The notes under the pieces were generated by a model. The model saw only the letters and a list, made by a program, of their open reading frames with translations, was not told where the DNA came from and made no database searches. From Candidatus Gemmiger stercoravium (GTDB lineage Bacteria > Bacillota > Clostridia > Oscillospirales > Ruminococcaceae), in the NCBI GenBank assembly GCA_019119835.1, contig DWWE01000110.1, positions 1 to 64,000 on the forward strand: DNA of 64,000 bases, given 5' to 3'. Positions 1 to 64,000 of this stretch are shown piece by piece. The position numbers and the translations under genes are program-made. Position 1 is the stretch's first letter; the number at the start of each line of letters is the position of its first letter.

Positions 1-796
1 CGTGCTCGTCGTCACCGATCAGCAGACGCTTGGGGTCGGTGGACAGGGTGGTCTTGCCGGTGCCGGACAGGCCGAAGAAGATGGCGGTGTTCTCGCCGTT
101 CATGTCGGTGTTGGCGGAGCAGTGCATCGAAGCGATGCCCTTGAGGGGCAGGTAGTAGTTCATCATCGAGAACATGCCCTTCTTCATCTCGCCGCCGTAC
201 CAGGTGTTCAGGATGACCTGCTCACGGCTGGTGAGGTTGAAGACAACGGCCGTCTCGGAGTTCAGGCCCAGCTCCTTGTAGTTCTCCACCTTGGCCTTGG
301 AGGCGTTGAAGGAGATGAAGTCGGGCTCGAAATTCTCCAGTTCCTCGGCGGTGGGCTCGATGAACATGTTCTTGACGAAGTGAGCCTGCCAGGCCACTTC
401 CATGATGAAGCGGATGGCCATGCGGCTGTCCTTGTTGGCGCCGCAGAACACGTCCATCACGAACAGGCGCTTGTTGGACAGCTCCTGGATGGCCAGCTTC
501 TTGCAGGCGTCCCAGGCTTCCTTGGAGGCGGGCTTGTTGTCGTTCTTGTACTCGTCAGAGGTCCACCACACCGTGTCCTTGGAGTTCTCATCCATGACGA
601 TGAACTTGTCCTTGGGGGAGCGGCCGGTGTAGATGCCGGTCATGACGTTGACGGCGCCCAGCTCGCTGACCTGGCCCTTTTCGTAGCCTTCCAGGCCGGG
701 TTTGGTCTCTTCGGCGAACAGGGTTTCGTAAGAGGGGTTGTACACGATCTCGGTGGTACCGGTGATCCCGTACTTGGTCAAATCAATGTTTTTCAT
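1..796 (-). CDS. pckA: Phosphoenolpyruvate carboxykinase (ATP), 5' part, truncated by window edge
   Basis: Reverse-strand translation [27 protein letters not shown]...[25 protein letters not shown]; kinase-1a motif [14 protein letters not shown] aaggagg upstream. Confidence 0.95.
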
Positions 797-1052
797 TGGG
801 GAAATACCTCCTTGTATTCCAGTATTTCGTTTACCATGGTTAGTATACCGTAATTCCTAGAAAACTGCAAGCCTTATCCGGCGATTCCGGGCAAAACTTT
901 TGAAGGATTGCCAAAAAATTCGGAAATATGTCCCAAAAGGGCGGCACGTTTTTGCAGGAATTGACAGTTGTGGTATAATACATTCAACAAGATAAATGTC
1001 CCGGGCTGCGGGGCGGTGCCCCGGCGCCCGGCGCTGGAAAGGTGGAAGATCT

Positions 1053-1589
1053 ATGCTGACCAATGAGACTCTGCACACACTCGAAACCCGCCGCAGCTGC
1101 CGCGCCTATCTGGACCGGCAGGTGGAGGACAAAATGCTGGACGCCGTGCTGCAGGCGGGCATGTACGCCCCTACCGGCATGGGCCGCCAGAGCCCGGTGA
1201 TCGTGGCGGTGCAGAACAAGACCGTCCGGGACGAGCTCTCCCGCCTGAATGCGGCGGTCATGGGCAATGCGGGCGACCCGTTCTACGGCGCCCCCACCGT
1301 GCTGGTGGTGCTGGCCGACACCGCCTGCCCCACCTGGCAGTATGACGGCAGCCTGGTGATGGGCAACCTGCTCAATGCGGCGGCCAGCCTGGGGCTGGGC
1401 AGCTGCTGGATCCACCGCGCCAAAGAGGTGTTCGATACCCCCCGCGGCAAGGAACTGCTCCAAAAATGGGGGGTGCCCAACGCCGAGCGGCTGACCGGGG
1501 TGGGCCACTGCATCCTGGGGTATCCGGCGCCGGACGGGGAGAAGCCCGCAGCCCCGCGCAAGGAAGGCTACGTCACCTATGTGCGCTGA
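1053..1589 (+). CDS. Nitroreductase family protein
   Basis: ETRRSCRAYLDRQ...APTGMGRQSP...GLGSCWIHRAKEVF...ILGYP; start at 1053 after ggaaaggtgg. Confidence 0.9.
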   Translation: MLTNETLHTLETRRSCRAYLDRQVEDKMLDAVLQAGMYAPTGMGRQSPVIVAVQNKTVRDELSRLNAAVMGNAGDPFYGAPTVLVVLADTACPTWQYDGSLVMGNLLNAAASLGLGSCWIHRAKEVFDTPRGKELLQKWGVPNAERLTGVGHCILGYPAPDGEKPAAPRKEGYVTYVR

Positions 1590-1971
1590 GGGGGGCATCT
1601 ATGGCATCGGCACCGATCTGTGCCAGGCCGCCCGGATGGAGCGCTGCCTGCAGCGGGACGCCTTTCTGCGCCGGGTCTTTTCGGAGCAGGAACAAACCCT
1701 GCTGGCCGCCCGCAGCGGAAAGGCCCGGTGGGAGACGGCGGCCGCCAACTTCGCCGCCAAGGAGGCGTTCCTGAAAGCCTGCGGCGTGGGTCTCGGCGGG
1801 TTCGCCCTGGCCGAGATCGCCGTGTTGCGCCGGGAGAGCGGCGCGCCCTACTATGCCCTGCAGGGGGCGGCGGCTGCCTGGGCCCGGGACCGGCGGATCA
1901 TCGCCCACCTGTCCCTGAGCCATGACGGCGGGCTGGCCTGCGCCTTTGCGGTGCTGGAACGGGCCCGCTGA
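1579..1971 (+). CDS. acpS: Holo-[acyl-carrier-protein] synthase
   Basis: GIGTDLCQAARMERCL...RVFSEQEQ...FAAKEAFLKACGVGL...HLSLSHDGGLACAFAV; overlaps end of nitroreductase gene. Confidence 0.93.
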   Translation: MCAEGGIYGIGTDLCQAARMERCLQRDAFLRRVFSEQEQTLLAARSGKARWETAAANFAAKEAFLKACGVGLGGFALAEIAVLRRESGAPYYALQGAAAAWARDRRIIAHLSLSHDGGLACAFAVLERAR

Positions 1972-2063
1972 ACCGCCCCGCCGGCTTTTTTGCCGGGCGG
2001 TGATTATTCCCGCCCCTGCCTGCTTATACTGTAAGTGAAAATTCACAACAGGAGGGCAGGACC

Positions 2064-2441
2064 ATGGAGGTACACAGAGGCGAAGTTTTTTATGCGGATC
2101 TCAGCCCGGTGGTGGGCAGCGAACAGGGCGGGGTACGGCCGGTACTTATCATACAGAATGAGATCGGCAACCGGCACAGCCCCACCGTGATCGCGGCCGC
2201 CATCACCTCCCGGCAGGACAAAAACCGCCTGCCGACCCATATCGGGGTGCGGGCGGACCGGTGCGGCCTGGCCAAAGACAGCATCGTCCTGACCGAGCAG
2301 ATCCGCACGCTGGACAAACGCCGCCTGCGGGAGCGGGCCGGGCGCATCGCGCCGGAGGATATGCAGCGGGTGGACGAGGCGCTGGGCGTCTCGATGGGCC
2401 TGCTGCCGCAGCCCCATGAACCCCGCAGCACCGTCTTTTAA
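2064..2441 (+). CDS. ndoA: MazF/PemK-type endoribonuclease toxin, EndoA-like
   Basis: VHRGEVFYADLSPVVGSEQGGVRPVLIIQNEIGNRHSPTVIAAAITS...LPTHIGV...ILTEQIRTLDKRRL. Confidence 0.93.
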   Translation: MEVHRGEVFYADLSPVVGSEQGGVRPVLIIQNEIGNRHSPTVIAAAITSRQDKNRLPTHIGVRADRCGLAKDSIVLTEQIRTLDKRRLRERAGRIAPEDMQRVDEALGVSMGLLPQPHEPRSTVF

Positions 2442-2461
2442 GGCGGCGGAATACAAAACAG

Positions 2462-2505
2462 CGCCCGCCGGGCGGCTTTTCAGCCGTCCGGCGGGCGTTT
2501 TGTCA
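2462..2505. terminator. Intrinsic terminator hairpin between convergent ndoA and apbE
   Basis: cgcccgccgggcggct-tttc-agccgtccggcgggcg followed by ttttgt. Confidence 0.8.
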
Positions 2506-2526
2506 TGGAAAGGCAGGGGAAGGGGG

Positions 2527-3609
2527 TCAGCCGGCTCCGGCGGGCCAGCCGTCGCTGGCAAGCAGTGTGCCGCCCTCAAAGATCCACAGGGCTTCGGCCC
2601 CGGTCAACTCCTCCAGGATGGTTTCCCCCTGGTCCGGCGGCAGGCAGAACAGCCCGGTGGACAGGGCATCCCCCAGCCCGGCGTCCCGGCACAGGATGGC
2701 CACGCTGCGGCAGTACCGAGCCGGCTGCAGGGCGGCCAGGTCGATCAGGTGGTGGTAGCGAACCCCGTCCAGCTCAAAATACCGCTGGTAGTCGCCGCTC
2801 ACGATCAGGCTCTGCCCGCCCTCCAGCGCCACGGTGCGCAGGACATCGCCGCCGTCGGGGTCCTGCACCCCGGCGGTCCAGCGGGACCCGTCCGCCTTGG
2901 TGCCGATGGCCCGCACGCTGCCGCCGGCGTTGATGAGGGCCGAATCCAGCCCCCGCGCCTCGGCGGCCCGGGCGGCCTGTTCCACCGCCCAGCCCTTGGC
3001 GATGGCCCCCACATCCAGCTGCAGCTCCGGGTCGTCAAACCGGACGGTCCCGGCTTGCTCGTCCAGCACCAGGTCCCGGATGTCCATGTGACGGGCGGCC
3101 TGTGTTAAGGCGGTTTCATCGGGCAGCAGGGCGGTCAGGCCGCTGTCCCGGGCGGTCTCGCCGCTGGCGGTCCGGGCGGCCTGCACGGCCTCCCGGGTGT
3201 CGTGCCATAGCGCCAGCACCCCGCCGGCGGCAATGTTGCAGGCACCGTCGGTCAGGGCGTAGGCCTGTTTGCCGAAGACCAGCAGTTCCATCAGCGCCGG
3301 GTCCACAGCCACCGGGCCGTCGGCCGCCTGTTCGTTCAGGTCGGCCAGGTTGGTCAGCCCGTCATAGTGGTTGTAGATGTCAAACAGCTGGTGGTAGCGC
3401 AGCAGGTCGGCGTGCAGTGCCTCGGCCTGGGCCTGCCATTCCCCGGCGCTGTCGGCGTAGCCGGACACGACGGTCACCGTGTCAAACAGGTCCCACCAGG
3501 TCTCGGTGTACATCGGCCGGCGGGTGCGGTCCCGGTACAGGCTTACCCCGAACACCGCCGCCAGCGCCAGCGCCATGCACAGTCCCAGCGCGATCCGCCG
3601 GCGGGTCAC
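2527..3609 (-). CDS. apbE: FAD:protein FMN transferase (ApbE family)
   Basis: TETWWDLFDTVTVVSGY...DVGAIAKGWAVEQAA...SALINAGGSVRAIG...HHLIDL...DALSTGLF. Confidence 0.9.
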   Translation of the reverse strand: MTRRRIALGLCMALALAAVFGVSLYRDRTRRPMYTETWWDLFDTVTVVSGYADSAGEWQAQAEALHADLLRYHQLFDIYNHYDGLTNLADLNEQAADGPVAVDPALMELLVFGKQAYALTDGACNIAAGGVLALWHDTREAVQAARTASGETARDSGLTALLPDETALTQAARHMDIRDLVLDEQAGTVRFDDPELQLDVGAIAKGWAVEQAARAAEARGLDSALINAGGSVRAIGTKADGSRWTAGVQDPDGGDVLRTVALEGGQSLIVSGDYQRYFELDGVRYHHLIDLAALQPARYCRSVAILCRDAGLGDALSTGLFCLPPDQGETILEELTGAEALWIFEGGTLLASDGWPAGAG

Positions 3610-4019
3610 GGCTGCCCTCCCAGCGCTTTGTGCTCGGCGTTCAGTTCCTGCAGCAGCGCCCCCAGCGTCCAGCCCTTGCTGGTGGGGGTCACCATGGCGC
3701 GCAGCGGGATCACCGCCCCGCCCCGGCGGACTTCATCCAGGAACTGGTGCAGGTCGCCGTCCCGGGGGCTCAGCCCGCTGATGACGATGGCCGGCAGCGC
3801 CGCGGCGTCCCGGGGCAGGGCAGGGGCGGACGGCGCGGCGGGGGCGTGGCGGCCGGCGCACAGCGCCCCGATGGTAAGCCCCAACTCCGCCGGGCTCACC
3901 GGCCGCAGCCGCAGCCGGAACCGGCGGGCAGCCAGTTCCAGCGCACCGTAGCCGGGGGCCTCGGGGCCAAAATTCCAGACGAGCACACAGCGGGGCTCTT
4001 TTTCGATACGGGCTTTCAC
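3606..4019 (-). CDS. DUF3783-like conserved protein
   Basis: VKARIEKEPRCVLVWNFGPE...VIPLRAMVTPTSKGWTLGALLQELNAEHKAL; GTG start behind ggaggg; overlaps apbE start. Confidence 0.65.
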   Translation of the reverse strand: MKARIEKEPRCVLVWNFGPEAPGYGALELAARRFRLRLRPVSPAELGLTIGALCAGRHAPAAPSAPALPRDAAALPAIVISGLSPRDGDLHQFLDEVRRGGAVIPLRAMVTPTSKGWTLGALLQELNAEHKALGGQP

Positions 4020-4106
4020 AGCATTCCCTCCATTCAGGGCCCGGGCGGGCCGGGACAATACGGCAGGCGCCGGGCCCGCTGGGTCCGGCGCCTGCCTGTG
4101 CCCGGC

Positions 4107-6998
4107 TTACAGGTCCGGGTGATATTCCTTACAGGTGCATTTCTTCCATTTCAGGCCGCTGCCGCAGGGGCAGGGATCGTTGCGGCCGATCTTCTGCACC
4201 CGCACCGGGGCGCTGCCCTTGGCGCCGGGGCGGGCCGCGGCGCCCTCGCCGGTGGGCTGGGCCACCTGTTCCCGCTTGGGCTGCACTTCGGGGCGGCGGA
4301 CCTCGATGGTCAGCAGCATGTGGACGGCATCCTCCCGGATGTTGGCCACCATCTCGTCAAACATCTGGAAGCCTTCCACCCGGTACTCGGTGACCGGGTC
4401 GTGCTGGCCGTACCCGCGCAGCCCCATGCCCTGTTTGAGCTGGTCCATGTTGTCGATGTGGTCCATCCACTTGGCGTCCACATTGCGCAGCAGGCAGATG
4501 CGCTCAAGCTCTCGCATCAACGGGGCGCCGTACTTCTGCTCCTTGGCCTTCAGCACGTTCATGCCCCGCTCGTACAGCGTGTTGGCCACCTCTTCGCGGG
4601 TGATGCGGTTCAGCTGCTCGGTGGTGTAGTTGAAGTCGGTGGGCATACACAGCCAGTTCATATAGTGGCGGCGCAGGGCGGCGAAATCCCAGTCGTCCGG
4701 CGACTCGCCGCTCAGGAAGGAGGCGCAGGTCTCGTCGATGGACTGGCGCATCATCTCGTGCATCTTGTCCGAGATGTCCTCGCCGTTGAGCACGGTCTGG
4801 CGCTGGCTGTAGATGATCTCGCGCTGCTGGTTCATCACGTCATCATACTGCAGCACCTGTTTGCGGATGGCGAAGTTGGAGGCTTCCAGCTTCTTCTGGG
4901 CGCTCTCGATGGTGTTGGTGATGAGCTTGTTCTCAATGGGAACGTCGTCCTCCAGCCCCAGCGTGTTCATCAGGTTCTGCACCCGCTCGCCGCCGAAAAT
5001 CCGCATCAGGTCGTCTTCCAAACTCAGGAAGAAGCGGGAGGCGCCGGGGTCGCCCTGGCGGCCGGCGCGGCCGCGCAGCTGGTTGTCGATGCGGCGGCTC
5101 TCGTGCCGCTCGGTGCCGATGATGAACAGACCGCCGGCCGCCCGCACGGCTTCGGCTTCCGCCTTGACCTCCGGCTCATAGGCTTCCGAAAGTTCGTTGA
5201 ACCGCCGGCGGGCCGCCAGGATCTCCTGGTCGTCGGTGTCGGCGTGGCCGTCCGCCTCGCTCAGCAGCTGGTCCAGCCGGGCGGTGTAGTCCACCGGGGC
5301 AGGCTTGTCGGGCAGCGGCTGGCCGGCGGCTTTGGCGTCGGCGCGGGCCTTCTTGTAGTCGGCCTCCTGCTCCTCCAGTTTCTGCTGCAGGCCGCGCTCC
5401 AGCTCTTTGCGCAGGGTGGCCTTGGCCATGAAGGGCACGTTGCCGCCCAGCGTGATGTCGGTGCCGCGGCCGGCCATGTTGGTGGCGATGGTCACGGCGC
5501 CCTTCTTGCCGGCCTGGGCCACGATCTCGGCCTCGCGCTCATGCTGTTTGGCGTTCAGCACATTGTGGGGGATGCCGCGGCCCTTGAGCATCTTGGACAG
5601 CGTTTCGCTCTTCTCCACGCTCACGGTGCCCACCAGCACCGGCTGGCCCTTCTGGTGGCATTCCACGATCTGCTCGATCACCGCGTCGTACTTGCCCTTC
5701 ATCGACTTGTACACGCTGTCCGGCAGGTCCTTGCGGGCGCGGGGCTTGTTGGTGGGAACGCTGACGATCTGCAGCCCGTAGATCTCGCTGAATTCGTCGG
5801 CCTCGGTGGAAGCGGTGCCGGTCATGCCGGCCAGCTTCTTGTACATGCGGAAATAGTTCTGGAAGGTGATGGTGGCCAGCGTCTTGCTCTCGGCAGCCAC
5901 GTTCACCCCTTCCTTGGCCTCGATGGCCTGGTGCAGACCGTCGTTGTACCGGCGGCCGTACATCAGGCGGCCGGTGAACTCGTCCACGATGATGACCTCG
6001 CCATCCTTGACGATGTAGTCGGTATCCCGGTGCATGACGCCCCGGGCCTTGATGGCCTGGTCAATGTAATGGCGCAGGGTCATGTTGTCGGCGTCGGAGA
6101 GGTTGTCCACCCCGAACCAGCTCTCGGCCTTGCGCACGCCGCTTTCGGTCAGCGAACAGCTCTTGTGTTTTTCGTCCACCACATAGTCGCCGTCCACCTG
6201 TTCCTCGGCGGCCACCTTGTCGTCCAGCTCCACAATGACGGACTTCTTCAGCGTCTTGGCGAACTCGTCGGCCCGCTTGTACATCACGCTGGAATCCTCG
6301 CCCTTGCCCGAGATGATCAGCGGGGTGCGGGCTTCGTCGATCAGGATGGAGTCCACCTCGTCCACAATGGCGTAGGCGTGGCCCCGCTGGACCATGTTGT
6401 TCTTGTACACGACCATGTTGTCGCGCAGGTAGTCAAACCCGAATTCGTTGTTGGTGCCGTAGGTCACGTCCGCCTCGTAAGCCTTCTTGCGCTCGGCGGG
6501 GGTCACCGCGTGGATCACCAGCCCGACGCTCAGCCCCAAAAAGCGGTAGACCTTGCCCATCCATTCACTGTCGCGCTTGGCCAGGTAATCGTTGACGGTC
6601 ACCACATGGACGCCTTCGCCGGTCAGGGCGTTCAGATAAACGGGCATGGTGGCCACCAGGGTCTTGCCTTCGCCGGTCTGCATCTCGGCAATGCAGGCCC
6701 GGTGCAGCACAATGCCGCCGATGACCTGCACGGGGTAGGGCTTCAGGCCCAGCACGCGCCAGTCGGCCTCCCGGCATACGGCGAACGCTTCCGGCAGGAT
6801 GTCGTCCAGCGTGGCGCCGTTTTTCAGCTTTTCCTTCAGCTCAGGCGTTTTGGCCTGCAGTTCGGCGTCGGTCAGTTTCTGCATCTGCGGCTCCAAGGCC
6901 AGCACCTTGTCGGCGATCGGACGGATGCGCTTGAGTTCTTTGTCGGAAAATGTTCCGAACAGTTTCTCCATAAAAGACATAGTCGAAACCCCTGTCAT
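4107..6998 (-). CDS. secA: Preprotein translocase subunit SecA
   Basis: [19 protein letters not shown]...[20 protein letters not shown]...[10 protein letters not shown]...C-terminal [15 protein letters not shown] zinc motif; true start is probably the internal Met at 6980. Confidence 0.97.
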
Positions 6999-7119
6999 TC
7001 GTGCCGCGGCGGCGGCATCAGCATTCTTTCAGGCGGACCGGTCCTGCTGCCCGCAGCCGGGCGGCAGGTCAGCCGACACCCATTCCGGATGGAAAAATCA
7101 TACACTTTAATATAATACA

Positions 7120-7152
7120 CCCGCACAGGCTTTCTTGTCAAACCTGTGCGGG
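7120..7152. promoter_or_regulatory. 10-bp perfect inverted repeat overlapping the predicted secA promoter
   Basis: cccgcacagg-ctttcttgtcaaa-cctgtgcggg; reverse-strand loop contains TTGACA, with TATTAT 18 nt downstream. Confidence 0.5.
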
Positions 7153-7182
7153 TGCGGGTCAAATACAGGAAATTGTGGCGGT

Positions 7183-8100
7183 TCAGCCGTGGGCGGGCTG
7201 CGGCTGGGGCGCGGGGTCCTTGCGCAGGCTCAGCAGAACCAGCATCACAAAAATGCAGACGAAGCCCAGTGCGTCCCACCCGGTAAAGGGGGAGCCCAGC
7301 AGCCAGGTGCTCAGCGCCGCGGCGGTGACCGGTTCGGCAAAGCTGTACAGGCTGGCCCGCTGCGGGCCGATCCACTTCACCCCCTGCATGTAGCAGCAGA
7401 AGGCCAGCACATTGCCGATCAGCACCACCACGGCGATGCCCAGAATGCCGATGAGGTTGGGCTGGTAGCTGCTCTGCCAGGGCCGGAAGACGAAGCTGAA
7501 GGCCACGCCGCCCATCAAAAAGGCCCAGCCCTGCAGGATGGGGGTGGAGAACTGCCGCTGCAGCCGCTTGGGCCACATCGTGTACACCACCACGCAGACG
7601 CCGCTGAGGACGCCGCTCACCAGGGCGGCCGGGCGGATGGCCAGCTGGTCCAGGCTGCCGTGGGTGGTCAGCAGCAGCACGCCGCCCAGGGCCAGCAGCA
7701 CCGAAAAGATCTCGAAGCCGCGGGGCGGGCGCCGCATCTGCACGCAGGTCACCAGCAGGATCATCACGGGGGACAGGTTCTGCAGGATCGTGGCCACCCC
7801 GGCGTTGGAAAGCTGGATGGTCAGGAAATAGAGGAACTGGCACCCGCTGACCCCGGCCAGGCCGTAGATCACCAGGTCCCGGGCGTTGTGTCGCCCGCGC
7901 CAGGGGGCCAGCAGCGCCCGGCGGTCCCTGATGAGATAGTAGGCGCAGAGCACCAGCCCCGCCAGACCCAGCCGCAGCGGGGTCAGCCAGCCGGAATCCA
8001 TCCCCTGCCGGGTAAACAGATACTGGGCCACACAGCCCGAAAGCCCCCAGCAGGCGGCCCCGAACAGGGTCAGAAACGAGCCTTTCACATGTTCACTCAT
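7183..8100 (-). CDS. EamA/DMT family transporter
   Basis: MSEHVKGSFLTLFGAACWGLSGCVAQYLF...multiple TM segments...YSFAEPVTAAALSTWLLGSPFTGWDALG. Confidence 0.85.
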   Translation of the reverse strand: MSEHVKGSFLTLFGAACWGLSGCVAQYLFTRQGMDSGWLTPLRLGLAGLVLCAYYLIRDRRALLAPWRGRHNARDLVIYGLAGVSGCQFLYFLTIQLSNAGVATILQNLSPVMILLVTCVQMRRPPRGFEIFSVLLALGGVLLLTTHGSLDQLAIRPAALVSGVLSGVCVVVYTMWPKRLQRQFSTPILQGWAFLMGGVAFSFVFRPWQSSYQPNLIGILGIAVVVLIGNVLAFCCYMQGVKWIGPQRASLYSFAEPVTAAALSTWLLGSPFTGWDALGFVCIFVMLVLLSLRKDPAPQPQPAHG

Positions 8101-8752
8101 GGTGGGCCTCCCTGAGAATGAAGTCGGCGGCTTCGGGCAGGCCGGGCACCACCGGTGCGCCGGTGGCCCGCAGGGCCGCCTCGGTCTGGTGGCCGGCGCA
8201 CTGCAGCACGCAGCGCACCCCCATCGCCCGGGCCACTTCAAAATCATGGACCGAATCCCCGATCATGACGGCACGCCCGGGGTCAAACCCGCTCTCGCGG
8301 AAAAAGCGGCGGCCGAGCTCCACCTTGCTCTTGGCGTAAATGTCGCCCAGGCCCAGCAGCCGGTCGAAACAACCGCGTATGCCCCGCTCGGTCACCTGCC
8401 GTTCCAGGTCCTCCACCCGGGAGGCGGACAGGATCACCTGCCGCAGCCCGGCGCAGTCGAAGTCCGCCAGGGCCTGGCGGGCGCCCCGGGCCAGCGGGCA
8501 GGCCGCGGAGCGGGGCAGGTAATCTTCCATATAGCTTTTGGCCAGCACAGGGAAGGGGTGCCGGCTGAAATCGAAGCCGGCGCGGACATAGTATTCCTCC
8601 ACCGGAAACCCGAAGATCTCCCGGTAGCTGTCCAGCGTATACCGCTGCGGGTAGCCGTATTCTGCCAGCAGATGGTTGAGCGCATCCACACACAGGGCCA
8701 CATCGTCCAGCAGCGTGCCGTTCCAGTCCCAAAGAATCAAATCGACCGGCAT
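8093..8752 (-). CDS. HAD family hydrolase, phosphoglycolate phosphatase-like
   Basis: DLILWDWNGTLLDDVALC...VILSAS...VMIGDSVHDFEVARAMGVRCVLQCAGHQ. Confidence 0.85.
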   Translation of the reverse strand: MPVDLILWDWNGTLLDDVALCVDALNHLLAEYGYPQRYTLDSYREIFGFPVEEYYVRAGFDFSRHPFPVLAKSYMEDYLPRSAACPLARGARQALADFDCAGLRQVILSASRVEDLERQVTERGIRGCFDRLLGLGDIYAKSKVELGRRFFRESGFDPGRAVMIGDSVHDFEVARAMGVRCVLQCAGHQTEAALRATGAPVVPGLPEAADFILREAHHE

Positions 8753-8790
8753 CCTGTTTCCCTCCTTGGCGTTGCAGATAGAACCCGGGC

Positions 8791-9399
8791 TCAGGCGGCG
8801 AAGATCCGCCGCAGCGCCCGATTGCGCTCGATCAGTTTGACCAGCGCCACGCCCAGCACGCAGCAGCTGATGACCTCACCCACACCGACGGTCAGCATGT
8901 TGAACAGCGTAACCGGCAGGGTGGCCGGCGTGTCGGAGAAAAAGACGCTGATCTCCCACCCTACGATCAGGGCGTTGAAGAGCACCGGCGGCAGGGCGGC
9001 GGGCAGCGCCAGCCCTGCCGGGCGCAGACCGCGCAGCCGGTAGGTGACCAGGCAGGCCAGCAGGGTGGCCAGGGTGCCGAACACCACGTCGATGACGGTA
9101 GAGCCCAGCGCGTTGGCCAGTAGACAGCCCAGCGTCACCCCGGCGATGTATTCCGGGCCGAAGACCGGCAGCAGGCAGAGCGCTTCGGCCAGCCGCACCT
9201 GGACGGCCCCGTAGGAGAAGGGCTGCAGCGCCAGACAAAGCACCACATACACGGCGGCGATCATGCCGCAGCGCACCAGGCGATTGGTGCGCCGGGCCCC
9301 GGCCTGGGACGGGCCGTCGGCCTGGGGGCGCAGCGCCAGCCGGGCGCCGAGAAAGGCTGCCGCAAGGACAGCCGCGAAGACAACGATCCATTTCAACAT
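8791..9399 (-). CDS. queT: QueT-family queuosine-precursor transporter
   Basis: AVYVVLCLALQPFSYGAVQVRLAEALCLLPVFGPEYIAGVTLGCLLANALGS; preceded by a preQ1-III-like element. Confidence 0.88.
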   Translation of the reverse strand: MLKWIVVFAAVLAAAFLGARLALRPQADGPSQAGARRTNRLVRCGMIAAVYVVLCLALQPFSYGAVQVRLAEALCLLPVFGPEYIAGVTLGCLLANALGSTVIDVVFGTLATLLACLVTYRLRGLRPAGLALPAALPPVLFNALIVGWEISVFFSDTPATLPVTLFNMLTVGVGEVISCCVLGVALVKLIERNRALRRIFAA

Positions 9400-9405
9400 A
9401 GTACA

Positions 9406-9512
9406 CTCCGGCGGATAGATTTTGACCGCACACGGGACCGCCAGCCCCGGCCGGTTTGTCGCCGCCCGGCGGTTGGACCGGGCGGCGGAGCCTAAAATCC
9501 TAAGTTGCTCAA
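9406..9512 (-). ncRNA. preQ1-III riboswitch
   Basis: Reverse strand: gagcaacttaggattttaggctccgccgcccggtccaaccgccgggcggcgacaaaccggccggggctggcggtcccgtgtgcggtcaaaatctatccgccggag; close match to the remembered Faecalibacterium preQ1-III sequence; sits just before queT and ends at its RBS. Confidence 0.9.
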
Positions 9513-9521
9513 CAAGGCATG

Positions 9522-9550
9522 ATTATAGCAAAAAAATCCGGCGATGACAA
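9522..9550 (-). promoter_or_regulatory. Sigma-A-like promoter for riboswitch-queT
   Basis: Reverse strand TTGTCA-17 nt-TATAAT. Confidence 0.8.
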
Positions 9551-9585
9551 GAGATCAGACCGGCAAAAACAGTGAAAAAAGCAAC

Positions 9586-9613
9586 AAAAAGCCGGACCCC
9601 GCAGGGTCCGGCA
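9586..9613 (-). terminator. Terminator downstream of degV-family gene
   Basis: Reverse strand gccggaccctgcggggtccggcttttt. Confidence 0.85.
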
Positions 9614-9747
9614 CAGATTGTCGAAAAAGTATAAAATCCGTCGCCGTCGGCGGACAATCTCCGGCCTAAGAGCCGGGCCTGCGGCCCGGTTGGCCTGCGA
9701 AACGCGCCGGCGGAAACAGGGCCCGGCAGCCGACAGGGAAAGGGCGG

Positions 9748-10653
9748 TCAGGGCAGGGGCGGCTCATAATCCGCCAGGCGGCGGGGCTTGCCCTCAAAGG
9801 CGATGGCGATGCAGTCCGGCCCGGTGTTGGCGCTGACCACGCCGCCCAGCTGGAAGACGTACATCGGCGGGTGGCCGAACTCCTTCTTGCACAGCTTCAG
9901 CAGTTCATCCCGCTTCTGGGTGCTGGAGGTGTAGGCCAGCAGGTAGGGGGTAGTGCGCAGGTCGTCCACCCGGGTCCGGGTCCACTTGAGCATGGCGGGG
10001 ATCACGGCGGCGTCGCCCCGCACCTTGGCCTCCACCTTGCTGACCCCGTCGGTCAGGCTGATCACCGGGCGCAGGCCCAGCAGTTCGCCGGCGAAGGCCG
10101 CGGCGGCCGACACCCGGCCGGACTTTTTCAGCTGCTTGAGGCTGAAGGCTGCCAGGCAGACTTCCACCCGGCCCAGCTTGCTCTCCAGTTCCAGAATGCA
10201 GCTGCGCAGGTCGCCGCCGTTGCGCAGCTTGCGGGCGCATTCGCACAGATACCACCCGAAGACCATCGAGTAGGTGTGGCTGTCAACCAGATGGATGCGC
10301 ATGGTCATCTCCGGCCGGTCCTGACGCAGCTGTTCGGCAGCCTGCTGGGCGTTGGCATAGGTGGAGGAACCGGTGCTGTTGATGCTCACATGCAAAACGT
10401 CGGTGTATCCCTGGTCGGCGTATGCCTCGTACACCTCGCGCCATTGCAGGGCGGTGATGGCCGCGGTGGTGGGCACCCCCTGGGCGGCGCGCATCAGCTC
10501 ATAGAACTGGTCCATCGTCATGTCGCGGCGTTCATAGTATTCCTTCCCGTCCAGATTGATGGGGAAGTCGATGACATCGATGCCGTACTTCTCGGCCAAT
10601 TCCTTCGGAATGTCGCAGCTGGAATCGGTCACGATCGCAATTTTGCGTTCCAT
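9748..10653 (-). CDS. DegV family fatty-acid-binding protein
   Basis: KIAIVTDSSCDIPKELAEKYGIDVIDFPINLDGKEYYERRDMT...TTAAITALQW...VDSHTYSMVFGW. Confidence 0.93.
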   Translation of the reverse strand: MERKIAIVTDSSCDIPKELAEKYGIDVIDFPINLDGKEYYERRDMTMDQFYELMRAAQGVPTTAAITALQWREVYEAYADQGYTDVLHVSINSTGSSTYANAQQAAEQLRQDRPEMTMRIHLVDSHTYSMVFGWYLCECARKLRNGGDLRSCILELESKLGRVEVCLAAFSLKQLKKSGRVSAAAAFAGELLGLRPVISLTDGVSKVEAKVRGDAAVIPAMLKWTRTRVDDLRTTPYLLAYTSSTQKRDELLKLCKKEFGHPPMYVFQLGGVVSANTGPDCIAIAFEGKPRRLADYEPPLP

Positions 10654-10662
10654 CCTAGTTTC

Positions 10663-11160
10663 TCACTTCCATTCGTATTTTGTCAGTTGGCCGCGGGTCT
10701 CCAGGTCTTGGAAATCCCATTGCCGCAGCGCTTCATACACCCCCACCGCCACCGAGTTGGACAGGTTCAGGCATCGCTCGCCCCGCCGCATCGGAATGCG
10801 CACGCACCAGGGCTGGTTTTCGGCCAGCAGGGATTCCGGCAGACCGGCATCCTCCCGCCCGAAAACCAGGTAGGCGCCGTCCGGGTACACAACATCGGTG
10901 TGGCGCTGCGGTCCCTTGGAGGTGAAGAAGAAAAACGGGCCCTTGTTGGCGGCCCGGAATTCTTCCAGGTCCTGATAGTATGTTATATCAAGCTGGGGCC
11001 AATAGTCAAGCCCGGCCCGCTTCAATTTTTTATCGTCGATCGTAAAACCCATCGGCCCGACCAGGTGCAGGCGCGCCCCGGTCACGGCGCAGGTGCGCGC
11101 CACGTTGCCGGTGTTCTGGGGGATCTGCGGTTCCACAAGTACAATGTTCAGGGTCGGCAT
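10663..11160 (-). CDS. trmL: tRNA (cytidine(34)-2'-O)-methyltransferase
   Basis: LNIVLVEPQIPQNTGNVARTCAVTGARLHLVGPMGF...LVFGREDAGLPESLL...IPMRRGERCLNLSNSVAVGVYEALRQ. Confidence 0.94.
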   Translation of the reverse strand: MPTLNIVLVEPQIPQNTGNVARTCAVTGARLHLVGPMGFTIDDKKLKRAGLDYWPQLDITYYQDLEEFRAANKGPFFFFTSKGPQRHTDVVYPDGAYLVFGREDAGLPESLLAENQPWCVRIPMRRGERCLNLSNSVAVGVYEALRQWDFQDLETRGQLTKYEWK

Positions 11161-11229
11161 CGTTTCAACTTCCTTGTTTTCGTAAATTCGTCCTTTGGCA
11201 AGTACCCGGGCCGCCGCGGCGGCCGGATG

Positions 11230-12069
11230 TCACCGCCGCGGCAGCTCGTTGGGCATCAGGCGGGGCAGCACGGCTTCCAGCCAGACCCCCAGCCGTTCGT
11301 CGGCCCCGGCGGGGGTGGCCCGCAGGCACTCGCCCACAAAGGCGGCGGCCGCCTGGGCGGCTGCCTGGGCCACGTTGCCCTGCAGCAGGCGCCCCACCAT
11401 CACGGCTCCGAAGATGTCCCCGGTGCCATGGAAGGAACGGGGGAAAAGGGGAGTGCGCACGGTATAGCCCTCGACCCCCCGCACCGCCCCGGCGCACAGG
11501 ATGCTGTGCCCGGCCTCCACCCCGGTGACAAGCACCTGCGGGCAGACCCGGGTCAGCCGGGCGGCGGCGTCGGCGGCCTCGGCCGCGGTGGCGCCGGGGC
11601 CGGGCAGAGGGTCGCCCAGCAGAAGGGCGGCCTCGGTGGTGTTGGGCAGGATCAGGTCGGCCCGGGCGCACAGGTTGTACAGCGCCGGCACCATCTCGGC
11701 GGGCAGCCCACCGTACATTCGGCCGTGGTCGCCCATGACCGGGTCCACCACCTTCAGCGCGTCCGGCCAGTACTCCATGGCCTGTTCCACCAGCAAAGCC
11801 TGGCTGGTCTCGGACAGATACCCGGAATAGATGCAGTCGAACCGCACCCCCAGCCGGCGATAGTGGGCCAGGGCGGCCGGCCCGTACCCGGGGCTGGACA
11901 AGCGGGCCGGCGCCCCCAGGCCGCCGGTGTGGCTGGACAGCACGGCGGTGGGAACAGCCACGGCCTGGACCCCCAGCGCCGACAGGACCGGCGTGATGAC
12001 CGCCAGCCCGGCCCGCCCGAACCCGGGCAGATCATGGATGCAAAGGACAGTTTTTGGTGCTACAGGCAT
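11230..12069 (-). CDS. Pyridoxal/pyridoxamine kinase (PfkB-type)
   Basis: TVLCIHDLPGFGRAGLAVITPVLSALGVQAVAVPTAVLSSHTGG...GYLSETSQ...VVDPVMGDHGRMYGGL...PNTTEAALLL...FHGTGDIFGAVM. Confidence 0.9.
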   Translation of the reverse strand: MPVAPKTVLCIHDLPGFGRAGLAVITPVLSALGVQAVAVPTAVLSSHTGGLGAPARLSSPGYGPAALAHYRRLGVRFDCIYSGYLSETSQALLVEQAMEYWPDALKVVDPVMGDHGRMYGGLPAEMVPALYNLCARADLILPNTTEAALLLGDPLPGPGATAAEAADAAARLTRVCPQVLVTGVEAGHSILCAGAVRGVEGYTVRTPLFPRSFHGTGDIFGAVMVGRLLQGNVAQAAAQAAAAFVGECLRATPAGADERLGVWLEAVLPRLMPNELPRR

Positions 12070-12371
12070 GACGCCACGCTCTTTTCACAAAAATTTGCGG
12101 CCCTTCCGCTTCTTTTAGCGGGTTTTCGGCCTGCTGTTCTGATTTTACCACAAACTTGCTGCCGGAAAAAGCCGCAATCTGGCGATTCGGCAGGGCATTT
12201 CACCGCGCAGTCGGCCCTGTACGCCGGCTTGAAGGGGAAAGCCCGCGTATCAGCGACGAATCTTTGCCGCCCCTTCCGAAAAAATCGAGCGGATTGCATG
12301 ACATTTGATAAACAGGCCGACAGCGGGGCATACTACCCCCGCACACAGATGCAAAAAGGAGGGACACAACC

Positions 12372-12548
12372 ATGAATATGATGAACACCGTCGCATCCGC
12401 CGCGGTGGGGGCTGCCATGGGGGCGGCCGCCATGTATGCCGCGACCCATGACCAGCGCCAGGTGCGCAAGGCCATGCGCAAAATGACCCGCGGCGCCGAG
12501 AAGGCGCTGCTGGACCTGGAGGGAATGGTCAACAAGTACACCCGCTGA
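12372..12548 (+). CDS. 58-aa small protein (not in ORF track)
   Basis: MNMMNTVASAAVGAAMGAAAMYAATHDQRQVRKAMRKMTRGAEKALLDLEGMVNKYTR; RBS aaaggaggg; followed by a strong terminator. Confidence 0.75.
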   Translation: MNMMNTVASAAVGAAMGAAAMYAATHDQRQVRKAMRKMTRGAEKALLDLEGMVNKYTR

Positions 12549-12580
12549 CCGGCCCCGCCGCAGCCGGCAGGACCGGCAGG

Positions 12581-12622
12581 ACGCAGAAACAGCCGCGCAA
12601 GCCAGCGCGGCTGTTTCTGCGT
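12581..12622. terminator. 18-bp-stem terminator/inverted repeat between convergent genes
   Basis: acgcagaaacagccgcgc-aagcca-gcgcggctgtttctgcgt. Confidence 0.8.
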
Positions 12623-12724
12623 CTGCACAGCGGTAGGAAATTCGTAAAGATGGATTGCCTTGCATTCCGGTGCACAGCGGCCGACTTGGGAGATACGTCC
12701 CCTCCCGCCGGCCGCAGGGCGGGG

Positions 12725-13891
12725 TCAGAGCACACGTACGCGGATCGCTTCTTCGATGGCGGCCAGCTGCTGTTTCAGCGAAGGCTGCACCGGGCCGGTC
12801 ACGTCCAGCATCGTGTAGGCCACATCCTTGCGGCTCTTGTTGACCATGTTCTCGATGTTCAGGCTGGCCGATGTCAGGATGCCGGTGATCGAGGAGATCA
12901 CGCCCGGCGCGTTCTTGTGGATCAGGCAGACCCGGCGGCCGCCCAGGCGGGGCTGCTGCACGTCCGGCAGGTTGACGCTGTGGGTGATGTTGCCGTTGCG
13001 CAGGTAGTCGCTCAGCTCGCTGGCCGCCATCACCGCGCAGTTGGTCTCGCTCTCCGGGGTGGAAGCGCCCAGGTGGGGGGTGCAGTAGACCCCGGGCACA
13101 CCCAGCAGCTCTTCGGCCGGGAAGTCACAGAAATAAGAAGCCGCTTTGCCGGTGTTCAGGGCGTCCAGCATGGCGGCGGTGTCCACCAGTTCACCGCGGG
13201 CGAAGTTCAGCACCCGGACGCCGTCCTTGCACATGGACAGCGTTTGGGAGTTGATGGTGTGCTTGGTGGCGGGAATGTAGGGCACATGGACGGTCAGGTA
13301 ATCGCAGCGGGGCAGCATGTCGCTCAGCGTGACGCAGTGCTGAACACTGCGGGACAAACTCCAGGCGGCGTCGATGCTGATGTAGGGGTCATACCCCAAA
13401 ACTTCCATCCCCAGCGCCACGGCGGCGTTGGCCACCCGGGAGCCGATGGCGCCCAGACCGATCACGCCCAGCACCTTGCCGTGCAGCTCGGGGCCGACAA
13501 ACTGCTTTTTGCCCTTTTCCACATCCCGGGCCAGGGTGGCGCTGCCCTTGAGCCCTTCGGCCCAGCGGATCGCCGCCGGCAGGTTGCGGCTGCCGGCCAC
13601 CAACGCCCCCACCACCAGTTCGGCCACCGCGTTGGCGTTGGCGCCTGGGGTGTTGAAGACCACGATGCCGGCCTCGGTACATTTGTCCAGCGGGATGTTG
13701 TTGGTGCCGGCGCCGGCCCGGGCAATGGCCAGTAGGCTGTCGGGCAGCGGCATCTCGTGCAGGTCGGCGCTGCGCACCAGGATGCCGTCCGGCGCGGCGG
13801 TCTCGTTGTCGATCTCGAACTGGGTGGTGGGCAGCTTTGCCAGCCCCACCGGCGAGATCGCGTTCATCGTCTTGATCGTATACATTGCCAT
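12725..13891 (-). CDS. serA: D-3-phosphoglycerate dehydrogenase with ACT domain
   Basis: IARAGAGTNNIPLDKCTEAGIVVFNTPGANANAVAEL...VLGVIGLGAIGSRVANAA...NFARGELVD...C-terminal ACT region. Confidence 0.93.
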   Translation of the reverse strand: MAMYTIKTMNAISPVGLAKLPTTQFEIDNETAAPDGILVRSADLHEMPLPDSLLAIARAGAGTNNIPLDKCTEAGIVVFNTPGANANAVAELVVGALVAGSRNLPAAIRWAEGLKGSATLARDVEKGKKQFVGPELHGKVLGVIGLGAIGSRVANAAVALGMEVLGYDPYISIDAAWSLSRSVQHCVTLSDMLPRCDYLTVHVPYIPATKHTINSQTLSMCKDGVRVLNFARGELVDTAAMLDALNTGKAASYFCDFPAEELLGVPGVYCTPHLGASTPESETNCAVMAASELSDYLRNGNITHSVNLPDVQQPRLGGRRVCLIHKNAPGVISSITGILTSASLNIENMVNKSRKDVAYTMLDVTGPVQPSLKQQLAAIEEAIRVRVL

Positions 13892-13921
13892 GCAGCTCCT
13901 TTTGTTGACTGTGGGGCCCGC

Positions 13922-15019
13922 TCAGGCGTGCGCCCGGCGGAATTTTTCCATAAAGGCGACCAGTGCCTCCACGCCCTGGGGCGGCATCGCGTTGTAGATG
14001 GAAGCCCGCATACCGCCCACCAGCCGGTGGCCCTTCAGGTTCAGCAGCCCGGCTTTGGCCGCCTCGGCGCAGAACTCTTTGTCCAGCTCCGGCGTGGGGG
14101 AGGTGAAGGTCACATTCATCCGGCTGCGATAGCGCGGCTCCACCGGATTCTTGAAGAAGCTCTGCCCGTCCAGATAGTCGTACAGCACCTTCGCCTTGGC
14201 CTGGTTGATCTGCTGCATCTGCGCAAGCCCGCCGATCTCGTGTTCCAGGTAGTCCATCATCAGGCCGGTCATATAAATGCACCAGCAGGGCGGTGTGTTG
14301 TACATGCTGTCCGCTTTCAGCAGGGTGGTGTAGTTCATCATGGTGGGGATCTTTTCGGCCGGGATGCCCTTGGCGCTGCGGCCCAGCAGGTCCTCCCGCA
14401 GGATGGCCACCGCCATGCCGGCCGGCGCCACGTTCTTCTGCACACCGAAGTAGAGGCAGCCGTACCGGGTCACGTCGGTGGGTTCAGAGAAGATCATCGA
14501 ACTCACATCCGCCACCAGCGGGATGCCCTCCACCTGGGGCAGCTCCACATAGGTGGTGCCGAAGATCGTGTTGTTCTGGCAGATATGGATGTAGCTGGCG
14601 TTGGGGTCGTACTCGACGGCCTTTACGTCGGGAATGTAGGTGAAATTCCGGTCCTTGCTGGAGGCGGCGATCCGGGCGGTGCCGAATTTGGCGGCCTCCT
14701 CGGCGGCCTTTTTGCTGAAGTTGCCAGTCACCAGATAATCCGCCGTGCCTGTGGTCATCAGGTTCAGCGGGACCATGGCAAACTGCTGGGTGGCGCCGCC
14801 CTGGAAAAAGCCGATCCTGTAGTTGTCCGGCACCCCCAGCACCCGGCGCATGGCGGCCTCGGTGTTGGCAAGGATCTCCTCAAACCAGGAACTGCGATGG
14901 CTCATCTCCATCACGCTCTGACCGGACCCGTGATAGTCCAGCAATTCCGCCTGCGCTTTGCGCAGCACCGGTTCCGGCAGCATCGAAGGTCCCGCACTGA
15001 AATTATAGACCCTGGCCAT
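13922..15019 (-). CDS. serC: Phosphoserine aminotransferase
   Basis: MARVYNFSAGPSMLPEPVLRKAQAELLDYHGSGQSVMEMSHRSS...YVELPQVEGIPLVADVSSMIFSEPTDVTRYG. Confidence 0.95.
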   Translation of the reverse strand: MARVYNFSAGPSMLPEPVLRKAQAELLDYHGSGQSVMEMSHRSSWFEEILANTEAAMRRVLGVPDNYRIGFFQGGATQQFAMVPLNLMTTGTADYLVTGNFSKKAAEEAAKFGTARIAASSKDRNFTYIPDVKAVEYDPNASYIHICQNNTIFGTTYVELPQVEGIPLVADVSSMIFSEPTDVTRYGCLYFGVQKNVAPAGMAVAILREDLLGRSAKGIPAEKIPTMMNYTTLLKADSMYNTPPCWCIYMTGLMMDYLEHEIGGLAQMQQINQAKAKVLYDYLDGQSFFKNPVEPRYRSRMNVTFTSPTPELDKEFCAEAAKAGLLNLKGHRLVGGMRASIYNAMPPQGVEALVAFMEKFRRAHA

Positions 15020-15187
15020 AAAAAACGCCTCCTCAAATCGCTTGCGTTCCCATAAGATGGGGCCCGGCCGCATCACCGCGGCCCGACAACGCTATTATAC
15101 GTCCGGCGGCCGGCTTCCGGCAAGGAAAAAGGAGCCGGCAAAACACCGAAAAGGACCCGGGAAAAGCCGGCCTGCCGGCGATAAAGT

Positions 15188-15346
15188 GACAAATGTCTTT
15201 GATTCAAGAACAAATTATTCTACAAACGTAAAAATAAAACCGGGAAATCCACCAAAAAGCGGGAGAGAAAATTGTGAAACCTGCGGGCTTGCCGGAATTG
15301 CTTCTACACATGTAAAATTAAATACAAGAAATCAACCACAAACGTA
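15188..15346. promoter_or_regulatory. Candidate BlaI/MecI-type operator array (four sites)
   Basis: gacaaatgtc (15188-15197), tacaaacgta (15221-15230), tacacatgta (15305-15314), cacaaacgta (15337-15346); compare TACAnnTGTA. Confidence 0.55.
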
Positions 15347-15356
15347 GGAGAATGCC

Positions 15357-15749
15357 ATGGAAACTCTTTCCCACAGCGAGGAGATCGTCATGTCCGCCCT
15401 CTGGGCCTGCGGGGCGCCCGCGTCCCGCAGGCAGATCGCAGCACAGCTGCCCGAAAGCTGCCGCTGGGCCGACACCACACTGCTGAACTTTTTGCTCCGG
15501 CTGGAGCGCAAAGGCTTTGTGCGCCCCCAGCGCCAGGGCAACAAAAACGTGTATACCCCGCTGGTGCGCCGACAGACCTACTGCGGCGCGGTCAGCGCGG
15601 CCCATCTGCAGCGGTTGTATGGCGGCGACGCCTGCGCCATGCTGGGGGCGCTGGCCGATACGGGGCGGATCAGCTACGCCGCTATGGAGCGGCTGGCCCG
15701 CTACCTGGATACCCGCGCCGCCGAAAGCCCGGAATACGATTACGACTGA
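15357..15749 (+). CDS. BlaI/MecI/CopY family transcriptional regulator
   Basis: METLSHSEEIVMSALWACGAPASRRQIAAQLPESCRWADTTLLNFLLRLERKGFVRPQRQGNKNVYTPLVRRQTY. Confidence 0.85.
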   Translation: METLSHSEEIVMSALWACGAPASRRQIAAQLPESCRWADTTLLNFLLRLERKGFVRPQRQGNKNVYTPLVRRQTYCGAVSAAHLQRLYGGDACAMLGALADTGRISYAAMERLARYLDTRAAESPEYDYD

Positions 15750-15778
15750 ACCGCCCCGCCGCTGACCGAACCGAAAAA

Positions 15779-15814
15779 GCCCCCGCCGGCAGATGAGTCG
15801 CTGCCGGCGGGGGC
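15779..15814. terminator. Terminator hairpin after blaI-like gene
   Basis: gcccccgccggcag-atgagtcg-ctgccggcgggggc with A-run at the left flank (U-run on minus transcript). Confidence 0.75.
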
Positions 15815-15952
15815 GCCTGCTGCTATCTGGCCGAAAAGCTGCAGGTGGGTGGCCAATCCGCCTAGATTTCAATACGACTTTTTACGACCTCGTACCGGCT
15901 TACGACCGGTTTACGACCTCAAATTCCGGTTACTTGCCGGCAATACGGATAT

Positions 15953-16003
15953 AAGAAAACCCGCGTATCATCAGCATTTCGCTGTGATTACGCGGGTTTT
16001 CTT
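15953..16003 (-). terminator. Terminator of the tRNA-Ser transcript
   Basis: 15-bp perfect stem aagaaaacccgcgta ... tacgcgggttttctt directly after the tRNA 3' end on the minus strand. Confidence 0.8.
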
Positions 16004-16004
16004 T

Positions 16005-16095
16005 TGGCGGAGTAAGAGGGATTTGAACCCTCGCGGCACTTTCGCACCCTACGCCCTTAGCAGGGGCGCCTCTTCGACCTCTTGAGTATTACTCC
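16005..16095 (-). tRNA. tRNA-Ser(GCU)
   Basis: GGAGTAATACTCAAGAGGTCGAAGAGGCGCCCCTGCTAAGGGCGTAGGGTGCGAAAGTGCCGCGAGGGTTCAAATCCCTCTTACTCCGCCA; long variable arm, anticodon GCT. Confidence 0.96.
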
Positions 16096-16132
16096 AAGTC
16101 AAAGTGATCGATGATTCACTTGTTAACAAAAA

Positions 16133-16223
16133 TGGCGGAGAGGATGGGATTCGAACCCATGGTCCGCTCACGCGAATCGCTGGTTTTCAAGACCAGTTCC
16201 ATAAACCACTCGGACACCTCTCC
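16133..16223 (-). tRNA. tRNA-Ser(UGA)
   Basis: GGAGAGGTGTCCGAGTGGTTTATGGAACTGGTCTTGAAAACCAGCGATTCGCGTGAGCGGACCATGGGTTCGAATCCCATCCTCTCCGCCA; anticodon TGA. Confidence 0.97.
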
Positions 16224-16416
16224 ACAGTGGCCCCACCAGATGCAACGTAGATTATACTATCATACACGGCGGGTTCTGTCAAGAGAAATTTGGAAGTTTT
16301 TTTCCGCCCCGCCTTTTGCCGGCGCCGTCTTGCCGCCGCCCCTTGCAATGTCCCGGCGAAACAGATATACTCATACAAACACAGTTCCGCACACGGCATA
16401 CAAAGGAGGGACGGGT

Positions 16417-17085
16417 TTGCGCCTGTTTGATGTATTGGGGCCGGTCATGACCGGGCCGTCCAGCAGCCACACGGCCGGGGCGGTGCGCATCGGCCAGACC
16501 GCCCGCAAGCTGCTGGGGGAACCGCCGGTTCGCGCCGAGATCCTGCTGCACGGCAGCTTTGCGGCCACCGGCCGGGGCCATGGCACCGACCGGGCCCTGG
16601 TGGCAGGGCTGCTGGGGATGCAGCCGGATGACGAGGCCATCCCCCGCAGCTTTGCCCTGGCCCGCCAGGCCGGGCTGCAGTTTCAGGTGGGTACCATCCT
16701 GCTGCGGGGCGCACACCCCAACACCGCGCTGCTGCGGCTGTACGGCGCCGGCGGCCGCAAGCTGGAGGTCGTCGGGGCCTCCATCGGCGGCGGGCGGATC
16801 AACATCTGCCAGATCGACGGCATCACGACCAATTTCGGCGCCGACCACAACACCCTGATCGTCCACAACCAGGACACCCCGGGCCATGTGGCGGCGGTCA
16901 CCACCAGCCTCAGCCGGCACGGCATCAACATCGCCACCATGCAGCTGTACCGCTCGGGGGCGGGGGGCTATGCGGTGATGGTGCTGGAATGCGACCAGCC
17001 GCTGCCCGCCGATCTGGTGGAGGAACTGCGCCGCCAGCCGGGCATCGTGAAGGTCACGAGCCTGAACCTGGACCCGGCCGAATGA
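16417..17085 (+). CDS. sdaAB: L-serine ammonia-lyase, iron-sulfur-dependent, beta subunit
   Basis: LRLFDVLGPVMTGPSSSHTAGAVRIGQTARKLLG...LHGSFAATGRGHGTDRALVAGLLG...C-terminal ACT; TTG start with aaaggaggg RBS. Confidence 0.93.
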   Translation: MRLFDVLGPVMTGPSSSHTAGAVRIGQTARKLLGEPPVRAEILLHGSFAATGRGHGTDRALVAGLLGMQPDDEAIPRSFALARQAGLQFQVGTILLRGAHPNTALLRLYGAGGRKLEVVGASIGGGRINICQIDGITTNFGADHNTLIVHNQDTPGHVAAVTTSLSRHGINIATMQLYRSGAGGYAVMVLECDQPLPADLVEELRRQPGIVKVTSLNLDPAE

Positions 17086-17136
17086 CGGCCGGGGCCCAAA
17101 AACGAACCGATGGGACCCAACCGAAAGGAGCCCGCC

Positions 17137-18018
17137 ATGTCCTATTCCTCAGTGCGCGCTTTGCTGAACGCCTGCAAGGCGGAAGGGCGCCCCTTATATG
17201 AAGTGATCCTGCGCAGCGACCTGCAGGAAAGCGGCCTGACCGAGACGGAGTCCCGGGCCAGGATGCGCCGCCTTTGGCAGGTGATGACCGAGACCAGCGC
17301 CAACTATTGCGGCGCCGACCGTTCGGCCAGCGGCTTTGCCGGCGGGGACGCCGCCAAGGTGGAGGCCGCCGCCGCGGCCGGGCTGCTGTACAGCGGCGGC
17401 TATTACGCCCAGGTGATTGCCGAAGCCCTCAAGACCGCCGAGTGCAACGCCTGCATGAAGCGGATCGTGGCGGCCCCCACCGCCGGCAGCTGTGGGGTGC
17501 TGCCGGCCGTGCTGCTGCCGCTGTGGCGGTCCGGCGCGGCAGATGAGGACGCCGTCTGCCGGGCTTTGTATGTGGCGGCCGGGTTTGGCCAGGTGGTGGC
17601 GGCCCGGGCCACGCTGGCCGGCGCCGAAGGAGGGTGCCAGGCGGAGGTGGGCGCGGCCAGCGGTATGGCGGCCGCTGCCCTCACCGACCTGAAAGGCGGC
17701 ACTGCCGAAGCCTGCGCCGAGGCGTTCGCCATGGCGCTGACCAACCTGGAGGGCCTTGTCTGCGACCCGGTGGCCGGGCTGGTGGAACTGCCCTGCATCA
17801 AGCGCAACGTGATCGGCGCGGTGAATGCCGTATCGGCCGCCGACATGGCGCTGGCCGGTGTGGTGGGGCATATCCCGGCCGACGAGGTCATCGACGCGAT
17901 GGCCGAGGTCGGCGCCGCCATGAGCCGGGACCTGCGGGAGACCGGCATCGGCGGCCTGGCGGGCACCCCCACCGGCCAGGCCATTCGGGACATTGTCACG
18001 ATGGCAGAAGAAGAATAA
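17137..18018 (+). CDS. sdaAA: L-serine ammonia-lyase, iron-sulfur-dependent, alpha subunit
   Basis: VAAPTAGSCGVLPAVLLPL...GGCQAEVGAASGMAAAAL...CDPVAGLVELPCIKRNVIGAVNAV. Confidence 0.95.
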   Translation: MSYSSVRALLNACKAEGRPLYEVILRSDLQESGLTETESRARMRRLWQVMTETSANYCGADRSASGFAGGDAAKVEAAAAAGLLYSGGYYAQVIAEALKTAECNACMKRIVAAPTAGSCGVLPAVLLPLWRSGAADEDAVCRALYVAAGFGQVVAARATLAGAEGGCQAEVGAASGMAAAALTDLKGGTAEACAEAFAMALTNLEGLVCDPVAGLVELPCIKRNVIGAVNAVSAADMALAGVVGHIPADEVIDAMAEVGAAMSRDLRETGIGGLAGTPTGQAIRDIVTMAEEE

Positions 18019-18048
18019 ACAACTTTGCAGTTGGAAACGGAGCCTATC

Positions 18049-18495
18049 ATGGAAAATCAGGAAAAAACGACCGCCTGGAAACCCGGGAAACTGATCCGCC
18101 GCATCGGGATGGTGCTGGTGGCGGTGCTCTGCCTGTTCGGCATCAAGATGCTGATGGGGACCCGCACGATGATGTACCTCTACGCCCGGGACATCGACCA
18201 TATCGAGGTCGCCGTCACCCCGCCGGGGGCGACGCTGACCGCTACCGGTACCGACATGAGCAGCGCCGTGACGCTGCTGAGCAACGCGGTGACCTACGGC
18301 CGAAAGGAACCCGTGGCGGGGCAGGCGATCAGCCTGACCATCTGCAACCTGGACGGCAGCGTGCAGCAGGTGGTCGTCAGCGGCGACTACCTGGAGATCG
18401 ACGGCCGGGGGTACCGGATGCGCCTTTCCGACGGGGAAAAGGTCCAGGCTTGGGCCGAGGCGCTGGCCGAAGCCCAGGGCGTGGCGCTGGACTGA
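18049..18495 (+). CDS. Hypothetical single-pass membrane protein
   Basis: MENQEKTTAWKPGKLIRRIGMVLVAVLCLFGIKMLMGTRTMMYLYARDIDHIEVAVTPPGATLT; one N-terminal TM segment. Confidence 0.7.
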   Translation: MENQEKTTAWKPGKLIRRIGMVLVAVLCLFGIKMLMGTRTMMYLYARDIDHIEVAVTPPGATLTATGTDMSSAVTLLSNAVTYGRKEPVAGQAISLTICNLDGSVQQVVVSGDYLEIDGRGYRMRLSDGEKVQAWAEALAEAQGVALD

Positions 18496-18529
18496 GCGCC
18501 GGCAAAACGAATAGGACCGGAAGCAAAAA

Positions 18530-18565
18530 GCGCCCCTGCCGCACGGCGGCAGGGGCGCCTTTTGT
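18530..18565. terminator. Bidirectional terminator between convergent genes
   Basis: gcgcccctgccgc-acg-gcggcaggggcgc + ttttgt; A-run on other side. Confidence 0.88.
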
Positions 18566-18592
18566 CTGTGATTCAGCCGGGCGGGGCGGGTC

Positions 18593-20266
18593 TCAGCCGT
18601 TGGCCGGCAGCTTGAAGCTGTCCTTCAGGGTGACGATGCGGTTGTAGACATGGGGGTCGTGGCTGTCCGGCGTGAAGTAGCCGGTGCGCACAAACTGGAA
18701 CCGCTCGCCGGGGCGGGCTTCCGCCAGGCAGGCTTCCAGCTTGGCGTGGCTGACCACCACGACGCTTTCGGGGTTCAGGTAATCCTTGAAGTCGGCCCCC
18801 TCGGGGATGCCGTTCATGTTGGCTTCGGTGAACAGCTTGTCGTACAGACGCACCTCGGCGTCCACGCAGTGCTCACAGCTGACCCAGTGGATGGTGCCGC
18901 GCACCTTGCGGCCGTCGGCCGGGTTGCCGCTGCGGGTCTCCAGGTCGGCCTGGGCGTGGATGGCCGTGATGTTGCCGCCGGCGTCCTTGTCCACGCCGGT
19001 GCAGCGAACAAGGTAGGCGCCCATCAGCCGCACTTCGCTGCCCACCGTCAGCCGCTTGAACTTCGGCGGCGGCACTTCAAAGAAATCGCTGCGGTCGATC
19101 CACACCTCTTTGGTGAAGGCCACCGGGCGGGTGGTGGCGTCGTTGGCGTCCCGGTTGGGGTTGTTGGGCAGGTCAAAGTATTCGCACTGGCCTTCGGGGT
19201 AGTTGTCGATCACCAGTTTGACCGGGTCCAGCACCGCCACGCGGCGGGCTGCCGACAGTTCCAGCTCGGCCCGCAGCACGGCTTCCAGCTGGCGCATGTC
19301 CACAAGGCTGTCTGCCTTGGAGATGCCGGCCCCCCGCACGAACTCAAAAATGCTCGAAGGGGTGTAGCCGCGGCGGCGCAGGCCGGACAGGGTCGGCATG
19401 CGGGGGTCGTCCCAGCCGTCCACGATGCCCTTTTCCACCAGCTCGCGCAGGTAGCGCTTGCTCATCACGGTGTTGGTCACGTTCAGGCGGGCAAATTCCC
19501 GCTGTTTCGGGAACTCGCCGCCGAACAGGTTTTCGATCACCCAGTTGTACAGCGGGCGGTGATTCTCAAATTCCAGGCTGCACAGCGAATGGGTGATCCC
19601 CTCGATGGCGTCCTGGATCGGGTGGGCAAAGTCGTACAGCGGGTAGATGCACCACTTGTCCCCCTGGCGATGGTGGCTCACATGCTTGATGCGGTAGATG
19701 GCCGGGTCGCGCATATTCATGTTGGGGCTGGCCAGGTCGATCTTGGCCCGCAGCGTCTTTTCGCCGTCGGCAAACTCGCCGGCGCGCATACGGCGGAACA
19801 GATCAAGGTTTTCCTCCGGCGTGCGGTCCCGGTAGGGGGAAGGCCGGCTGGGCTTGCCCGCGTCGTTGCCGCGGTATTCCTGCATTTCGTCGCGGGTCAG
19901 GTCGTCCACATAGGCTTTGCCGTCCCGGATGAGCTTTTCGGCGCACTCGTAGCATTTCTCAAAATAGTCGCTGCCGTAAAAGATGCCCCCGTTCGGGTGG
20001 GCGCCCAGCCATTCCAGGTCCCGCAGGATGCTCTGCACATACTCATCGCCCTCCCGCGCCGGGTTGGTATCGTCGTAGCGCAGGTTGAACTTGCCGCCGT
20101 AGGTCTTGGCCACCATGTAGTTGATGTAGATGGCCTTGGCCGACCCGATGTGCAGGTAGCCGTTGGGTTCCGGCGGGAACCGGGTATGGATCTCCTGCAC
20201 CTTTCCCTCGGCCAGGTCGGCGTCGATGATGTCGGTCAGGAAATTGGAGAATTTTTCGTTAGACAT
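18593..20266 (-). CDS. glnS: Glutaminyl-tRNA synthetase
   Basis: HTRFPPEPNGYLHIGSAKAIYINYMVAKTYGGKFNLRYDDTNP...VMSKRYL. Confidence 0.95.
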   Translation of the reverse strand: MSNEKFSNFLTDIIDADLAEGKVQEIHTRFPPEPNGYLHIGSAKAIYINYMVAKTYGGKFNLRYDDTNPAREGDEYVQSILRDLEWLGAHPNGGIFYGSDYFEKCYECAEKLIRDGKAYVDDLTRDEMQEYRGNDAGKPSRPSPYRDRTPEENLDLFRRMRAGEFADGEKTLRAKIDLASPNMNMRDPAIYRIKHVSHHRQGDKWCIYPLYDFAHPIQDAIEGITHSLCSLEFENHRPLYNWVIENLFGGEFPKQREFARLNVTNTVMSKRYLRELVEKGIVDGWDDPRMPTLSGLRRRGYTPSSIFEFVRGAGISKADSLVDMRQLEAVLRAELELSAARRVAVLDPVKLVIDNYPEGQCEYFDLPNNPNRDANDATTRPVAFTKEVWIDRSDFFEVPPPKFKRLTVGSEVRLMGAYLVRCTGVDKDAGGNITAIHAQADLETRSGNPADGRKVRGTIHWVSCEHCVDAEVRLYDKLFTEANMNGIPEGADFKDYLNPESVVVVSHAKLEACLAEARPGERFQFVRTGYFTPDSHDPHVYNRIVTLKDSFKLPANG

Positions 20267-20333
20267 AATTCCACCCCAAATCGAATGTTTCAATTTTCCT
20301 ATTTTACAATAGATCCCGCAAATGCGCAAGCCT

Positions 20334-21341
20334 TTACCGGTAGTCGATCTCCAAAGTGGGCAGCCCATTGAGGGTCAGGTCGGCCAGGTTGCCGTCGCGG
20401 TACTCGTAATAGCCCTGCGCGGCGATCATCGCGGCGTTGTCGCCGCAGTATTTCAGTTCCGGCAGCAGCACCCGGGCGCCCAGTTTCTGGGCGCCGTCGT
20501 TGACCAGCTGCCGCAGCCGCCCGTTGGCGGCCACCCCGCCGGCCAGGCAGACGGTTTTGGCGCCGGTGTCTGCCGCCGCGCTCAGCAGCTTTTTGGCCAG
20601 GATCTGGGCGATGCGCTCCTGAAAGCTGGCGGCCATGTCCGCCACATTCACATCCCCGCCCTTCTGGCGGGCGTTGTGGACCTCGTTGACAACGGCGGTC
20701 TTGAGGCCCGAAAAGCTCACGTTGTACCGGCCTTCCACATGGGGCACAGGCAGTTTGTAGGCGTAAGGGTCACCGGCCCTGGCCGCCTGGGACACGCTGG
20801 GCCCGCCCGGATAGGGCAGCCCCAGGGTGCGGGCCACCTTGTCAAAGGCTTCGCCGGCGGCGTCGTCCACCGTGCGCCCCAGCACCTTGTAGCGGCACCA
20901 GTCCTCCACCTCCACGATATGGCTGTGGCCGCCGCTGGCCACCAGGCACAAAAACGGCGGTTTCAGCTCAGGGTGGGTCAGATAGTTGGCCGCGATATGC
21001 CCGCGCAGGTGGTGGACCGGCACCAGCGGCTTGCCGGCGCTGTAGGCCAGGCCCTTGGCGAAGTTCACCCCCACCAGCACGGCGCCGATCAGCCCCGGCG
21101 CAAAGGTCACGGCGATCGCGTCGATCTGCTCAATGGTCAGCCCGGCGTCGGCCAGGGCCTGGTCGGCCACCCGGCTGATGCTCTCGGCATGGCGGCGGCT
21201 GGCGATCTCCGGGACCACGCCGCCGTACAGCGCCTGTTCGGCCACACTGGTGGCGATGACGTTGGAGTGCAGGATGTGTCCGTCCTCCACCACCGCGGCG
21301 GCGGTCTCGTCACAGCTGGATTCAAACCCTAAAATCAGCAT
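20334..21341 (-). CDS. tsaD: tRNA N6-adenosine threonylcarbamoyltransferase
   Basis: LILGFESSCDETAAAVVEDG...PGLIGAVLVGVNFAKGLAYSAGKPLVPVHHLRGHIAANYL...LVASGGHSHI. Confidence 0.97.
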   Translation of the reverse strand: MLILGFESSCDETAAAVVEDGHILHSNVIATSVAEQALYGGVVPEIASRRHAESISRVADQALADAGLTIEQIDAIAVTFAPGLIGAVLVGVNFAKGLAYSAGKPLVPVHHLRGHIAANYLTHPELKPPFLCLVASGGHSHIVEVEDWCRYKVLGRTVDDAAGEAFDKVARTLGLPYPGGPSVSQAARAGDPYAYKLPVPHVEGRYNVSFSGLKTAVVNEVHNARQKGGDVNVADMAASFQERIAQILAKKLLSAAADTGAKTVCLAGGVAANGRLRQLVNDGAQKLGARVLLPELKYCGDNAAMIAAQGYYEYRDGNLADLTLNGLPTLEIDYR

Positions 21342-21441
21342 CTTGTCTTCTCTTCCTCAGTCTGTCAATATAAAGTGGATTTCGGCAAAGTGGCCGGGCG
21401 GTTCGCAGCGGCTCTCTTGCAGGCGCCGCCGGGGCGGGGGA

Positions 21442-23970
21442 TCAATGGGCTTCCAGCCAGGTCTTGCCGGTGCCGACCTCGGCGGTCAGCGGAACGCTGT
21501 AGCGCACCACCTGCTCCATCTCCTCCTTCAGCAGCCGCCGGACCTGCTCGACCTCTTCCACCGGCGCTTCCACGATCAGTTCGTCGTGGACCTGCAGCAG
21601 CAGCCGGGCCTGCAGGCCGTCGCGGCGCAGCCGCTGCCACACATGCACCATGGCCAGCTTGATGATGTCCGCCGCCGTGCCCTGGATGGGGGTGTTGCGG
21701 GCCATCCGCTCCCCCGAAGCCCGCACCTGGAAGTTGGAACTGGTCAGCTCGGGCAGCGGGCGGCGGCGGCCGAACAGCGTTTCCACATAGCCTTTTTCCC
21801 TGGCGTGGGCAATGCAGTCCTTCATATACCCGTCCACCTTGGGGAAGGTGTTCAGGTAGGTTTTCAGGAACGCATCGGCCTCCTTCACCGAAACGTTCAG
21901 GTCCCGGCTCAGCGAAAAGGCGCCCTTGCCGTACATGATGCCGAAGTTGATCGCCTTGGCGGCGCTGCGCAGCTCGTGGGTGACCTCGGCTTCGGGAATG
22001 TGGTAGATTTTGGCCGCGGTGGACCGGTGGATGTCGGCCCCGCTGGCGAAGGCGTGCTGCATGGCCTCGTCGCCGGTGATGTGGGCCAGGATGCGCAGCT
22101 CGATCTGGGAATAGTCGGCGTCCACCAGCATCTGGCCGTCCCCGGCCACAAAGTATCCCCGCAGCCGGCTGCCCAGCTCGGTGCGGATCGGGATGTTCTG
22201 CAGGTTGGGCTCGGTGGAGCTGATGCGCCCGGTGCGCGCCTCGGTCTGGATGAAGGTGGAATGGATCCGCCCGTCCGGCCCCAGCGTCTTAAGCAGCCCG
22301 TCCACATAGGTGGACAGCAGCTTGGAGTAGGTGCGGTACTGCAGGATGTCGTCCACCACCTCGCTGTAGGGGCGCAGGCTTTCCAGCGTCTCGGCGTCGG
22401 TGGAATAGCCGCGCTTGGTCTTTTTGCGGGGCGGCAGGCCCAGCTTGTCAAACAGCGCTTCCCCCAGCTGCTGGGGACTGTTCAGGTTGAAGCGGTAGCC
22501 CACGGCGGTGTAGATGCGCTCCAGAATGCCCTCCAGGTCGGCCTGCAGGCTGTCCCCGAATTTGCGGATGCCCTCGGCATCCACCGCAAAGCCGATGCGC
22601 TCCATGTCCGCCAGCACCCGGGCCAGCGGCAGTTCCATCTCGGCCAGCAGCCGGTGCTGGCCCTGTTCGTCCAGCTGCCGGGCCAGCGTGTCGCACAGCC
22701 CGGCCAGCACCCCGGCGTCGGGGCAGTCTTCACAGCAAAACTGCGGAGCCACGCCATATTCGGCCGCCAGCGGCGCTACCTGGTAGTCGCTGGCCGAAGG
22801 GTTGAGCAGGTAGGCGGCCAGCTTGCCGTCAAAACGGATGCTCTCGCCCAGCTGCCCGGCTTCCAGCGCCAGCCGGTACAGCGGCTTGGCGTCAAATACC
22901 CGCAGCTCGGCGGGGCTGTCCAGCAAGGCGGGCAGACGGTCCTCGTCCATCCAGAACACCTGCTCGCCCTGCACGGCGTACCAGCGGCCGGTCTCCCCCT
23001 TGGCGGGGGCGGCGGTGCGGGCCAGGTACACGCAGCCGCTCCAGCTGTCCGGCGCGGGGGCGGGCGTCACGGCGGGCAGTTCCTCGCCGGGCCGGGGCGC
23101 GGCCGGGGCGGACTCGTCCAACCCCCAGCGGGCGGCCAGTTTGTGCATCTCCAGGCTGGAAAGCAGCCGGGCGGCGGCGGCCGGGTCGCCGGGGCGGCGG
23201 CGGTAGGCTTCGGGGTCGGTCTCGATGGGGGCGTCCCGCCGGATGGTCCCCAGCATGTGGGAAAGTTCCGCCTTGTCGCGGTTGTTGGCAAGGTTTTCCC
23301 GCTGCTTGGGCTTGATGGCCTTGTCGTCCAGGTGTTCGTACACCCCTTCCAGGCTGCCGAACTTCTGCACCAGCGCCAGTGCGGTCTTTTCCCCGATGCC
23401 CGGCACGCCGGGGATGTTGTCGGAGGAATCGCCCATCAGGCTCTTGACCTCGATGAGCTGGGCCGGTTCCACGCCGTACTTTTCCCGGATGGCTGCCGGG
23501 TCCATCACCAGCGTCTCCCGGTTGGTGGCCAGCAGCACCGTCACCTGGTCGTCGATCAGCTGCAGGCTGTCCCGGTCGCCGGTGGCCAGCAGCGCGGTGC
23601 CGCCGGCCTTCTTGCAGGCGGCGGACAAGGTGCCAAGGATGTCGTCGGCCTCCCAGCCGTCCAGGCTCACCTGCACAAAACCCAGGTCGTCCAGCAGTTC
23701 CTTGACCACCGGCAGCTGCTGGGCCAGCTCCTCCGGCATTCCGTGGCGGGTGGCCTTGTACCCGTCATAGGCTTTGTGGCGGAAGGTGGGGGCCTTCCGG
23801 TCCCAGGCGATGGCGACGGCGTCGGGGCTGTGGGTGTTCAGCAGGTTCAAAAGAATGTTCTGGAACCCGAAAATGGCGTTGGTGTAGCGGCCGTCCTTGG
23901 TGGTCAGTACCCGGATGCCGAAAAATGCACGGTTCAGCAGACTGTTGCCGTCCAATACCAGCAGTTTCAT
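21442..23970 (-). CDS. polA: DNA polymerase I
   Basis: MKLLVLDGNSLLNRAFFGI...VDADYSQIELRILAHITGDEAM...INFGIMYGKGAFSLSRDL...NTPIQGTAADIIKLAMV...LLQVHDELIVE; no obvious DxE proofreading motif. Confidence 0.96.
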   Translation of the reverse strand: MKLLVLDGNSLLNRAFFGIRVLTTKDGRYTNAIFGFQNILLNLLNTHSPDAVAIAWDRKAPTFRHKAYDGYKATRHGMPEELAQQLPVVKELLDDLGFVQVSLDGWEADDILGTLSAACKKAGGTALLATGDRDSLQLIDDQVTVLLATNRETLVMDPAAIREKYGVEPAQLIEVKSLMGDSSDNIPGVPGIGEKTALALVQKFGSLEGVYEHLDDKAIKPKQRENLANNRDKAELSHMLGTIRRDAPIETDPEAYRRRPGDPAAAARLLSSLEMHKLAARWGLDESAPAAPRPGEELPAVTPAPAPDSWSGCVYLARTAAPAKGETGRWYAVQGEQVFWMDEDRLPALLDSPAELRVFDAKPLYRLALEAGQLGESIRFDGKLAAYLLNPSASDYQVAPLAAEYGVAPQFCCEDCPDAGVLAGLCDTLARQLDEQGQHRLLAEMELPLARVLADMERIGFAVDAEGIRKFGDSLQADLEGILERIYTAVGYRFNLNSPQQLGEALFDKLGLPPRKKTKRGYSTDAETLESLRPYSEVVDDILQYRTYSKLLSTYVDGLLKTLGPDGRIHSTFIQTEARTGRISSTEPNLQNIPIRTELGSRLRGYFVAGDGQMLVDADYSQIELRILAHITGDEAMQHAFASGADIHRSTAAKIYHIPEAEVTHELRSAAKAINFGIMYGKGAFSLSRDLNVSVKEADAFLKTYLNTFPKVDGYMKDCIAHAREKGYVETLFGRRRPLPELTSSNFQVRASGERMARNTPIQGTAADIIKLAMVHVWQRLRRDGLQARLLLQVHDELIVEAPVEEVEQVRRLLKEEMEQVVRYSVPLTAEVGTGKTWLEAH

Positions 23971-24128
23971 CGTGATCGAATCCTCCGTTGTAAAATTTCC
24001 CAAAGGAAGGGGTGATAAATTGCGAACAGGTGGCGGATGTGGTACAATGGTCAGGCCGGGGCGCCGCGCCCCGGCCCCGCCGCGCCCGGCGGGAAACCAC
24101 TTGGAAATGTGACAGGAAAGAGGTACCC

Positions 24129-25106
24129 ATGCAGCTCAGAAATCTTACGATCCCCGGCGGGGCCGCGTTTGCCCCGATGGCCGGCCTCAGCGACGCCGCC
24201 TGCCGCCGCCTGATGGCGGACCACGGCGCGGCCTGGACCGTCAGCGAGATGGCCAGCGCCAAGGCCATCACCTTCGGGGACCGGAAAAGCCTGGCGCTGC
24301 TGCGGGACCCGGACCCCCACGGCCTGTATGCGGTGCAGCTGTTCGGCAATGAGCCGGAACTGCTGGGCCAGGCCATCGGCATCCTGCGGGAGAAGGGCGT
24401 CCGGTTCGACCTGCTGGACCTGAACATGGGCTGCCCGGCCCCCAAGATCACCGGCGGCGGCGCCGGCAGCAAACTGATGCTGGACCCGCCGCTGTGCGGG
24501 GCGATGGTCCGCGCCGCCCGCGCAGCGCTGGGGGAGGAGGTTCCCCTCACCGTCAAAATGCGCATCGGCTGGGATGAGGACCACCTCACCGGGCCGGAAG
24601 TGGCCCGCCAGTGCGAGGCGGGCGGGGCAGACCTGCTGGTGGTCCATGGGCGGACCCGGGAGCAGATGTACGTCCCGCCGGTCCACTGGGACCAGGTGGC
24701 AGCCGTCAAGCAGGCGGTGGGCATCCCGGTGTTTGCCAACGGCGACATCACCAGCCCCGAGCGGGCGGTGGAAGCTGTCCGCGAGACCGGCTGCGACGGG
24801 GTGATGATCGGCCGCGGCGCACTGGGGGACCCCTGGCTGTTCGAGCGGGTTAACGCGGCGCTGGCCGGGCAAACCCCGCCCTTGCTGCCGACGCTGCCCC
24901 AGCGCATGGCTGCCTTGCGCCGCCAGATCTATGAGATGTGCGAAGAAAAAGGGGAGTGGGCCGCCATGCCCCAGGCCCGCAGCCAGGCCATGCACTACAT
25001 GAAAGGGCTGCGGGGGGCGGCGGCGCTGCGCCGGGCCTGCGCCATGCTGAGCCGTTTCGAGGATGTGGACACCCTGATCGACGCCGTCTACCGCTGCAAT
25101 GAGTGA
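24129..25106 (+). CDS. tRNA-dihydrouridine synthase
   Basis: APMAGLSDAACRRLMADHGAAWTVSEMASAKAI...LDLNMGCPAPKI...VVHGRTREQMY...IPVFANGDI...DGVMIGRGALGDPWLF. Confidence 0.93.
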   Translation: MQLRNLTIPGGAAFAPMAGLSDAACRRLMADHGAAWTVSEMASAKAITFGDRKSLALLRDPDPHGLYAVQLFGNEPELLGQAIGILREKGVRFDLLDLNMGCPAPKITGGGAGSKLMLDPPLCGAMVRAARAALGEEVPLTVKMRIGWDEDHLTGPEVARQCEAGGADLLVVHGRTREQMYVPPVHWDQVAAVKQAVGIPVFANGDITSPERAVEAVRETGCDGVMIGRGALGDPWLFERVNAALAGQTPPLLPTLPQRMAALRRQIYEMCEEKGEWAAMPQARSQAMHYMKGLRGAAALRRACAMLSRFEDVDTLIDAVYRCNE

Positions 25107-25115
25107 AGGCCCGCT

Positions 25116-25718
25116 TCAGAACCGACCGCGGGTCAGCTCGTCCAGGTTCTGGGTGTAGCAGGGCAGCATGTGCTCGATGAAATAGTCGGCCTCGGGGCTG
25201 TGCATCTGCTCCAGCGCCTGGCGCTGCTGGGCCAGCGCGGCCTCAAACTCCCGATTGCCGGCCTGGCATTCCTCCAGGCATTTGATAAGGGCCGAAAGCC
25301 GGTCCGCGGCTTTCAGCAGTTTGCGCTCCGCATCGTTGAGCACCGTGCCGGTCAGGTAGATCTCCCCGATGTCGGCCAGCTCTTCCGGCAGCAGGCTGGC
25401 GATGGTGTGGGCGCTCTGGGCTTCCACCGCTTTGTAGGCGTTGCGCAGCGCGTCGTTTTTGTATTTTACCGGGGTGGGCATGTCGCCGGTCAGGATCTCC
25501 GGCGCATCATGGTAGAGCGCGGCGGTGGCCACCGTGTCGGGGCGCAGACCGGCCCCGGTCCCGGTACACCGCTGGGCGATCAGGCAGAGGGTGTGGGCGA
25601 TCAGCGCGGTATCCGCCGTGTGTTCGCTCAAGCTCTCCGGCCGTCCGTTGCGCATCAGGCTCCAGCGGGTGATGTACTTCATCCGCCCCAGCAGCGCATT
25701 GAAGGGATAGGTTTCCAT
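25116..25718 (-). CDS. HD-domain 5'-deoxynucleotidase (YfbR-like)
   Basis: MKYITRWSLMRNGRPESLSEHTADTALIAHTLCLIAQ...ALYHDAPEILTGDMPTPVKY; ORF-track extension to 27026 is spurious. Confidence 0.88.
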   Translation of the reverse strand: METYPFNALLGRMKYITRWSLMRNGRPESLSEHTADTALIAHTLCLIAQRCTGTGAGLRPDTVATAALYHDAPEILTGDMPTPVKYKNDALRNAYKAVEAQSAHTIASLLPEELADIGEIYLTGTVLNDAERKLLKAADRLSALIKCLEECQAGNREFEAALAQQRQALEQMHSPEADYFIEHMLPCYTQNLDELTRGRF

Positions 25719-26036
25719 GGCGTGTCCTTTCTGCCCGTTTGCCAGGGCGGCCCCGCCGCGGCGGGGCGTCAATACATCCCGGGATGGATCCGACAAATCC
25801 CCGGTGCCGTCTGATTCGCTGAAAAGCAGCGCCTGCTGTGCTGCGGGGTCCTGCCGCATACAAAGTATGGCGGCGGTCTCGCGCCTTACGTTCGCACCTT
25901 TTTTGGTTTGGCGAATTTTCCACCCTGTTTGATGGATCAGATACACCTTAGTATACCACATTCCCGAGCGTTGGAAAATCCTTTTTTCACATCCTGCCCG
26001 AGGGGAAAGCGTTCCCCCGCAGAAAGGAGCGTCGTC

Positions 26037-28394
26037 ATGCCGCTTTCTTTGCCAACCGGCCAAACGGGCCGCAGCCGCTACGGCCAGGTATTCCTGCTTT
26101 GCCTGGCGCTGGCCGCCGCGCTGTTTTTGCCCCACTGCATCGTGGATGCCCTGTCCGGCAGCTTCTTCCATTATGCCGGCGACTTCAACGACCAGATGAT
26201 CCCCTTCTACGCCTATGCCAACGACTTTGTCAAGCAGGGCGGGTCCTTCAGCTGGGCCACCGACCTGGGCAGCGGGTTCGTCAACGCCTACTCCTACTAC
26301 TGCCTGGGTTCGCCCTTTTTCTGGCTGACCATCTGGGTGCCCTCCCGCTGGATGCCCTACACGATGGTGCCGATGCTCTGCCTGAAGTTTGCCGTGGCCG
26401 GCGGCGGGGCCTATCTGTGGCTGCGCCGCTGGGTGAAGGACGACCGCTGGAGCGTGCTGGGGGCGGTGCTCTACGCCTTCTGCGGGTACAACGTTTATAA
26501 TATCTTCTTCTACTTTTTTCTGGACAGCGCCGCGCTGTTCCCCTATATGCTGGCCGCGCTGGACGACGCCGTGCTGGACCGCAAGGCCGGGCGCTTCCCG
26601 TTCTGGGTGGCGGTGAACCTGCTCACCAACTATTTCTTTTTTGCCGGGCAGGCGGTGTTCCTGCTGCTGTACTTCCTGTGCCTGTGCGCCGGGCGGGTCT
26701 ACCGCCTTACCCTCCGGCTGTTCGGCCGCCTGGCCTTCGAGACGGTGCTGGGCTGCGCGCTGGGCTGTGCGCTGCTGATCCCAGCAGCGCTCTCCCTGAT
26801 CCAGAACCCCCGCACCATCGACCCCTTCGACGGCTACGGCTACCTGGTCTACAACAAAGCCCAGCAGTATCTGGCCATCCTGTTCAGCGCCTTCCTGGTA
26901 CCGGACGCCCCCTACCTCACCGACCTGTTCAGCGAAGGGGTCATCAAATGGACCAGCCTGTCGGCCTACCTGCCGGTGGTGGGGCTGGCCGGCGGCCTGG
27001 CTTTCTGCCAGGTGTTCCGCCGCCATCCCTTCGCTCGGCTGCTGAAGATCTGTGTGGTCTGCGCCTTTGTGCCGGTGCTCAACAGCCTGTTCTATGCGCT
27101 CAACTCCAGCTACTACGCCCGCTGGTATTACATGCCGCTGCTGGTGCTCTGCGCGGCCACGGTCATGGCGCTGCAGCGCCCGGCTCTGCGCCGGTCCCGC
27201 CTGCCCGGGACCTTCCGCCTGGTGCTGCTGGTCACCCTGGCCTCGGCGGCCTTTGCGCTGGTCCCCACCCGGAACGAGGATGGGGAGCTGGTCGTCGGCG
27301 TGGTGGACAACCAGTGGCGGTTCTGGGGGCTGCTGGCCACCACCCTGGTGGGGTACGGGCTGTTTGCCTGGCTGCTTCGCCTGGGCCGGCGGATGCCCCA
27401 GCGGCTGGCCGGTCTGCTGCTGGCGGGGGTGATGGGCTTTTCCTTTTTATATGGCAATGTACATCTGTCCATCGCCAAGTATGCCCAGTGGTACAACGAT
27501 GCGGACTATGTGGCCCAGACCTGGGGCCAGGTGGAGGAACTGCGCGGCACCCTGCCGCAGGACGCTTTCTACCGGCTGGACACCTACGAGTGCTACAACA
27601 ACATCGGCGTGTGGCTGGACCGGCCCTGCATCAACTGCTTCCATTCCACCGTGGCGCCCCATATCCTGGAATTCTACCCCTCGGTGGGGGTCACGCGGGA
27701 CGTGAACTCCAAGCCGGAGGTCAGCCTTTATGCGCTGCGCGGTCTGCTCAGCGTGCGGTACACGCTGGTGCCCAGGGACAAGGTGGCCGATTGGGAGGAG
27801 CAAGCCCTGCAGGGCTGGGCCCTGGCCGCCACCACCGGCCAGTACGCCCTGTATGAAAATGAAAACTGGGTGCCGATGGGCCTGACCTACGACTATTACA
27901 TCACCCCGGAAGAGTTTGAACAGCTGCCCGAAGACCAGCGGGCGGCGGTGCTGATGAAGGCGCTGCTGCTCACCGAAGAGCAGGCGGCGGCCAGCTCGCT
28001 TGCGCCGCTGCCTGAGGACCAGCGCAGCGATTGCAGCTGGGAAGCCTATGTACAGGACTGCGCCGACCGCCGCGCCACGGCGGCCGAAGACTTCACCGCC
28101 ACCCGCACCGGCTTCACCGCCAAAGTCCGGCAGGATACCGAGACGCTGGTGCTCTTCGCCGTGCCCTATGACGACGGCTTTTCCGCCACCGTCAACGGCC
28201 AGCCGGCCGAGATTCTGTCGGTGGACAACGGCCTGATGGCGGTGCAGGTGCCGGCCGGCGAATCCGACATCGTCTTCACCTACCGCACGCCGGGGCTCCG
28301 GCTGTCGGCGGAGATCTCGCTGTCGGCGCTGGCGGGTTATGCGGTGTATCTGCTGGTGCTGCGCCGCCGGCGGCAGGCTGCAAAAACGGCGTGA
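26037..28394 (+). CDS. YfhO family multi-pass membrane protein
   Basis: PHCIVDALSGSFFHYAGDFNDQMIPFYAYANDFVKQGGSFSWATDLGSGFVNAYSYYCLGSPFFWL; many TM segments; aaaggagc RBS. Confidence 0.85.
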   Translation: MPLSLPTGQTGRSRYGQVFLLCLALAAALFLPHCIVDALSGSFFHYAGDFNDQMIPFYAYANDFVKQGGSFSWATDLGSGFVNAYSYYCLGSPFFWLTIWVPSRWMPYTMVPMLCLKFAVAGGGAYLWLRRWVKDDRWSVLGAVLYAFCGYNVYNIFFYFFLDSAALFPYMLAALDDAVLDRKAGRFPFWVAVNLLTNYFFFAGQAVFLLLYFLCLCAGRVYRLTLRLFGRLAFETVLGCALGCALLIPAALSLIQNPRTIDPFDGYGYLVYNKAQQYLAILFSAFLVPDAPYLTDLFSEGVIKWTSLSAYLPVVGLAGGLAFCQVFRRHPFARLLKICVVCAFVPVLNSLFYALNSSYYARWYYMPLLVLCAATVMALQRPALRRSRLPGTFRLVLLVTLASAAFALVPTRNEDGELVVGVVDNQWRFWGLLATTLVGYGLFAWLLRLGRRMPQRLAGLLLAGVMGFSFLYGNVHLSIAKYAQWYNDADYVAQTWGQVEELRGTLPQDAFYRLDTYECYNNIGVWLDRPCINCFHSTVAPHILEFYPSVGVTRDVNSKPEVSLYALRGLLSVRYTLVPRDKVADWEEQALQGWALAATTGQYALYENENWVPMGLTYDYYITPEEFEQLPEDQRAAVLMKALLLTEEQAAASSLAPLPEDQRSDCSWEAYVQDCADRRATAAEDFTATRTGFTAKVRQDTETLVLFAVPYDDGFSATVNGQPAEILSVDNGLMAVQVPAGESDIVFTYRTPGLRLSAEISLSALAGYAVYLLVLRRRRQAAKTA

Positions 28395-28470
28395 GACCCG
28401 CCGGCCGACCCGGTCAGGCGGATGTGTCCCGCCAGAACGTATACGGATCTACACACAGAGAGGAACCATA

Positions 28471-30657
<2,187 letters not shown>

Positions 30658-30908
30658 GGTTTGATTATGGAGGAATGTTGTGCTTCCGGCAGAACGACCG
30701 GAAGGCTTTGAAGGGCAAAAACCTGTAAAGTTTTGGAAAAATTGAAAATAATGGAACTGTAATATAAAAATCGCACCTCAAAAAACTATAAATCTGTGAA
30801 TAGAAAAGTACAAATCCTGGAAATCATGGTCAGACCGTCCAAAAGGCAACATGACGGATGTTGCTATTTGTGCATCTTGTAGAAAAAACGATGCCAATAC
30901 TGAGCAAG

Positions 30909-30939
30909 TTGACTAAAATTGGGCGGCGCGTGCTATAAT
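30909..30939 (+). promoter_or_regulatory. Candidate promoter for HPr-like gene
   Basis: TTGACT-19 nt-TATAAT (extended TGcTATAAT). Confidence 0.6.
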
Positions 30940-31044
30940 ACCGACTGTAAGGCAAGGGTGAGCACCCCGCAAGGGCGTCCGGCTCCCCGCCTTGCCCGCA
31001 CCGGAATAGGCCGGTGCGCTGGGACATGTATGGAGGTCTTTATT

Positions 31045-31266
31045 ATGGTAAGACAAGTCAAGGTTTCCAACTTCACCGAAGTTCAGGGGATCGTGTCTGC
31101 CGCTGCCAAATGCTACAACGAGGTTGGCGTGCATGACATGAAGGGCAGCATTGCCGATGCGAAGAGCATTCTGGGAATGATGAGCTTGGATTACAGCCGT
31201 CCCGTGAAGATTGTCTGTGAAGACGAAAAGGATCTGGATCGTGTGATCCGTGCCGTGAAACAGTAA
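31045..31266 (+). CDS. HPr-family protein lacking the canonical active-site His loop
   Basis: MVRQVKVSNFTEVQGIVSAAAKCYNEVGVHDMKGSIADAKSILGMMSLDYSRPVKIVCEDEKDLDRVIRAVKQ; HPr Ser46 region DAKSILGMMSL present, GLHARP region absent. Confidence 0.8.
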   Translation: MVRQVKVSNFTEVQGIVSAAAKCYNEVGVHDMKGSIADAKSILGMMSLDYSRPVKIVCEDEKDLDRVIRAVKQ

Positions 31267-31332
31267 GTTTACAACTACAACAAAGAAAGGGTCGCCGATG
31301 CTTTGTGCGGCCTGCGTAAAGGAGCGATTTTT

Positions 31333-31452
31333 ATGTCTATGCGTTATCTGACCACTCTGCTGACCGGTGTCCGTCTGAATATGGAGTGCGGCACCGCGGG
31401 TGACGTTCGTGAAGCGGTCGATCTGGCCCGCAACACCTTCAGCAAGCAGTAA
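31333..31452 (+). CDS. 39-aa small ORF downstream of HPr-like gene (not in ORF track)
   Basis: MSMRYLTTLLTGVRLNMECGTAGDVREAVDLARNTFSKQ; aaaggagcg RBS; followed by terminator. Confidence 0.7.
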   Translation: MSMRYLTTLLTGVRLNMECGTAGDVREAVDLARNTFSKQ

Positions 31453-31478
31453 GGACCCGCTGCCCTGGGCAGCGTAAC

Positions 31479-31526
31479 AAAAGCGGCGTGCCGCAGGAAC
31501 CTGGTTTCCTGCGGCACGCCGCTTTT
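31479..31526. terminator. 21-bp-stem bidirectional terminator
   Basis: aaaagcggcgtgccgcaggaa ... ttcctgcggcacgccgctttt. Confidence 0.9.
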
Positions 31527-31559
31527 ATTTTGCAGCGCAGCGGCCCCGGCGCGGCCGGT

Positions 31560-32921
31560 TCAGATCACCTTGTGGTCCATCCATCGGTTGCGGGCAAAGC
31601 GAACGCCGAACAGGATGTCCCGGAAGAACCAGTCGATGAACATCCCCATCCAGACGCCCAGCAGCCCCATGCCCAGGTTGAGCACAAAGAAGTAGCTCAG
31701 CATCACCCGGAACACCCACATGCTTACAATGCTCACCGCCATCGTGAACTTGGCGTCCCCGCCGGCGCGCAGGGCGCTGGGCAGGGTAAAGCTGATCGCC
31801 CACAGCAGCACGCTGCACACCGAGAACCACCGCAGCACCTGCACCCCCATGGCCGTGGCTTCGGCCGTAAGGTTGAACAGCGCACACAGCCCCGGTGCAA
31901 ACAGGAACAGGGTGATGTTGGTCAGCGCCAGGCCGGCCATGGCGATGCCAAGCAGCACAAGGGTGTACCGCTTGGCCTGCTTTTTCTCCCCGGCGCCCAG
32001 GCACTGCCCCACCACCGGGATCATGGCCAGGCTCATGGTGTTGCCGGGGATGTTGGCCAGCCCGGAGATGGAGTTGGCCACCGCGTTGGCGGCGATGGCG
32101 GAGGTGCCCAGCGTGGAGGTCAGGCTGCTCACACAGAGCTTGCCGATCTGGAACATGCCGTTTTCCAGCCCGGAAGGAATGCCGATGCCGAGAATGCGCA
32201 GGATCATCTGCCGGTCCGGCTTCATCTCGGCCAGGCTGGCAATGTGCAGCGGGTTTTCCACCTGCTGCTGTTGCCAGAACACCCAGATGGCCGCGAAAAT
32301 GCGCCCCGCCAGCGTCGCCAGGGCGGCCCCCAGCACCCCCATCCGGAATCCGTAAATCAGGATGGCGTTGCCGCCGATGTTGATGACGTTCATCACCAGG
32401 CTGGCCAGCATGCTGATGCGGCTGTTGCCCTGGGCGCGGAACAGGGCGGCGCCGGCGTTGTAGGCGCCGATGAAGGGGTAGGAGATGGCGCTGACGATGA
32501 AGTACTGCTCGGCAAACCGCATCACGTCCGCGTCGATCTGCCCGAACACCAGCCGCAGGATCGGCCGGCAGAAAAGCAGCGCCGCCGCCATCACCGACAC
32601 CGTGCTGACAGCCAGCACGGTGTACAGCTGGGCGGCGCTTTTGCGGGCGTTTTCGCCGTCCTGCCGGCCCAGGTACTGGCTGCCGATCACGGCGCCGCCG
32701 GTGGCCAGCGCCGCCAGGACCTGGATGATCAGCACGTTGATGCTGTCCACAAGGCTCACGCTGGAGACGGCGGCTTCCCCCACGCCCGAGACCATCAGGG
32801 TATCGGCCATCCCCATCGTGACGCTGAGGATCTGCTCCAGCAGCATCGGAAGGATCAGGGCGGTCAGCGCCTGGCGGCTGAACAGCGGACGACTCTGCGA
32901 AGTTTGCGTTGCAATGTCCAT
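31560..32921 (-). CDS. MATE family efflux transporter
   Basis: LFSRQALTALILPMLLEQILSVTMGMADTLMVSGVGEAAVSSVSLVDSINVLIIQVLAALATGGAVIGSQYLGRQD. Confidence 0.94.
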   Translation of the reverse strand: MDIATQTSQSRPLFSRQALTALILPMLLEQILSVTMGMADTLMVSGVGEAAVSSVSLVDSINVLIIQVLAALATGGAVIGSQYLGRQDGENARKSAAQLYTVLAVSTVSVMAAALLFCRPILRLVFGQIDADVMRFAEQYFIVSAISYPFIGAYNAGAALFRAQGNSRISMLASLVMNVINIGGNAILIYGFRMGVLGAALATLAGRIFAAIWVFWQQQQVENPLHIASLAEMKPDRQMILRILGIGIPSGLENGMFQIGKLCVSSLTSTLGTSAIAANAVANSISGLANIPGNTMSLAMIPVVGQCLGAGEKKQAKRYTLVLLGIAMAGLALTNITLFLFAPGLCALFNLTAEATAMGVQVLRWFSVCSVLLWAISFTLPSALRAGGDAKFTMAVSIVSMWVFRVMLSYFFVLNLGMGLLGVWMGMFIDWFFRDILFGVRFARNRWMDHKVI

Positions 32922-33110
32922 TTTTTCTTCACGACCTATACCAGAATCTCGGCCCGGGCACGGCGGCCGGGCCTGTCTGAGCGTATTATAGGACCGGCGC
33001 CGCCGGCCTGTCAATAGCCCGCGGCCCGCCGGGGCGGACGGTTGCTTTTTTTCGAAAAACGCGCTATGCTGGTACCAGATAAAACACGCTGTCAAAGGAG
33101 TGCTGTAGCC

Positions 33111-34322
33111 ATGAAATATGATTTCACCTCGATCATGGACCGCCGCGGCAAGGATGCCATTGCGGTGGACGGCCTGGGCACCAGCCCCGGCTTTACCCCG
33201 GACGCCCCCAAACCGGGTTTTGATGCGATCCCGATGTGGGTGGCGGACATGAACTTCCCCACGGTACCCACCATCCAGCAGGCCATCCTGGAGCGGGTGC
33301 AGCATCCGGCGTTCGGCTATTTTCAGCCGACCCCGGCCTACTATGACGCTATCTGCCGCTGGCAGCAGGTGCGCAACGGCGTCAGCGGCCTGAGCGCGGC
33401 GGACATCGGGTATGAAAACGGTGTGCTGGGCGGCGTTATCTCGGCGCTTACGGCCTTTGCCGCGCCCGGCGACGGGGTGCTGCTCCACAGCCCCACCTAC
33501 ATCGGCTTCACCAACTGCGTGACCAACAACGGCTACCGCATCGTCCACAGCCCGCTGGTCCGGGATGAAGCCGGCGTCTGGCGGATGGATTATGAGGACA
33601 TGGACGCCAAACTCAAGGCCAACAAGATCCATGTAGCCATCTTCTGCAGCCCCCACAACCCCTGCGGCCGTGTCTGGGAGCGCTGGGAGATCGAAAAGGC
33701 GATGGAGGTCTACCGGGCCAACGACTGCCTGGTCATCTCGGACGAGATCTGGTCGGACATCCTGCTCAACGGCCACAGGCACATCCCCACCCAAAGCGTC
33801 AGCGAGGACGCCCGCAACCGCACGGTGGCCCTGTATGCCCCCAGCAAGACCTTCAATCTGGCCGGGCTCGTGGGCAGCTACCACATCATCTACAACCCCT
33901 ATCTGCGGGACCGGGTCACGGCCAAATCCTCCAAATCCCATTACAACGAGATGAACGTCCTGTCCATGCACGCGCTGATCGGCGCCTACCGCCCGGAAGG
34001 CGAGGCGTGGGTGGATGAGCTGTGCGAAGTGCTCAGCGGCAACATCAACTTTGCCTGCGATTACATCGCCGACCGCTTCCCCGGCGTACAGGTCAGCAAA
34101 CCCCAGGGCACTTACATGCTCTTCCTGGACTGCACCCAGTGGTGCGACCGGCACGGCAAGACCATCGACTGGGTGGAAAAGGCCGGCTGGGACGTGGGGG
34201 TGGCCTGGCAGGACGGCCGTATGTTCCACGGCCCCTGTGCGCTGCGCATGAACCTGGCGCTGCCGCTCAGCCGTGTGCAGGAGGCGTTTGACCGCCTGGA
34301 CCGCTACGTCTTCAACGCCTGA
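33111..34322 (+). CDS. MalY/PatB-type PLP-dependent aminotransferase/C-S lyase
   Basis: MKYDFTSIMDRRGKDAI...IPMWVADMNFPTVPTI...IFCSPHNPCGRVW...ISDEIWSD...APSKTFNLAGL. Confidence 0.9.
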   Translation: MKYDFTSIMDRRGKDAIAVDGLGTSPGFTPDAPKPGFDAIPMWVADMNFPTVPTIQQAILERVQHPAFGYFQPTPAYYDAICRWQQVRNGVSGLSAADIGYENGVLGGVISALTAFAAPGDGVLLHSPTYIGFTNCVTNNGYRIVHSPLVRDEAGVWRMDYEDMDAKLKANKIHVAIFCSPHNPCGRVWERWEIEKAMEVYRANDCLVISDEIWSDILLNGHRHIPTQSVSEDARNRTVALYAPSKTFNLAGLVGSYHIIYNPYLRDRVTAKSSKSHYNEMNVLSMHALIGAYRPEGEAWVDELCEVLSGNINFACDYIADRFPGVQVSKPQGTYMLFLDCTQWCDRHGKTIDWVEKAGWDVGVAWQDGRMFHGPCALRMNLALPLSRVQEAFDRLDRYVFNA

Positions 34323-34386
34323 GCCACCCGGCCGCCAGGGCGGTTCCCGGCGGATCGGCGCAAAAGGGCGCAGCCCCGAAGGTATG

Positions 34387-34443
34387 AAACAGATCGGCCC
34401 CCGAAAGAAGCGAACAGGCTTCCTTCGGGGGCCGATCTGTTTT
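34387..34443. terminator. Long-stem terminator
   Basis: aaacagatcggcccccgaaagaagc-gaacag-gcttccttcgggggccgatctgttt. Confidence 0.88.
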
Positions 34444-34511
34444 CGTTTCTTGCTTTTCGGCGCGGGGCGCGGGCCGGGCTTTCGGCAGTGCCCGCCTGCG
34501 GCCGGCCCGGG

Positions 34512-34985
34512 TCAGCGGGCGCCTTCCAGGGCGAGCAGCTGCTGTTTGATCGCCAGCCCGCCGGCGTAGCCGCCCAGCCCGCCCCCGCGGTTCACCACCC
34601 GATGGCAGGGCACGACGATCGCCAGGGGATTGTTGTGGTTGGCCATCCCGACGGCGCGTGCACCCCGGGGGCAGCCCACCGCGGCGGCCAGCTCGCCGTA
34701 GCTGCAGGTGGTGCCGTAGGGGATGCGGCACAGCGCCGCCCACACCCGGCGCTGGAACGGCGTGCCCTGCCCGTTCAGCGAAAGGGGCAGGGTGAACTGA
34801 CGCCGCTGCCCGGCAAAGTATTCGTCCAGCTGGGCGGCCGCCAGGGGCAGAACCGGGCAGTCGCCCCGGTCCGGCCCGGGCTGCGGGACAAAATGGACGC
34901 CGCACAGCCCCTGCGCGTCGGCGCAGAGCTGCAGCCAGCCCACCGGCGTGTGGTGATACAGGACACAAAGGGGTTCGGTGTTCAT
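34512..34985 (-). CDS. ogt: Methylated-DNA--[protein]-cysteine S-methyltransferase
   Basis: GTPFQRRVWAALCRIPYGTTCSYGELAAAVGCPRGARAVGMANHNNPLAIVVPCHRVV; PCHRV active site. Confidence 0.94.
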   Translation of the reverse strand: MNTEPLCVLYHHTPVGWLQLCADAQGLCGVHFVPQPGPDRGDCPVLPLAAAQLDEYFAGQRRQFTLPLSLNGQGTPFQRRVWAALCRIPYGTTCSYGELAAAVGCPRGARAVGMANHNNPLAIVVPCHRVVNRGGGLGGYAGGLAIKQQLLALEGAR

Positions 34986-35110
34986 GCGGCATACCTCCCG
35001 GGGCCCGCCGCGGCGGGCGTTTTCCATATTATACACCGGGGTCTGCCGGCCTGCAAGGGCATATCCCGGGGGCCGGCGGCATATCTCTCTGGAGAGAGGG
35101 GGGACCCGCC

Positions 35111-37168
35111 ATGACCAAACGCCGCCGGACCCGCCGGGCTGCCCCGGTGCATACGGTACTGCCGATGCTGGACCGGCATATCCGCCGCCGGGTCCGGGTG
35201 TTTGCCGGCGCGGTGGCCGCGCTGTGCTTTGGGGGGCTGCTGCTGCGGCTGTGGGTGCTGCAGGTGCTGGACCCCGGCGGCTATGCGGCCCGGGCGGCGG
35301 ACCAGCAGCTGCGGGACACCGTTTTGCCGGCGGCCCGGGGCGAGATCCTCTCGTCCGACGGCACCCTGCTGGCGGCCAGCGAGACCTGCTGGACCATCCG
35401 CGCCGCCCCGCGGGAACTGGACGACGCCCTGGTGGAGCGGACCGCACAGGCGATGAGCGAGATCCTGGATCTGGACGAGGCCGAGACGCTGGAAAAGTTT
35501 TCGCAGCGCAGCTCCAACGACTGCCTGCTGCGCCGGCGGGTGGACCGGCAGACCGCCGAGGCGGTCCGGTCCTGGTGCCGGGAAAACGGGGCCGAGGGCA
35601 TCCAGATCCGCCAGGATACCCGCCGCGTCTACCCGGAAGGGGACTTCATGGGCTGCCTGCTGGGCTTTACCGATGTGGACAACGCCGGCCTGTGGGGGCT
35701 GGAACTGGAATATGACGAGACGCTGACCGGCCGCAACGGGCGGGTACTGACTGCCAAAAACGCCTGGGGGTATGACATGCCCCAACACTACAGCACCCTG
35801 GTGGAAGCGGTGCCCGGCAACCAGCTGACCCTGACCATCGACGCCAACATCCAGCACATGCTGGAAAGCGCGGTGGCGGCGGCGGTCACCGAACACCAGG
35901 TGGCCGGCCGGGCGGTGGGGATCGTGATGGATGTGCAGACCGGGGCGATCCTGGCCATGACCACCCAGCCGGACTACGACCCCAATCAACCCCGGCTGCT
36001 GGTGAATGAGGCGCTGCGCGCCCAGGTGGATTCCCTCACCGGCGAGCAGCGCACCGAGGCCCTGCAGGCCGCCCAGCAGGCCCAGTGGCGCAACAAGGCC
36101 ATCAGCGACCTGTATGAGCCCGGCAGCGTCTTCAAGCTCATCACCTGCGCGGCGGCGCTGGATGCGGGGGCGGTCACGCCGGACAGCCAGTTCGTCTGTG
36201 CGGGCAAGATCAGTGTGGCCGGCACCCGCTTCCGCTGCGCCAACGGCCATATACACGGGCTGGAAACGCTGGCCCAGGGGCTGGCGGCCTCCTGCAACCC
36301 CTGCTTCATCCAGGTGGGGGCGCGGCTGGGCAAACAGGCGTTCTGCGATTACTTTGCGGCGTTCGGCCTGCGAGAAGCCACTGGCATCGACCTGCCGGGC
36401 GAGATCCGCCGCAGCGAGTACTATACGGCGGACGCCATGGGCCCGGTGGAGCTGGCCAGCTGTTCCTTCGGGCAGAGCAGCAAGGTCAGCTACCTGCAGA
36501 TGATCACGGCGGTGGCGGCGGTGGTCAACGGCGGGCGGCTGATGCAGCCCTATGTGGTGGAGCGCATCACCGCGCCGGACGGCCAGGTGCTTCACCAGGC
36601 CGAGCCGACGGTGCGGCGGCAGGTCATCAGCGACCAGACCTCGCAGACCATGCGCAGTCTGATGGAGGGGGTCGTGACCGGGGGCACCGGCAAAAACGGA
36701 GCGGTGGCCGGCTACCGGGTGGGCGGCAAGACCGGCACCAGTCAGAAGCTGGACAGCGACGACCCCGCCGCCCGCATCGCCAGCTTTGTGGCGGTGGCGC
36801 CCATCGATGCGCCGCGCATCGCCGTGCTGGTCTGCCTGGATGAGCCCCACAGCTGGACCACCAGCGGCGGCGCACTGGCCGGGCCGGTCTGCGCCCAGGT
36901 GCTGGAACAGGCGCTGCCCTACCTGGGGGTCGAACCCTCCTACACCCCCGAAGAACAGGAAAAACTGTTCGCCGCCGTGCCGGATGTGACCGGCTGGCGT
37001 ACCGCCGCCGCAGCCATGAAGCTGCAGGAGTTCGGGTTGGAAGCCGCGCTGGTGGGGGAAGGGGATCGGGTGACCTCCCAGTATCCGGCGGCCGGCATCA
37101 CAGCCCGTCGGGGGTCGTCCATCACGCTGGACACAACCGGCAGCTACGACGCGGCGATGGACCAGTGA
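35111..37168 (+). CDS. Class B penicillin-binding protein with PASTA domain (SpoVD/FtsI-like)
   Basis: SVFK, SCN and KTGTSQK transpeptidase motifs; N-terminal TM; C-terminal PASTA VPDVTGWRTAAAAMKLQEFGLEAAL. Confidence 0.9.
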   Translation: MTKRRRTRRAAPVHTVLPMLDRHIRRRVRVFAGAVAALCFGGLLLRLWVLQVLDPGGYAARAADQQLRDTVLPAARGEILSSDGTLLAASETCWTIRAAPRELDDALVERTAQAMSEILDLDEAETLEKFSQRSSNDCLLRRRVDRQTAEAVRSWCRENGAEGIQIRQDTRRVYPEGDFMGCLLGFTDVDNAGLWGLELEYDETLTGRNGRVLTAKNAWGYDMPQHYSTLVEAVPGNQLTLTIDANIQHMLESAVAAAVTEHQVAGRAVGIVMDVQTGAILAMTTQPDYDPNQPRLLVNEALRAQVDSLTGEQRTEALQAAQQAQWRNKAISDLYEPGSVFKLITCAAALDAGAVTPDSQFVCAGKISVAGTRFRCANGHIHGLETLAQGLAASCNPCFIQVGARLGKQAFCDYFAAFGLREATGIDLPGEIRRSEYYTADAMGPVELASCSFGQSSKVSYLQMITAVAAVVNGGRLMQPYVVERITAPDGQVLHQAEPTVRRQVISDQTSQTMRSLMEGVVTGGTGKNGAVAGYRVGGKTGTSQKLDSDDPAARIASFVAVAPIDAPRIAVLVCLDEPHSWTTSGGALAGPVCAQVLEQALPYLGVEPSYTPEEQEKLFAAVPDVTGWRTAAAAMKLQEFGLEAALVGEGDRVTSQYPAAGITARRGSSITLDTTGSYDAAMDQ

Positions 37169-37174
37169 ACCAAG

Positions 37175-37230
37175 ACGGCCGCCCGGCCCTGCGTGAAAAG
37201 CGCGGGGCCGGGCGGCCGTTCTGTTTCGGC
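37175..37230 (+). terminator. Terminator after PBP gene
   Basis: acggccgcccggccc ... ggggccgggcggccgt + tctgttt. Confidence 0.75.
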
Positions 37231-37306
37231 GGGGAAGTTCATTCTTCTGCCATACCTTTTTAATATTTATCCAACAAAGCCGCGGTATGATACAGCCAAA
37301 GCTCTT

Positions 37307-37867
37307 TCAGATCCCCTCCAGCGCCAGGCGCTGGATCAGGGCGGCCAGGTCGCGGGCGCTCTTTTTCATGCCGCCCTGCACCCACACCCGGAACACTTCG
37401 GTGATGCCGGAAACCAGGAAGGCGTTGATATACGGGTAATCCTCCGGCTTCTGTTCGCTGTGCATTGGCAGCCATTCGGTGTACAGCATCTCGCTGATCA
37501 GCTCCTTGAGCTTGTCCAGCAGTTCGGGGTTGCCGTTCTGCTGCAGAAAGGGCAGGAAATCGGCATGCCGGGCAAAGGCGGAAAACGCCTCGTAGATCAC
37601 CGGGAAAGGATTGTCCTTCAGTTCCTGCGGCGGATATTTGCGGATCACGGCGTCCAGTTCCCCCACCAGCTCCTGCACGATGGAATCCAGCAGCTCCTGG
37701 GTGTCCCGGTAATGCAGGTAGAAGGTGCCCCGGTTGATGCGCGCCAGCCGGCACAGCTGGGTCACCGTGATCTCCTTGGCGCTGTGGTCCCGCAGCAATT
37801 CCAGGTAGGCGTGGCGGATGCTCTCCCGCGTTTTGATGACCCGCAGATCGTTTTTCGCCTCAGCCAT
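37307..37867 (-). CDS. TetR/AcrR family regulator
   Basis: TRESIRHAYLELLRDHSAKEITVTQLCRLARINRGTFYLHYRDTQELLDSIVQEL. Confidence 0.93.
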   Translation of the reverse strand: MAEAKNDLRVIKTRESIRHAYLELLRDHSAKEITVTQLCRLARINRGTFYLHYRDTQELLDSIVQELVGELDAVIRKYPPQELKDNPFPVIYEAFSAFARHADFLPFLQQNGNPELLDKLKELISEMLYTEWLPMHSEQKPEDYPYINAFLVSGITEVFRVWVQGGMKKSARDLAALIQRLALEGI

Positions 37868-37932
37868 AAACGGCTCCTTCCCGGCCGGCGGTCCGGCCTG
37901 AATTTGTTAATTTTTTGTGGGTTATTCGACAG

Positions 37933-38041
37933 GCAATGAACAACTGTTGATTATCCAACGTTACGCTGAATATTAACGATTGAGATTGCCCTTTTTTTCA
38001 TTATAATGAAAGAAGAAAGAAAATCAACACCTGTTCATTGC
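37933..38041. promoter_or_regulatory. Pair of candidate TetR operators flanking the ABC-operon promoter
   Basis: gcaatgaacaactgttga (37933-37950) and reverse-complement-type tcaacacctgttcattgc (38024-38041); promoter TTGAGA-16-TATAAT (37980-38007) between. Confidence 0.65.
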
Positions 38042-38095
38042 ATCGGCCGGCCGATGTGTTCTCTATATAATAAAAAAGTATAAAAGGAGCCTCCC

Positions 38096-38809
38096 ATGTC
38101 CAAACCGACGGACTTTGTCACCTTTGACAATGTGTGCAAGTATTATCAGATGGGCGATACCCGCATCGCAGCGGCTGACCATGTCTCTTTCACGATAGAA
38201 AAAGGGGAGTTCTGCGTGATCCTCGGGCCTTCCGGCGCCGGCAAGACCACCGTGCTGAACATGCTCGGCGGGATGGATACCTGCGACGAAGGACACATCT
38301 GGCTGGACGGCCAGGAGGTCAGCGCCTTCAACCAGAAGCAGCTGACCCAGTACAGGCGGTACGACGTGGGGTTTGTGTTCCAGTTTTACAACCTGGTGCA
38401 GAATCTGACGGCGCGGGAGAATGTGGAGCTGGCTTCCGAGATCTGCCGAGACCCGCTGGACGCCGACCTGGTCCTGGAGGAAGTGGGGCTGGCGCACCGG
38501 CGCAACAATTTCCCGGCCCAGCTTTCCGGCGGCGAGCAGCAGCGGGTCTCCATCGCCCGGGCGCTGGCCAAAAATCCCAAGATCCTGCTGTGCGACGAGC
38601 CCACCGGCGCACTGGACTACAAGACCGGCAAGCAGGTGCTGGCGCTGCTGCAGGCCACCTGCCGGCAAAAAGGGCGCACCGTCATCGTGATCACCCACAA
38701 CAGTGCGCTGGCCGCCATGGCTGACCGGGTCATCCGCATCAACAGCGGGCGGGTGGTGGATATGCAGTGCAACCCGGCGCCGACCCCGGTCGAAAGGATC
38801 GAATGGTGA
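38096..38809 (+). CDS. ABC transporter ATP-binding protein (MacB/LolD type)
   Basis: [23 protein letters not shown]...[32 protein letters not shown]. Confidence 0.95.
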
Positions 38810-41800
38810 TGAACAAGACCTACAGGAAAAATATAGTGCGCACCCTGGCCAGCAGCCGGGGGCGTTTCCTTGCCATCTTTTCCATCGTGGCGCTGGGCGT
38901 CGGCTTCTTGGCCGGGCTCGTGTCCACCACACCGGACATGCGCCAGTCGGTGGAAACCTACCTGGACGGCGCCGGACTGTATGACATCCGCATCATCGGC
39001 ACCTTGGGGCTGACCCAGGACGATGTACAGGCCCTGCAGGCGGTGGAGGGGGTCCAGGCGGTGCAGCCGGCCTACTCGGCCGACCTGCTGGTGGACACCC
39101 CCGCCGCCGACAGCGCGGTGGCCCGGGTACACAGCCTGCCCGCCGGCGAAGACGGCGACCCGGAAGGCGCAGAGGTGATCAACAGCCTGCAGCTGGAATC
39201 CGGCCGCTGGCCGGAGACTTCCGGCGAATGCGTGGTAGAAGCCGGCGCCGGCGACTTGGCCAAAGGGCTGGCGGTGGGCGATGTGATCGAGGTGCCCGCC
39301 GCCGACAATGAGGATCTGTCGGACAAGCTGGCGGTCACCCGCTTCACAGTGGTGGGGACGGTCCACGATTCGACCTACTTTTCCTTTGAGCGGGAACCCG
39401 CCAGCGTCGGAAGCGGCGCGGTCGAGACCATCTTCTACATTCTGCCGGAGGATTTCTCCTACGAATCCTACACCGAGATCTATCTCAGTGTGGCCGGGGC
39501 CCGGGAACTGGACAGCCTCGGGGATCGCTACGACCAGACCGTGGCGGCGGTGACCGACGCGGTGGACGGCATCGCCGGGGCCCGCAGCCAGGCGCGGTAC
39601 GAGGAGCTGACCTCGGAAGCCCGACAGGAGATCGACGACGCCTGGGCCGAATACTATGACGCCGAGGACGAAGCCCGCACCGAGCTGGCCGACGCGGCGC
39701 AGGAACTGGCGGACGGCCGGGAGGCCCTGGCCGACGGGGAGCAGGAGATCGCAGACGGCGAGCAGGAATACCAGGACGGCCTGGCCGAACTGGCCGACTA
39801 CCAGCAGCAGCTGGCCGACGGCGAGGCGGCCCTGAATGCCGGGGAAGCGGAGTTGGCCCAGGGACAGGCCGAATGGGAGGAAGGCTGGCAGCAGATCCTG
39901 GACGGCGAAGGCCAGCTGGCCGCCGGCAAGGAAAAGCTGGATCAGGCCCAGGCCCAGTATGACGCCGGCGTGGCTGCCTATGAGGAGGCGCTGGCCCGGA
40001 TCGAGTCCGGCGAAGCGGAACTGGAAGCCGGCCGCGCCGTGCTGGAAGAATCCCAGCAGCAGTATGAGGACGGGCTGGCCCAGTGGCAGCAGGGCAAGGA
40101 ACAGCTGGATCATCTGCGCCAGCTGCAGCAGGGTGAAGCCGCCTATCAGGCCGGCATTGCCCAGCTGGCGCAGCGCATCAACGAGGCGGGGCTGGGCGTT
40201 TCGGTCACCGAGGACCAGCTGGCCGACCTGATCCAGCAGCTGGCCGACCGGGGCGAATTCCCCACCCAGGAAGAACTGCTGCAGATCATTCTGGACTGGC
40301 TCGGCGGGATCTCCGGCGGCCAGACCGGCGCCGAGGCGGCAGTGGCCCGGGTGATGCAGGCGGCAGACCAGCTGGAACTGGCGTCCGCCGCCCGGCAGCC
40401 GGCCTCCCCCGAGACGGCCGCCCTGTCGCTCGTACCTGCCGAGCAGCTGCAGCAGGCGCAGGCGGAGGGCTCCGCCAGCGAACTGTGGGGGCAGATCCTG
40501 GAGGAGCTGGAAGGGCTGAAGGATCAGGTCCCCGAAGATCTGCAGGAGGAGTACCAGGCCCTTCTGGACGCGCTGAAGGACCTGGAAAACCAGACCGAAC
40601 TGACCGACCGGCTGCAGCAGCTGTATGAGGGGATCCGCCAGCTGGTGGAGGCCCGCCAGCAGCTGGACGCCGGCATCCAGGCCATCATCGACGCCTACGC
40701 TCAGATGGGGCAGGAACTGACGGAGGAACAGGCCCGGGAACTGTTCTCGGAGGAGAGCCTGACCGCACTGCAGACCCAGCTGGATGCGGCCGAGCAGGAA
40801 CTGAACGACGGCAAGGCCCAACTGGATGGCGGCTGGGCCGAATATGAGGCCGGCGCCGCCGAGCTGGCGGAAGGCCGGCGCCTGCTGGAAGAGAACGCAG
40901 GGGTGCTGGAAAGCGCCCGGGCCCAGCTGCAGGCCGGCTGGGATCAGTATGAGGAGCAGGGCACCGCCTTCTACGACGGGCGCAACCAGCTGCTGTCCGC
41001 CAAGAAAACGCTGGACGACGGCTGGGCGGTCCTGGCGGACAAAAAGCTGGAACTGCAGGACGCCAAACAGCAGATCGCCGACGCCCAGGCCACGCTGGAC
41101 GACGCCCGCGCCGAACTGGAGGACGCCCGCCAGACCATTGCGGAAAAGACCCAGGAGCTGCGCGACGGGGAGATCGAGTATGAGGACGCCAAGGCCAAAG
41201 CCGAACAGGAACTGGCCGACGCCCGCGCCGAGATCGAGGACGCCGAAACCCAGCTGGCCGATATGGAGACAGGGGAGTGGTATGTCTGGGACCGCAGCCG
41301 CAACGTGAGCTTTGCCTCCTTTGACTCCAACTCCACCAAACTGGCCGCGCTGGCCAAGGTCTTCCCGGTGTTCTTCTTCCTGGTGGCGGCGCTGGTGGTC
41401 TCCACCACCATGACCCGCATGGTGGAGGAAGAGCGGCTGCAGATCGGCACCATGAAGGCGCTGGGCTATACCAAGAACGCCATCATGCAGAAGTATCTGC
41501 TCTATGCGCTGACCGCAGCGGCCGCCGGCGCCCTGTTCGGGCTGTGCGCGGGATTCTTTGTTTTCCCGCGGGTCATCTGGACCGCTTACCAGATGATGTA
41601 CTGGACCCCCACCTTCTACACCCCCTGGCGGTGGGACATCTGTGTGCTGTCCGCCGGCTCGCTGCTGCTCTGCACCCTGGCGGCCACCTGGTCGGCCTGC
41701 CGGGCCACGCTGCACGAGACCCCGGCCGCCCTGATGCGCCCCCGCGCCCCCAAGGCCGGCAAACGGATCCTGCTGGAGCGGGTGGGCTTTTTGTGGCGGC

Positions 41801-42957
41801 GGATGCCCTTCACCTACAAGGTCACCTGCCGCAACCTGCTGCGCTACAAAAAGCGCTTCTGGATGACCGTGATCGGGGTGGCCGGCTGCACGGCGCTGCT
41901 GGTCACCGGCTTCGGCATCTCGGACTCCCTCAACAGCATCGCCACCAAGCAGTTCGGCGAGATTTACAACTACGACCTGCTCACCGCCGTCACCGACCCC
42001 GAGTATACCCAGCAGGGGCCTGTCTACGACATCCTGTTCGGCGGTGAGGATGACGGCGCGGTGGATGCCTCCATGACCGTCTACACCAAGCAGGTGGAGC
42101 AGGAACTGGAGGATGGCGGCACCCTGGATTTCTATTTCATGATCCCGCAGGATGTGGAGGGCTTCGGCGATTTTGCCGACCTGCACAACCGGCAGACCGG
42201 CCAGCCCACCCCGCTGCAGCAGGAAGAGGTCGTCCTGACCGAAAAGATGGCCTCCACCCTGGGGGTCCAGGTGGGGGATACCGTCACGCTGGACGACGGG
42301 GACGGCAATCTGGCCACCTTCCAGGTCAGCGGCATCTGTGAGCACTACGTCTACAACTATGTCTACATGAGCGCCGCCAGCTACACTGAGGGCTTTGGCG
42401 CCGAACCGGAATGGAATGCGGTGATGACCCGCCTGACCGACGACAGCGAGGCGGCCCGCAGCGAACTTTCGGCCCGGCTGCTGGAACTGGACGAGGTGGG
42501 CAGCCTGAGCTTCACCGCCGATACCGAGGCGATGGTGCTCAACATGCTGGAATCCATCGACGCGGTGGTGGTGCTGATCATCGTCTGCGCGGCCAGCCTG
42601 GCCTTTGTGGTGCTTTATAACCTCACCAACATCAACATCGCCGAACGGGTCAAGGAGATCGCCACCATCAAGGTGCTGGGCTTCTATGACCGGGAGGTGG
42701 ATGCCTACGTCAACCGGGAAAGCGTGGCCCTGACCCTGATCGGCGCGCTGTTCGGGCTGGCCGGCGGCGTCGCACTGCACCGGTTCGTCATCCTGACGGT
42801 GGAGGTGGACGCCGTGATGTTCGGCCGCAGCATCCAGCCGCTGAGCTTTGTCTACGCCCTGGCGCTGACCATCCTGTTCAGCACGGTGGTCAACCTGGTC
42901 ATGGGCCGCCGCCTCAAACACATCTCGATGGTGGAGAGCATGAAGGCGCCGGAATGA
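38809..42957 (+). CDS. FtsX-like ABC permease with very long extracytoplasmic coiled-coil insert
   Basis: N-terminal TM SRGRFLAIFSIVALGVGFLAGL; coiled-coil repeats ADGEQEIADGEQEYQDGLAELADYQQQLADGEAAL; FtsX-type TM blocks; TGATG overlap with ATPase gene. Confidence 0.9.
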   Translation: MNKTYRKNIVRTLASSRGRFLAIFSIVALGVGFLAGLVSTTPDMRQSVETYLDGAGLYDIRIIGTLGLTQDDVQALQAVEGVQAVQPAYSADLLVDTPAADSAVARVHSLPAGEDGDPEGAEVINSLQLESGRWPETSGECVVEAGAGDLAKGLAVGDVIEVPAADNEDLSDKLAVTRFTVVGTVHDSTYFSFEREPASVGSGAVETIFYILPEDFSYESYTEIYLSVAGARELDSLGDRYDQTVAAVTDAVDGIAGARSQARYEELTSEARQEIDDAWAEYYDAEDEARTELADAAQELADGREALADGEQEIADGEQEYQDGLAELADYQQQLADGEAALNAGEAELAQGQAEWEEGWQQILDGEGQLAAGKEKLDQAQAQYDAGVAAYEEALARIESGEAELEAGRAVLEESQQQYEDGLAQWQQGKEQLDHLRQLQQGEAAYQAGIAQLAQRINEAGLGVSVTEDQLADLIQQLADRGEFPTQEELLQIILDWLGGISGGQTGAEAAVARVMQAADQLELASAARQPASPETAALSLVPAEQLQQAQAEGSASELWGQILEELEGLKDQVPEDLQEEYQALLDALKDLENQTELTDRLQQLYEGIRQLVEARQQLDAGIQAIIDAYAQMGQELTEEQARELFSEESLTALQTQLDAAEQELNDGKAQLDGGWAEYEAGAAELAEGRRLLEENAGVLESARAQLQAGWDQYEEQGTAFYDGRNQLLSAKKTLDDGWAVLADKKLELQDAKQQIADAQATLDDARAELEDARQTIAEKTQELRDGEIEYEDAKAKAEQELADARAEIEDAETQLADMETGEWYVWDRSRNVSFASFDSNSTKLAALAKVFPVFFFLVAALVVSTTMTRMVEEERLQIGTMKALGYTKNAIMQKYLLYALTAAAAGALFGLCAGFFVFPRVIWTAYQMMYWTPTFYTPWRWDICVLSAGSLLLCTLAATWSACRATLHETPAALMRPRAPKAGKRILLERVGFLWRRMPFTYKVTCRNLLRYKKRFWMTVIGVAGCTALLVTGFGISDSLNSIATKQFGEIYNYDLLTAVTDPEYTQQGPVYDILFGGEDDGAVDASMTVYTKQVEQELEDGGTLDFYFMIPQDVEGFGDFADLHNRQTGQPTPLQQEEVVLTEKMASTLGVQVGDTVTLDDGDGNLATFQVSGICEHYVYNYVYMSAASYTEGFGAEPEWNAVMTRLTDDSEAARSELSARLLELDEVGSLSFTADTEAMVLNMLESIDAVVVLIIVCAASLAFVVLYNLTNINIAERVKEIATIKVLGFYDREVDAYVNRESVALTLIGALFGLAGGVALHRFVILTVEVDAVMFGRSIQPLSFVYALALTILFSTVVNLVMGRRLKHISMVESMKAPE

Positions 42958-43062
42958 TCCCCCGCGCCGCCGCCCAAGCCCCTTGAGCGCCCCGCGCAGC
43001 CCCTGCGGCCTGCGCGGGGCGCTTTGTGCTGCGGCCGGACGATAATTTTCTTGCGGACCCCG

Positions 43063-43091
43063 TTGACAGTGGCGAAGCGGCTGTATATAAT
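43063..43091 (+). promoter_or_regulatory. Sigma-A-like promoter for marR-ABC exporter operon
   Basis: TTGACA-17 nt-TATAAT. Confidence 0.85.
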
Positions 43092-43103
43092 GAAACTGTA
43101 TGA

Positions 43104-43142
43104 GTTCGAACAATTTGACCGCGAACAGTTCGCGGACGAACA
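43104..43142. promoter_or_regulatory. Candidate MarR operator repeats
   Basis: gttcgaac; perfect cgcgaac-a-gttcgcg (43120-43134); cgaaca at 43107, 43122, 43137 (15-bp period). Confidence 0.55.
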
Positions 43143-43183
43143 GACGGGAGGGGCCGGGGCCGCTCCGCAAGGAGGTGAAGAGT

Positions 43184-43699
43184 ACGAAGAAAGCCAGAGA
43201 TCTCAGTATGCAAGATGCCGGCCGGCAGCTGACCTATACCTGCCACCAGATCAACAGTGCCCTGGACGCCTGCATCGCCGCCACGGTCAGCCCGGAACTG
43301 ACCGGAATGCGCGGTCTGGTACTGGGGTACATCGTGCGCACCGTTCGGGAAGGCCGGCCGCTGTATCAGCGGGATCTGGAGGAGAGCTTCCATGTCCGGC
43401 GCTCCAGCGTCACGGCGCTGCTCAAGGCGATGGAGCGGGCGGGCTTCATCACCCGCAGCGCGGTGGAGCAGGACGCCCGGCTCAAAAGTCTGGCCCCCAC
43501 CGCCAAGGGGCTTGCCTGCTTTGAACAGCTGGAACGCTGCATCCTCTCGTTCGAGCAGCAGCTGCGCGAGGACATCACCGCCGATGACCTCAGCGCACTG
43601 GTCAGCATCCTGCAGCGGATGACCCGAAACGCCGGCGAGGCCAAGGCCCGCCTGACAGGCCCGGCGCCGCTGACGCCGAATTCAACACATAAGGAGTGA
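43184..43699 (+). CDS. MarR family regulator (start uncertain; possible ACG start)
   Basis: KKARDLSMQDAGRQLTYTCHQINSALD...YQRDLEESFHVRRSSVTALLKAMERAGFITRSAVEQDARLKSLAPTAKGL; aaggaggtga SD at 43169-43178. Confidence 0.85.
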   Translation, partial: TKKARDLSMQDAGRQLTYTCHQINSALDACIAATVSPELTGMRGLVLGYIVRTVREGRPLYQRDLEESFHVRRSSVTALLKAMERAGFITRSAVEQDARLKSLAPTAKGLACFEQLERCILSFEQQLREDITADDLSALVSILQRMTRNAGEAKARLTGPAPLTPNSTHKE

Positions 43700-43710
43700 A
43701 TGCAAACCGT

Positions 43711-45468
43711 ATGCTTAAGACACTGTTCAAACAGACAAAGGGCGTGCGCCTGATCTCGGTGCTGACCCCCCTGTGCATGATCGGGGAGGTCATCATGGAA
43801 ATGATCGTGCCGCGCCTGATGTCCTCCATCATTGACGACGGCGTGACAGCCGGCAATATGCAGCATATCTACACCGTCGGCGGCTGGATGATCCTGGCGG
43901 CCATCGTCGGTCTTGTGTTCGGCGTGGGCGGCGCGGTGTTCGGTTCGGCGGCGGCCACCGGTCTGGCGCGCAACCTGCGCAAGTCGATGTTCGCCAACAT
44001 CCAGACCTTCAGCTTTGCCAACATCGACAAGTACTCCACCGCCGGCCTGGTCACCCGCATGACCACTGACGTCACCAACATCCAGAACGCCTACCAGATG
44101 TCGCTGCGCATGTCCATCCGGGCGCCGGCCAGCCTGATCGTGGCTATGGTCATGTCCTTTGCCATCAACCGCCAGCTGGCCAGCATCTATCTGGCGGCGT
44201 CCATCCTGCTGGCCTGCGTGCTGGTCTTCATCATGTCCCACGCCACCCGCTATTTCGACCAGGCTTTCCACCGGTATGACGACCTGAACGAGAGCGTGCA
44301 GGAAAACGTCAGCGCCATCCGGGTGGTCAAGGCCTATGTGCGGGAAAAGTTCGAGGGCGAAAAGTTCCGCAAAGCCAGTGAGGCGCTGCGCAGCCTCTTC
44401 ATGCGGGCCGAGCTGATCCTTTCCTGGAACGCTCCGGCCATGATGCTCACGGTGTATTCCTGCATCCTGCTGATCTCCTGGTTCGGTGCGCGGATGATCG
44501 TTTCCTCCGGCGCCACGGCCTTCACCACCGGCGAACTCATGAGCATGCTGGCCTACTGCATGAACATCCTCATGAGCCTGATGATGCTCTCGATGGTCTT
44601 CGTCATGATCAGCATGTCCGCCGCTTCCGCCCACCGCGTGGCCGAAGTGCTGGACGAAAAGAGCGACTTGCACAACCCCGAAGAGCCTGTCATGGAAGTC
44701 AGGAACGGCGCGGTCGAGTTTGACCATGTCTGCTTCCGCTATAAGAAGGACGGCCGGGACGTGCTGTCCGACATCAACCTGAACATCCGCTCCGGCGAGA
44801 CCATCGGCATCATCGGCGGCACCGGCTCGGCCAAGAGCTCGCTGGTGCAGCTGCTGCCGCGCCTGTACGATGTCAGCGCCGGCCATGTGCGCATCGGCGG
44901 CATCGATGTGCGCAACTATGACCTGGACGTGCTGCGCAACAGCGTGGCGATGGTGCTGCAGAAGAACGAACTGTTCAGCGGCACCATTGCGGAAAACCTG
45001 CGCTGGGGCAACGAACACGCCACCCAGGAAGAGCTGGAGGAAGCCTGCCGCCAGGCCTGTGCCGACGAATTCATCGAGCGCTTCCCCGACAAGTATGAAA
45101 CCCACATCGAGCAGGGCGGCACCAACGTGTCCGGCGGGCAGAAACAGCGCCTGTGCATTGCCCGCGCCCTGCTGAAAAAGCCCAAGATCCTGATTCTGGA
45201 CGACTCCACCAGCGCGGTGGACACCGCCACCGACGCCAAGATCCGCAAGAGCTTTGCCGACAAGATCCCCGGCACCACCGTCTTCATTGTTGCCCAGCGC
45301 ATTTCCAGCGTGGAAAGCGCCGATCATGTGCTGGTGCTGGACGGCGGCAAGGTCAGCGGCTACGGCACCCCGGCGGAGATGCTGGCCACCAACAAGATCT
45401 ATCAGGAAGTCTACAACAGCCAGAAACAGGGCGGCGGCGACTTCGACGAGAAAGGAGGCGAGGCATAA
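43711..45468 (+). CDS. ABC exporter half-transporter, degenerate-site subunit
   Basis: TM + NBD; Walker A GGTGSAKSS, signature VSGGQ, Walker B LILDDST, H-loop position AQR. Confidence 0.94.
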   Translation: MLKTLFKQTKGVRLISVLTPLCMIGEVIMEMIVPRLMSSIIDDGVTAGNMQHIYTVGGWMILAAIVGLVFGVGGAVFGSAAATGLARNLRKSMFANIQTFSFANIDKYSTAGLVTRMTTDVTNIQNAYQMSLRMSIRAPASLIVAMVMSFAINRQLASIYLAASILLACVLVFIMSHATRYFDQAFHRYDDLNESVQENVSAIRVVKAYVREKFEGEKFRKASEALRSLFMRAELILSWNAPAMMLTVYSCILLISWFGARMIVSSGATAFTTGELMSMLAYCMNILMSLMMLSMVFVMISMSAASAHRVAEVLDEKSDLHNPEEPVMEVRNGAVEFDHVCFRYKKDGRDVLSDINLNIRSGETIGIIGGTGSAKSSLVQLLPRLYDVSAGHVRIGGIDVRNYDLDVLRNSVAMVLQKNELFSGTIAENLRWGNEHATQEELEEACRQACADEFIERFPDKYETHIEQGGTNVSGGQKQRLCIARALLKKPKILILDDSTSAVDTATDAKIRKSFADKIPGTTVFIVAQRISSVESADHVLVLDGGKVSGYGTPAEMLATNKIYQEVYNSQKQGGGDFDEKGGEA

Positions 45469-47390
45469 TGGCGGAACGTGTACGGCAGGTTCAGGCAGGC
45501 CGCGGGGCCCGCGGCCCGCGCCCCAGGGTCGAAAACCCGGGCATCATCCTCAGGCGCATCCTCGACTATGTGATGCAGTATTACAAGATCAACGCCATTG
45601 TGGCCATCGTCTGCATCGTGGTCAGCGTGCTGGCCAACGTGCAGGGCACCCTGTTCATGCAGACCCTGATCGACAGCTACATCATGCCGATGCTCACCGA
45701 AAACTCCACCGACTATTCCGGTCTGCTTTTTGCGATTCTGCGCACGGCGGCTTTCTACGGCTGCGGCATCCTGGCCACCTTCATCCAGTCTCGGGTCATG
45801 GCCTACCTGACCCAGGGCACAATGAAGCATTTGCGGGATGACCTGTTCACCCACATGCAGACCCTGCCCATCAAATTCTTTGACACCCACGCCCACGGCG
45901 ACATCATGTCCATCTACACCAACGACGTGGACACCCTGCGCCAGATGGTCAGCCAGAGCGTGCCCCAGATGCTCAACAGCGTCATCACCGTCGTCAGCGT
46001 GCTGATCTCGATGATCGCCCTGAGCATCCCGCTGACCATCGTCACGCTGGTCATGGTCTGCCTGATCTTGTTCTGCAGCCGCATCCTGGTCGGCAATTCC
46101 GGCCGGTACTTTGTGGCGCAGCAGCGGGAACTGGGCCGGGTCAACGGCTACATTGAAGAAATGATGAACGGCCAGAAGGTCATCAAGGTCTTCTGCCATG
46201 AGGACAAGGCCATCGAAGAGTTCAACGAACTCAACGAACAGCTGTACCACAGCGCCAACCGGGCCAACACCTTCTCGCTGGTGGCCATGCCGGTCAACGG
46301 CCAGCTGGCCAACCTGAGCTATGTGGTCTGCGCCATCGTCGGCGGCATGCTGGCTCTTTCCGGCGCCACCGGCCTCACGCTGGGCAAACTGGCCAGCTTC
46401 CTCACCTTCAACCGCAGCTTCAACCAGCCCATCAACCAGATCTCGATGCAGTTCAACTCCATCGTCATGGCGCTGGCCGGCGCCCAGCGGATCTTTGCGC
46501 TGCTGGACGAAAAGCCCGAGACCGACGAAGGCACCATCACCCTCGTCAACGTCAAGCGGGAGCAGGACAACCGCCTGGAAGAGACCGGCGAGCGCACCGG
46601 CCTGTGGGCCTGGAAGGTGCCGGAAGCGGACGGCAAGTTCCGCTTTGTGGAGCTGAAAGGCGACATCGAGTTCAAGGACGTGGACTTCGGGTATGACCCG
46701 GGCAAGATCGTGCTGCACGACATCACGCTGTATGGCCGTCCGGGCCAGAAGATCGCCTTCGTCGGCTCCACCGGCGCCGGCAAGACCACCATCACCAACC
46801 TGATCAACCGCTTCTACGACATCCAGAAGGGCACCATCGAGTACGACGGCATCGACATCATGAAGATCCGCAAGGATGACCTGCGGTCCTCCCTCGGCAT
46901 CGTTCTGCAGGACACCCACCTGTTTACCGGTACCGTCATGGACAACATCCGCTACGGCCGCCTGAGCGCCACCGACGAGGAATGCCGCGCCGCGGCCCGC
47001 CTGGCCAATGCCGAAAGCTTCATCCGCCGCCTTCCCAACGGCTACGAGACGATGCTCACCGGCGACGGCACCAACCTGAGCCAGGGCCAGCGCCAGCTGC
47101 TGGCCATCGCCCGGGCCGCCGTGGCCGACCCGCCGGTGCTGATCCTGGACGAGGCGACCTCCTCCATCGACACCCGCACCGAGAGCCTGGTGCAGCAGGG
47201 CATGGACGGCCTGATGTACGGGCGCACCTCCTTCGTCATCGCGCACCGTCTGTCCACCGTGCGCAATGCCGACTGCATCATGGTGCTGGAGCTCGGCCAC
47301 ATCATCGAGCGCGGTTCCCACGACGAACTCATCGCCCAGAAGGGCCGCTATTACACGCTGTACACCGGCAATTTTGCAGAAAATTCGTAA
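45468..47390 (+). CDS. ABC exporter half-transporter, catalytic-site subunit
   Basis: Walker [10 protein letters not shown], signature LSQGQ, Walker [13 protein letters not shown]-loop [13 protein letters not shown] overlap with previous gene. Confidence 0.95.
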
Positions 47391-47406
47391 TAAATGCCGG
47401 GATATT

Positions 47407-47439
47407 GCCGGGATGGTTTCCGCCATCCCGGCTTTTTTT
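47407..47439 (+). terminator. Terminator after ABC exporter operon
   Basis: gccgggatgg-tttccg-ccatcccggc-ttttttt. Confidence 0.92.
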
Positions 47440-47479
47440 GTACAACTTGCCGTTAAGTGGCCGGGCCGGGGCATAAAAC

Positions 47480-47508
47480 TTGACGTACTGGCAAAAAATG
47501 TTTATAAT
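47480..47508 (+). promoter_or_regulatory. Sigma-A-like promoter for RICIN-domain gene
   Basis: TTGACG-17 nt-TATAAT. Confidence 0.8.
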
Positions 47509-47691
47509 AGCACATAGGGACGGCAATTGCCGTCCGATCATCTGACTGCTGAGGGTATATTGAGGCACAAAGCGCAGCGGGGCTTCCGGCACGGGCCGGG
47601 GGCAAGGCGCGGGGGAAATTCCCCGGGTAAAGCGCTTCGTATTTGTGCGGCAGCCAAAACATGTGAAAGACCTTTCAGGAGGGGTATCCAA

Positions 47692-48471
47692 ATGGCAGCA
47701 AAGAAAGTTGCGCAGACTGTGATCAAGGAAGACAAGTTCTACACCATCAGCGCCGCCAACGGCAAAGTCGTGGAAGTGGCTGATTATAACACCGACAACG
47801 GCGCCCGCGTTCAGCTGTGGGACAATGCCAATGCCGAATGGCAGCAGTGGGGCTTTGTCCGTGCGGGCGAGGGCGTTTACCGCATCCGGAACCGCTTCAC
47901 CGGCAAGATGCTGGACCTGTATCAGGGCGGCGTCTGCGACGGCACCGCGGTGCATCAGTGGGAAGGCGCCCCGGCCAGCAGCCAGCTGTGGATCGTCGAA
48001 GCCGGCAATGACGGCCGTGTGAAGATCAAGTCCAACCTGGCCGGCAAGTGCCTGGATGTGGTGGGCATGTCCACCGACAACGGCGCCGGGCTGCAGATCT
48101 GGGCGGACGTGAACGGCGACAACCAGTTCTGGACCATCGCCGAAGTGACCCGCAAGCCCAAGACCAGCGCCAAGGCGACGGCCGCCAAGGCGAAAGCCGA
48201 GGAAAAGGTCGAGGATAACCCGGTCAAGAAGCCCGAAGCCCCGGTGGCCGCCGCTGTGGAAGCCGCCCCCAAGGCCGAGGAAAAGCCGGCCAAGAAACCG
48301 GCCGCCAAGAAGCCTGCGGCCAAGACCGTGAAGGCAGCTGCGCCTGTTGAGGAAAAGCCCGCCGCCAAGAAACCGGCGGCCGAGGCGGAAAAAACCGCCG
48401 CTGCTAAGAAGGCGCCCGCCGCCAAAAAGCCGGCCGCGAAGAAGCCGGCTGCCAAGAAGGCCGCCAAGTAA
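47692..48471 (+). CDS. Ricin-type beta-trefoil protein with C-terminal Lys/Ala/Pro-rich (histone-H1-like) tail
   Basis: Three QxW repeats (QQW, QLW, QFW); tail [20 protein letters not shown]...[23 protein letters not shown]; no signal peptide apparent. Confidence 0.88.
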
Positions 48472-48516
48472 GCGATCCTTCCTTTTCCCCCGCAAATTTG
48501 TGTTCAAACGATTGGG

Positions 48517-48556
48517 CCGCCCCGGTTCCGCTCTTTTTGGGACCGGGGCGGTTTTG
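48517..48556 (+). terminator. Terminator after RICIN-domain gene
   Basis: ccgccccggttcc...ggaccggggcgg + ttttgttg. Confidence 0.85.
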
Positions 48557-48631
48557 TTGTGCCGGGTGCCCTTGCGCCCGGGCGGGCTTTGGGGTACAAT
48601 AGAAACAAAAAACGGCAAGGAGCGGCATACC

Positions 48632-49474
48632 ATGACGCAATACAAGGTTCTGGCCCTGGATCTGGACGGCACCCTGACCAACAGTGAAAAGGTCATCACC
48701 CCGCGCACCCGCGCCGATCTGATGGAGGCGGCCCGGCAGGGGGTGCGCATCGTGCTGGCCAGCGGCCGCCCGACGGTGGGGATCCGCCCGCTGGCGGAAG
48801 AGCTGCAGCTGGATCAGACCGGCGGGTGCATCCTCAGCTACAACGGCGGCAAGATCCTGGACTGTCAAACCGGGGAGGTGCTGGTCCAGCACGAGTTCCC
48901 GGCCGACCTGATCGGCACGGTCTGCACCTTTGCCCGGTACTGGAACGTGGTGGCGCTGACCTATGACAAGGACGGCATTGTCACCGAGCAGCCGGACAAC
49001 CCCTATGTGCTGGAAGAAGCGCGGATCAACCGCATCCCGGTGCGCGGCGTGCCGGACCTGCCGGCCGAGATCGCCTGGCCCATCAACAAGCTGCTTCTGG
49101 TGGGGGACCCGGTGGACATGCCCCATGTGGAAGAGCTCATGCAGCAGGAATTCGCAGGCAGGCTTTCGATCTACCGGTCCCAGCCGTTTTTTATCGAGAC
49201 CATGCCGCTGGGGGTGGAAAAGTCCGCCTCGCTGGACAGGCTGCTCAAGCGGCTGGGGTTGACGGCGGCGAACCTGATGGCCTGCGGCGATGGCTGGAAC
49301 GACCTGCCGATGATCCGGTATGCGGGGCTGGGCGTGGCCATGGGCAATGCCGTGCCGGCGGTGAAAGCCACGGCGGATGCAGTGACAGAGGACAACGAGC
49401 ACGACGGGGTCGGGCTCGCGGTGGAAAAGTATATCTTGGGGCGGGAGGCAACGGATGAATCTGATCGTATTTGA
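48632..49474 (+). CDS. Cof-type HAD-IIB family hydrolase
   Basis: [22 protein letters not shown]...VLASGRP...[17 protein letters not shown]...[25 protein letters not shown]. Confidence 0.94.
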
Positions 49475-50441
49475 CCTGGAGTGGAACATAGGCTACCAGC
49501 CCAAGACCTTCCGCTACCATGGCGCAGACCTGACCCTGCGCGGGGAAATCATCCAGATCGGCGCCGTGCGGGTCAATGAGCGGGCCGATGTGCTGGACAC
49601 CTTCGAGATCACCCTGCGGCCCCGGATCTTCCGCAAACTGCAGCACCACATCGCCAAGGTGACCGGGCTGACCCAGGGGGACCTGGAATCCGGCGTCCCC
49701 ATCGGGGAAGGTCTGGCCCGCTTTGTGGAGTGGGCCGGCCCGGATGCGGAATTTGCCGAGTGGGGGCTTGACGATGTGCCGGTACTCAAGCAGAACTTGT
49801 TTCTGTGCGGGCTGGACGAGCGGTGGCCGGCCCGCTGGTATGACCTGCAGCGGATCTTCCTGCAGACTTTCCCCCGGAAGGAAGGGGAGGGCATGACGCT
49901 GGAAAGCGTGGTGGACCGGCTGAACATCCCCAAAGAAGACCCCTTCCACAATGCGCTGGACGATGCGCTGTACACGGTCAAGGTCTGCCGCTGCCTGCCG
50001 CTGGCCGAGGGCCTGGCCCGCTACCCCAACGAGGAGGAGCAGCTCCGGGAAGCCCTGCTCACCGACCCGGACGCCGAGTATCACGATGTCCGCACCTGGT
50101 TCGGCCTGATGGATCACGACGCCTACAAGACCGACCCGGCCCTGTGTACCCCGGTCTGCCCCCGCTGCGGCGCGCCGCTGACACTGGGGGACATCTGGCT
50201 CAAGCGCGGCAACACCGGCTATTATACCGAGGCGGTCTGCCCGGCCCACGGGTCCTGGTTCGTGCGGTTCAAACTGTCCCGCCGGGACGGGCTGCACTGG
50301 AACTTTGCCCGCTGCACCGAGACGGTGCGCCCCAGCGCCTACGCCCGCTGGAAACGCCAGGAGGCGGCCCAGCGGGAACGGCTGCGCCACCGGGCGGAGA
50401 AGGAAGCTGCCGAAGCCGCCCAGGGAGCTGCGAACCAATAA
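49455..50441 (+). CDS. DEDD-type 3'-5' exonuclease with C-terminal zinc-ribbon-like region
   Basis: LIVFDLEWN...IIQIGAVRV...FHNALDDALYTVKV; CPRCGAPL motif; overlaps upstream gene. Confidence 0.8.
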   Translation: MNLIVFDLEWNIGYQPKTFRYHGADLTLRGEIIQIGAVRVNERADVLDTFEITLRPRIFRKLQHHIAKVTGLTQGDLESGVPIGEGLARFVEWAGPDAEFAEWGLDDVPVLKQNLFLCGLDERWPARWYDLQRIFLQTFPRKEGEGMTLESVVDRLNIPKEDPFHNALDDALYTVKVCRCLPLAEGLARYPNEEEQLREALLTDPDAEYHDVRTWFGLMDHDAYKTDPALCTPVCPRCGAPLTLGDIWLKRGNTGYYTEAVCPAHGSWFVRFKLSRRDGLHWNFARCTETVRPSAYARWKRQEAAQRERLRHRAEKEAAEAAQGAANQ

Positions 50442-50468
50442 CACACTGTTTGAATGCTGCTTAGCAAA

Positions 50469-50506
50469 AAGGCGCCCCGCACAGATTCCCTGTGCGGGGC
50501 GCCTTG
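50469..50506. terminator. Bidirectional terminator
   Basis: aaggcgccccgcaca-gattccc-tgtgcggggcgcctt. Confidence 0.85.
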
Positions 50507-50542
50507 GTTTGTCTCAGGCTGTTGGAACGCGGGGCGGGCCGT

Positions 50543-51757
50543 TTACTGGTCCTGCTTGTTCAGCACTTCCTTGGTGTCGCGGGCGATCATCAGTTCCTCG
50601 TTGGTCTCAATGACCAGGGTGCGCACCCGTGCGCCCCAGGCGGTGATCTCCACCACGTCCTTGTCCTGCTTGTGGGCGTCGCGGTTCTTGTCGGTGTCGA
50701 TCCGGATGCCCAGCCAGTCCATGTGGTGGCAGATCTTGGCGCGGGAATCGGCGTCGTGCTCACCGATGCCGCCGGTGAAGATGATGGCGTCCACGCCGCC
50801 CATGGCGGCAATGTAGCTGCCGATGGTCTTTTTGATCTGGTAGTTCAGCATGTCGCTGGCCAGCTGCGCACGGGGGTTGCCTTCCTTGGCGGCCTTCTCC
50901 ACGTCGCGCTTGTCGCTGGACACGCCGGAGATGCCCAGCAGGCCGGACTTTTTGTTCAGAATCTCATCCAGCTGATGCCCGGTGATGTTCAGCGTATACT
51001 TCAGGTAGTTGACCACCGAGGGGTCCAGGTCGCCGCAGCGGGTACCCATCATCAGGCCGGCCAGCGGGGTCATACCCATGGAAGTGTCCACCACGCGGCC
51101 CTGGTCCACGGCGGCGATGGAGGAGCCGTTGCCCAGATGGCAGGTGATGAGTTTCAGCCGTTCGATGGGCTCTTCCAGATATTCGGCCGCCCGGTGGCTG
51201 ACATATTTGTGGCTGGTGCCGTGGAAGCCGTACCGGCGCACGCCGTATTTCTCATAATATTCATAGGGGATGGCATACATGTACGCCTTGGGCGGCATGG
51301 TGCTGTGGAAAGAGGTGTCGAACACCGCCACATTGGGGATGTCGCCGAACACCTTGCGGGCCGCCTCGATACCGAGGATGCCGGCCGGGTTGTGCAGCGG
51401 GGCCAGGGGGCTCAGCTCCCGGATGGCTGCCACGACCTCGGGGGTGATCAGGCAGCTTTCCTTGAACTTTTCGCCGCCGTGCACGATGCGGTGGCCGATG
51501 GCATTGATCTCAGAAGGATCGTCAATGACCTTGCCGTCGCCGGTCGTCATCTTCTTGACCACTTCCAGGAAAGCCTCGGTGTGGGTGGGGAAGATGGCGG
51601 GGGTGGTGGCTTTGTGGCCGTTGGCTTCATGCGTGATCATGCTGCTTTCCATGCCGATGCGCTCACACAGCCCTTTGCACAAAACATGCTCGCCTTCCAT
51701 ATCAATCAGCTGATACTTCAGGCTGGAGGAACCGCAGTTGATAACCAGAACTTTCAT
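50543..51757 (-). CDS. ackA: Acetate kinase
   Basis: MKVLVINCGSSSLKYQLIDME...HRIVHGGEKF...LAPLHNPAGILGI...VAVFDTSFHSTMP...ITCHLGNGSSI. Confidence 0.97.
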   Translation of the reverse strand: MKVLVINCGSSSLKYQLIDMEGEHVLCKGLCERIGMESSMITHEANGHKATTPAIFPTHTEAFLEVVKKMTTGDGKVIDDPSEINAIGHRIVHGGEKFKESCLITPEVVAAIRELSPLAPLHNPAGILGIEAARKVFGDIPNVAVFDTSFHSTMPPKAYMYAIPYEYYEKYGVRRYGFHGTSHKYVSHRAAEYLEEPIERLKLITCHLGNGSSIAAVDQGRVVDTSMGMTPLAGLMMGTRCGDLDPSVVNYLKYTLNITGHQLDEILNKKSGLLGISGVSSDKRDVEKAAKEGNPRAQLASDMLNYQIKKTIGSYIAAMGGVDAIIFTGGIGEHDADSRAKICHHMDWLGIRIDTDKNRDAHKQDKDVVEITAWGARVRTLVIETNEELMIARDTKEVLNKQDQ

Positions 51758-51816
51758 GTGCATTCTCCTTCTGGGGTTGAATTCCGGGAAACGTCCCGTT
51801 TGATTCTGACAATTCC

Positions 51817-51845
51817 ATTATAGTATGCGGTCTGACTTTTTTCAA
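51817..51845 (-). promoter_or_regulatory. ackA promoter
   Basis: Reverse strand TTGAAA-17 nt-TATAAT. Confidence 0.75.
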
Positions 51846-52049
51846 GCCGAAAAAGCCCGCCAGGGGACCTTTCTTGCTGTGTTATTTGTTTAACTATCAC
51901 AAAGCCGGGCTGAAAGCTGTGAAATTATTGTCAACATTCACGATCCGGGCACGGGTCCGGCTCAAAACACAGCTGGCCCTTGCCGGCGCGGTATGGTACA
52001 ATGGTCTTGTCACAGATCTGCCGCGCCCTTTGGGGCAGAAAGGAAAGTT

Positions 52050-53237
52050 ATGAATTTTGCAGGCATCATTGCGGAATATGATCCGTTTCACAACGGCCAC
52101 GCCCTGCAGCTGCAGATGCTGCGCCGGCAGGGGGCCGGGACCATCGCCGTCTGTATGAGCAGCGGGGCGGTCCAGCGGGGCGGGGTGCCGCTTCTGCCCG
52201 AACCGGTCCGGGTGCTCGCGGCGCTGCAGGCCGGGGCAGACCTGGTGGTGGCGCTGCCCGCCCCCTATGCCAACGCCGGGGCCGAGGCATTTGCCGCCGC
52301 CGGGGTGTACCTGCTGGGGGCGCTGGGCTGCGACACCCTGGCGTTCGGGGCCGAGACCCCCTCGGCGCCCCGGCTGATGCAGATGGCCCGGCTGCTGCTG
52401 GACGGTGCGCTGCAGGGGGAACTGCGGCGGCAGCTGGCCACCGGCTGCACCTTCGCCGCCGCCCGGGAGGCTGCCGTGGCGGCGCTCTGCCCCGGGGAGG
52501 CGGAACTGCTGCGGGAACCCAACAACATCCTTGGGATCGAATACTGCAAAGCCATTTTGCAGCAAGGGTCGGCCATGACGCCCTGCCCGCTGCCCCGGCT
52601 GGGGGCCGCGCACGGGGCCGATGCCGCCGGCCGCTGCCAGGGGGTGGAACTGGCTTCGGCCAGCCTTGTGCGGGCGGTGGTCTACCGGGACGGGCTGGAG
52701 GCGGCGGCCCGGTATCTGCCGGCCCCGGCGCTGGGGGAATACCGGGCGGCGGTGCGCCGCGGGGAACTTCTGTCACCCCGGCGGTTCAGCACGGCCCTGC
52801 TGGCTTTGCTGCGCAGCAAGGACCCCGGCGCCCTGGCCCGGGTGCGGGGTGTCAGCGAGGGGCTGGAAAACCGCCTGCAGGCTGCGATCCGCCGGGCAGC
52901 CGATGCCGAACAGCTGTACGACCTGCTCAAAACCAAGCGGTATCCCCATGCCCGGCTGCGCCGGCTGGCGCTGGACGCCGCCATGGACGTGCGCCGGGAC
53001 AGCGTGCCGCCCCGCCCGCCCTACCTGCACCTGCTGGGGGCGCACCGGGGGGCGCTGGCGCGGCTCAAACAGGCGACGCTGCCGGTTTCCACCTCGCTGG
53101 CCCGGCTGGAAGCTGTCAGTCCGGAAGCTGAAACTTTGTCGAAGTTGCACAATAGATTTACCGACTTTTCTGCGCTGTGCAGGGAAGAAACCCTCCCGAT
53201 GGGGCTTGCGTACACCTGGAAACCGGTGATATTATAA
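52050..53237 (+). CDS. tmcAL: tRNA(Met) cytidine acetate ligase (TmcAL) family nucleotidyltransferase
   Basis: MNFAGIIAEYDPFHNGHALQLQMLRRQGAGTIAVCMSSGAVQRG...ANNILGIEYCKAI-like PNNILGIEYCKAI. Confidence 0.92.
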   Translation: MNFAGIIAEYDPFHNGHALQLQMLRRQGAGTIAVCMSSGAVQRGGVPLLPEPVRVLAALQAGADLVVALPAPYANAGAEAFAAAGVYLLGALGCDTLAFGAETPSAPRLMQMARLLLDGALQGELRRQLATGCTFAAAREAAVAALCPGEAELLREPNNILGIEYCKAILQQGSAMTPCPLPRLGAAHGADAAGRCQGVELASASLVRAVVYRDGLEAAARYLPAPALGEYRAAVRRGELLSPRRFSTALLALLRSKDPGALARVRGVSEGLENRLQAAIRRAADAEQLYDLLKTKRYPHARLRRLALDAAMDVRRDSVPPRPPYLHLLGAHRGALARLKQATLPVSTSLARLEAVSPEAETLSKLHNRFTDFSALCREETLPMGLAYTWKPVIL

Positions 53238-53316
53238 TAGACAGATGGACAATCATTGCCCCGCCTGCAGCATTGTTGTAACAGGCTGCGCAAAATCGGT
53301 ACGAAGTGAGGAAAAA

Positions 53317-54597
53317 ATGGCGCTGCATGTCATGGACGAAGCCAACCACTGCCTGGGGTGCAAAAACCCGCGCTGCCAGCAGGGCTGCCCGATCCACACC
53401 AACATCCCCGAGGTGATCCGCCTGCTCAAGGCGAACCGCCTGAACGACGCCGGGCGGATGCTTTTTGAAAACAATCCGCTGACCACCGTCTGCAGCCTGA
53501 TCTGCAACCATGAAAACCAGTGCGAGGGCCACTGCGTCCGCGGCATCAAGGGGGACCCGGTGCATTTTTCGGTCATCGAAAACTACATCTCCTCCACCTA
53601 TGCCTCCCAGATGACCAAAGGCCCGGCAGAGCCCAACGGCAAGCGGGTGGCCATCATCGGTTCCGGCCCGGCCGGGCTGACCATCGCGGTCATTCTGGCC
53701 CGCTATGGCTATGATGTGACGATCTTTGAAAGCCACGACAAAATCGGCGGCGTGCTGCGCTACGGCATCCCGGAATTCCGGCTGCCGAAGAGTGTGCTGG
53801 ACGACTTTGAATACCGCCACCTGCGCCTGAAGGACATCAAGGTCCGCCCCAACACCGACGTGGGGAAGGCGCTGAAGATCGACGATCTGTTCCGGGACGG
53901 GTTCAAGGCCATCTTTATCGGCACCGGCGTCTGGCGGCCCAACACGCTGCACATCAAAGGGGAAAGCCTCGGCCATGTACATTTTGCCATCAACTATCTG
54001 CAGAACCCCGACGTTTACCACCTGGGCAACCGGGTGGTGGTGATCGGTGCGGGCAACGCGGCGATGGATGTGGCGCGCACGGCCATCCGCCACGGCACAC
54101 GGCATCTGGCCTGCTTCTCGCTGACCAAAAAGGTCGCGGCCAGCGACTACGAGACCAGCTATGCCAAGCTGGAGGGGGTGGAGTTCTTCTACAACAAAAA
54201 ACCGGTGGAGATCACCGACCGTGGGGTGGTGTTCCGCGATCTGGACGAGGCCGAGGACGGCACCCTCACCGAGCGGCCCGGTACCGAGATGCTCTACCTG
54301 GCCGACAGCGTGATCGTCTCGATCAGCCAGGGCCCCTGCACCACCATCACCGAGAGCACCGAGGGGCTCAAGGTCAATCCCCGGGGCCTCTTTGTCACCG
54401 ACGAGGTGGGCCGCACCTCCCGCCCGGGCATCTTTGCCTCCGGGGACGCGGTCAAGGGTGCGCGCACGGTGGTGGAGGCGGTGGCCTACAGCAAAAAGGT
54501 GGCCGAAGCCATGCACGAGTACATGCAGACCCTGCCCCCGGACCCGCCGGATGAATACGCCAATGTGCCGGTCTATCAAAACGATGACGGCAACTGA
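53317..54597 (+). CDS. NAD(P)-dependent oxidoreductase, glutamate synthase small-subunit-like
   Basis: CLGCKNPRCQQGCPIHTNIPEVIRLLK...CSLICNHENQCEGHCVRGIKG...VAIIGSGPAGLTIAVILARYGYDVTIFE...ASGDAVKGARTVVEAVAYSKKVAEAM; an in-frame ATG at 53245 is an alternative start. Confidence 0.92.
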   Translation: MALHVMDEANHCLGCKNPRCQQGCPIHTNIPEVIRLLKANRLNDAGRMLFENNPLTTVCSLICNHENQCEGHCVRGIKGDPVHFSVIENYISSTYASQMTKGPAEPNGKRVAIIGSGPAGLTIAVILARYGYDVTIFESHDKIGGVLRYGIPEFRLPKSVLDDFEYRHLRLKDIKVRPNTDVGKALKIDDLFRDGFKAIFIGTGVWRPNTLHIKGESLGHVHFAINYLQNPDVYHLGNRVVVIGAGNAAMDVARTAIRHGTRHLACFSLTKKVAASDYETSYAKLEGVEFFYNKKPVEITDRGVVFRDLDEAEDGTLTERPGTEMLYLADSVIVSISQGPCTTITESTEGLKVNPRGLFVTDEVGRTSRPGIFASGDAVKGARTVVEAVAYSKKVAEAMHEYMQTLPPDPPDEYANVPVYQNDDGN

Positions 54598-54608
54598 TCC
54601 ACCAACCC

Positions 54609-54638
54609 GCGCCGCAGTGCTTCCGCTGCGGCGCTTTT
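54609..54638 (+). terminator. Terminator after gltD-like gene
   Basis: gcgccgcag-tgcttccg-ctgcggcgc-tttt. Confidence 0.75.
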
Positions 54639-54734
54639 GCATCGCGCCGGACGCATTTTGTTGACATTTGTGTGGGAAAATCAACACGGAATACCCTATT
54701 ACATAACCGGTAAAACGGGAAGGAAGTGCCTCTT

Positions 54735-54863
54735 ATGCGGAACCATGGAACGCCGGTCCGGCTGCCGGCGCTGCTGCTCGCCCTCACCCTGGCCGGCTGC
54801 GCGGGGCAGGGGGGCACCATCCCCGGCCGCCCGGTCCTTCTCCGCGACGATCACATAGACTGA
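54735..54863 (+). CDS. 42-aa putative mini-lipoprotein (not in ORF track)
   Basis: MRNHGTPVRLPALLLALTLAGCAGQGGTIPGRPVLLRDDHID; lipobox LAGC; ggaagg RBS. Confidence 0.55.
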   Translation: MRNHGTPVRLPALLLALTLAGCAGQGGTIPGRPVLLRDDHID

Positions 54864-54928
54864 CCGCCCCTCTTGCCTTGCGTGCTGGCAAGCAAACTTA
54901 CTTTACAGACAAAAACGGGCAGAACAAA

Positions 54929-54955
54929 GCCCCGGTCCGCCGGAACCGGGGCGAT
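54929..54955. terminator. Bidirectional terminator
   Basis: gccccggt-ccgccgga-accggggc; U-rich tracts on both sides. Confidence 0.75.
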
Positions 54956-55061
54956 TTGTTTGCAGATCGGTTGTCCCCAAAAGGGGGGGCGCTGCGGCGC
55001 AGGGGGGCTGCCGGAGGCTTGTACGCCATAGGGCCTTCCGTGCCGGGGGCTGCTGCGTCCC

Positions 55062-56075
55062 TCACCCCAGATTCGGCCGGTCCTGGTCGCCGTCGGCCTT
55101 GAACAGCACAAAGTTTTCGGGGCGGTTGGTGAAGTAGTAGTATTCGGTGTTGTCCCGCAGCGGCGGGGTCAGGTAGTTGGGGATGATGACCCCGTCGCCG
55201 GGCAGCCGCTCCCGCAGGCCGGCGGCACGCCAGATCTCGGCCGGGATGCCGGCGTTGTAGCAGTCCAGGTATTCGGCCCCGGTCTGCCGCAGCAGCGCGT
55301 CCAGCGCCGCGCCCAGCCGGGGCAGCACGGCATCGGGGCCGAGGAAATCCACCAGCCGCAGCACCGGCACGCAGCCGGTCTCGGCCGCCGTGACGGTCCG
55401 GGTGACCAGATAGGCCAGCAGCCGTCCGCCCTCCCGCACGGCCCACAGATCATACCGGAAATAGGGGAACCGGAAATAGCGCTGTGTCAGATACCACAGG
55501 TCCTTGCGCGGGGTGTGGGGCGTTTCGGGCAGGCCCAGCGCCGCCAGCGCCGTTTCATCGGCGACGGGCTCCAGCGCCAGGTCCCCGCCGACCGGCAGCG
55601 GGGCGGTTTCGGCCGCGTCGCCGGGCATTGCCAGCGCCCAGCCGCTGGGCCCCGGCCGGCCCAGGCGGTAATAGTGCGGCAGACGCCGGGCAGTCCAGCC
55701 CAAAAACTCATACAGCACGCAGGTGTTGGCCCGGATGTTGTTGCAGGCCAGCACCCGTGCGCCCAGCAGACCGGGCAGTGCATCCATCAGCTGCAACCCA
55801 ACCCCGTTGTGCCCCTTGGCGGCCACCCAGATGGACACCCAGGCGTCGGCGCCGGGGCCCCGGGCGGCGGGTATGTAGCCGGCGGCGCTCAGGTAGCGGC
55901 CCGCCTGTTCCGCCACGGCAAAATGGGGGGCGCCGCCCGCCTGTCCGGCAAAATAGAAATCGTACAGCTCAGGGCGGTTGATGAGCGGCAGCCGCATATC
56001 GAAATGCGCATTGATAAAATCCACAATGGCCGGCCCTTCCCCCGGGCGGGCCAGGCGGAGAACCGGCTCAGACAA
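55062..56075 (-). CDS. GNAT-like acyltransferase
   Basis: LRLARPGEGPAIVDFINAHFDMRLPLINRPELYDFYF...WVAAKGHNGVGLQLMDALPGLLGARVLACNNIRANTCVLYEFLGW. Confidence 0.65.
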   Translation of the reverse strand: MSEPVLRLARPGEGPAIVDFINAHFDMRLPLINRPELYDFYFAGQAGGAPHFAVAEQAGRYLSAAGYIPAARGPGADAWVSIWVAAKGHNGVGLQLMDALPGLLGARVLACNNIRANTCVLYEFLGWTARRLPHYYRLGRPGPSGWALAMPGDAAETAPLPVGGDLALEPVADETALAALGLPETPHTPRKDLWYLTQRYFRFPYFRYDLWAVREGGRLLAYLVTRTVTAAETGCVPVLRLVDFLGPDAVLPRLGAALDALLRQTGAEYLDCYNAGIPAEIWRAAGLRERLPGDGVIIPNYLTPPLRDNTEYYYFTNRPENFVLFKADGDQDRPNLG

Positions 56076-56805
56076 TGGCGGACCCCCCCGTGACAGGCAG
56101 TGTGACCCCGGTGATGAACCGCGCTTCCTCCGACAGCAAAAACGCCATGGCCGGCACCACGTCGTCGGGGGTGGCGTTGCGGCCCATGGGGTTGTCGGCG
56201 GCTGCCGCCTGCACGATCAGGTCGGGGGTGTCTTTCAGGAAATTGGTCTCCATCATGCTGGGGGCCACGCAGTTCACCGTGATGCCGTGGCGGGCATACT
56301 CCACCGCCAGGCTCTTGCACAGTTGGCCCAGTGCCCCTTTGGCCATCACATAGGCGGCGGTGTTTTTGGGCGGGGCGCCCAGGGTGTAGCTGGTCTGGAT
56401 AAACAGGATGCGCCCGAACTTCTGCCTGGTCATGGCGGGCAGAACGGCCTTGCACAGCTTGACGGCGCTGTGGACCTGGATCTCCCAGTCTTTGGCAAAG
56501 CGGGTTTCGTCAAAGTTCTTGAACCGGGCGTTCACCACCGGCAGGGCCGGCAGGTGGACAAAGTGGGTGGGGGCGGGCTGGGTCGCCAGCACCTGGCAGA
56601 AGGTGTCCACCTTGTACGGGTCGGACAGGTCCACGTCAAAGGGACGGATCCGCCCGGGCCGGGCCTGGCACAGCGGGGCGAGCTTTTCCACATCGCCGCA
56701 GCCCTGGGCCAGAACGAGGGCGTCCGGGTCGGTGTCCAGCAGCTGCCGGATCAATGCGCGGCCCACGTCGCTGGTCGCGCCGGAAATCAGATAGGTATAA
56801 GCCAT
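56068..56805 (-). CDS. SDR family oxidoreductase
   Basis: TYLISGATSDVGRALIRQLL...YVMAKGALGQLCKSLAVEYARHGITVNCVAPSMMETNF...FITGVTLPVTGG. Confidence 0.93.
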   Translation of the reverse strand: MAYTYLISGATSDVGRALIRQLLDTDPDALVLAQGCGDVEKLAPLCQARPGRIRPFDVDLSDPYKVDTFCQVLATQPAPTHFVHLPALPVVNARFKNFDETRFAKDWEIQVHSAVKLCKAVLPAMTRQKFGRILFIQTSYTLGAPPKNTAAYVMAKGALGQLCKSLAVEYARHGITVNCVAPSMMETNFLKDTPDLIVQAAAADNPMGRNATPDDVVPAMAFLLSEEARFITGVTLPVTGGSAIV

Positions 56806-56844
56806 CGGGAACCTCCTGGAATCATGAAGTAGGGGACGGACAAA

Positions 56845-57261
56845 TCATCGGGCCAGCCCGGCCCGGATGATGCCGCGGGTGACCTTTTTGCCCTCCTGGT
56901 TGGTGATCACCGCCTTGATCTCGGCTTCGGCCACCGCCTCGCTCACCCGCAGCACGGTGCCGGTCACGGTCAGGGTATCGCCGATGAACACCGGGCGGGC
57001 AAACTTGCACTCCACCCCGTGCAGCAGGCAGTGCTCGCCGGGCAGGTAGACCCCGGCCAGGGTGGAGAAAAAGCTCGCGCCCAACATGCCGTAGACCACC
57101 CGCCCCGGATACCCCCGCCCCCGGGCGTAGTCTTCGTCGATGTGGATGGGGGAGCAGTCCCCGCTCAGGCGCTCAAAGTCCTGCATCATCTCTTCGGTCA
57201 CCGTCACGGTAAAGGATTCGGTCAGGCCGGGGGTCATCTCGGCCAGGGTATAATGGTTCAT
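56845..57261 (-). CDS. MaoC-like (R)-hydratase
   Basis: FTVTVTEEMMQDFERLSGDCSPIHIDEDYARGRGYPGRVVYGMLGASFFSTLAGVYLPG. Confidence 0.92.
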   Translation of the reverse strand: MNHYTLAEMTPGLTESFTVTVTEEMMQDFERLSGDCSPIHIDEDYARGRGYPGRVVYGMLGASFFSTLAGVYLPGEHCLLHGVECKFARPVFIGDTLTVTGTVLRVSEAVAEAEIKAVITNQEGKKVTRGIIRAGLAR

Positions 57262-57353
57262 GGTTGCCTCCCTTTCGCCGTCCATGGAAAAGGCGGCCGC
57301 CGCTCCTGTGGGAAGCAGCGGCCGCCCGGGTCACGTTCTGCAGACGGTCTGTT

Positions 57354-57596
57354 TTACGCGGTCATGCGCGCCACAAGGTCCAGCAGGTCGCCCACGTCCT
57401 TCAGGTCGCGGACATCGGCCAGCTTGAACTTGATGCTGAATTTCTTCTCAATGGCGGTCAGCAGGTTGATCTGCTCCAGGCTGTCCCAATCCTCGATGTC
57501 ATCGGCGCAGGTCTCACGGGTGATCACCAGCGTGTCATCGTCGAAATTGTCGCGGAAGATCTCCTGCACGGCTTCCAGGATCGCTTGCTCGGTCAT
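57354..57596 (-). CDS. Acyl carrier protein
   Basis: DDIEDWDSLEQINLLTAIEKKFSIKFKLADVRDLKDVGDLLDLV; DSL phosphopantetheine site. Confidence 0.93.
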   Translation of the reverse strand: MTEQAILEAVQEIFRDNFDDDTLVITRETCADDIEDWDSLEQINLLTAIEKKFSIKFKLADVRDLKDVGDLLDLVARMTA

Positions 57597-57632
57597 GGCG
57601 GTATGCTCCTTTTTGTATTACAATATGAAGCC

Positions 57633-57661
57633 ATTATACCATAAGCCTTTCAAAGAATCAA
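57633..57661 (-). promoter_or_regulatory. Promoter for ACP-MaoC-SDR-GNAT operon
   Basis: Reverse strand TTGATT-17 nt-TATAAT. Confidence 0.7.
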
Positions 57662-57698
57662 TCAAAACCCGCGTCAAAACCCGCGCCGCCCGGGCCGG

Positions 57699-58016
57699 TC
57701 ACAGCCCATAATCCTCCAGCCGGCGCTGCAGTTCCGCTTCGTCCTTGACGGGGACGCCCTGCTGCAGGGCCAGCACATCCTGTTCCGGCAGCAGGCGGGT
57801 CATCAAGTCATACTCGGCCAGGGGGCCCTGGCCGTCGCCGCTGTACAGCGCCACATGCCCGCCCAGGTCTTTCAGCAGGTAGCGGGGCTCGGTTTCCTCG
57901 GCGCTGTCCAGGGCGGCGCGGGCGAACCAGACCGTGACCGCCACCAGCGCCAGCACGGCCACCGCCCCCAGCAGGGAAAAGTACAGCCGCGCCCATTTCG
58001 GAAGTTTGCGTTCCAT
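57699..58016 (-). CDS. Small single-pass membrane protein, BofC C-terminal-domain-like
   Basis: MERKLPKWARLYFSLLGAVAVLALVAVTVWFARAAL...YLLKDLGGHVALYSGDGQGPLAEYDLMTRLLPEQDVLALQQGVPVKDEAELQRRLEDYGL. Confidence 0.65.
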   Translation of the reverse strand: MERKLPKWARLYFSLLGAVAVLALVAVTVWFARAALDSAEETEPRYLLKDLGGHVALYSGDGQGPLAEYDLMTRLLPEQDVLALQQGVPVKDEAELQRRLEDYGL

Positions 58017-58275
58017 CTCGGTGCCTCCCATCCGGGCGCAAGGCCCTGCAAGAATGTGACAAAAAGGTTACGGATCAAGAAAAACGAACGGCTCCACAAC
58101 AAGTATGCCCGGTTGTCGGGGCGGAAAAACAAAATCTTGTGAATTTTACATCCGACACCTGTACTTTTGGCAATACTTTGTGCTATAATTCAATCTATGG
58201 TATTGTCCATTCCTGTGTGCCGCACTCGGCGGCGCATCCAGATAGAATCTGAATCCTCAAAAGGAGGCGGTCCCC

Positions 58276-60864
58276 ATAGACCCCAAACAGCAACGGCACC
58301 TTTCCACCCAGGGCGCAAAAGCACCGGGTACCGGGCCCCAGGGCTCCGGCAAGGGCGCCAGGAAAACCAAAACAAAAAAGCGCCGCAGTGTCTTCGGCTA
58401 CATCATCCGCTTTATCGGCTGCCTGTTCTGCGTGGGGATCATGGCCGGCAGCGTGGCGGCGGTACTGCTTTCGATGTATGTGGTGCAGGTCACGGCCGAC
58501 CCGGAAGGCAAGCTGGACCTGGAAAGCCGGAAGAGCGCCCAGTCTGCGATCTTCTACGATCGCTACGGCAACGAGTATGCCACCCTCTCTTCGGGCGGCA
58601 GCAGCTCCTTCTGGCGCAATCTGACGGACATTCCGGAAGATCTGCAGCACGCGGTCATCGCCATTGAGGACAAGAATTTCTACGATGAGATCGGCGTCAA
58701 CTTCAAGCGCACCATCGCCGCCGCCCTCAACGAGATCACCGGCCAGCGCCTGCTGGGCTCCCAGCAGGGCGCGTCCACGCTGGAACAGCAGCTGGTCAAA
58801 AACCTGACCGATGACGCCGCGGTGGATTACGGCCGTAAATTCCGCGAGATCTTCCGCGCCATCGGCCTGTGCAACCGCTACAGCAAGGAGACCATCCTGG
58901 AAGCCTACCTCAACACCGTGCCCCTGACCGGCACCATCGAAGGGGTGGAGGCCGGCGCCCGGGAATACTTCGACAAGAGCGTGGAGGAACTGACCCTGGC
59001 TGAGTGCGCCACCCTGGCCTCCATCTCCAAGAACCCCACCGGCTACAACCCTTCCACCAACCCGGAAAACCTCATTGCCCGCCGCAACCATGTGCTGTGG
59101 GAGATGCTGGACCAGGGCTATATCACCCAGGAAGAGTACGATTCCGCCACCCAGGAAACGGTCACCCTGGCCGAGAGCAAGTCCAAGACCGAGAATGTGG
59201 CGGTGGAGTCCAACTACTCCTACTTCACCGAGGCCGCGCTGGAAGAACTGACCCAGGACATCAAGGAAGCCTACGGGTTTGAGAGCGATGCCGAGGCCCA
59301 GAACTATATCTTCACCGCCGGTCTGCGGGTGTACACCACGGTGGACCCAGACGTTCAGGCTGCGGTGGAAAACCTGATGCTCAACGAACCGGACGAAAAC
59401 GGCAACGTGCTCTTCCCGGCCCTGTGGCATGAGGAAGAGGTGGAAAGCGACATTCCGGTGGGCAGCGAATACAGCCTTGATTCCAACGGGATGCCGATGA
59501 ACCCCACAGACGAGACCACCGGGACCATCTTCCAGTTGGATGACACCCCGATTTACAACGACGACGGCACCTTCAAGACCGGCACCTACGAAACCACTGA
59601 CGAAAACGGGAACGTTACCGGCGAATACCTGACCTTCTACCGCAACGTGCGCACCCAGGCGGCCATTGCGGTGGTCAGCAGCGAGCTTGACAAGAAGGGC
59701 GAGGTCATCGCCGTGGGCGGCGGCCTGGGCGCCAAGACGGTGGACCGGGGCGTCAACCGTGCGATGGAACCCCACCAGACCGGTTCTACCATGAAGCCCA
59801 TCGCGGCCTACTGCCTGGGCATTGATGAAAAGTGGATCACTTACTCCAGCCCGCTGGAGGATTCTCCGCTGTATTCGGCCGAGAACAAACAGATGCTGGA
59901 CAACGAGAAGGCGCTGCGTCTCGGCCTGTCGCTGGACCCCACCGACCCGGCCAACCAGGCGCGCAACGACATCTGGCGCACCTGGCCGGTGAACTTCGGG
60001 GATGCCGGCGGCGATGGCTCCATCATGCTGGTGTATGATGCGATCCGCCAGTCCTACAACACCATTGCGGTCCGTGTCGGTTCGATGGTGGGCGTGGACG
60101 CCATGTACGAGTTCGTCACCGAGACCCTGGGCCTTGAGCACCTGGACGCGGACGACGCCAACCTGGCCCCGCTGGTGCTGGGTTCGCAGAAGTACGGCCT
60201 GACGATGGTGGAACTGGCCAACGCCTACACGATGTTCACCGACGGCAACTACTCCACCGCGCATTTCTACACCCGTGTCGAGGACCTGGACGGCAACCCG
60301 GTGCTGGATATGTCCAAGCTGGTCACCAACACCCAGGCCATCGAGCCGGAGAGCGCCGTGATCATGAACCGCCTGCTCTCCAACGTCTGGGTAAGCCCCG
60401 GTACCGCCAGTGGCATGAAGCCCGATACCGAGGGGATCGACGCGGTGGGCAAGACCGGTACGACCACCGACTTCAAGGATTTCACCTTCGCCGGCCTGAC
60501 GCCGTATTATTCGGTGGCGGTCTGGTGGGGCTATGACCGCCCGTATGACATGAGCACCATTCAGTACAATGTTGATGGCAAACCCACCCAGCGCGCCTTC
60601 AAGTATCTGATGGAGGAAGTGCAGGCGGATCTGCCCGCGACGGAGTTCTACTGGAGCGACAACGTGATCAAAGCGCAGTTCAGCACGAGCACGGGTTCCA
60701 TCGTCTCCTCCGGCGGCCAGACCGGCTATTATACCGAGGACAACATGCCGGACGAAACGACCGGCGCCCTGCTCAGCGAGGATGCAGACCCCTACGCCCA
60801 GCTGGCGCAGCAGGCGGCGGATGAAGCCGCCCAGGCCGCCGCTGCGACGGACCCTGCGGCCTGA
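58276..60864 (+). CDS. Class A penicillin-binding protein (PBP1A-like); apparent ATA start
   Basis: Cytoplasmic K/R-rich tail + TM + GT51 (ATLSSGGSS...IEDKNFYDEIGVNFKRTIAA...QGASTLEQQLVKNL) and transpeptidase motifs STMK, SYN, KTGTT; SD aaaaggagg 8 nt before ATA 58276. Confidence 0.9.
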   Translation: MDPKQQRHLSTQGAKAPGTGPQGSGKGARKTKTKKRRSVFGYIIRFIGCLFCVGIMAGSVAAVLLSMYVVQVTADPEGKLDLESRKSAQSAIFYDRYGNEYATLSSGGSSSFWRNLTDIPEDLQHAVIAIEDKNFYDEIGVNFKRTIAAALNEITGQRLLGSQQGASTLEQQLVKNLTDDAAVDYGRKFREIFRAIGLCNRYSKETILEAYLNTVPLTGTIEGVEAGAREYFDKSVEELTLAECATLASISKNPTGYNPSTNPENLIARRNHVLWEMLDQGYITQEEYDSATQETVTLAESKSKTENVAVESNYSYFTEAALEELTQDIKEAYGFESDAEAQNYIFTAGLRVYTTVDPDVQAAVENLMLNEPDENGNVLFPALWHEEEVESDIPVGSEYSLDSNGMPMNPTDETTGTIFQLDDTPIYNDDGTFKTGTYETTDENGNVTGEYLTFYRNVRTQAAIAVVSSELDKKGEVIAVGGGLGAKTVDRGVNRAMEPHQTGSTMKPIAAYCLGIDEKWITYSSPLEDSPLYSAENKQMLDNEKALRLGLSLDPTDPANQARNDIWRTWPVNFGDAGGDGSIMLVYDAIRQSYNTIAVRVGSMVGVDAMYEFVTETLGLEHLDADDANLAPLVLGSQKYGLTMVELANAYTMFTDGNYSTAHFYTRVEDLDGNPVLDMSKLVTNTQAIEPESAVIMNRLLSNVWVSPGTASGMKPDTEGIDAVGKTGTTTDFKDFTFAGLTPYYSVAVWWGYDRPYDMSTIQYNVDGKPTQRAFKYLMEEVQADLPATEFYWSDNVIKAQFSTSTGSIVSSGGQTGYYTEDNMPDETTGALLSEDADPYAQLAQQAADEAAQAAAATDPAA

Positions 60865-60887
60865 GGTTCGGACCTGACACACAACAG

Positions 60888-60934
60888 ACACGGCTACCCT
60901 CGGGCACAGCGCCCGGCGGTGGCCGTGTTTTTGT
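60888..60934 (+). terminator. Terminator after PBP1A-like gene
   Basis: acacggctacc...ggtggccgtgt + ttttt. Confidence 0.82.
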
Positions 60935-61111
60935 ATAGCGGACGGAAACAGGTTGTTGTCTGTCTGACGAAAACACCCGTGCCGGTTGGGAAAACACCTG
61001 TGCAAACTGACCAAAATCCCGGGCGTTCTCTCGGCAAGACTTGCAAGCGGCCCGCCCATGTGGTATGATTATCCTTGCTTTGAGTACACTTGTTTTTGGG
61101 AGGGATACAAG

Positions 61112-61540
61112 ATGGCGGAACGCCGCTTTTTGCTGGTGGATACGGAGGTCCTGCCGGACGTGTTTGTAAAAGTGCTGGAAGCCAAGGAACTGCTGGCTTC
61201 CGGCGCGGTGAGCAACATCTCGCTGGCGGCCCGCAAAGCCGGTATCTCCCGCAGTGCGTTTTACAAATACAAGGACTATGTGTTTGACGCCGAGACCGGC
61301 CGCGAGACCATCACGGTCATTGCCACTCTGCTGGACAAAACCGGTGCGCTGCAGGGGCTTTTGTCGGGGATCTCGTCGGCGGGGGCTTCCATCGTCACCA
61401 TCACCCAGTCAAGGCCGGAAAACGGCACCGCCCAGGTGGAAGTGACGGTGCGCACCGGTACCATGCAGATGTCGGTGGAGGAGATGCTGCTCCGCCTGGC
61501 CAGGCAGCCCAATGTGGTGGATGTCCACCGGGGCACCTGA
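61112..61540 (+). CDS. ACT domain-containing protein (PheB-like)
   Basis: FLLVDTEVLPDVFVKVLEAKELLASGAVSNISLAARKAGISRSAFYKYKDYVF...ACT domain. Confidence 0.9.
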   Translation: MAERRFLLVDTEVLPDVFVKVLEAKELLASGAVSNISLAARKAGISRSAFYKYKDYVFDAETGRETITVIATLLDKTGALQGLLSGISSAGASIVTITQSRPENGTAQVEVTVRTGTMQMSVEEMLLRLARQPNVVDVHRGT

Positions 61541-61582
61541 ACCGGCCGGCTGTTGGGGAAACGTTAGAGGGAGGAACAGAAT

Positions 61583-62812
61583 ATGGCAAAAATAGCGATC
61601 CTCGGGTTTGGCACGGTGGGCAGCGGTGTGCTGGAAGTTTGCCGCCGCAACGCCGCCTCCATTGCCCGCCGCGCCGGTGAACCGGTGGAGGTCAAGTATA
61701 TCCTGGACATCCGGGACTTTTCCGCCTCGCCGGACGCCGCGCTTTTTGTGAAGGACCTGGACGTGATCCTGGCCGATCCGGAGATCCGCGTGGTGGTGGA
61801 GACCATCGGCGGCACCCGCTTCGCCTATCCCTATGTGCGCCGCTGCCTGGAAAGCGGCCGCAGCGTCTGCACCTCCAACAAGGAGATGGTGGCCACCTAT
61901 GGCGCCGAGCTGCTGGCCCTGGCCAGGGCGCATGGGGCGGCCTTCCTGTTTGAAGCCAGCGTCGGCGGCGGCACCCCCATCATCACCCCGATGCACCAGT
62001 GCCTGGCGGCCAACCACATCAGCCGCATCGAGGGCATCGTCAACGGCACCACCAACTTCATGCTCACCAAGATGAAGCGGGAAAACATGGAATTCCCCGA
62101 GGCGCTGCGCATAGCCCAGCAGCTGGGCTATGCCGAGACCAAGGACCCCGGGGACGATGTGGACGGCCGGGATGCCTGCCGCAAGATCGCCATTCTCGGC
62201 TCGCTGGCCTGCGGCCATGCGCTTTACCCGGACAACATCCCCACCCGGGGCATCCGCCGCATCACGGTGGCGGACATCCGGGCTGCCGAAGGGCTGGAAT
62301 GCGTGGTCAAGCTCATCGCCTGGTACCGGGAACTGCCCGAAGGCGGGGTAGCCGCCGGCGTGGAGCCCATGCTGGTGCCCGACACCAACCAGCTGGCCGG
62401 CGTGGACGACGTGTTCAACGCCGTGCTCATGCGGGGCGATATGCTGGGGGATGTGATCTTTTACGGCAAGGGGGCCGGCAAGCTCCCCACCGCCAGCGCG
62501 GTGGTGGCCGATGTGATCGACGCGCTGAAGGACGGCGCCCGCATCCACGACAGCCTGTTCTGGCAGCCTGCCGATAAGCCGGAGGGACTGCTGCAGGACC
62601 CCGACCGGCACACCTGGTATCTGCGCGCCGCCGGCATCAGCGCCGCGGTGCTGACCGGTCTGGCCGGAGACAGCCGCCTTGTGCTGGACGGCGAGCAGGG
62701 GCCCGCCTGCCTGGTCCGGGGGGCGACTACCGCGGAGATGCAGGCGCTGTGCGAAAAGATCCGCCTGCTGGGCGGCGAGCCGGCGCTGGTCCTCAAACGG
62801 CTGGCGGATTGA
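61583..62812 (+). CDS. hom: Homoserine dehydrogenase
   Basis: KIAILGFGTVGSGVLEV...SNKEMVATYGAELL...EASVGGGTPIITPM...GIVNGTTNFMLTKM. Confidence 0.97.
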   Translation: MAKIAILGFGTVGSGVLEVCRRNAASIARRAGEPVEVKYILDIRDFSASPDAALFVKDLDVILADPEIRVVVETIGGTRFAYPYVRRCLESGRSVCTSNKEMVATYGAELLALARAHGAAFLFEASVGGGTPIITPMHQCLAANHISRIEGIVNGTTNFMLTKMKRENMEFPEALRIAQQLGYAETKDPGDDVDGRDACRKIAILGSLACGHALYPDNIPTRGIRRITVADIRAAEGLECVVKLIAWYRELPEGGVAAGVEPMLVPDTNQLAGVDDVFNAVLMRGDMLGDVIFYGKGAGKLPTASAVVADVIDALKDGARIHDSLFWQPADKPEGLLQDPDRHTWYLRAAGISAAVLTGLAGDSRLVLDGEQGPACLVRGATTAEMQALCEKIRLLGGEPALVLKRLAD

Positions 62813-62836
62813 CATTGGGGGGAGGAAGAGCATACA

Positions 62837-63730
62837 ATGGTAACAGTCACGGTACCGGCGACCAGCGCCAACGTGGGCGCCGGGTTCGACGCCCTGGGTC
62901 TGGCTCTGTCGATGCACAACGTCTTCACCTTTGAGGAGTCGGACCGCATCCACATCACCTCGGTGGACCAGACCCATGTGCCGGGCGGACCCAACAATCT
63001 GGTATACCGCAGCGCCCGGGCGGTGTATGACCAGCTGGGGGTGCCGCTCAAGGGGTTGCGCATCACCCAGCGCAACGACATTCCCATGGCGCGGGGGCTG
63101 GGTTCCAGCTCCGCCTGCATCGTGGCCGGGCTGCTCGGGGCCAACGCCCTGCTGGGCTGCCCGCTGACCCAGCGCCAGATGCTGACGCTGGCCACCGCCA
63201 TTGAAGGGCACCCGGACAACGTGGCGCCGGCCATGCTGGGCGGCTTTGTCACCAGCGTCTATGACGAAGGGCTTGTCTACACCGTCAAAAAGAACATTGA
63301 CCCGGACCTGGCCTTTGCGGCCTTTGTGCCGGACTTCCGCCTGCTGACCTCCAAGGCGCGGGCGGTGCTGCCGGAGATGGTCCCCCGCAAGGACGCGGTC
63401 TACAACCTGTCCCGGGCGGCGCTGGCCACTGCGGCTTTCTGCGACGGCGACTACGGCCTGCTGGGCGTGGCCACCAAGGACGCGCTGCACCAGCGCTATC
63501 GCCTGCCGTTGATCGAAGGCGGGGAAGAGGTGTTTGAGCTGGCGCAGGACCTGTGCGCCCAGGCGGTGTACATTTCGGGCGCCGGGCCCACCATCATCGC
63601 GGTGGTACACAAGGACGACGATGAGTTTTTCGCCCGCGCCGGGGAAGCGCTGCCCAAAAGCGACAAACTCAGTCACTTTACACTCTACCGTCTGCTGGCC
63701 GACAACGCCGGCGCCGCGGTGGAGGCGTAA
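62837..63730 (+). CDS. thrB: Homoserine kinase
   Basis: VTVPATSANVGAGFDALGLALSMHN...IPMARGLGSSSACIVAGLLGAN. Confidence 0.96.
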   Translation: MVTVTVPATSANVGAGFDALGLALSMHNVFTFEESDRIHITSVDQTHVPGGPNNLVYRSARAVYDQLGVPLKGLRITQRNDIPMARGLGSSSACIVAGLLGANALLGCPLTQRQMLTLATAIEGHPDNVAPAMLGGFVTSVYDEGLVYTVKKNIDPDLAFAAFVPDFRLLTSKARAVLPEMVPRKDAVYNLSRAALATAAFCDGDYGLLGVATKDALHQRYRLPLIEGGEEVFELAQDLCAQAVYISGAGPTIIAVVHKDDDEFFARAGEALPKSDKLSHFTLYRLLADNAGAAVEA

Positions 63731-63753
63731 GCGAAAGGGGAGGAACGTATAGA

Positions 63754-64000
63754 ATGGCTTTGATTGTGCAGAAGTTTGGCGGCACTTCGGTCAAGGACCG
63801 CAGCCGCATTTTCAACGTGGCCCGTATTGTGGCCAATACCCGCAACGCCGGCAATGAGGTGGTGGTCGTGGTGTCCGCCCAGGGCGATACCACCGACGAT
63901 CTCATCGCCAAGGCGGCCGAGATCACCGGCAACCCTTCCAGCCGGGAGATGGATATGCTGCTGGCCACCGGCGAGCAGATCTCCATTTCACTGCTGGCGA
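63754..64000 (+). CDS. lysC: Aspartate kinase, N-terminal part (truncated by window edge)
   Basis: MALIVQKFGGTSVKDRSRIFNVARIV...VVVVSAQGDTTDDLI. Confidence 0.95.
   Translation, partial: MALIVQKFGGTSVKDRSRIFNVARIVANTRNAGNEVVVVVSAQGDTTDDLIAKAAEITGNPSSREMDMLLATGEQISISLLA

Follow-up and report, generated by a model that had tools for sequence, protein, structure and literature searches.

A probable preQ1-III riboswitch in the leader of queT from Candidatus Gemmiger stercoravium

The segment 9510–9406 on the minus strand of the 64,000-nucleotide stretch of Candidatus Gemmiger stercoravium DNA analysed here (the window) is in all likelihood a class III preQ1 (preQ1-III) riboswitch that, by analogy with characterized relatives, would repress translation of queT; we place the probability of this reading at about 0.93. 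It draws on a family match, a conserved core, a conserved and covarying P5 helix, the arrangement of the genes, a promoter-like site and the lack of room for a terminator ahead of the start codon. An Rfam 15 scan of the whole window matched the segment to the preQ1-III model (RF02680) with 94.3 bits (E 1.2e-17), 31 bits above the curated gathering score of 63, and the match covers the model over its full length (positions 1-102 of 102). This was the sole riboswitch that the scan recovered from the window, and a search of the genome found the same segment as its single preQ1-III copy. A preQ1-III riboswitch upstream of queT had been proposed from an unannotated reading of the raw sequence, together with a covariance-model search as a possible refutation; that search gave the above match, and the reading is thereby confirmed by computation, with a PF06177 gene downstream. 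Upon re-reading 9397–9550, all sequence elements quoted in the original prediction were found at their minus-strand positions. PreQ1-III was described in the same bacterial family as the relatives recovered here, and the locus itself is an ordinary further member of this known class, whose described lineage and gene context it shares.

The product of the downstream gene (Table 1) matches PF06177 with 150.7 bits (cut-off 33.7) over residues 41-191, and the riboswitch ends 6 nt ahead of this gene. QueT is established as the S component of a queuosine-precursor ECF transporter (PMC11130926). Upstream of queT, on the same strand, lies degV (PF02645), and queT is followed by a HAD-family hydrolase gene and a gene for an EamA transporter. 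In the window and in several Gemmiger homologues QueT is extended at its N-terminus by a hydrophobic stretch of some 35-40 residues, giving a total length of 200-209 aa versus 167-180 aa elsewhere.

The genome, which is 93% complete, encodes one QueT, TGT, QueA and QueH, the set expected alongside a preQ1 importer, so that feedback on the transporter makes sense. Two matches to QueC were detected in the genome, both weak or partial and neither convincing. The better one (26 bits, partial) falls on a gene pair that we take to be LarE/LarB-like, and was set aside as a QueC candidate. The presence of TGT, QueA and QueH without a convincing QueC fits salvage of preQ1 with feedback on its importer.

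Table 1. Coordinates of the queT leader elements and flanking features in the window
Feature	Position	Strand	Remarks
queT, ECF-type queuosine-precursor transporter S component, 202 aa	8791..9399	minus	PF06177; ATG at 9399-9397
preQ1-III riboswitch	9406..9510	minus	RF02680, full length
Shine-Dalgarno (SD) GGAG	9406..9409	minus	6 nt before AUG, a spacing among the common ones in relatives
P5 3' strand CCGCCGG	9408..9414	minus	overlaps first two SD bases
P2 pseudoknot 3' strand AAAAUC	9418..9423	minus	invariant in 77 aptamers, but fixed by search pattern
P4 stem-loop	9425..9455	minus	anti-SD in loop
Anti-SD CUGGCGG (P5 5' strand)	9438..9444	minus	paired in 99.4% of cells; 2 of 7 pairs show compensatory changes
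P3 hairpin, 11 bp	9460..9487	minus	sequence variable over the family
P1 hairpin GAGC/GCUC (9510-9507 with 9491-9488)	9488..9510	minus	loop holds pocket bases A6, C7, U8, U16, U17, A18 and P2 5' strand
P2 pseudoknot 5' strand GAUUUU	9494..9499	minus	invariant in 77 aptamers, but fixed by search pattern
Sigma-70-like promoter TTGTCA-17-TATAAT	9522..9550	minus	-35 at 9550-9545, -10 at 9527-9522; 11/12 consensus matches; extended -10 (TGC before -10)
Intrinsic terminator of degV	9591..9612	minus	9-bp stem, then TTTTTGTTGC

The pocket bases A6, C7, U8, U16, U17 and A18 (numbered as in the review PMC11625349) and the adenines of J4-2 are all present in the window. P5, formed between the P4 loop and the 3' tail, comprises 7 bp with a duplex energy of -11.8 kcal/mol, in agreement with the predicted pairing of ccgcc with ggcgg, and takes in no more than the first two bases of the GGAG. 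The proposal that GGAG, beside the pairing segment, is an occludable ribosome-binding site also stands, with the occluding helix conserved through compensatory changes as described below. The stem GCCGCCCGGUCCAACCGCCGGGCGGC, which had been called P1/P3, corresponds to P3, and the P1 part of that label fails, P1 being the GAGC/GCUC helix. This stem had further seemed to differ from a known example; such a difference is normal variation of P3, of which 73 distinct sequences occur among 77 aptamers.

Scanning the genome contigs with a two-part core pattern gave 78 loci, with relatives in Gemmiger, Faecalibacterium, Fournierella, Anaerofilum, Subdoligranulum and other Oscillospiraceae and Clostridia; the same pattern search of viral contigs found no phage copies. 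Two of the pattern matches, labelled 'Bacillota' (L045) and 'Saprospiraceae' (L083), are without P1, P4 and P5 features and were rejected as chance matches. Family-level covariance matches were obtained in 34 of 299 genomes, and these, together with the pattern loci, furnished an alignment set of 77 distinct aptamers, every one of which has a queT frame downstream as judged by tblastn. In this set pairing of P1 reaches 100%, 8 sequences carrying a compensatory change from A-U to G-C, and P5 displays double changes from G-C to A-U in 9 sequences and from G-C to C-G in 2. For the structure as a whole 96% of cells are paired, a value that drops to 56% or less when the partners are slid by one to three columns. 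The strands of P2 are complementary but invariant, having been fixed by the search pattern, so that covariation is silent on this helix. Likewise, none of the 77 aptamers departs from C7, U8, U16, U17, A18 or the J4-2 adenines, and the full set of pocket bases including A6 is near-invariant, a conservation which the search pattern in part required.

Beyond this set, four divergent preQ1-III-like leaders, each preceding a queT gene, scored 30-46 bits, below the Rfam cut-off (L140 201-304, L141 201-339, L138 1139-1230 and L139 202-348). Two of them bear hairpin-like insertions of 22 and 40 nt in the P1 loop, replacing 10 or 7 model positions, and in L138 and L141 the complementarity between anti-SD and SD is retained by eye with changed sequence.

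In the mechanism that we favor, the transcript would begin a few nucleotides before GAGC, and the RNA would form P3, P4 and an HLout pseudoknot made of P1 and P2. Occupation of the pocket by preQ1 would then lead P4 to dock onto the 3' tail via P5 (CUGGCGG with CCGCCGG), covering the first two bases of GGAG, and less of the QueT importer would be made when preQ1 is plentiful. According to the review PMC11625349, preQ1 stimulates the P4 loop to dock onto the SD tail, whereby the first two SD bases are occluded. As the geometry in the window is the same, the probable mechanism here is likewise that preQ1 represses translation of queT; by this analogy, the switch very probably turns down production of the precursor transporter when the precursor is plentiful. 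Binding and a structure (4RZD) have been reported for preQ1-III, and the Subdoligranulum variabile (Sva) RNA gave 2.6-fold repression of a reporter with an EC50 of 22.5 nM, whereas neither in-line probing nor SHAPE revealed modulation of P5 in the Faecalibacterium RNA (PMC11625349). The evidence for the last regulatory step thus comes from smFRET, modelling and a single modest reporter result. The 77-sequence set offers independent comparative support for the P5 helix. Binding of preQ1, docking and repression in the window would follow the pattern of the Faecalibacterium and Subdoligranulum work, and a class III leader from the window's clade would lend itself to docking tests in a native context.

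An aptamer of this kind could instead act on transcription through premature termination, as do some preQ1-I riboswitches such as that of B. subtilis (PMC11625349). Against this, only 6 nt separate the 3' end of the aptamer (9406) from the AUG (9399), a terminator scan found no terminator-like site on either strand from the aptamer to early queT, and the conserved, co-varying helix involves the SD; control by transcription is thus very unlikely here. As no terminator would fit between the aptamer and the AUG, control of translation through docking of P5, in the way modelled for the Faecalibacterium RNA, is the best reading.

The ligand might also be another queuosine precursor, preQ0 or queuine, these close precursors differing from each other by small groups, or the fold might be a non-functional relic. 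However, the pocket bases of the Faecalibacterium prausnitzii (Fpr) structure are present and, within the limits set by the search pattern, nearly invariant among the relatives, the gene set with QueH and QueA but no convincing QueC suggests that preQ1 is the base being salvaged, and the high covariance score comes with no sign of decay. We accordingly give both of these options little credence. A more radical doubt arises from the secondary-structure energy of the aptamer, which is unremarkable against shuffled sequences (z -1.14) and by itself would leave room for chance similarity in a GC-rich leader. Such an energy is expected of a pseudoknotted RNA, and the e-value, the exact gene context and the phylogenetic conservation make chance similarity vanishingly improbable; indeed, the covariance match refutes it. 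The preQ1-responsive translational switch therefore stays the preferred reading.

The promoter TTGTCA-17-TATAAT, predicted to lie just upstream, is borne out by 11 of 12 consensus bases and an extended -10 with TG ahead of it; promoter-like sites in shuffled sequences numbered 0.0 +/- 0.2, so that the window's site is not expected by chance. Its -10 lies 11 nt before the aptamer, a placement shared by most loci of the window's group, and the degV terminator (Table 1) separates degV from the queT transcript. Two types of leader can be distinguished, with the -10 at 8–12 nt from the aptamer in 33 loci, the window's included, and a longer gap in 44. In 42 of the latter 44, a 5'-terminal hairpin with a stem of 5 bp or more separates the -10 from the aptamer. 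These hairpins, of 5-8 bp and varying sequence, sit where the transcript is predicted to begin (L004-L105; for example, L014, L021, L013 and L002), and for 39 of the 43 segments tested, folding was better than in 95% of the shuffled versions (p <= 0.05). They occur outside the Gemmiger-type loci, the window's group being without them, and are not mentioned in the available part of the review PMC11625349. As the aptamer of the window's group starts a few nucleotides after the predicted transcription start (about 9516–9514 in the window), where 42 of the 44 longer leaders put a hairpin, P1 itself could conceivably act as the 5'-end structure, and preQ1 would then also alter the accessibility and stability of the mRNA 5' end. 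We consider this unlikely, but, if true, it would add control of decay to the translational switch.

A further arrangement was encountered in about 18 loci elsewhere, nearly all from Gemmiger or Faecalibacterium, in which the -35 hexamer (TTGCAA, TTGCCA or similar) makes up the loop in a terminator-like hairpin of 9-12 bp and the T tract of the latter forms the 17-nt promoter spacer (shuffle p about 0.03 or less each). The terminator of the upstream gene thus appears superimposed on the queT promoter in these loci (L003, L034, L042, L057, L059, L064, L066, L075, L077, L079, L092, L097, L103 and others), with stems that differ in sequence by locus and retain their pairing. The arrangement is absent from the window. 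The degV-queT intergenic region of the window includes, at 9613-9690 on the minus strand, a dispersed repeat of modular structure, consisting of a shared 3' module (TGTCCGCCGACGGCGACGGATTTTATACTTTTTCGACARTCTG) and one of two alternative 5' modules. The repeat has 41 matches in the window's genome. It is present in 8 of 13 genomes of the genus, the window's included, and contains a second, weaker promoter-like site (9657-9628).

Among the known preQ1 riboswitches, preQ1-I (RF00522) shares the ligand, and its covariance model has no match in the window's genome. PreQ1-II (HLout, from Lactobacillus and Streptococcus) is described in PMC11625349 as binding in the same gamma mode, ten of the pocket bases being identical, and it also can regulate queT; however, it has a different fold and buries the whole SD, whereas the window is matched by the class III model. 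Relative to the preQ1-III riboswitches of Faecalibacterium prausnitzii (PDB 4RZD) and Subdoligranulum variabile, P3 of the window differs in sequence and length, and the window, with its -10 so close to the aptamer, is without the 5' hairpin of the Faecalibacterium loci. The window shares with these two (PMC11625349) P1, the predicted P2 pseudoknot, P3, P4 and the pocket bases, and also the reach of P5 over the first two SD bases, the downstream queT and the bacterial family.
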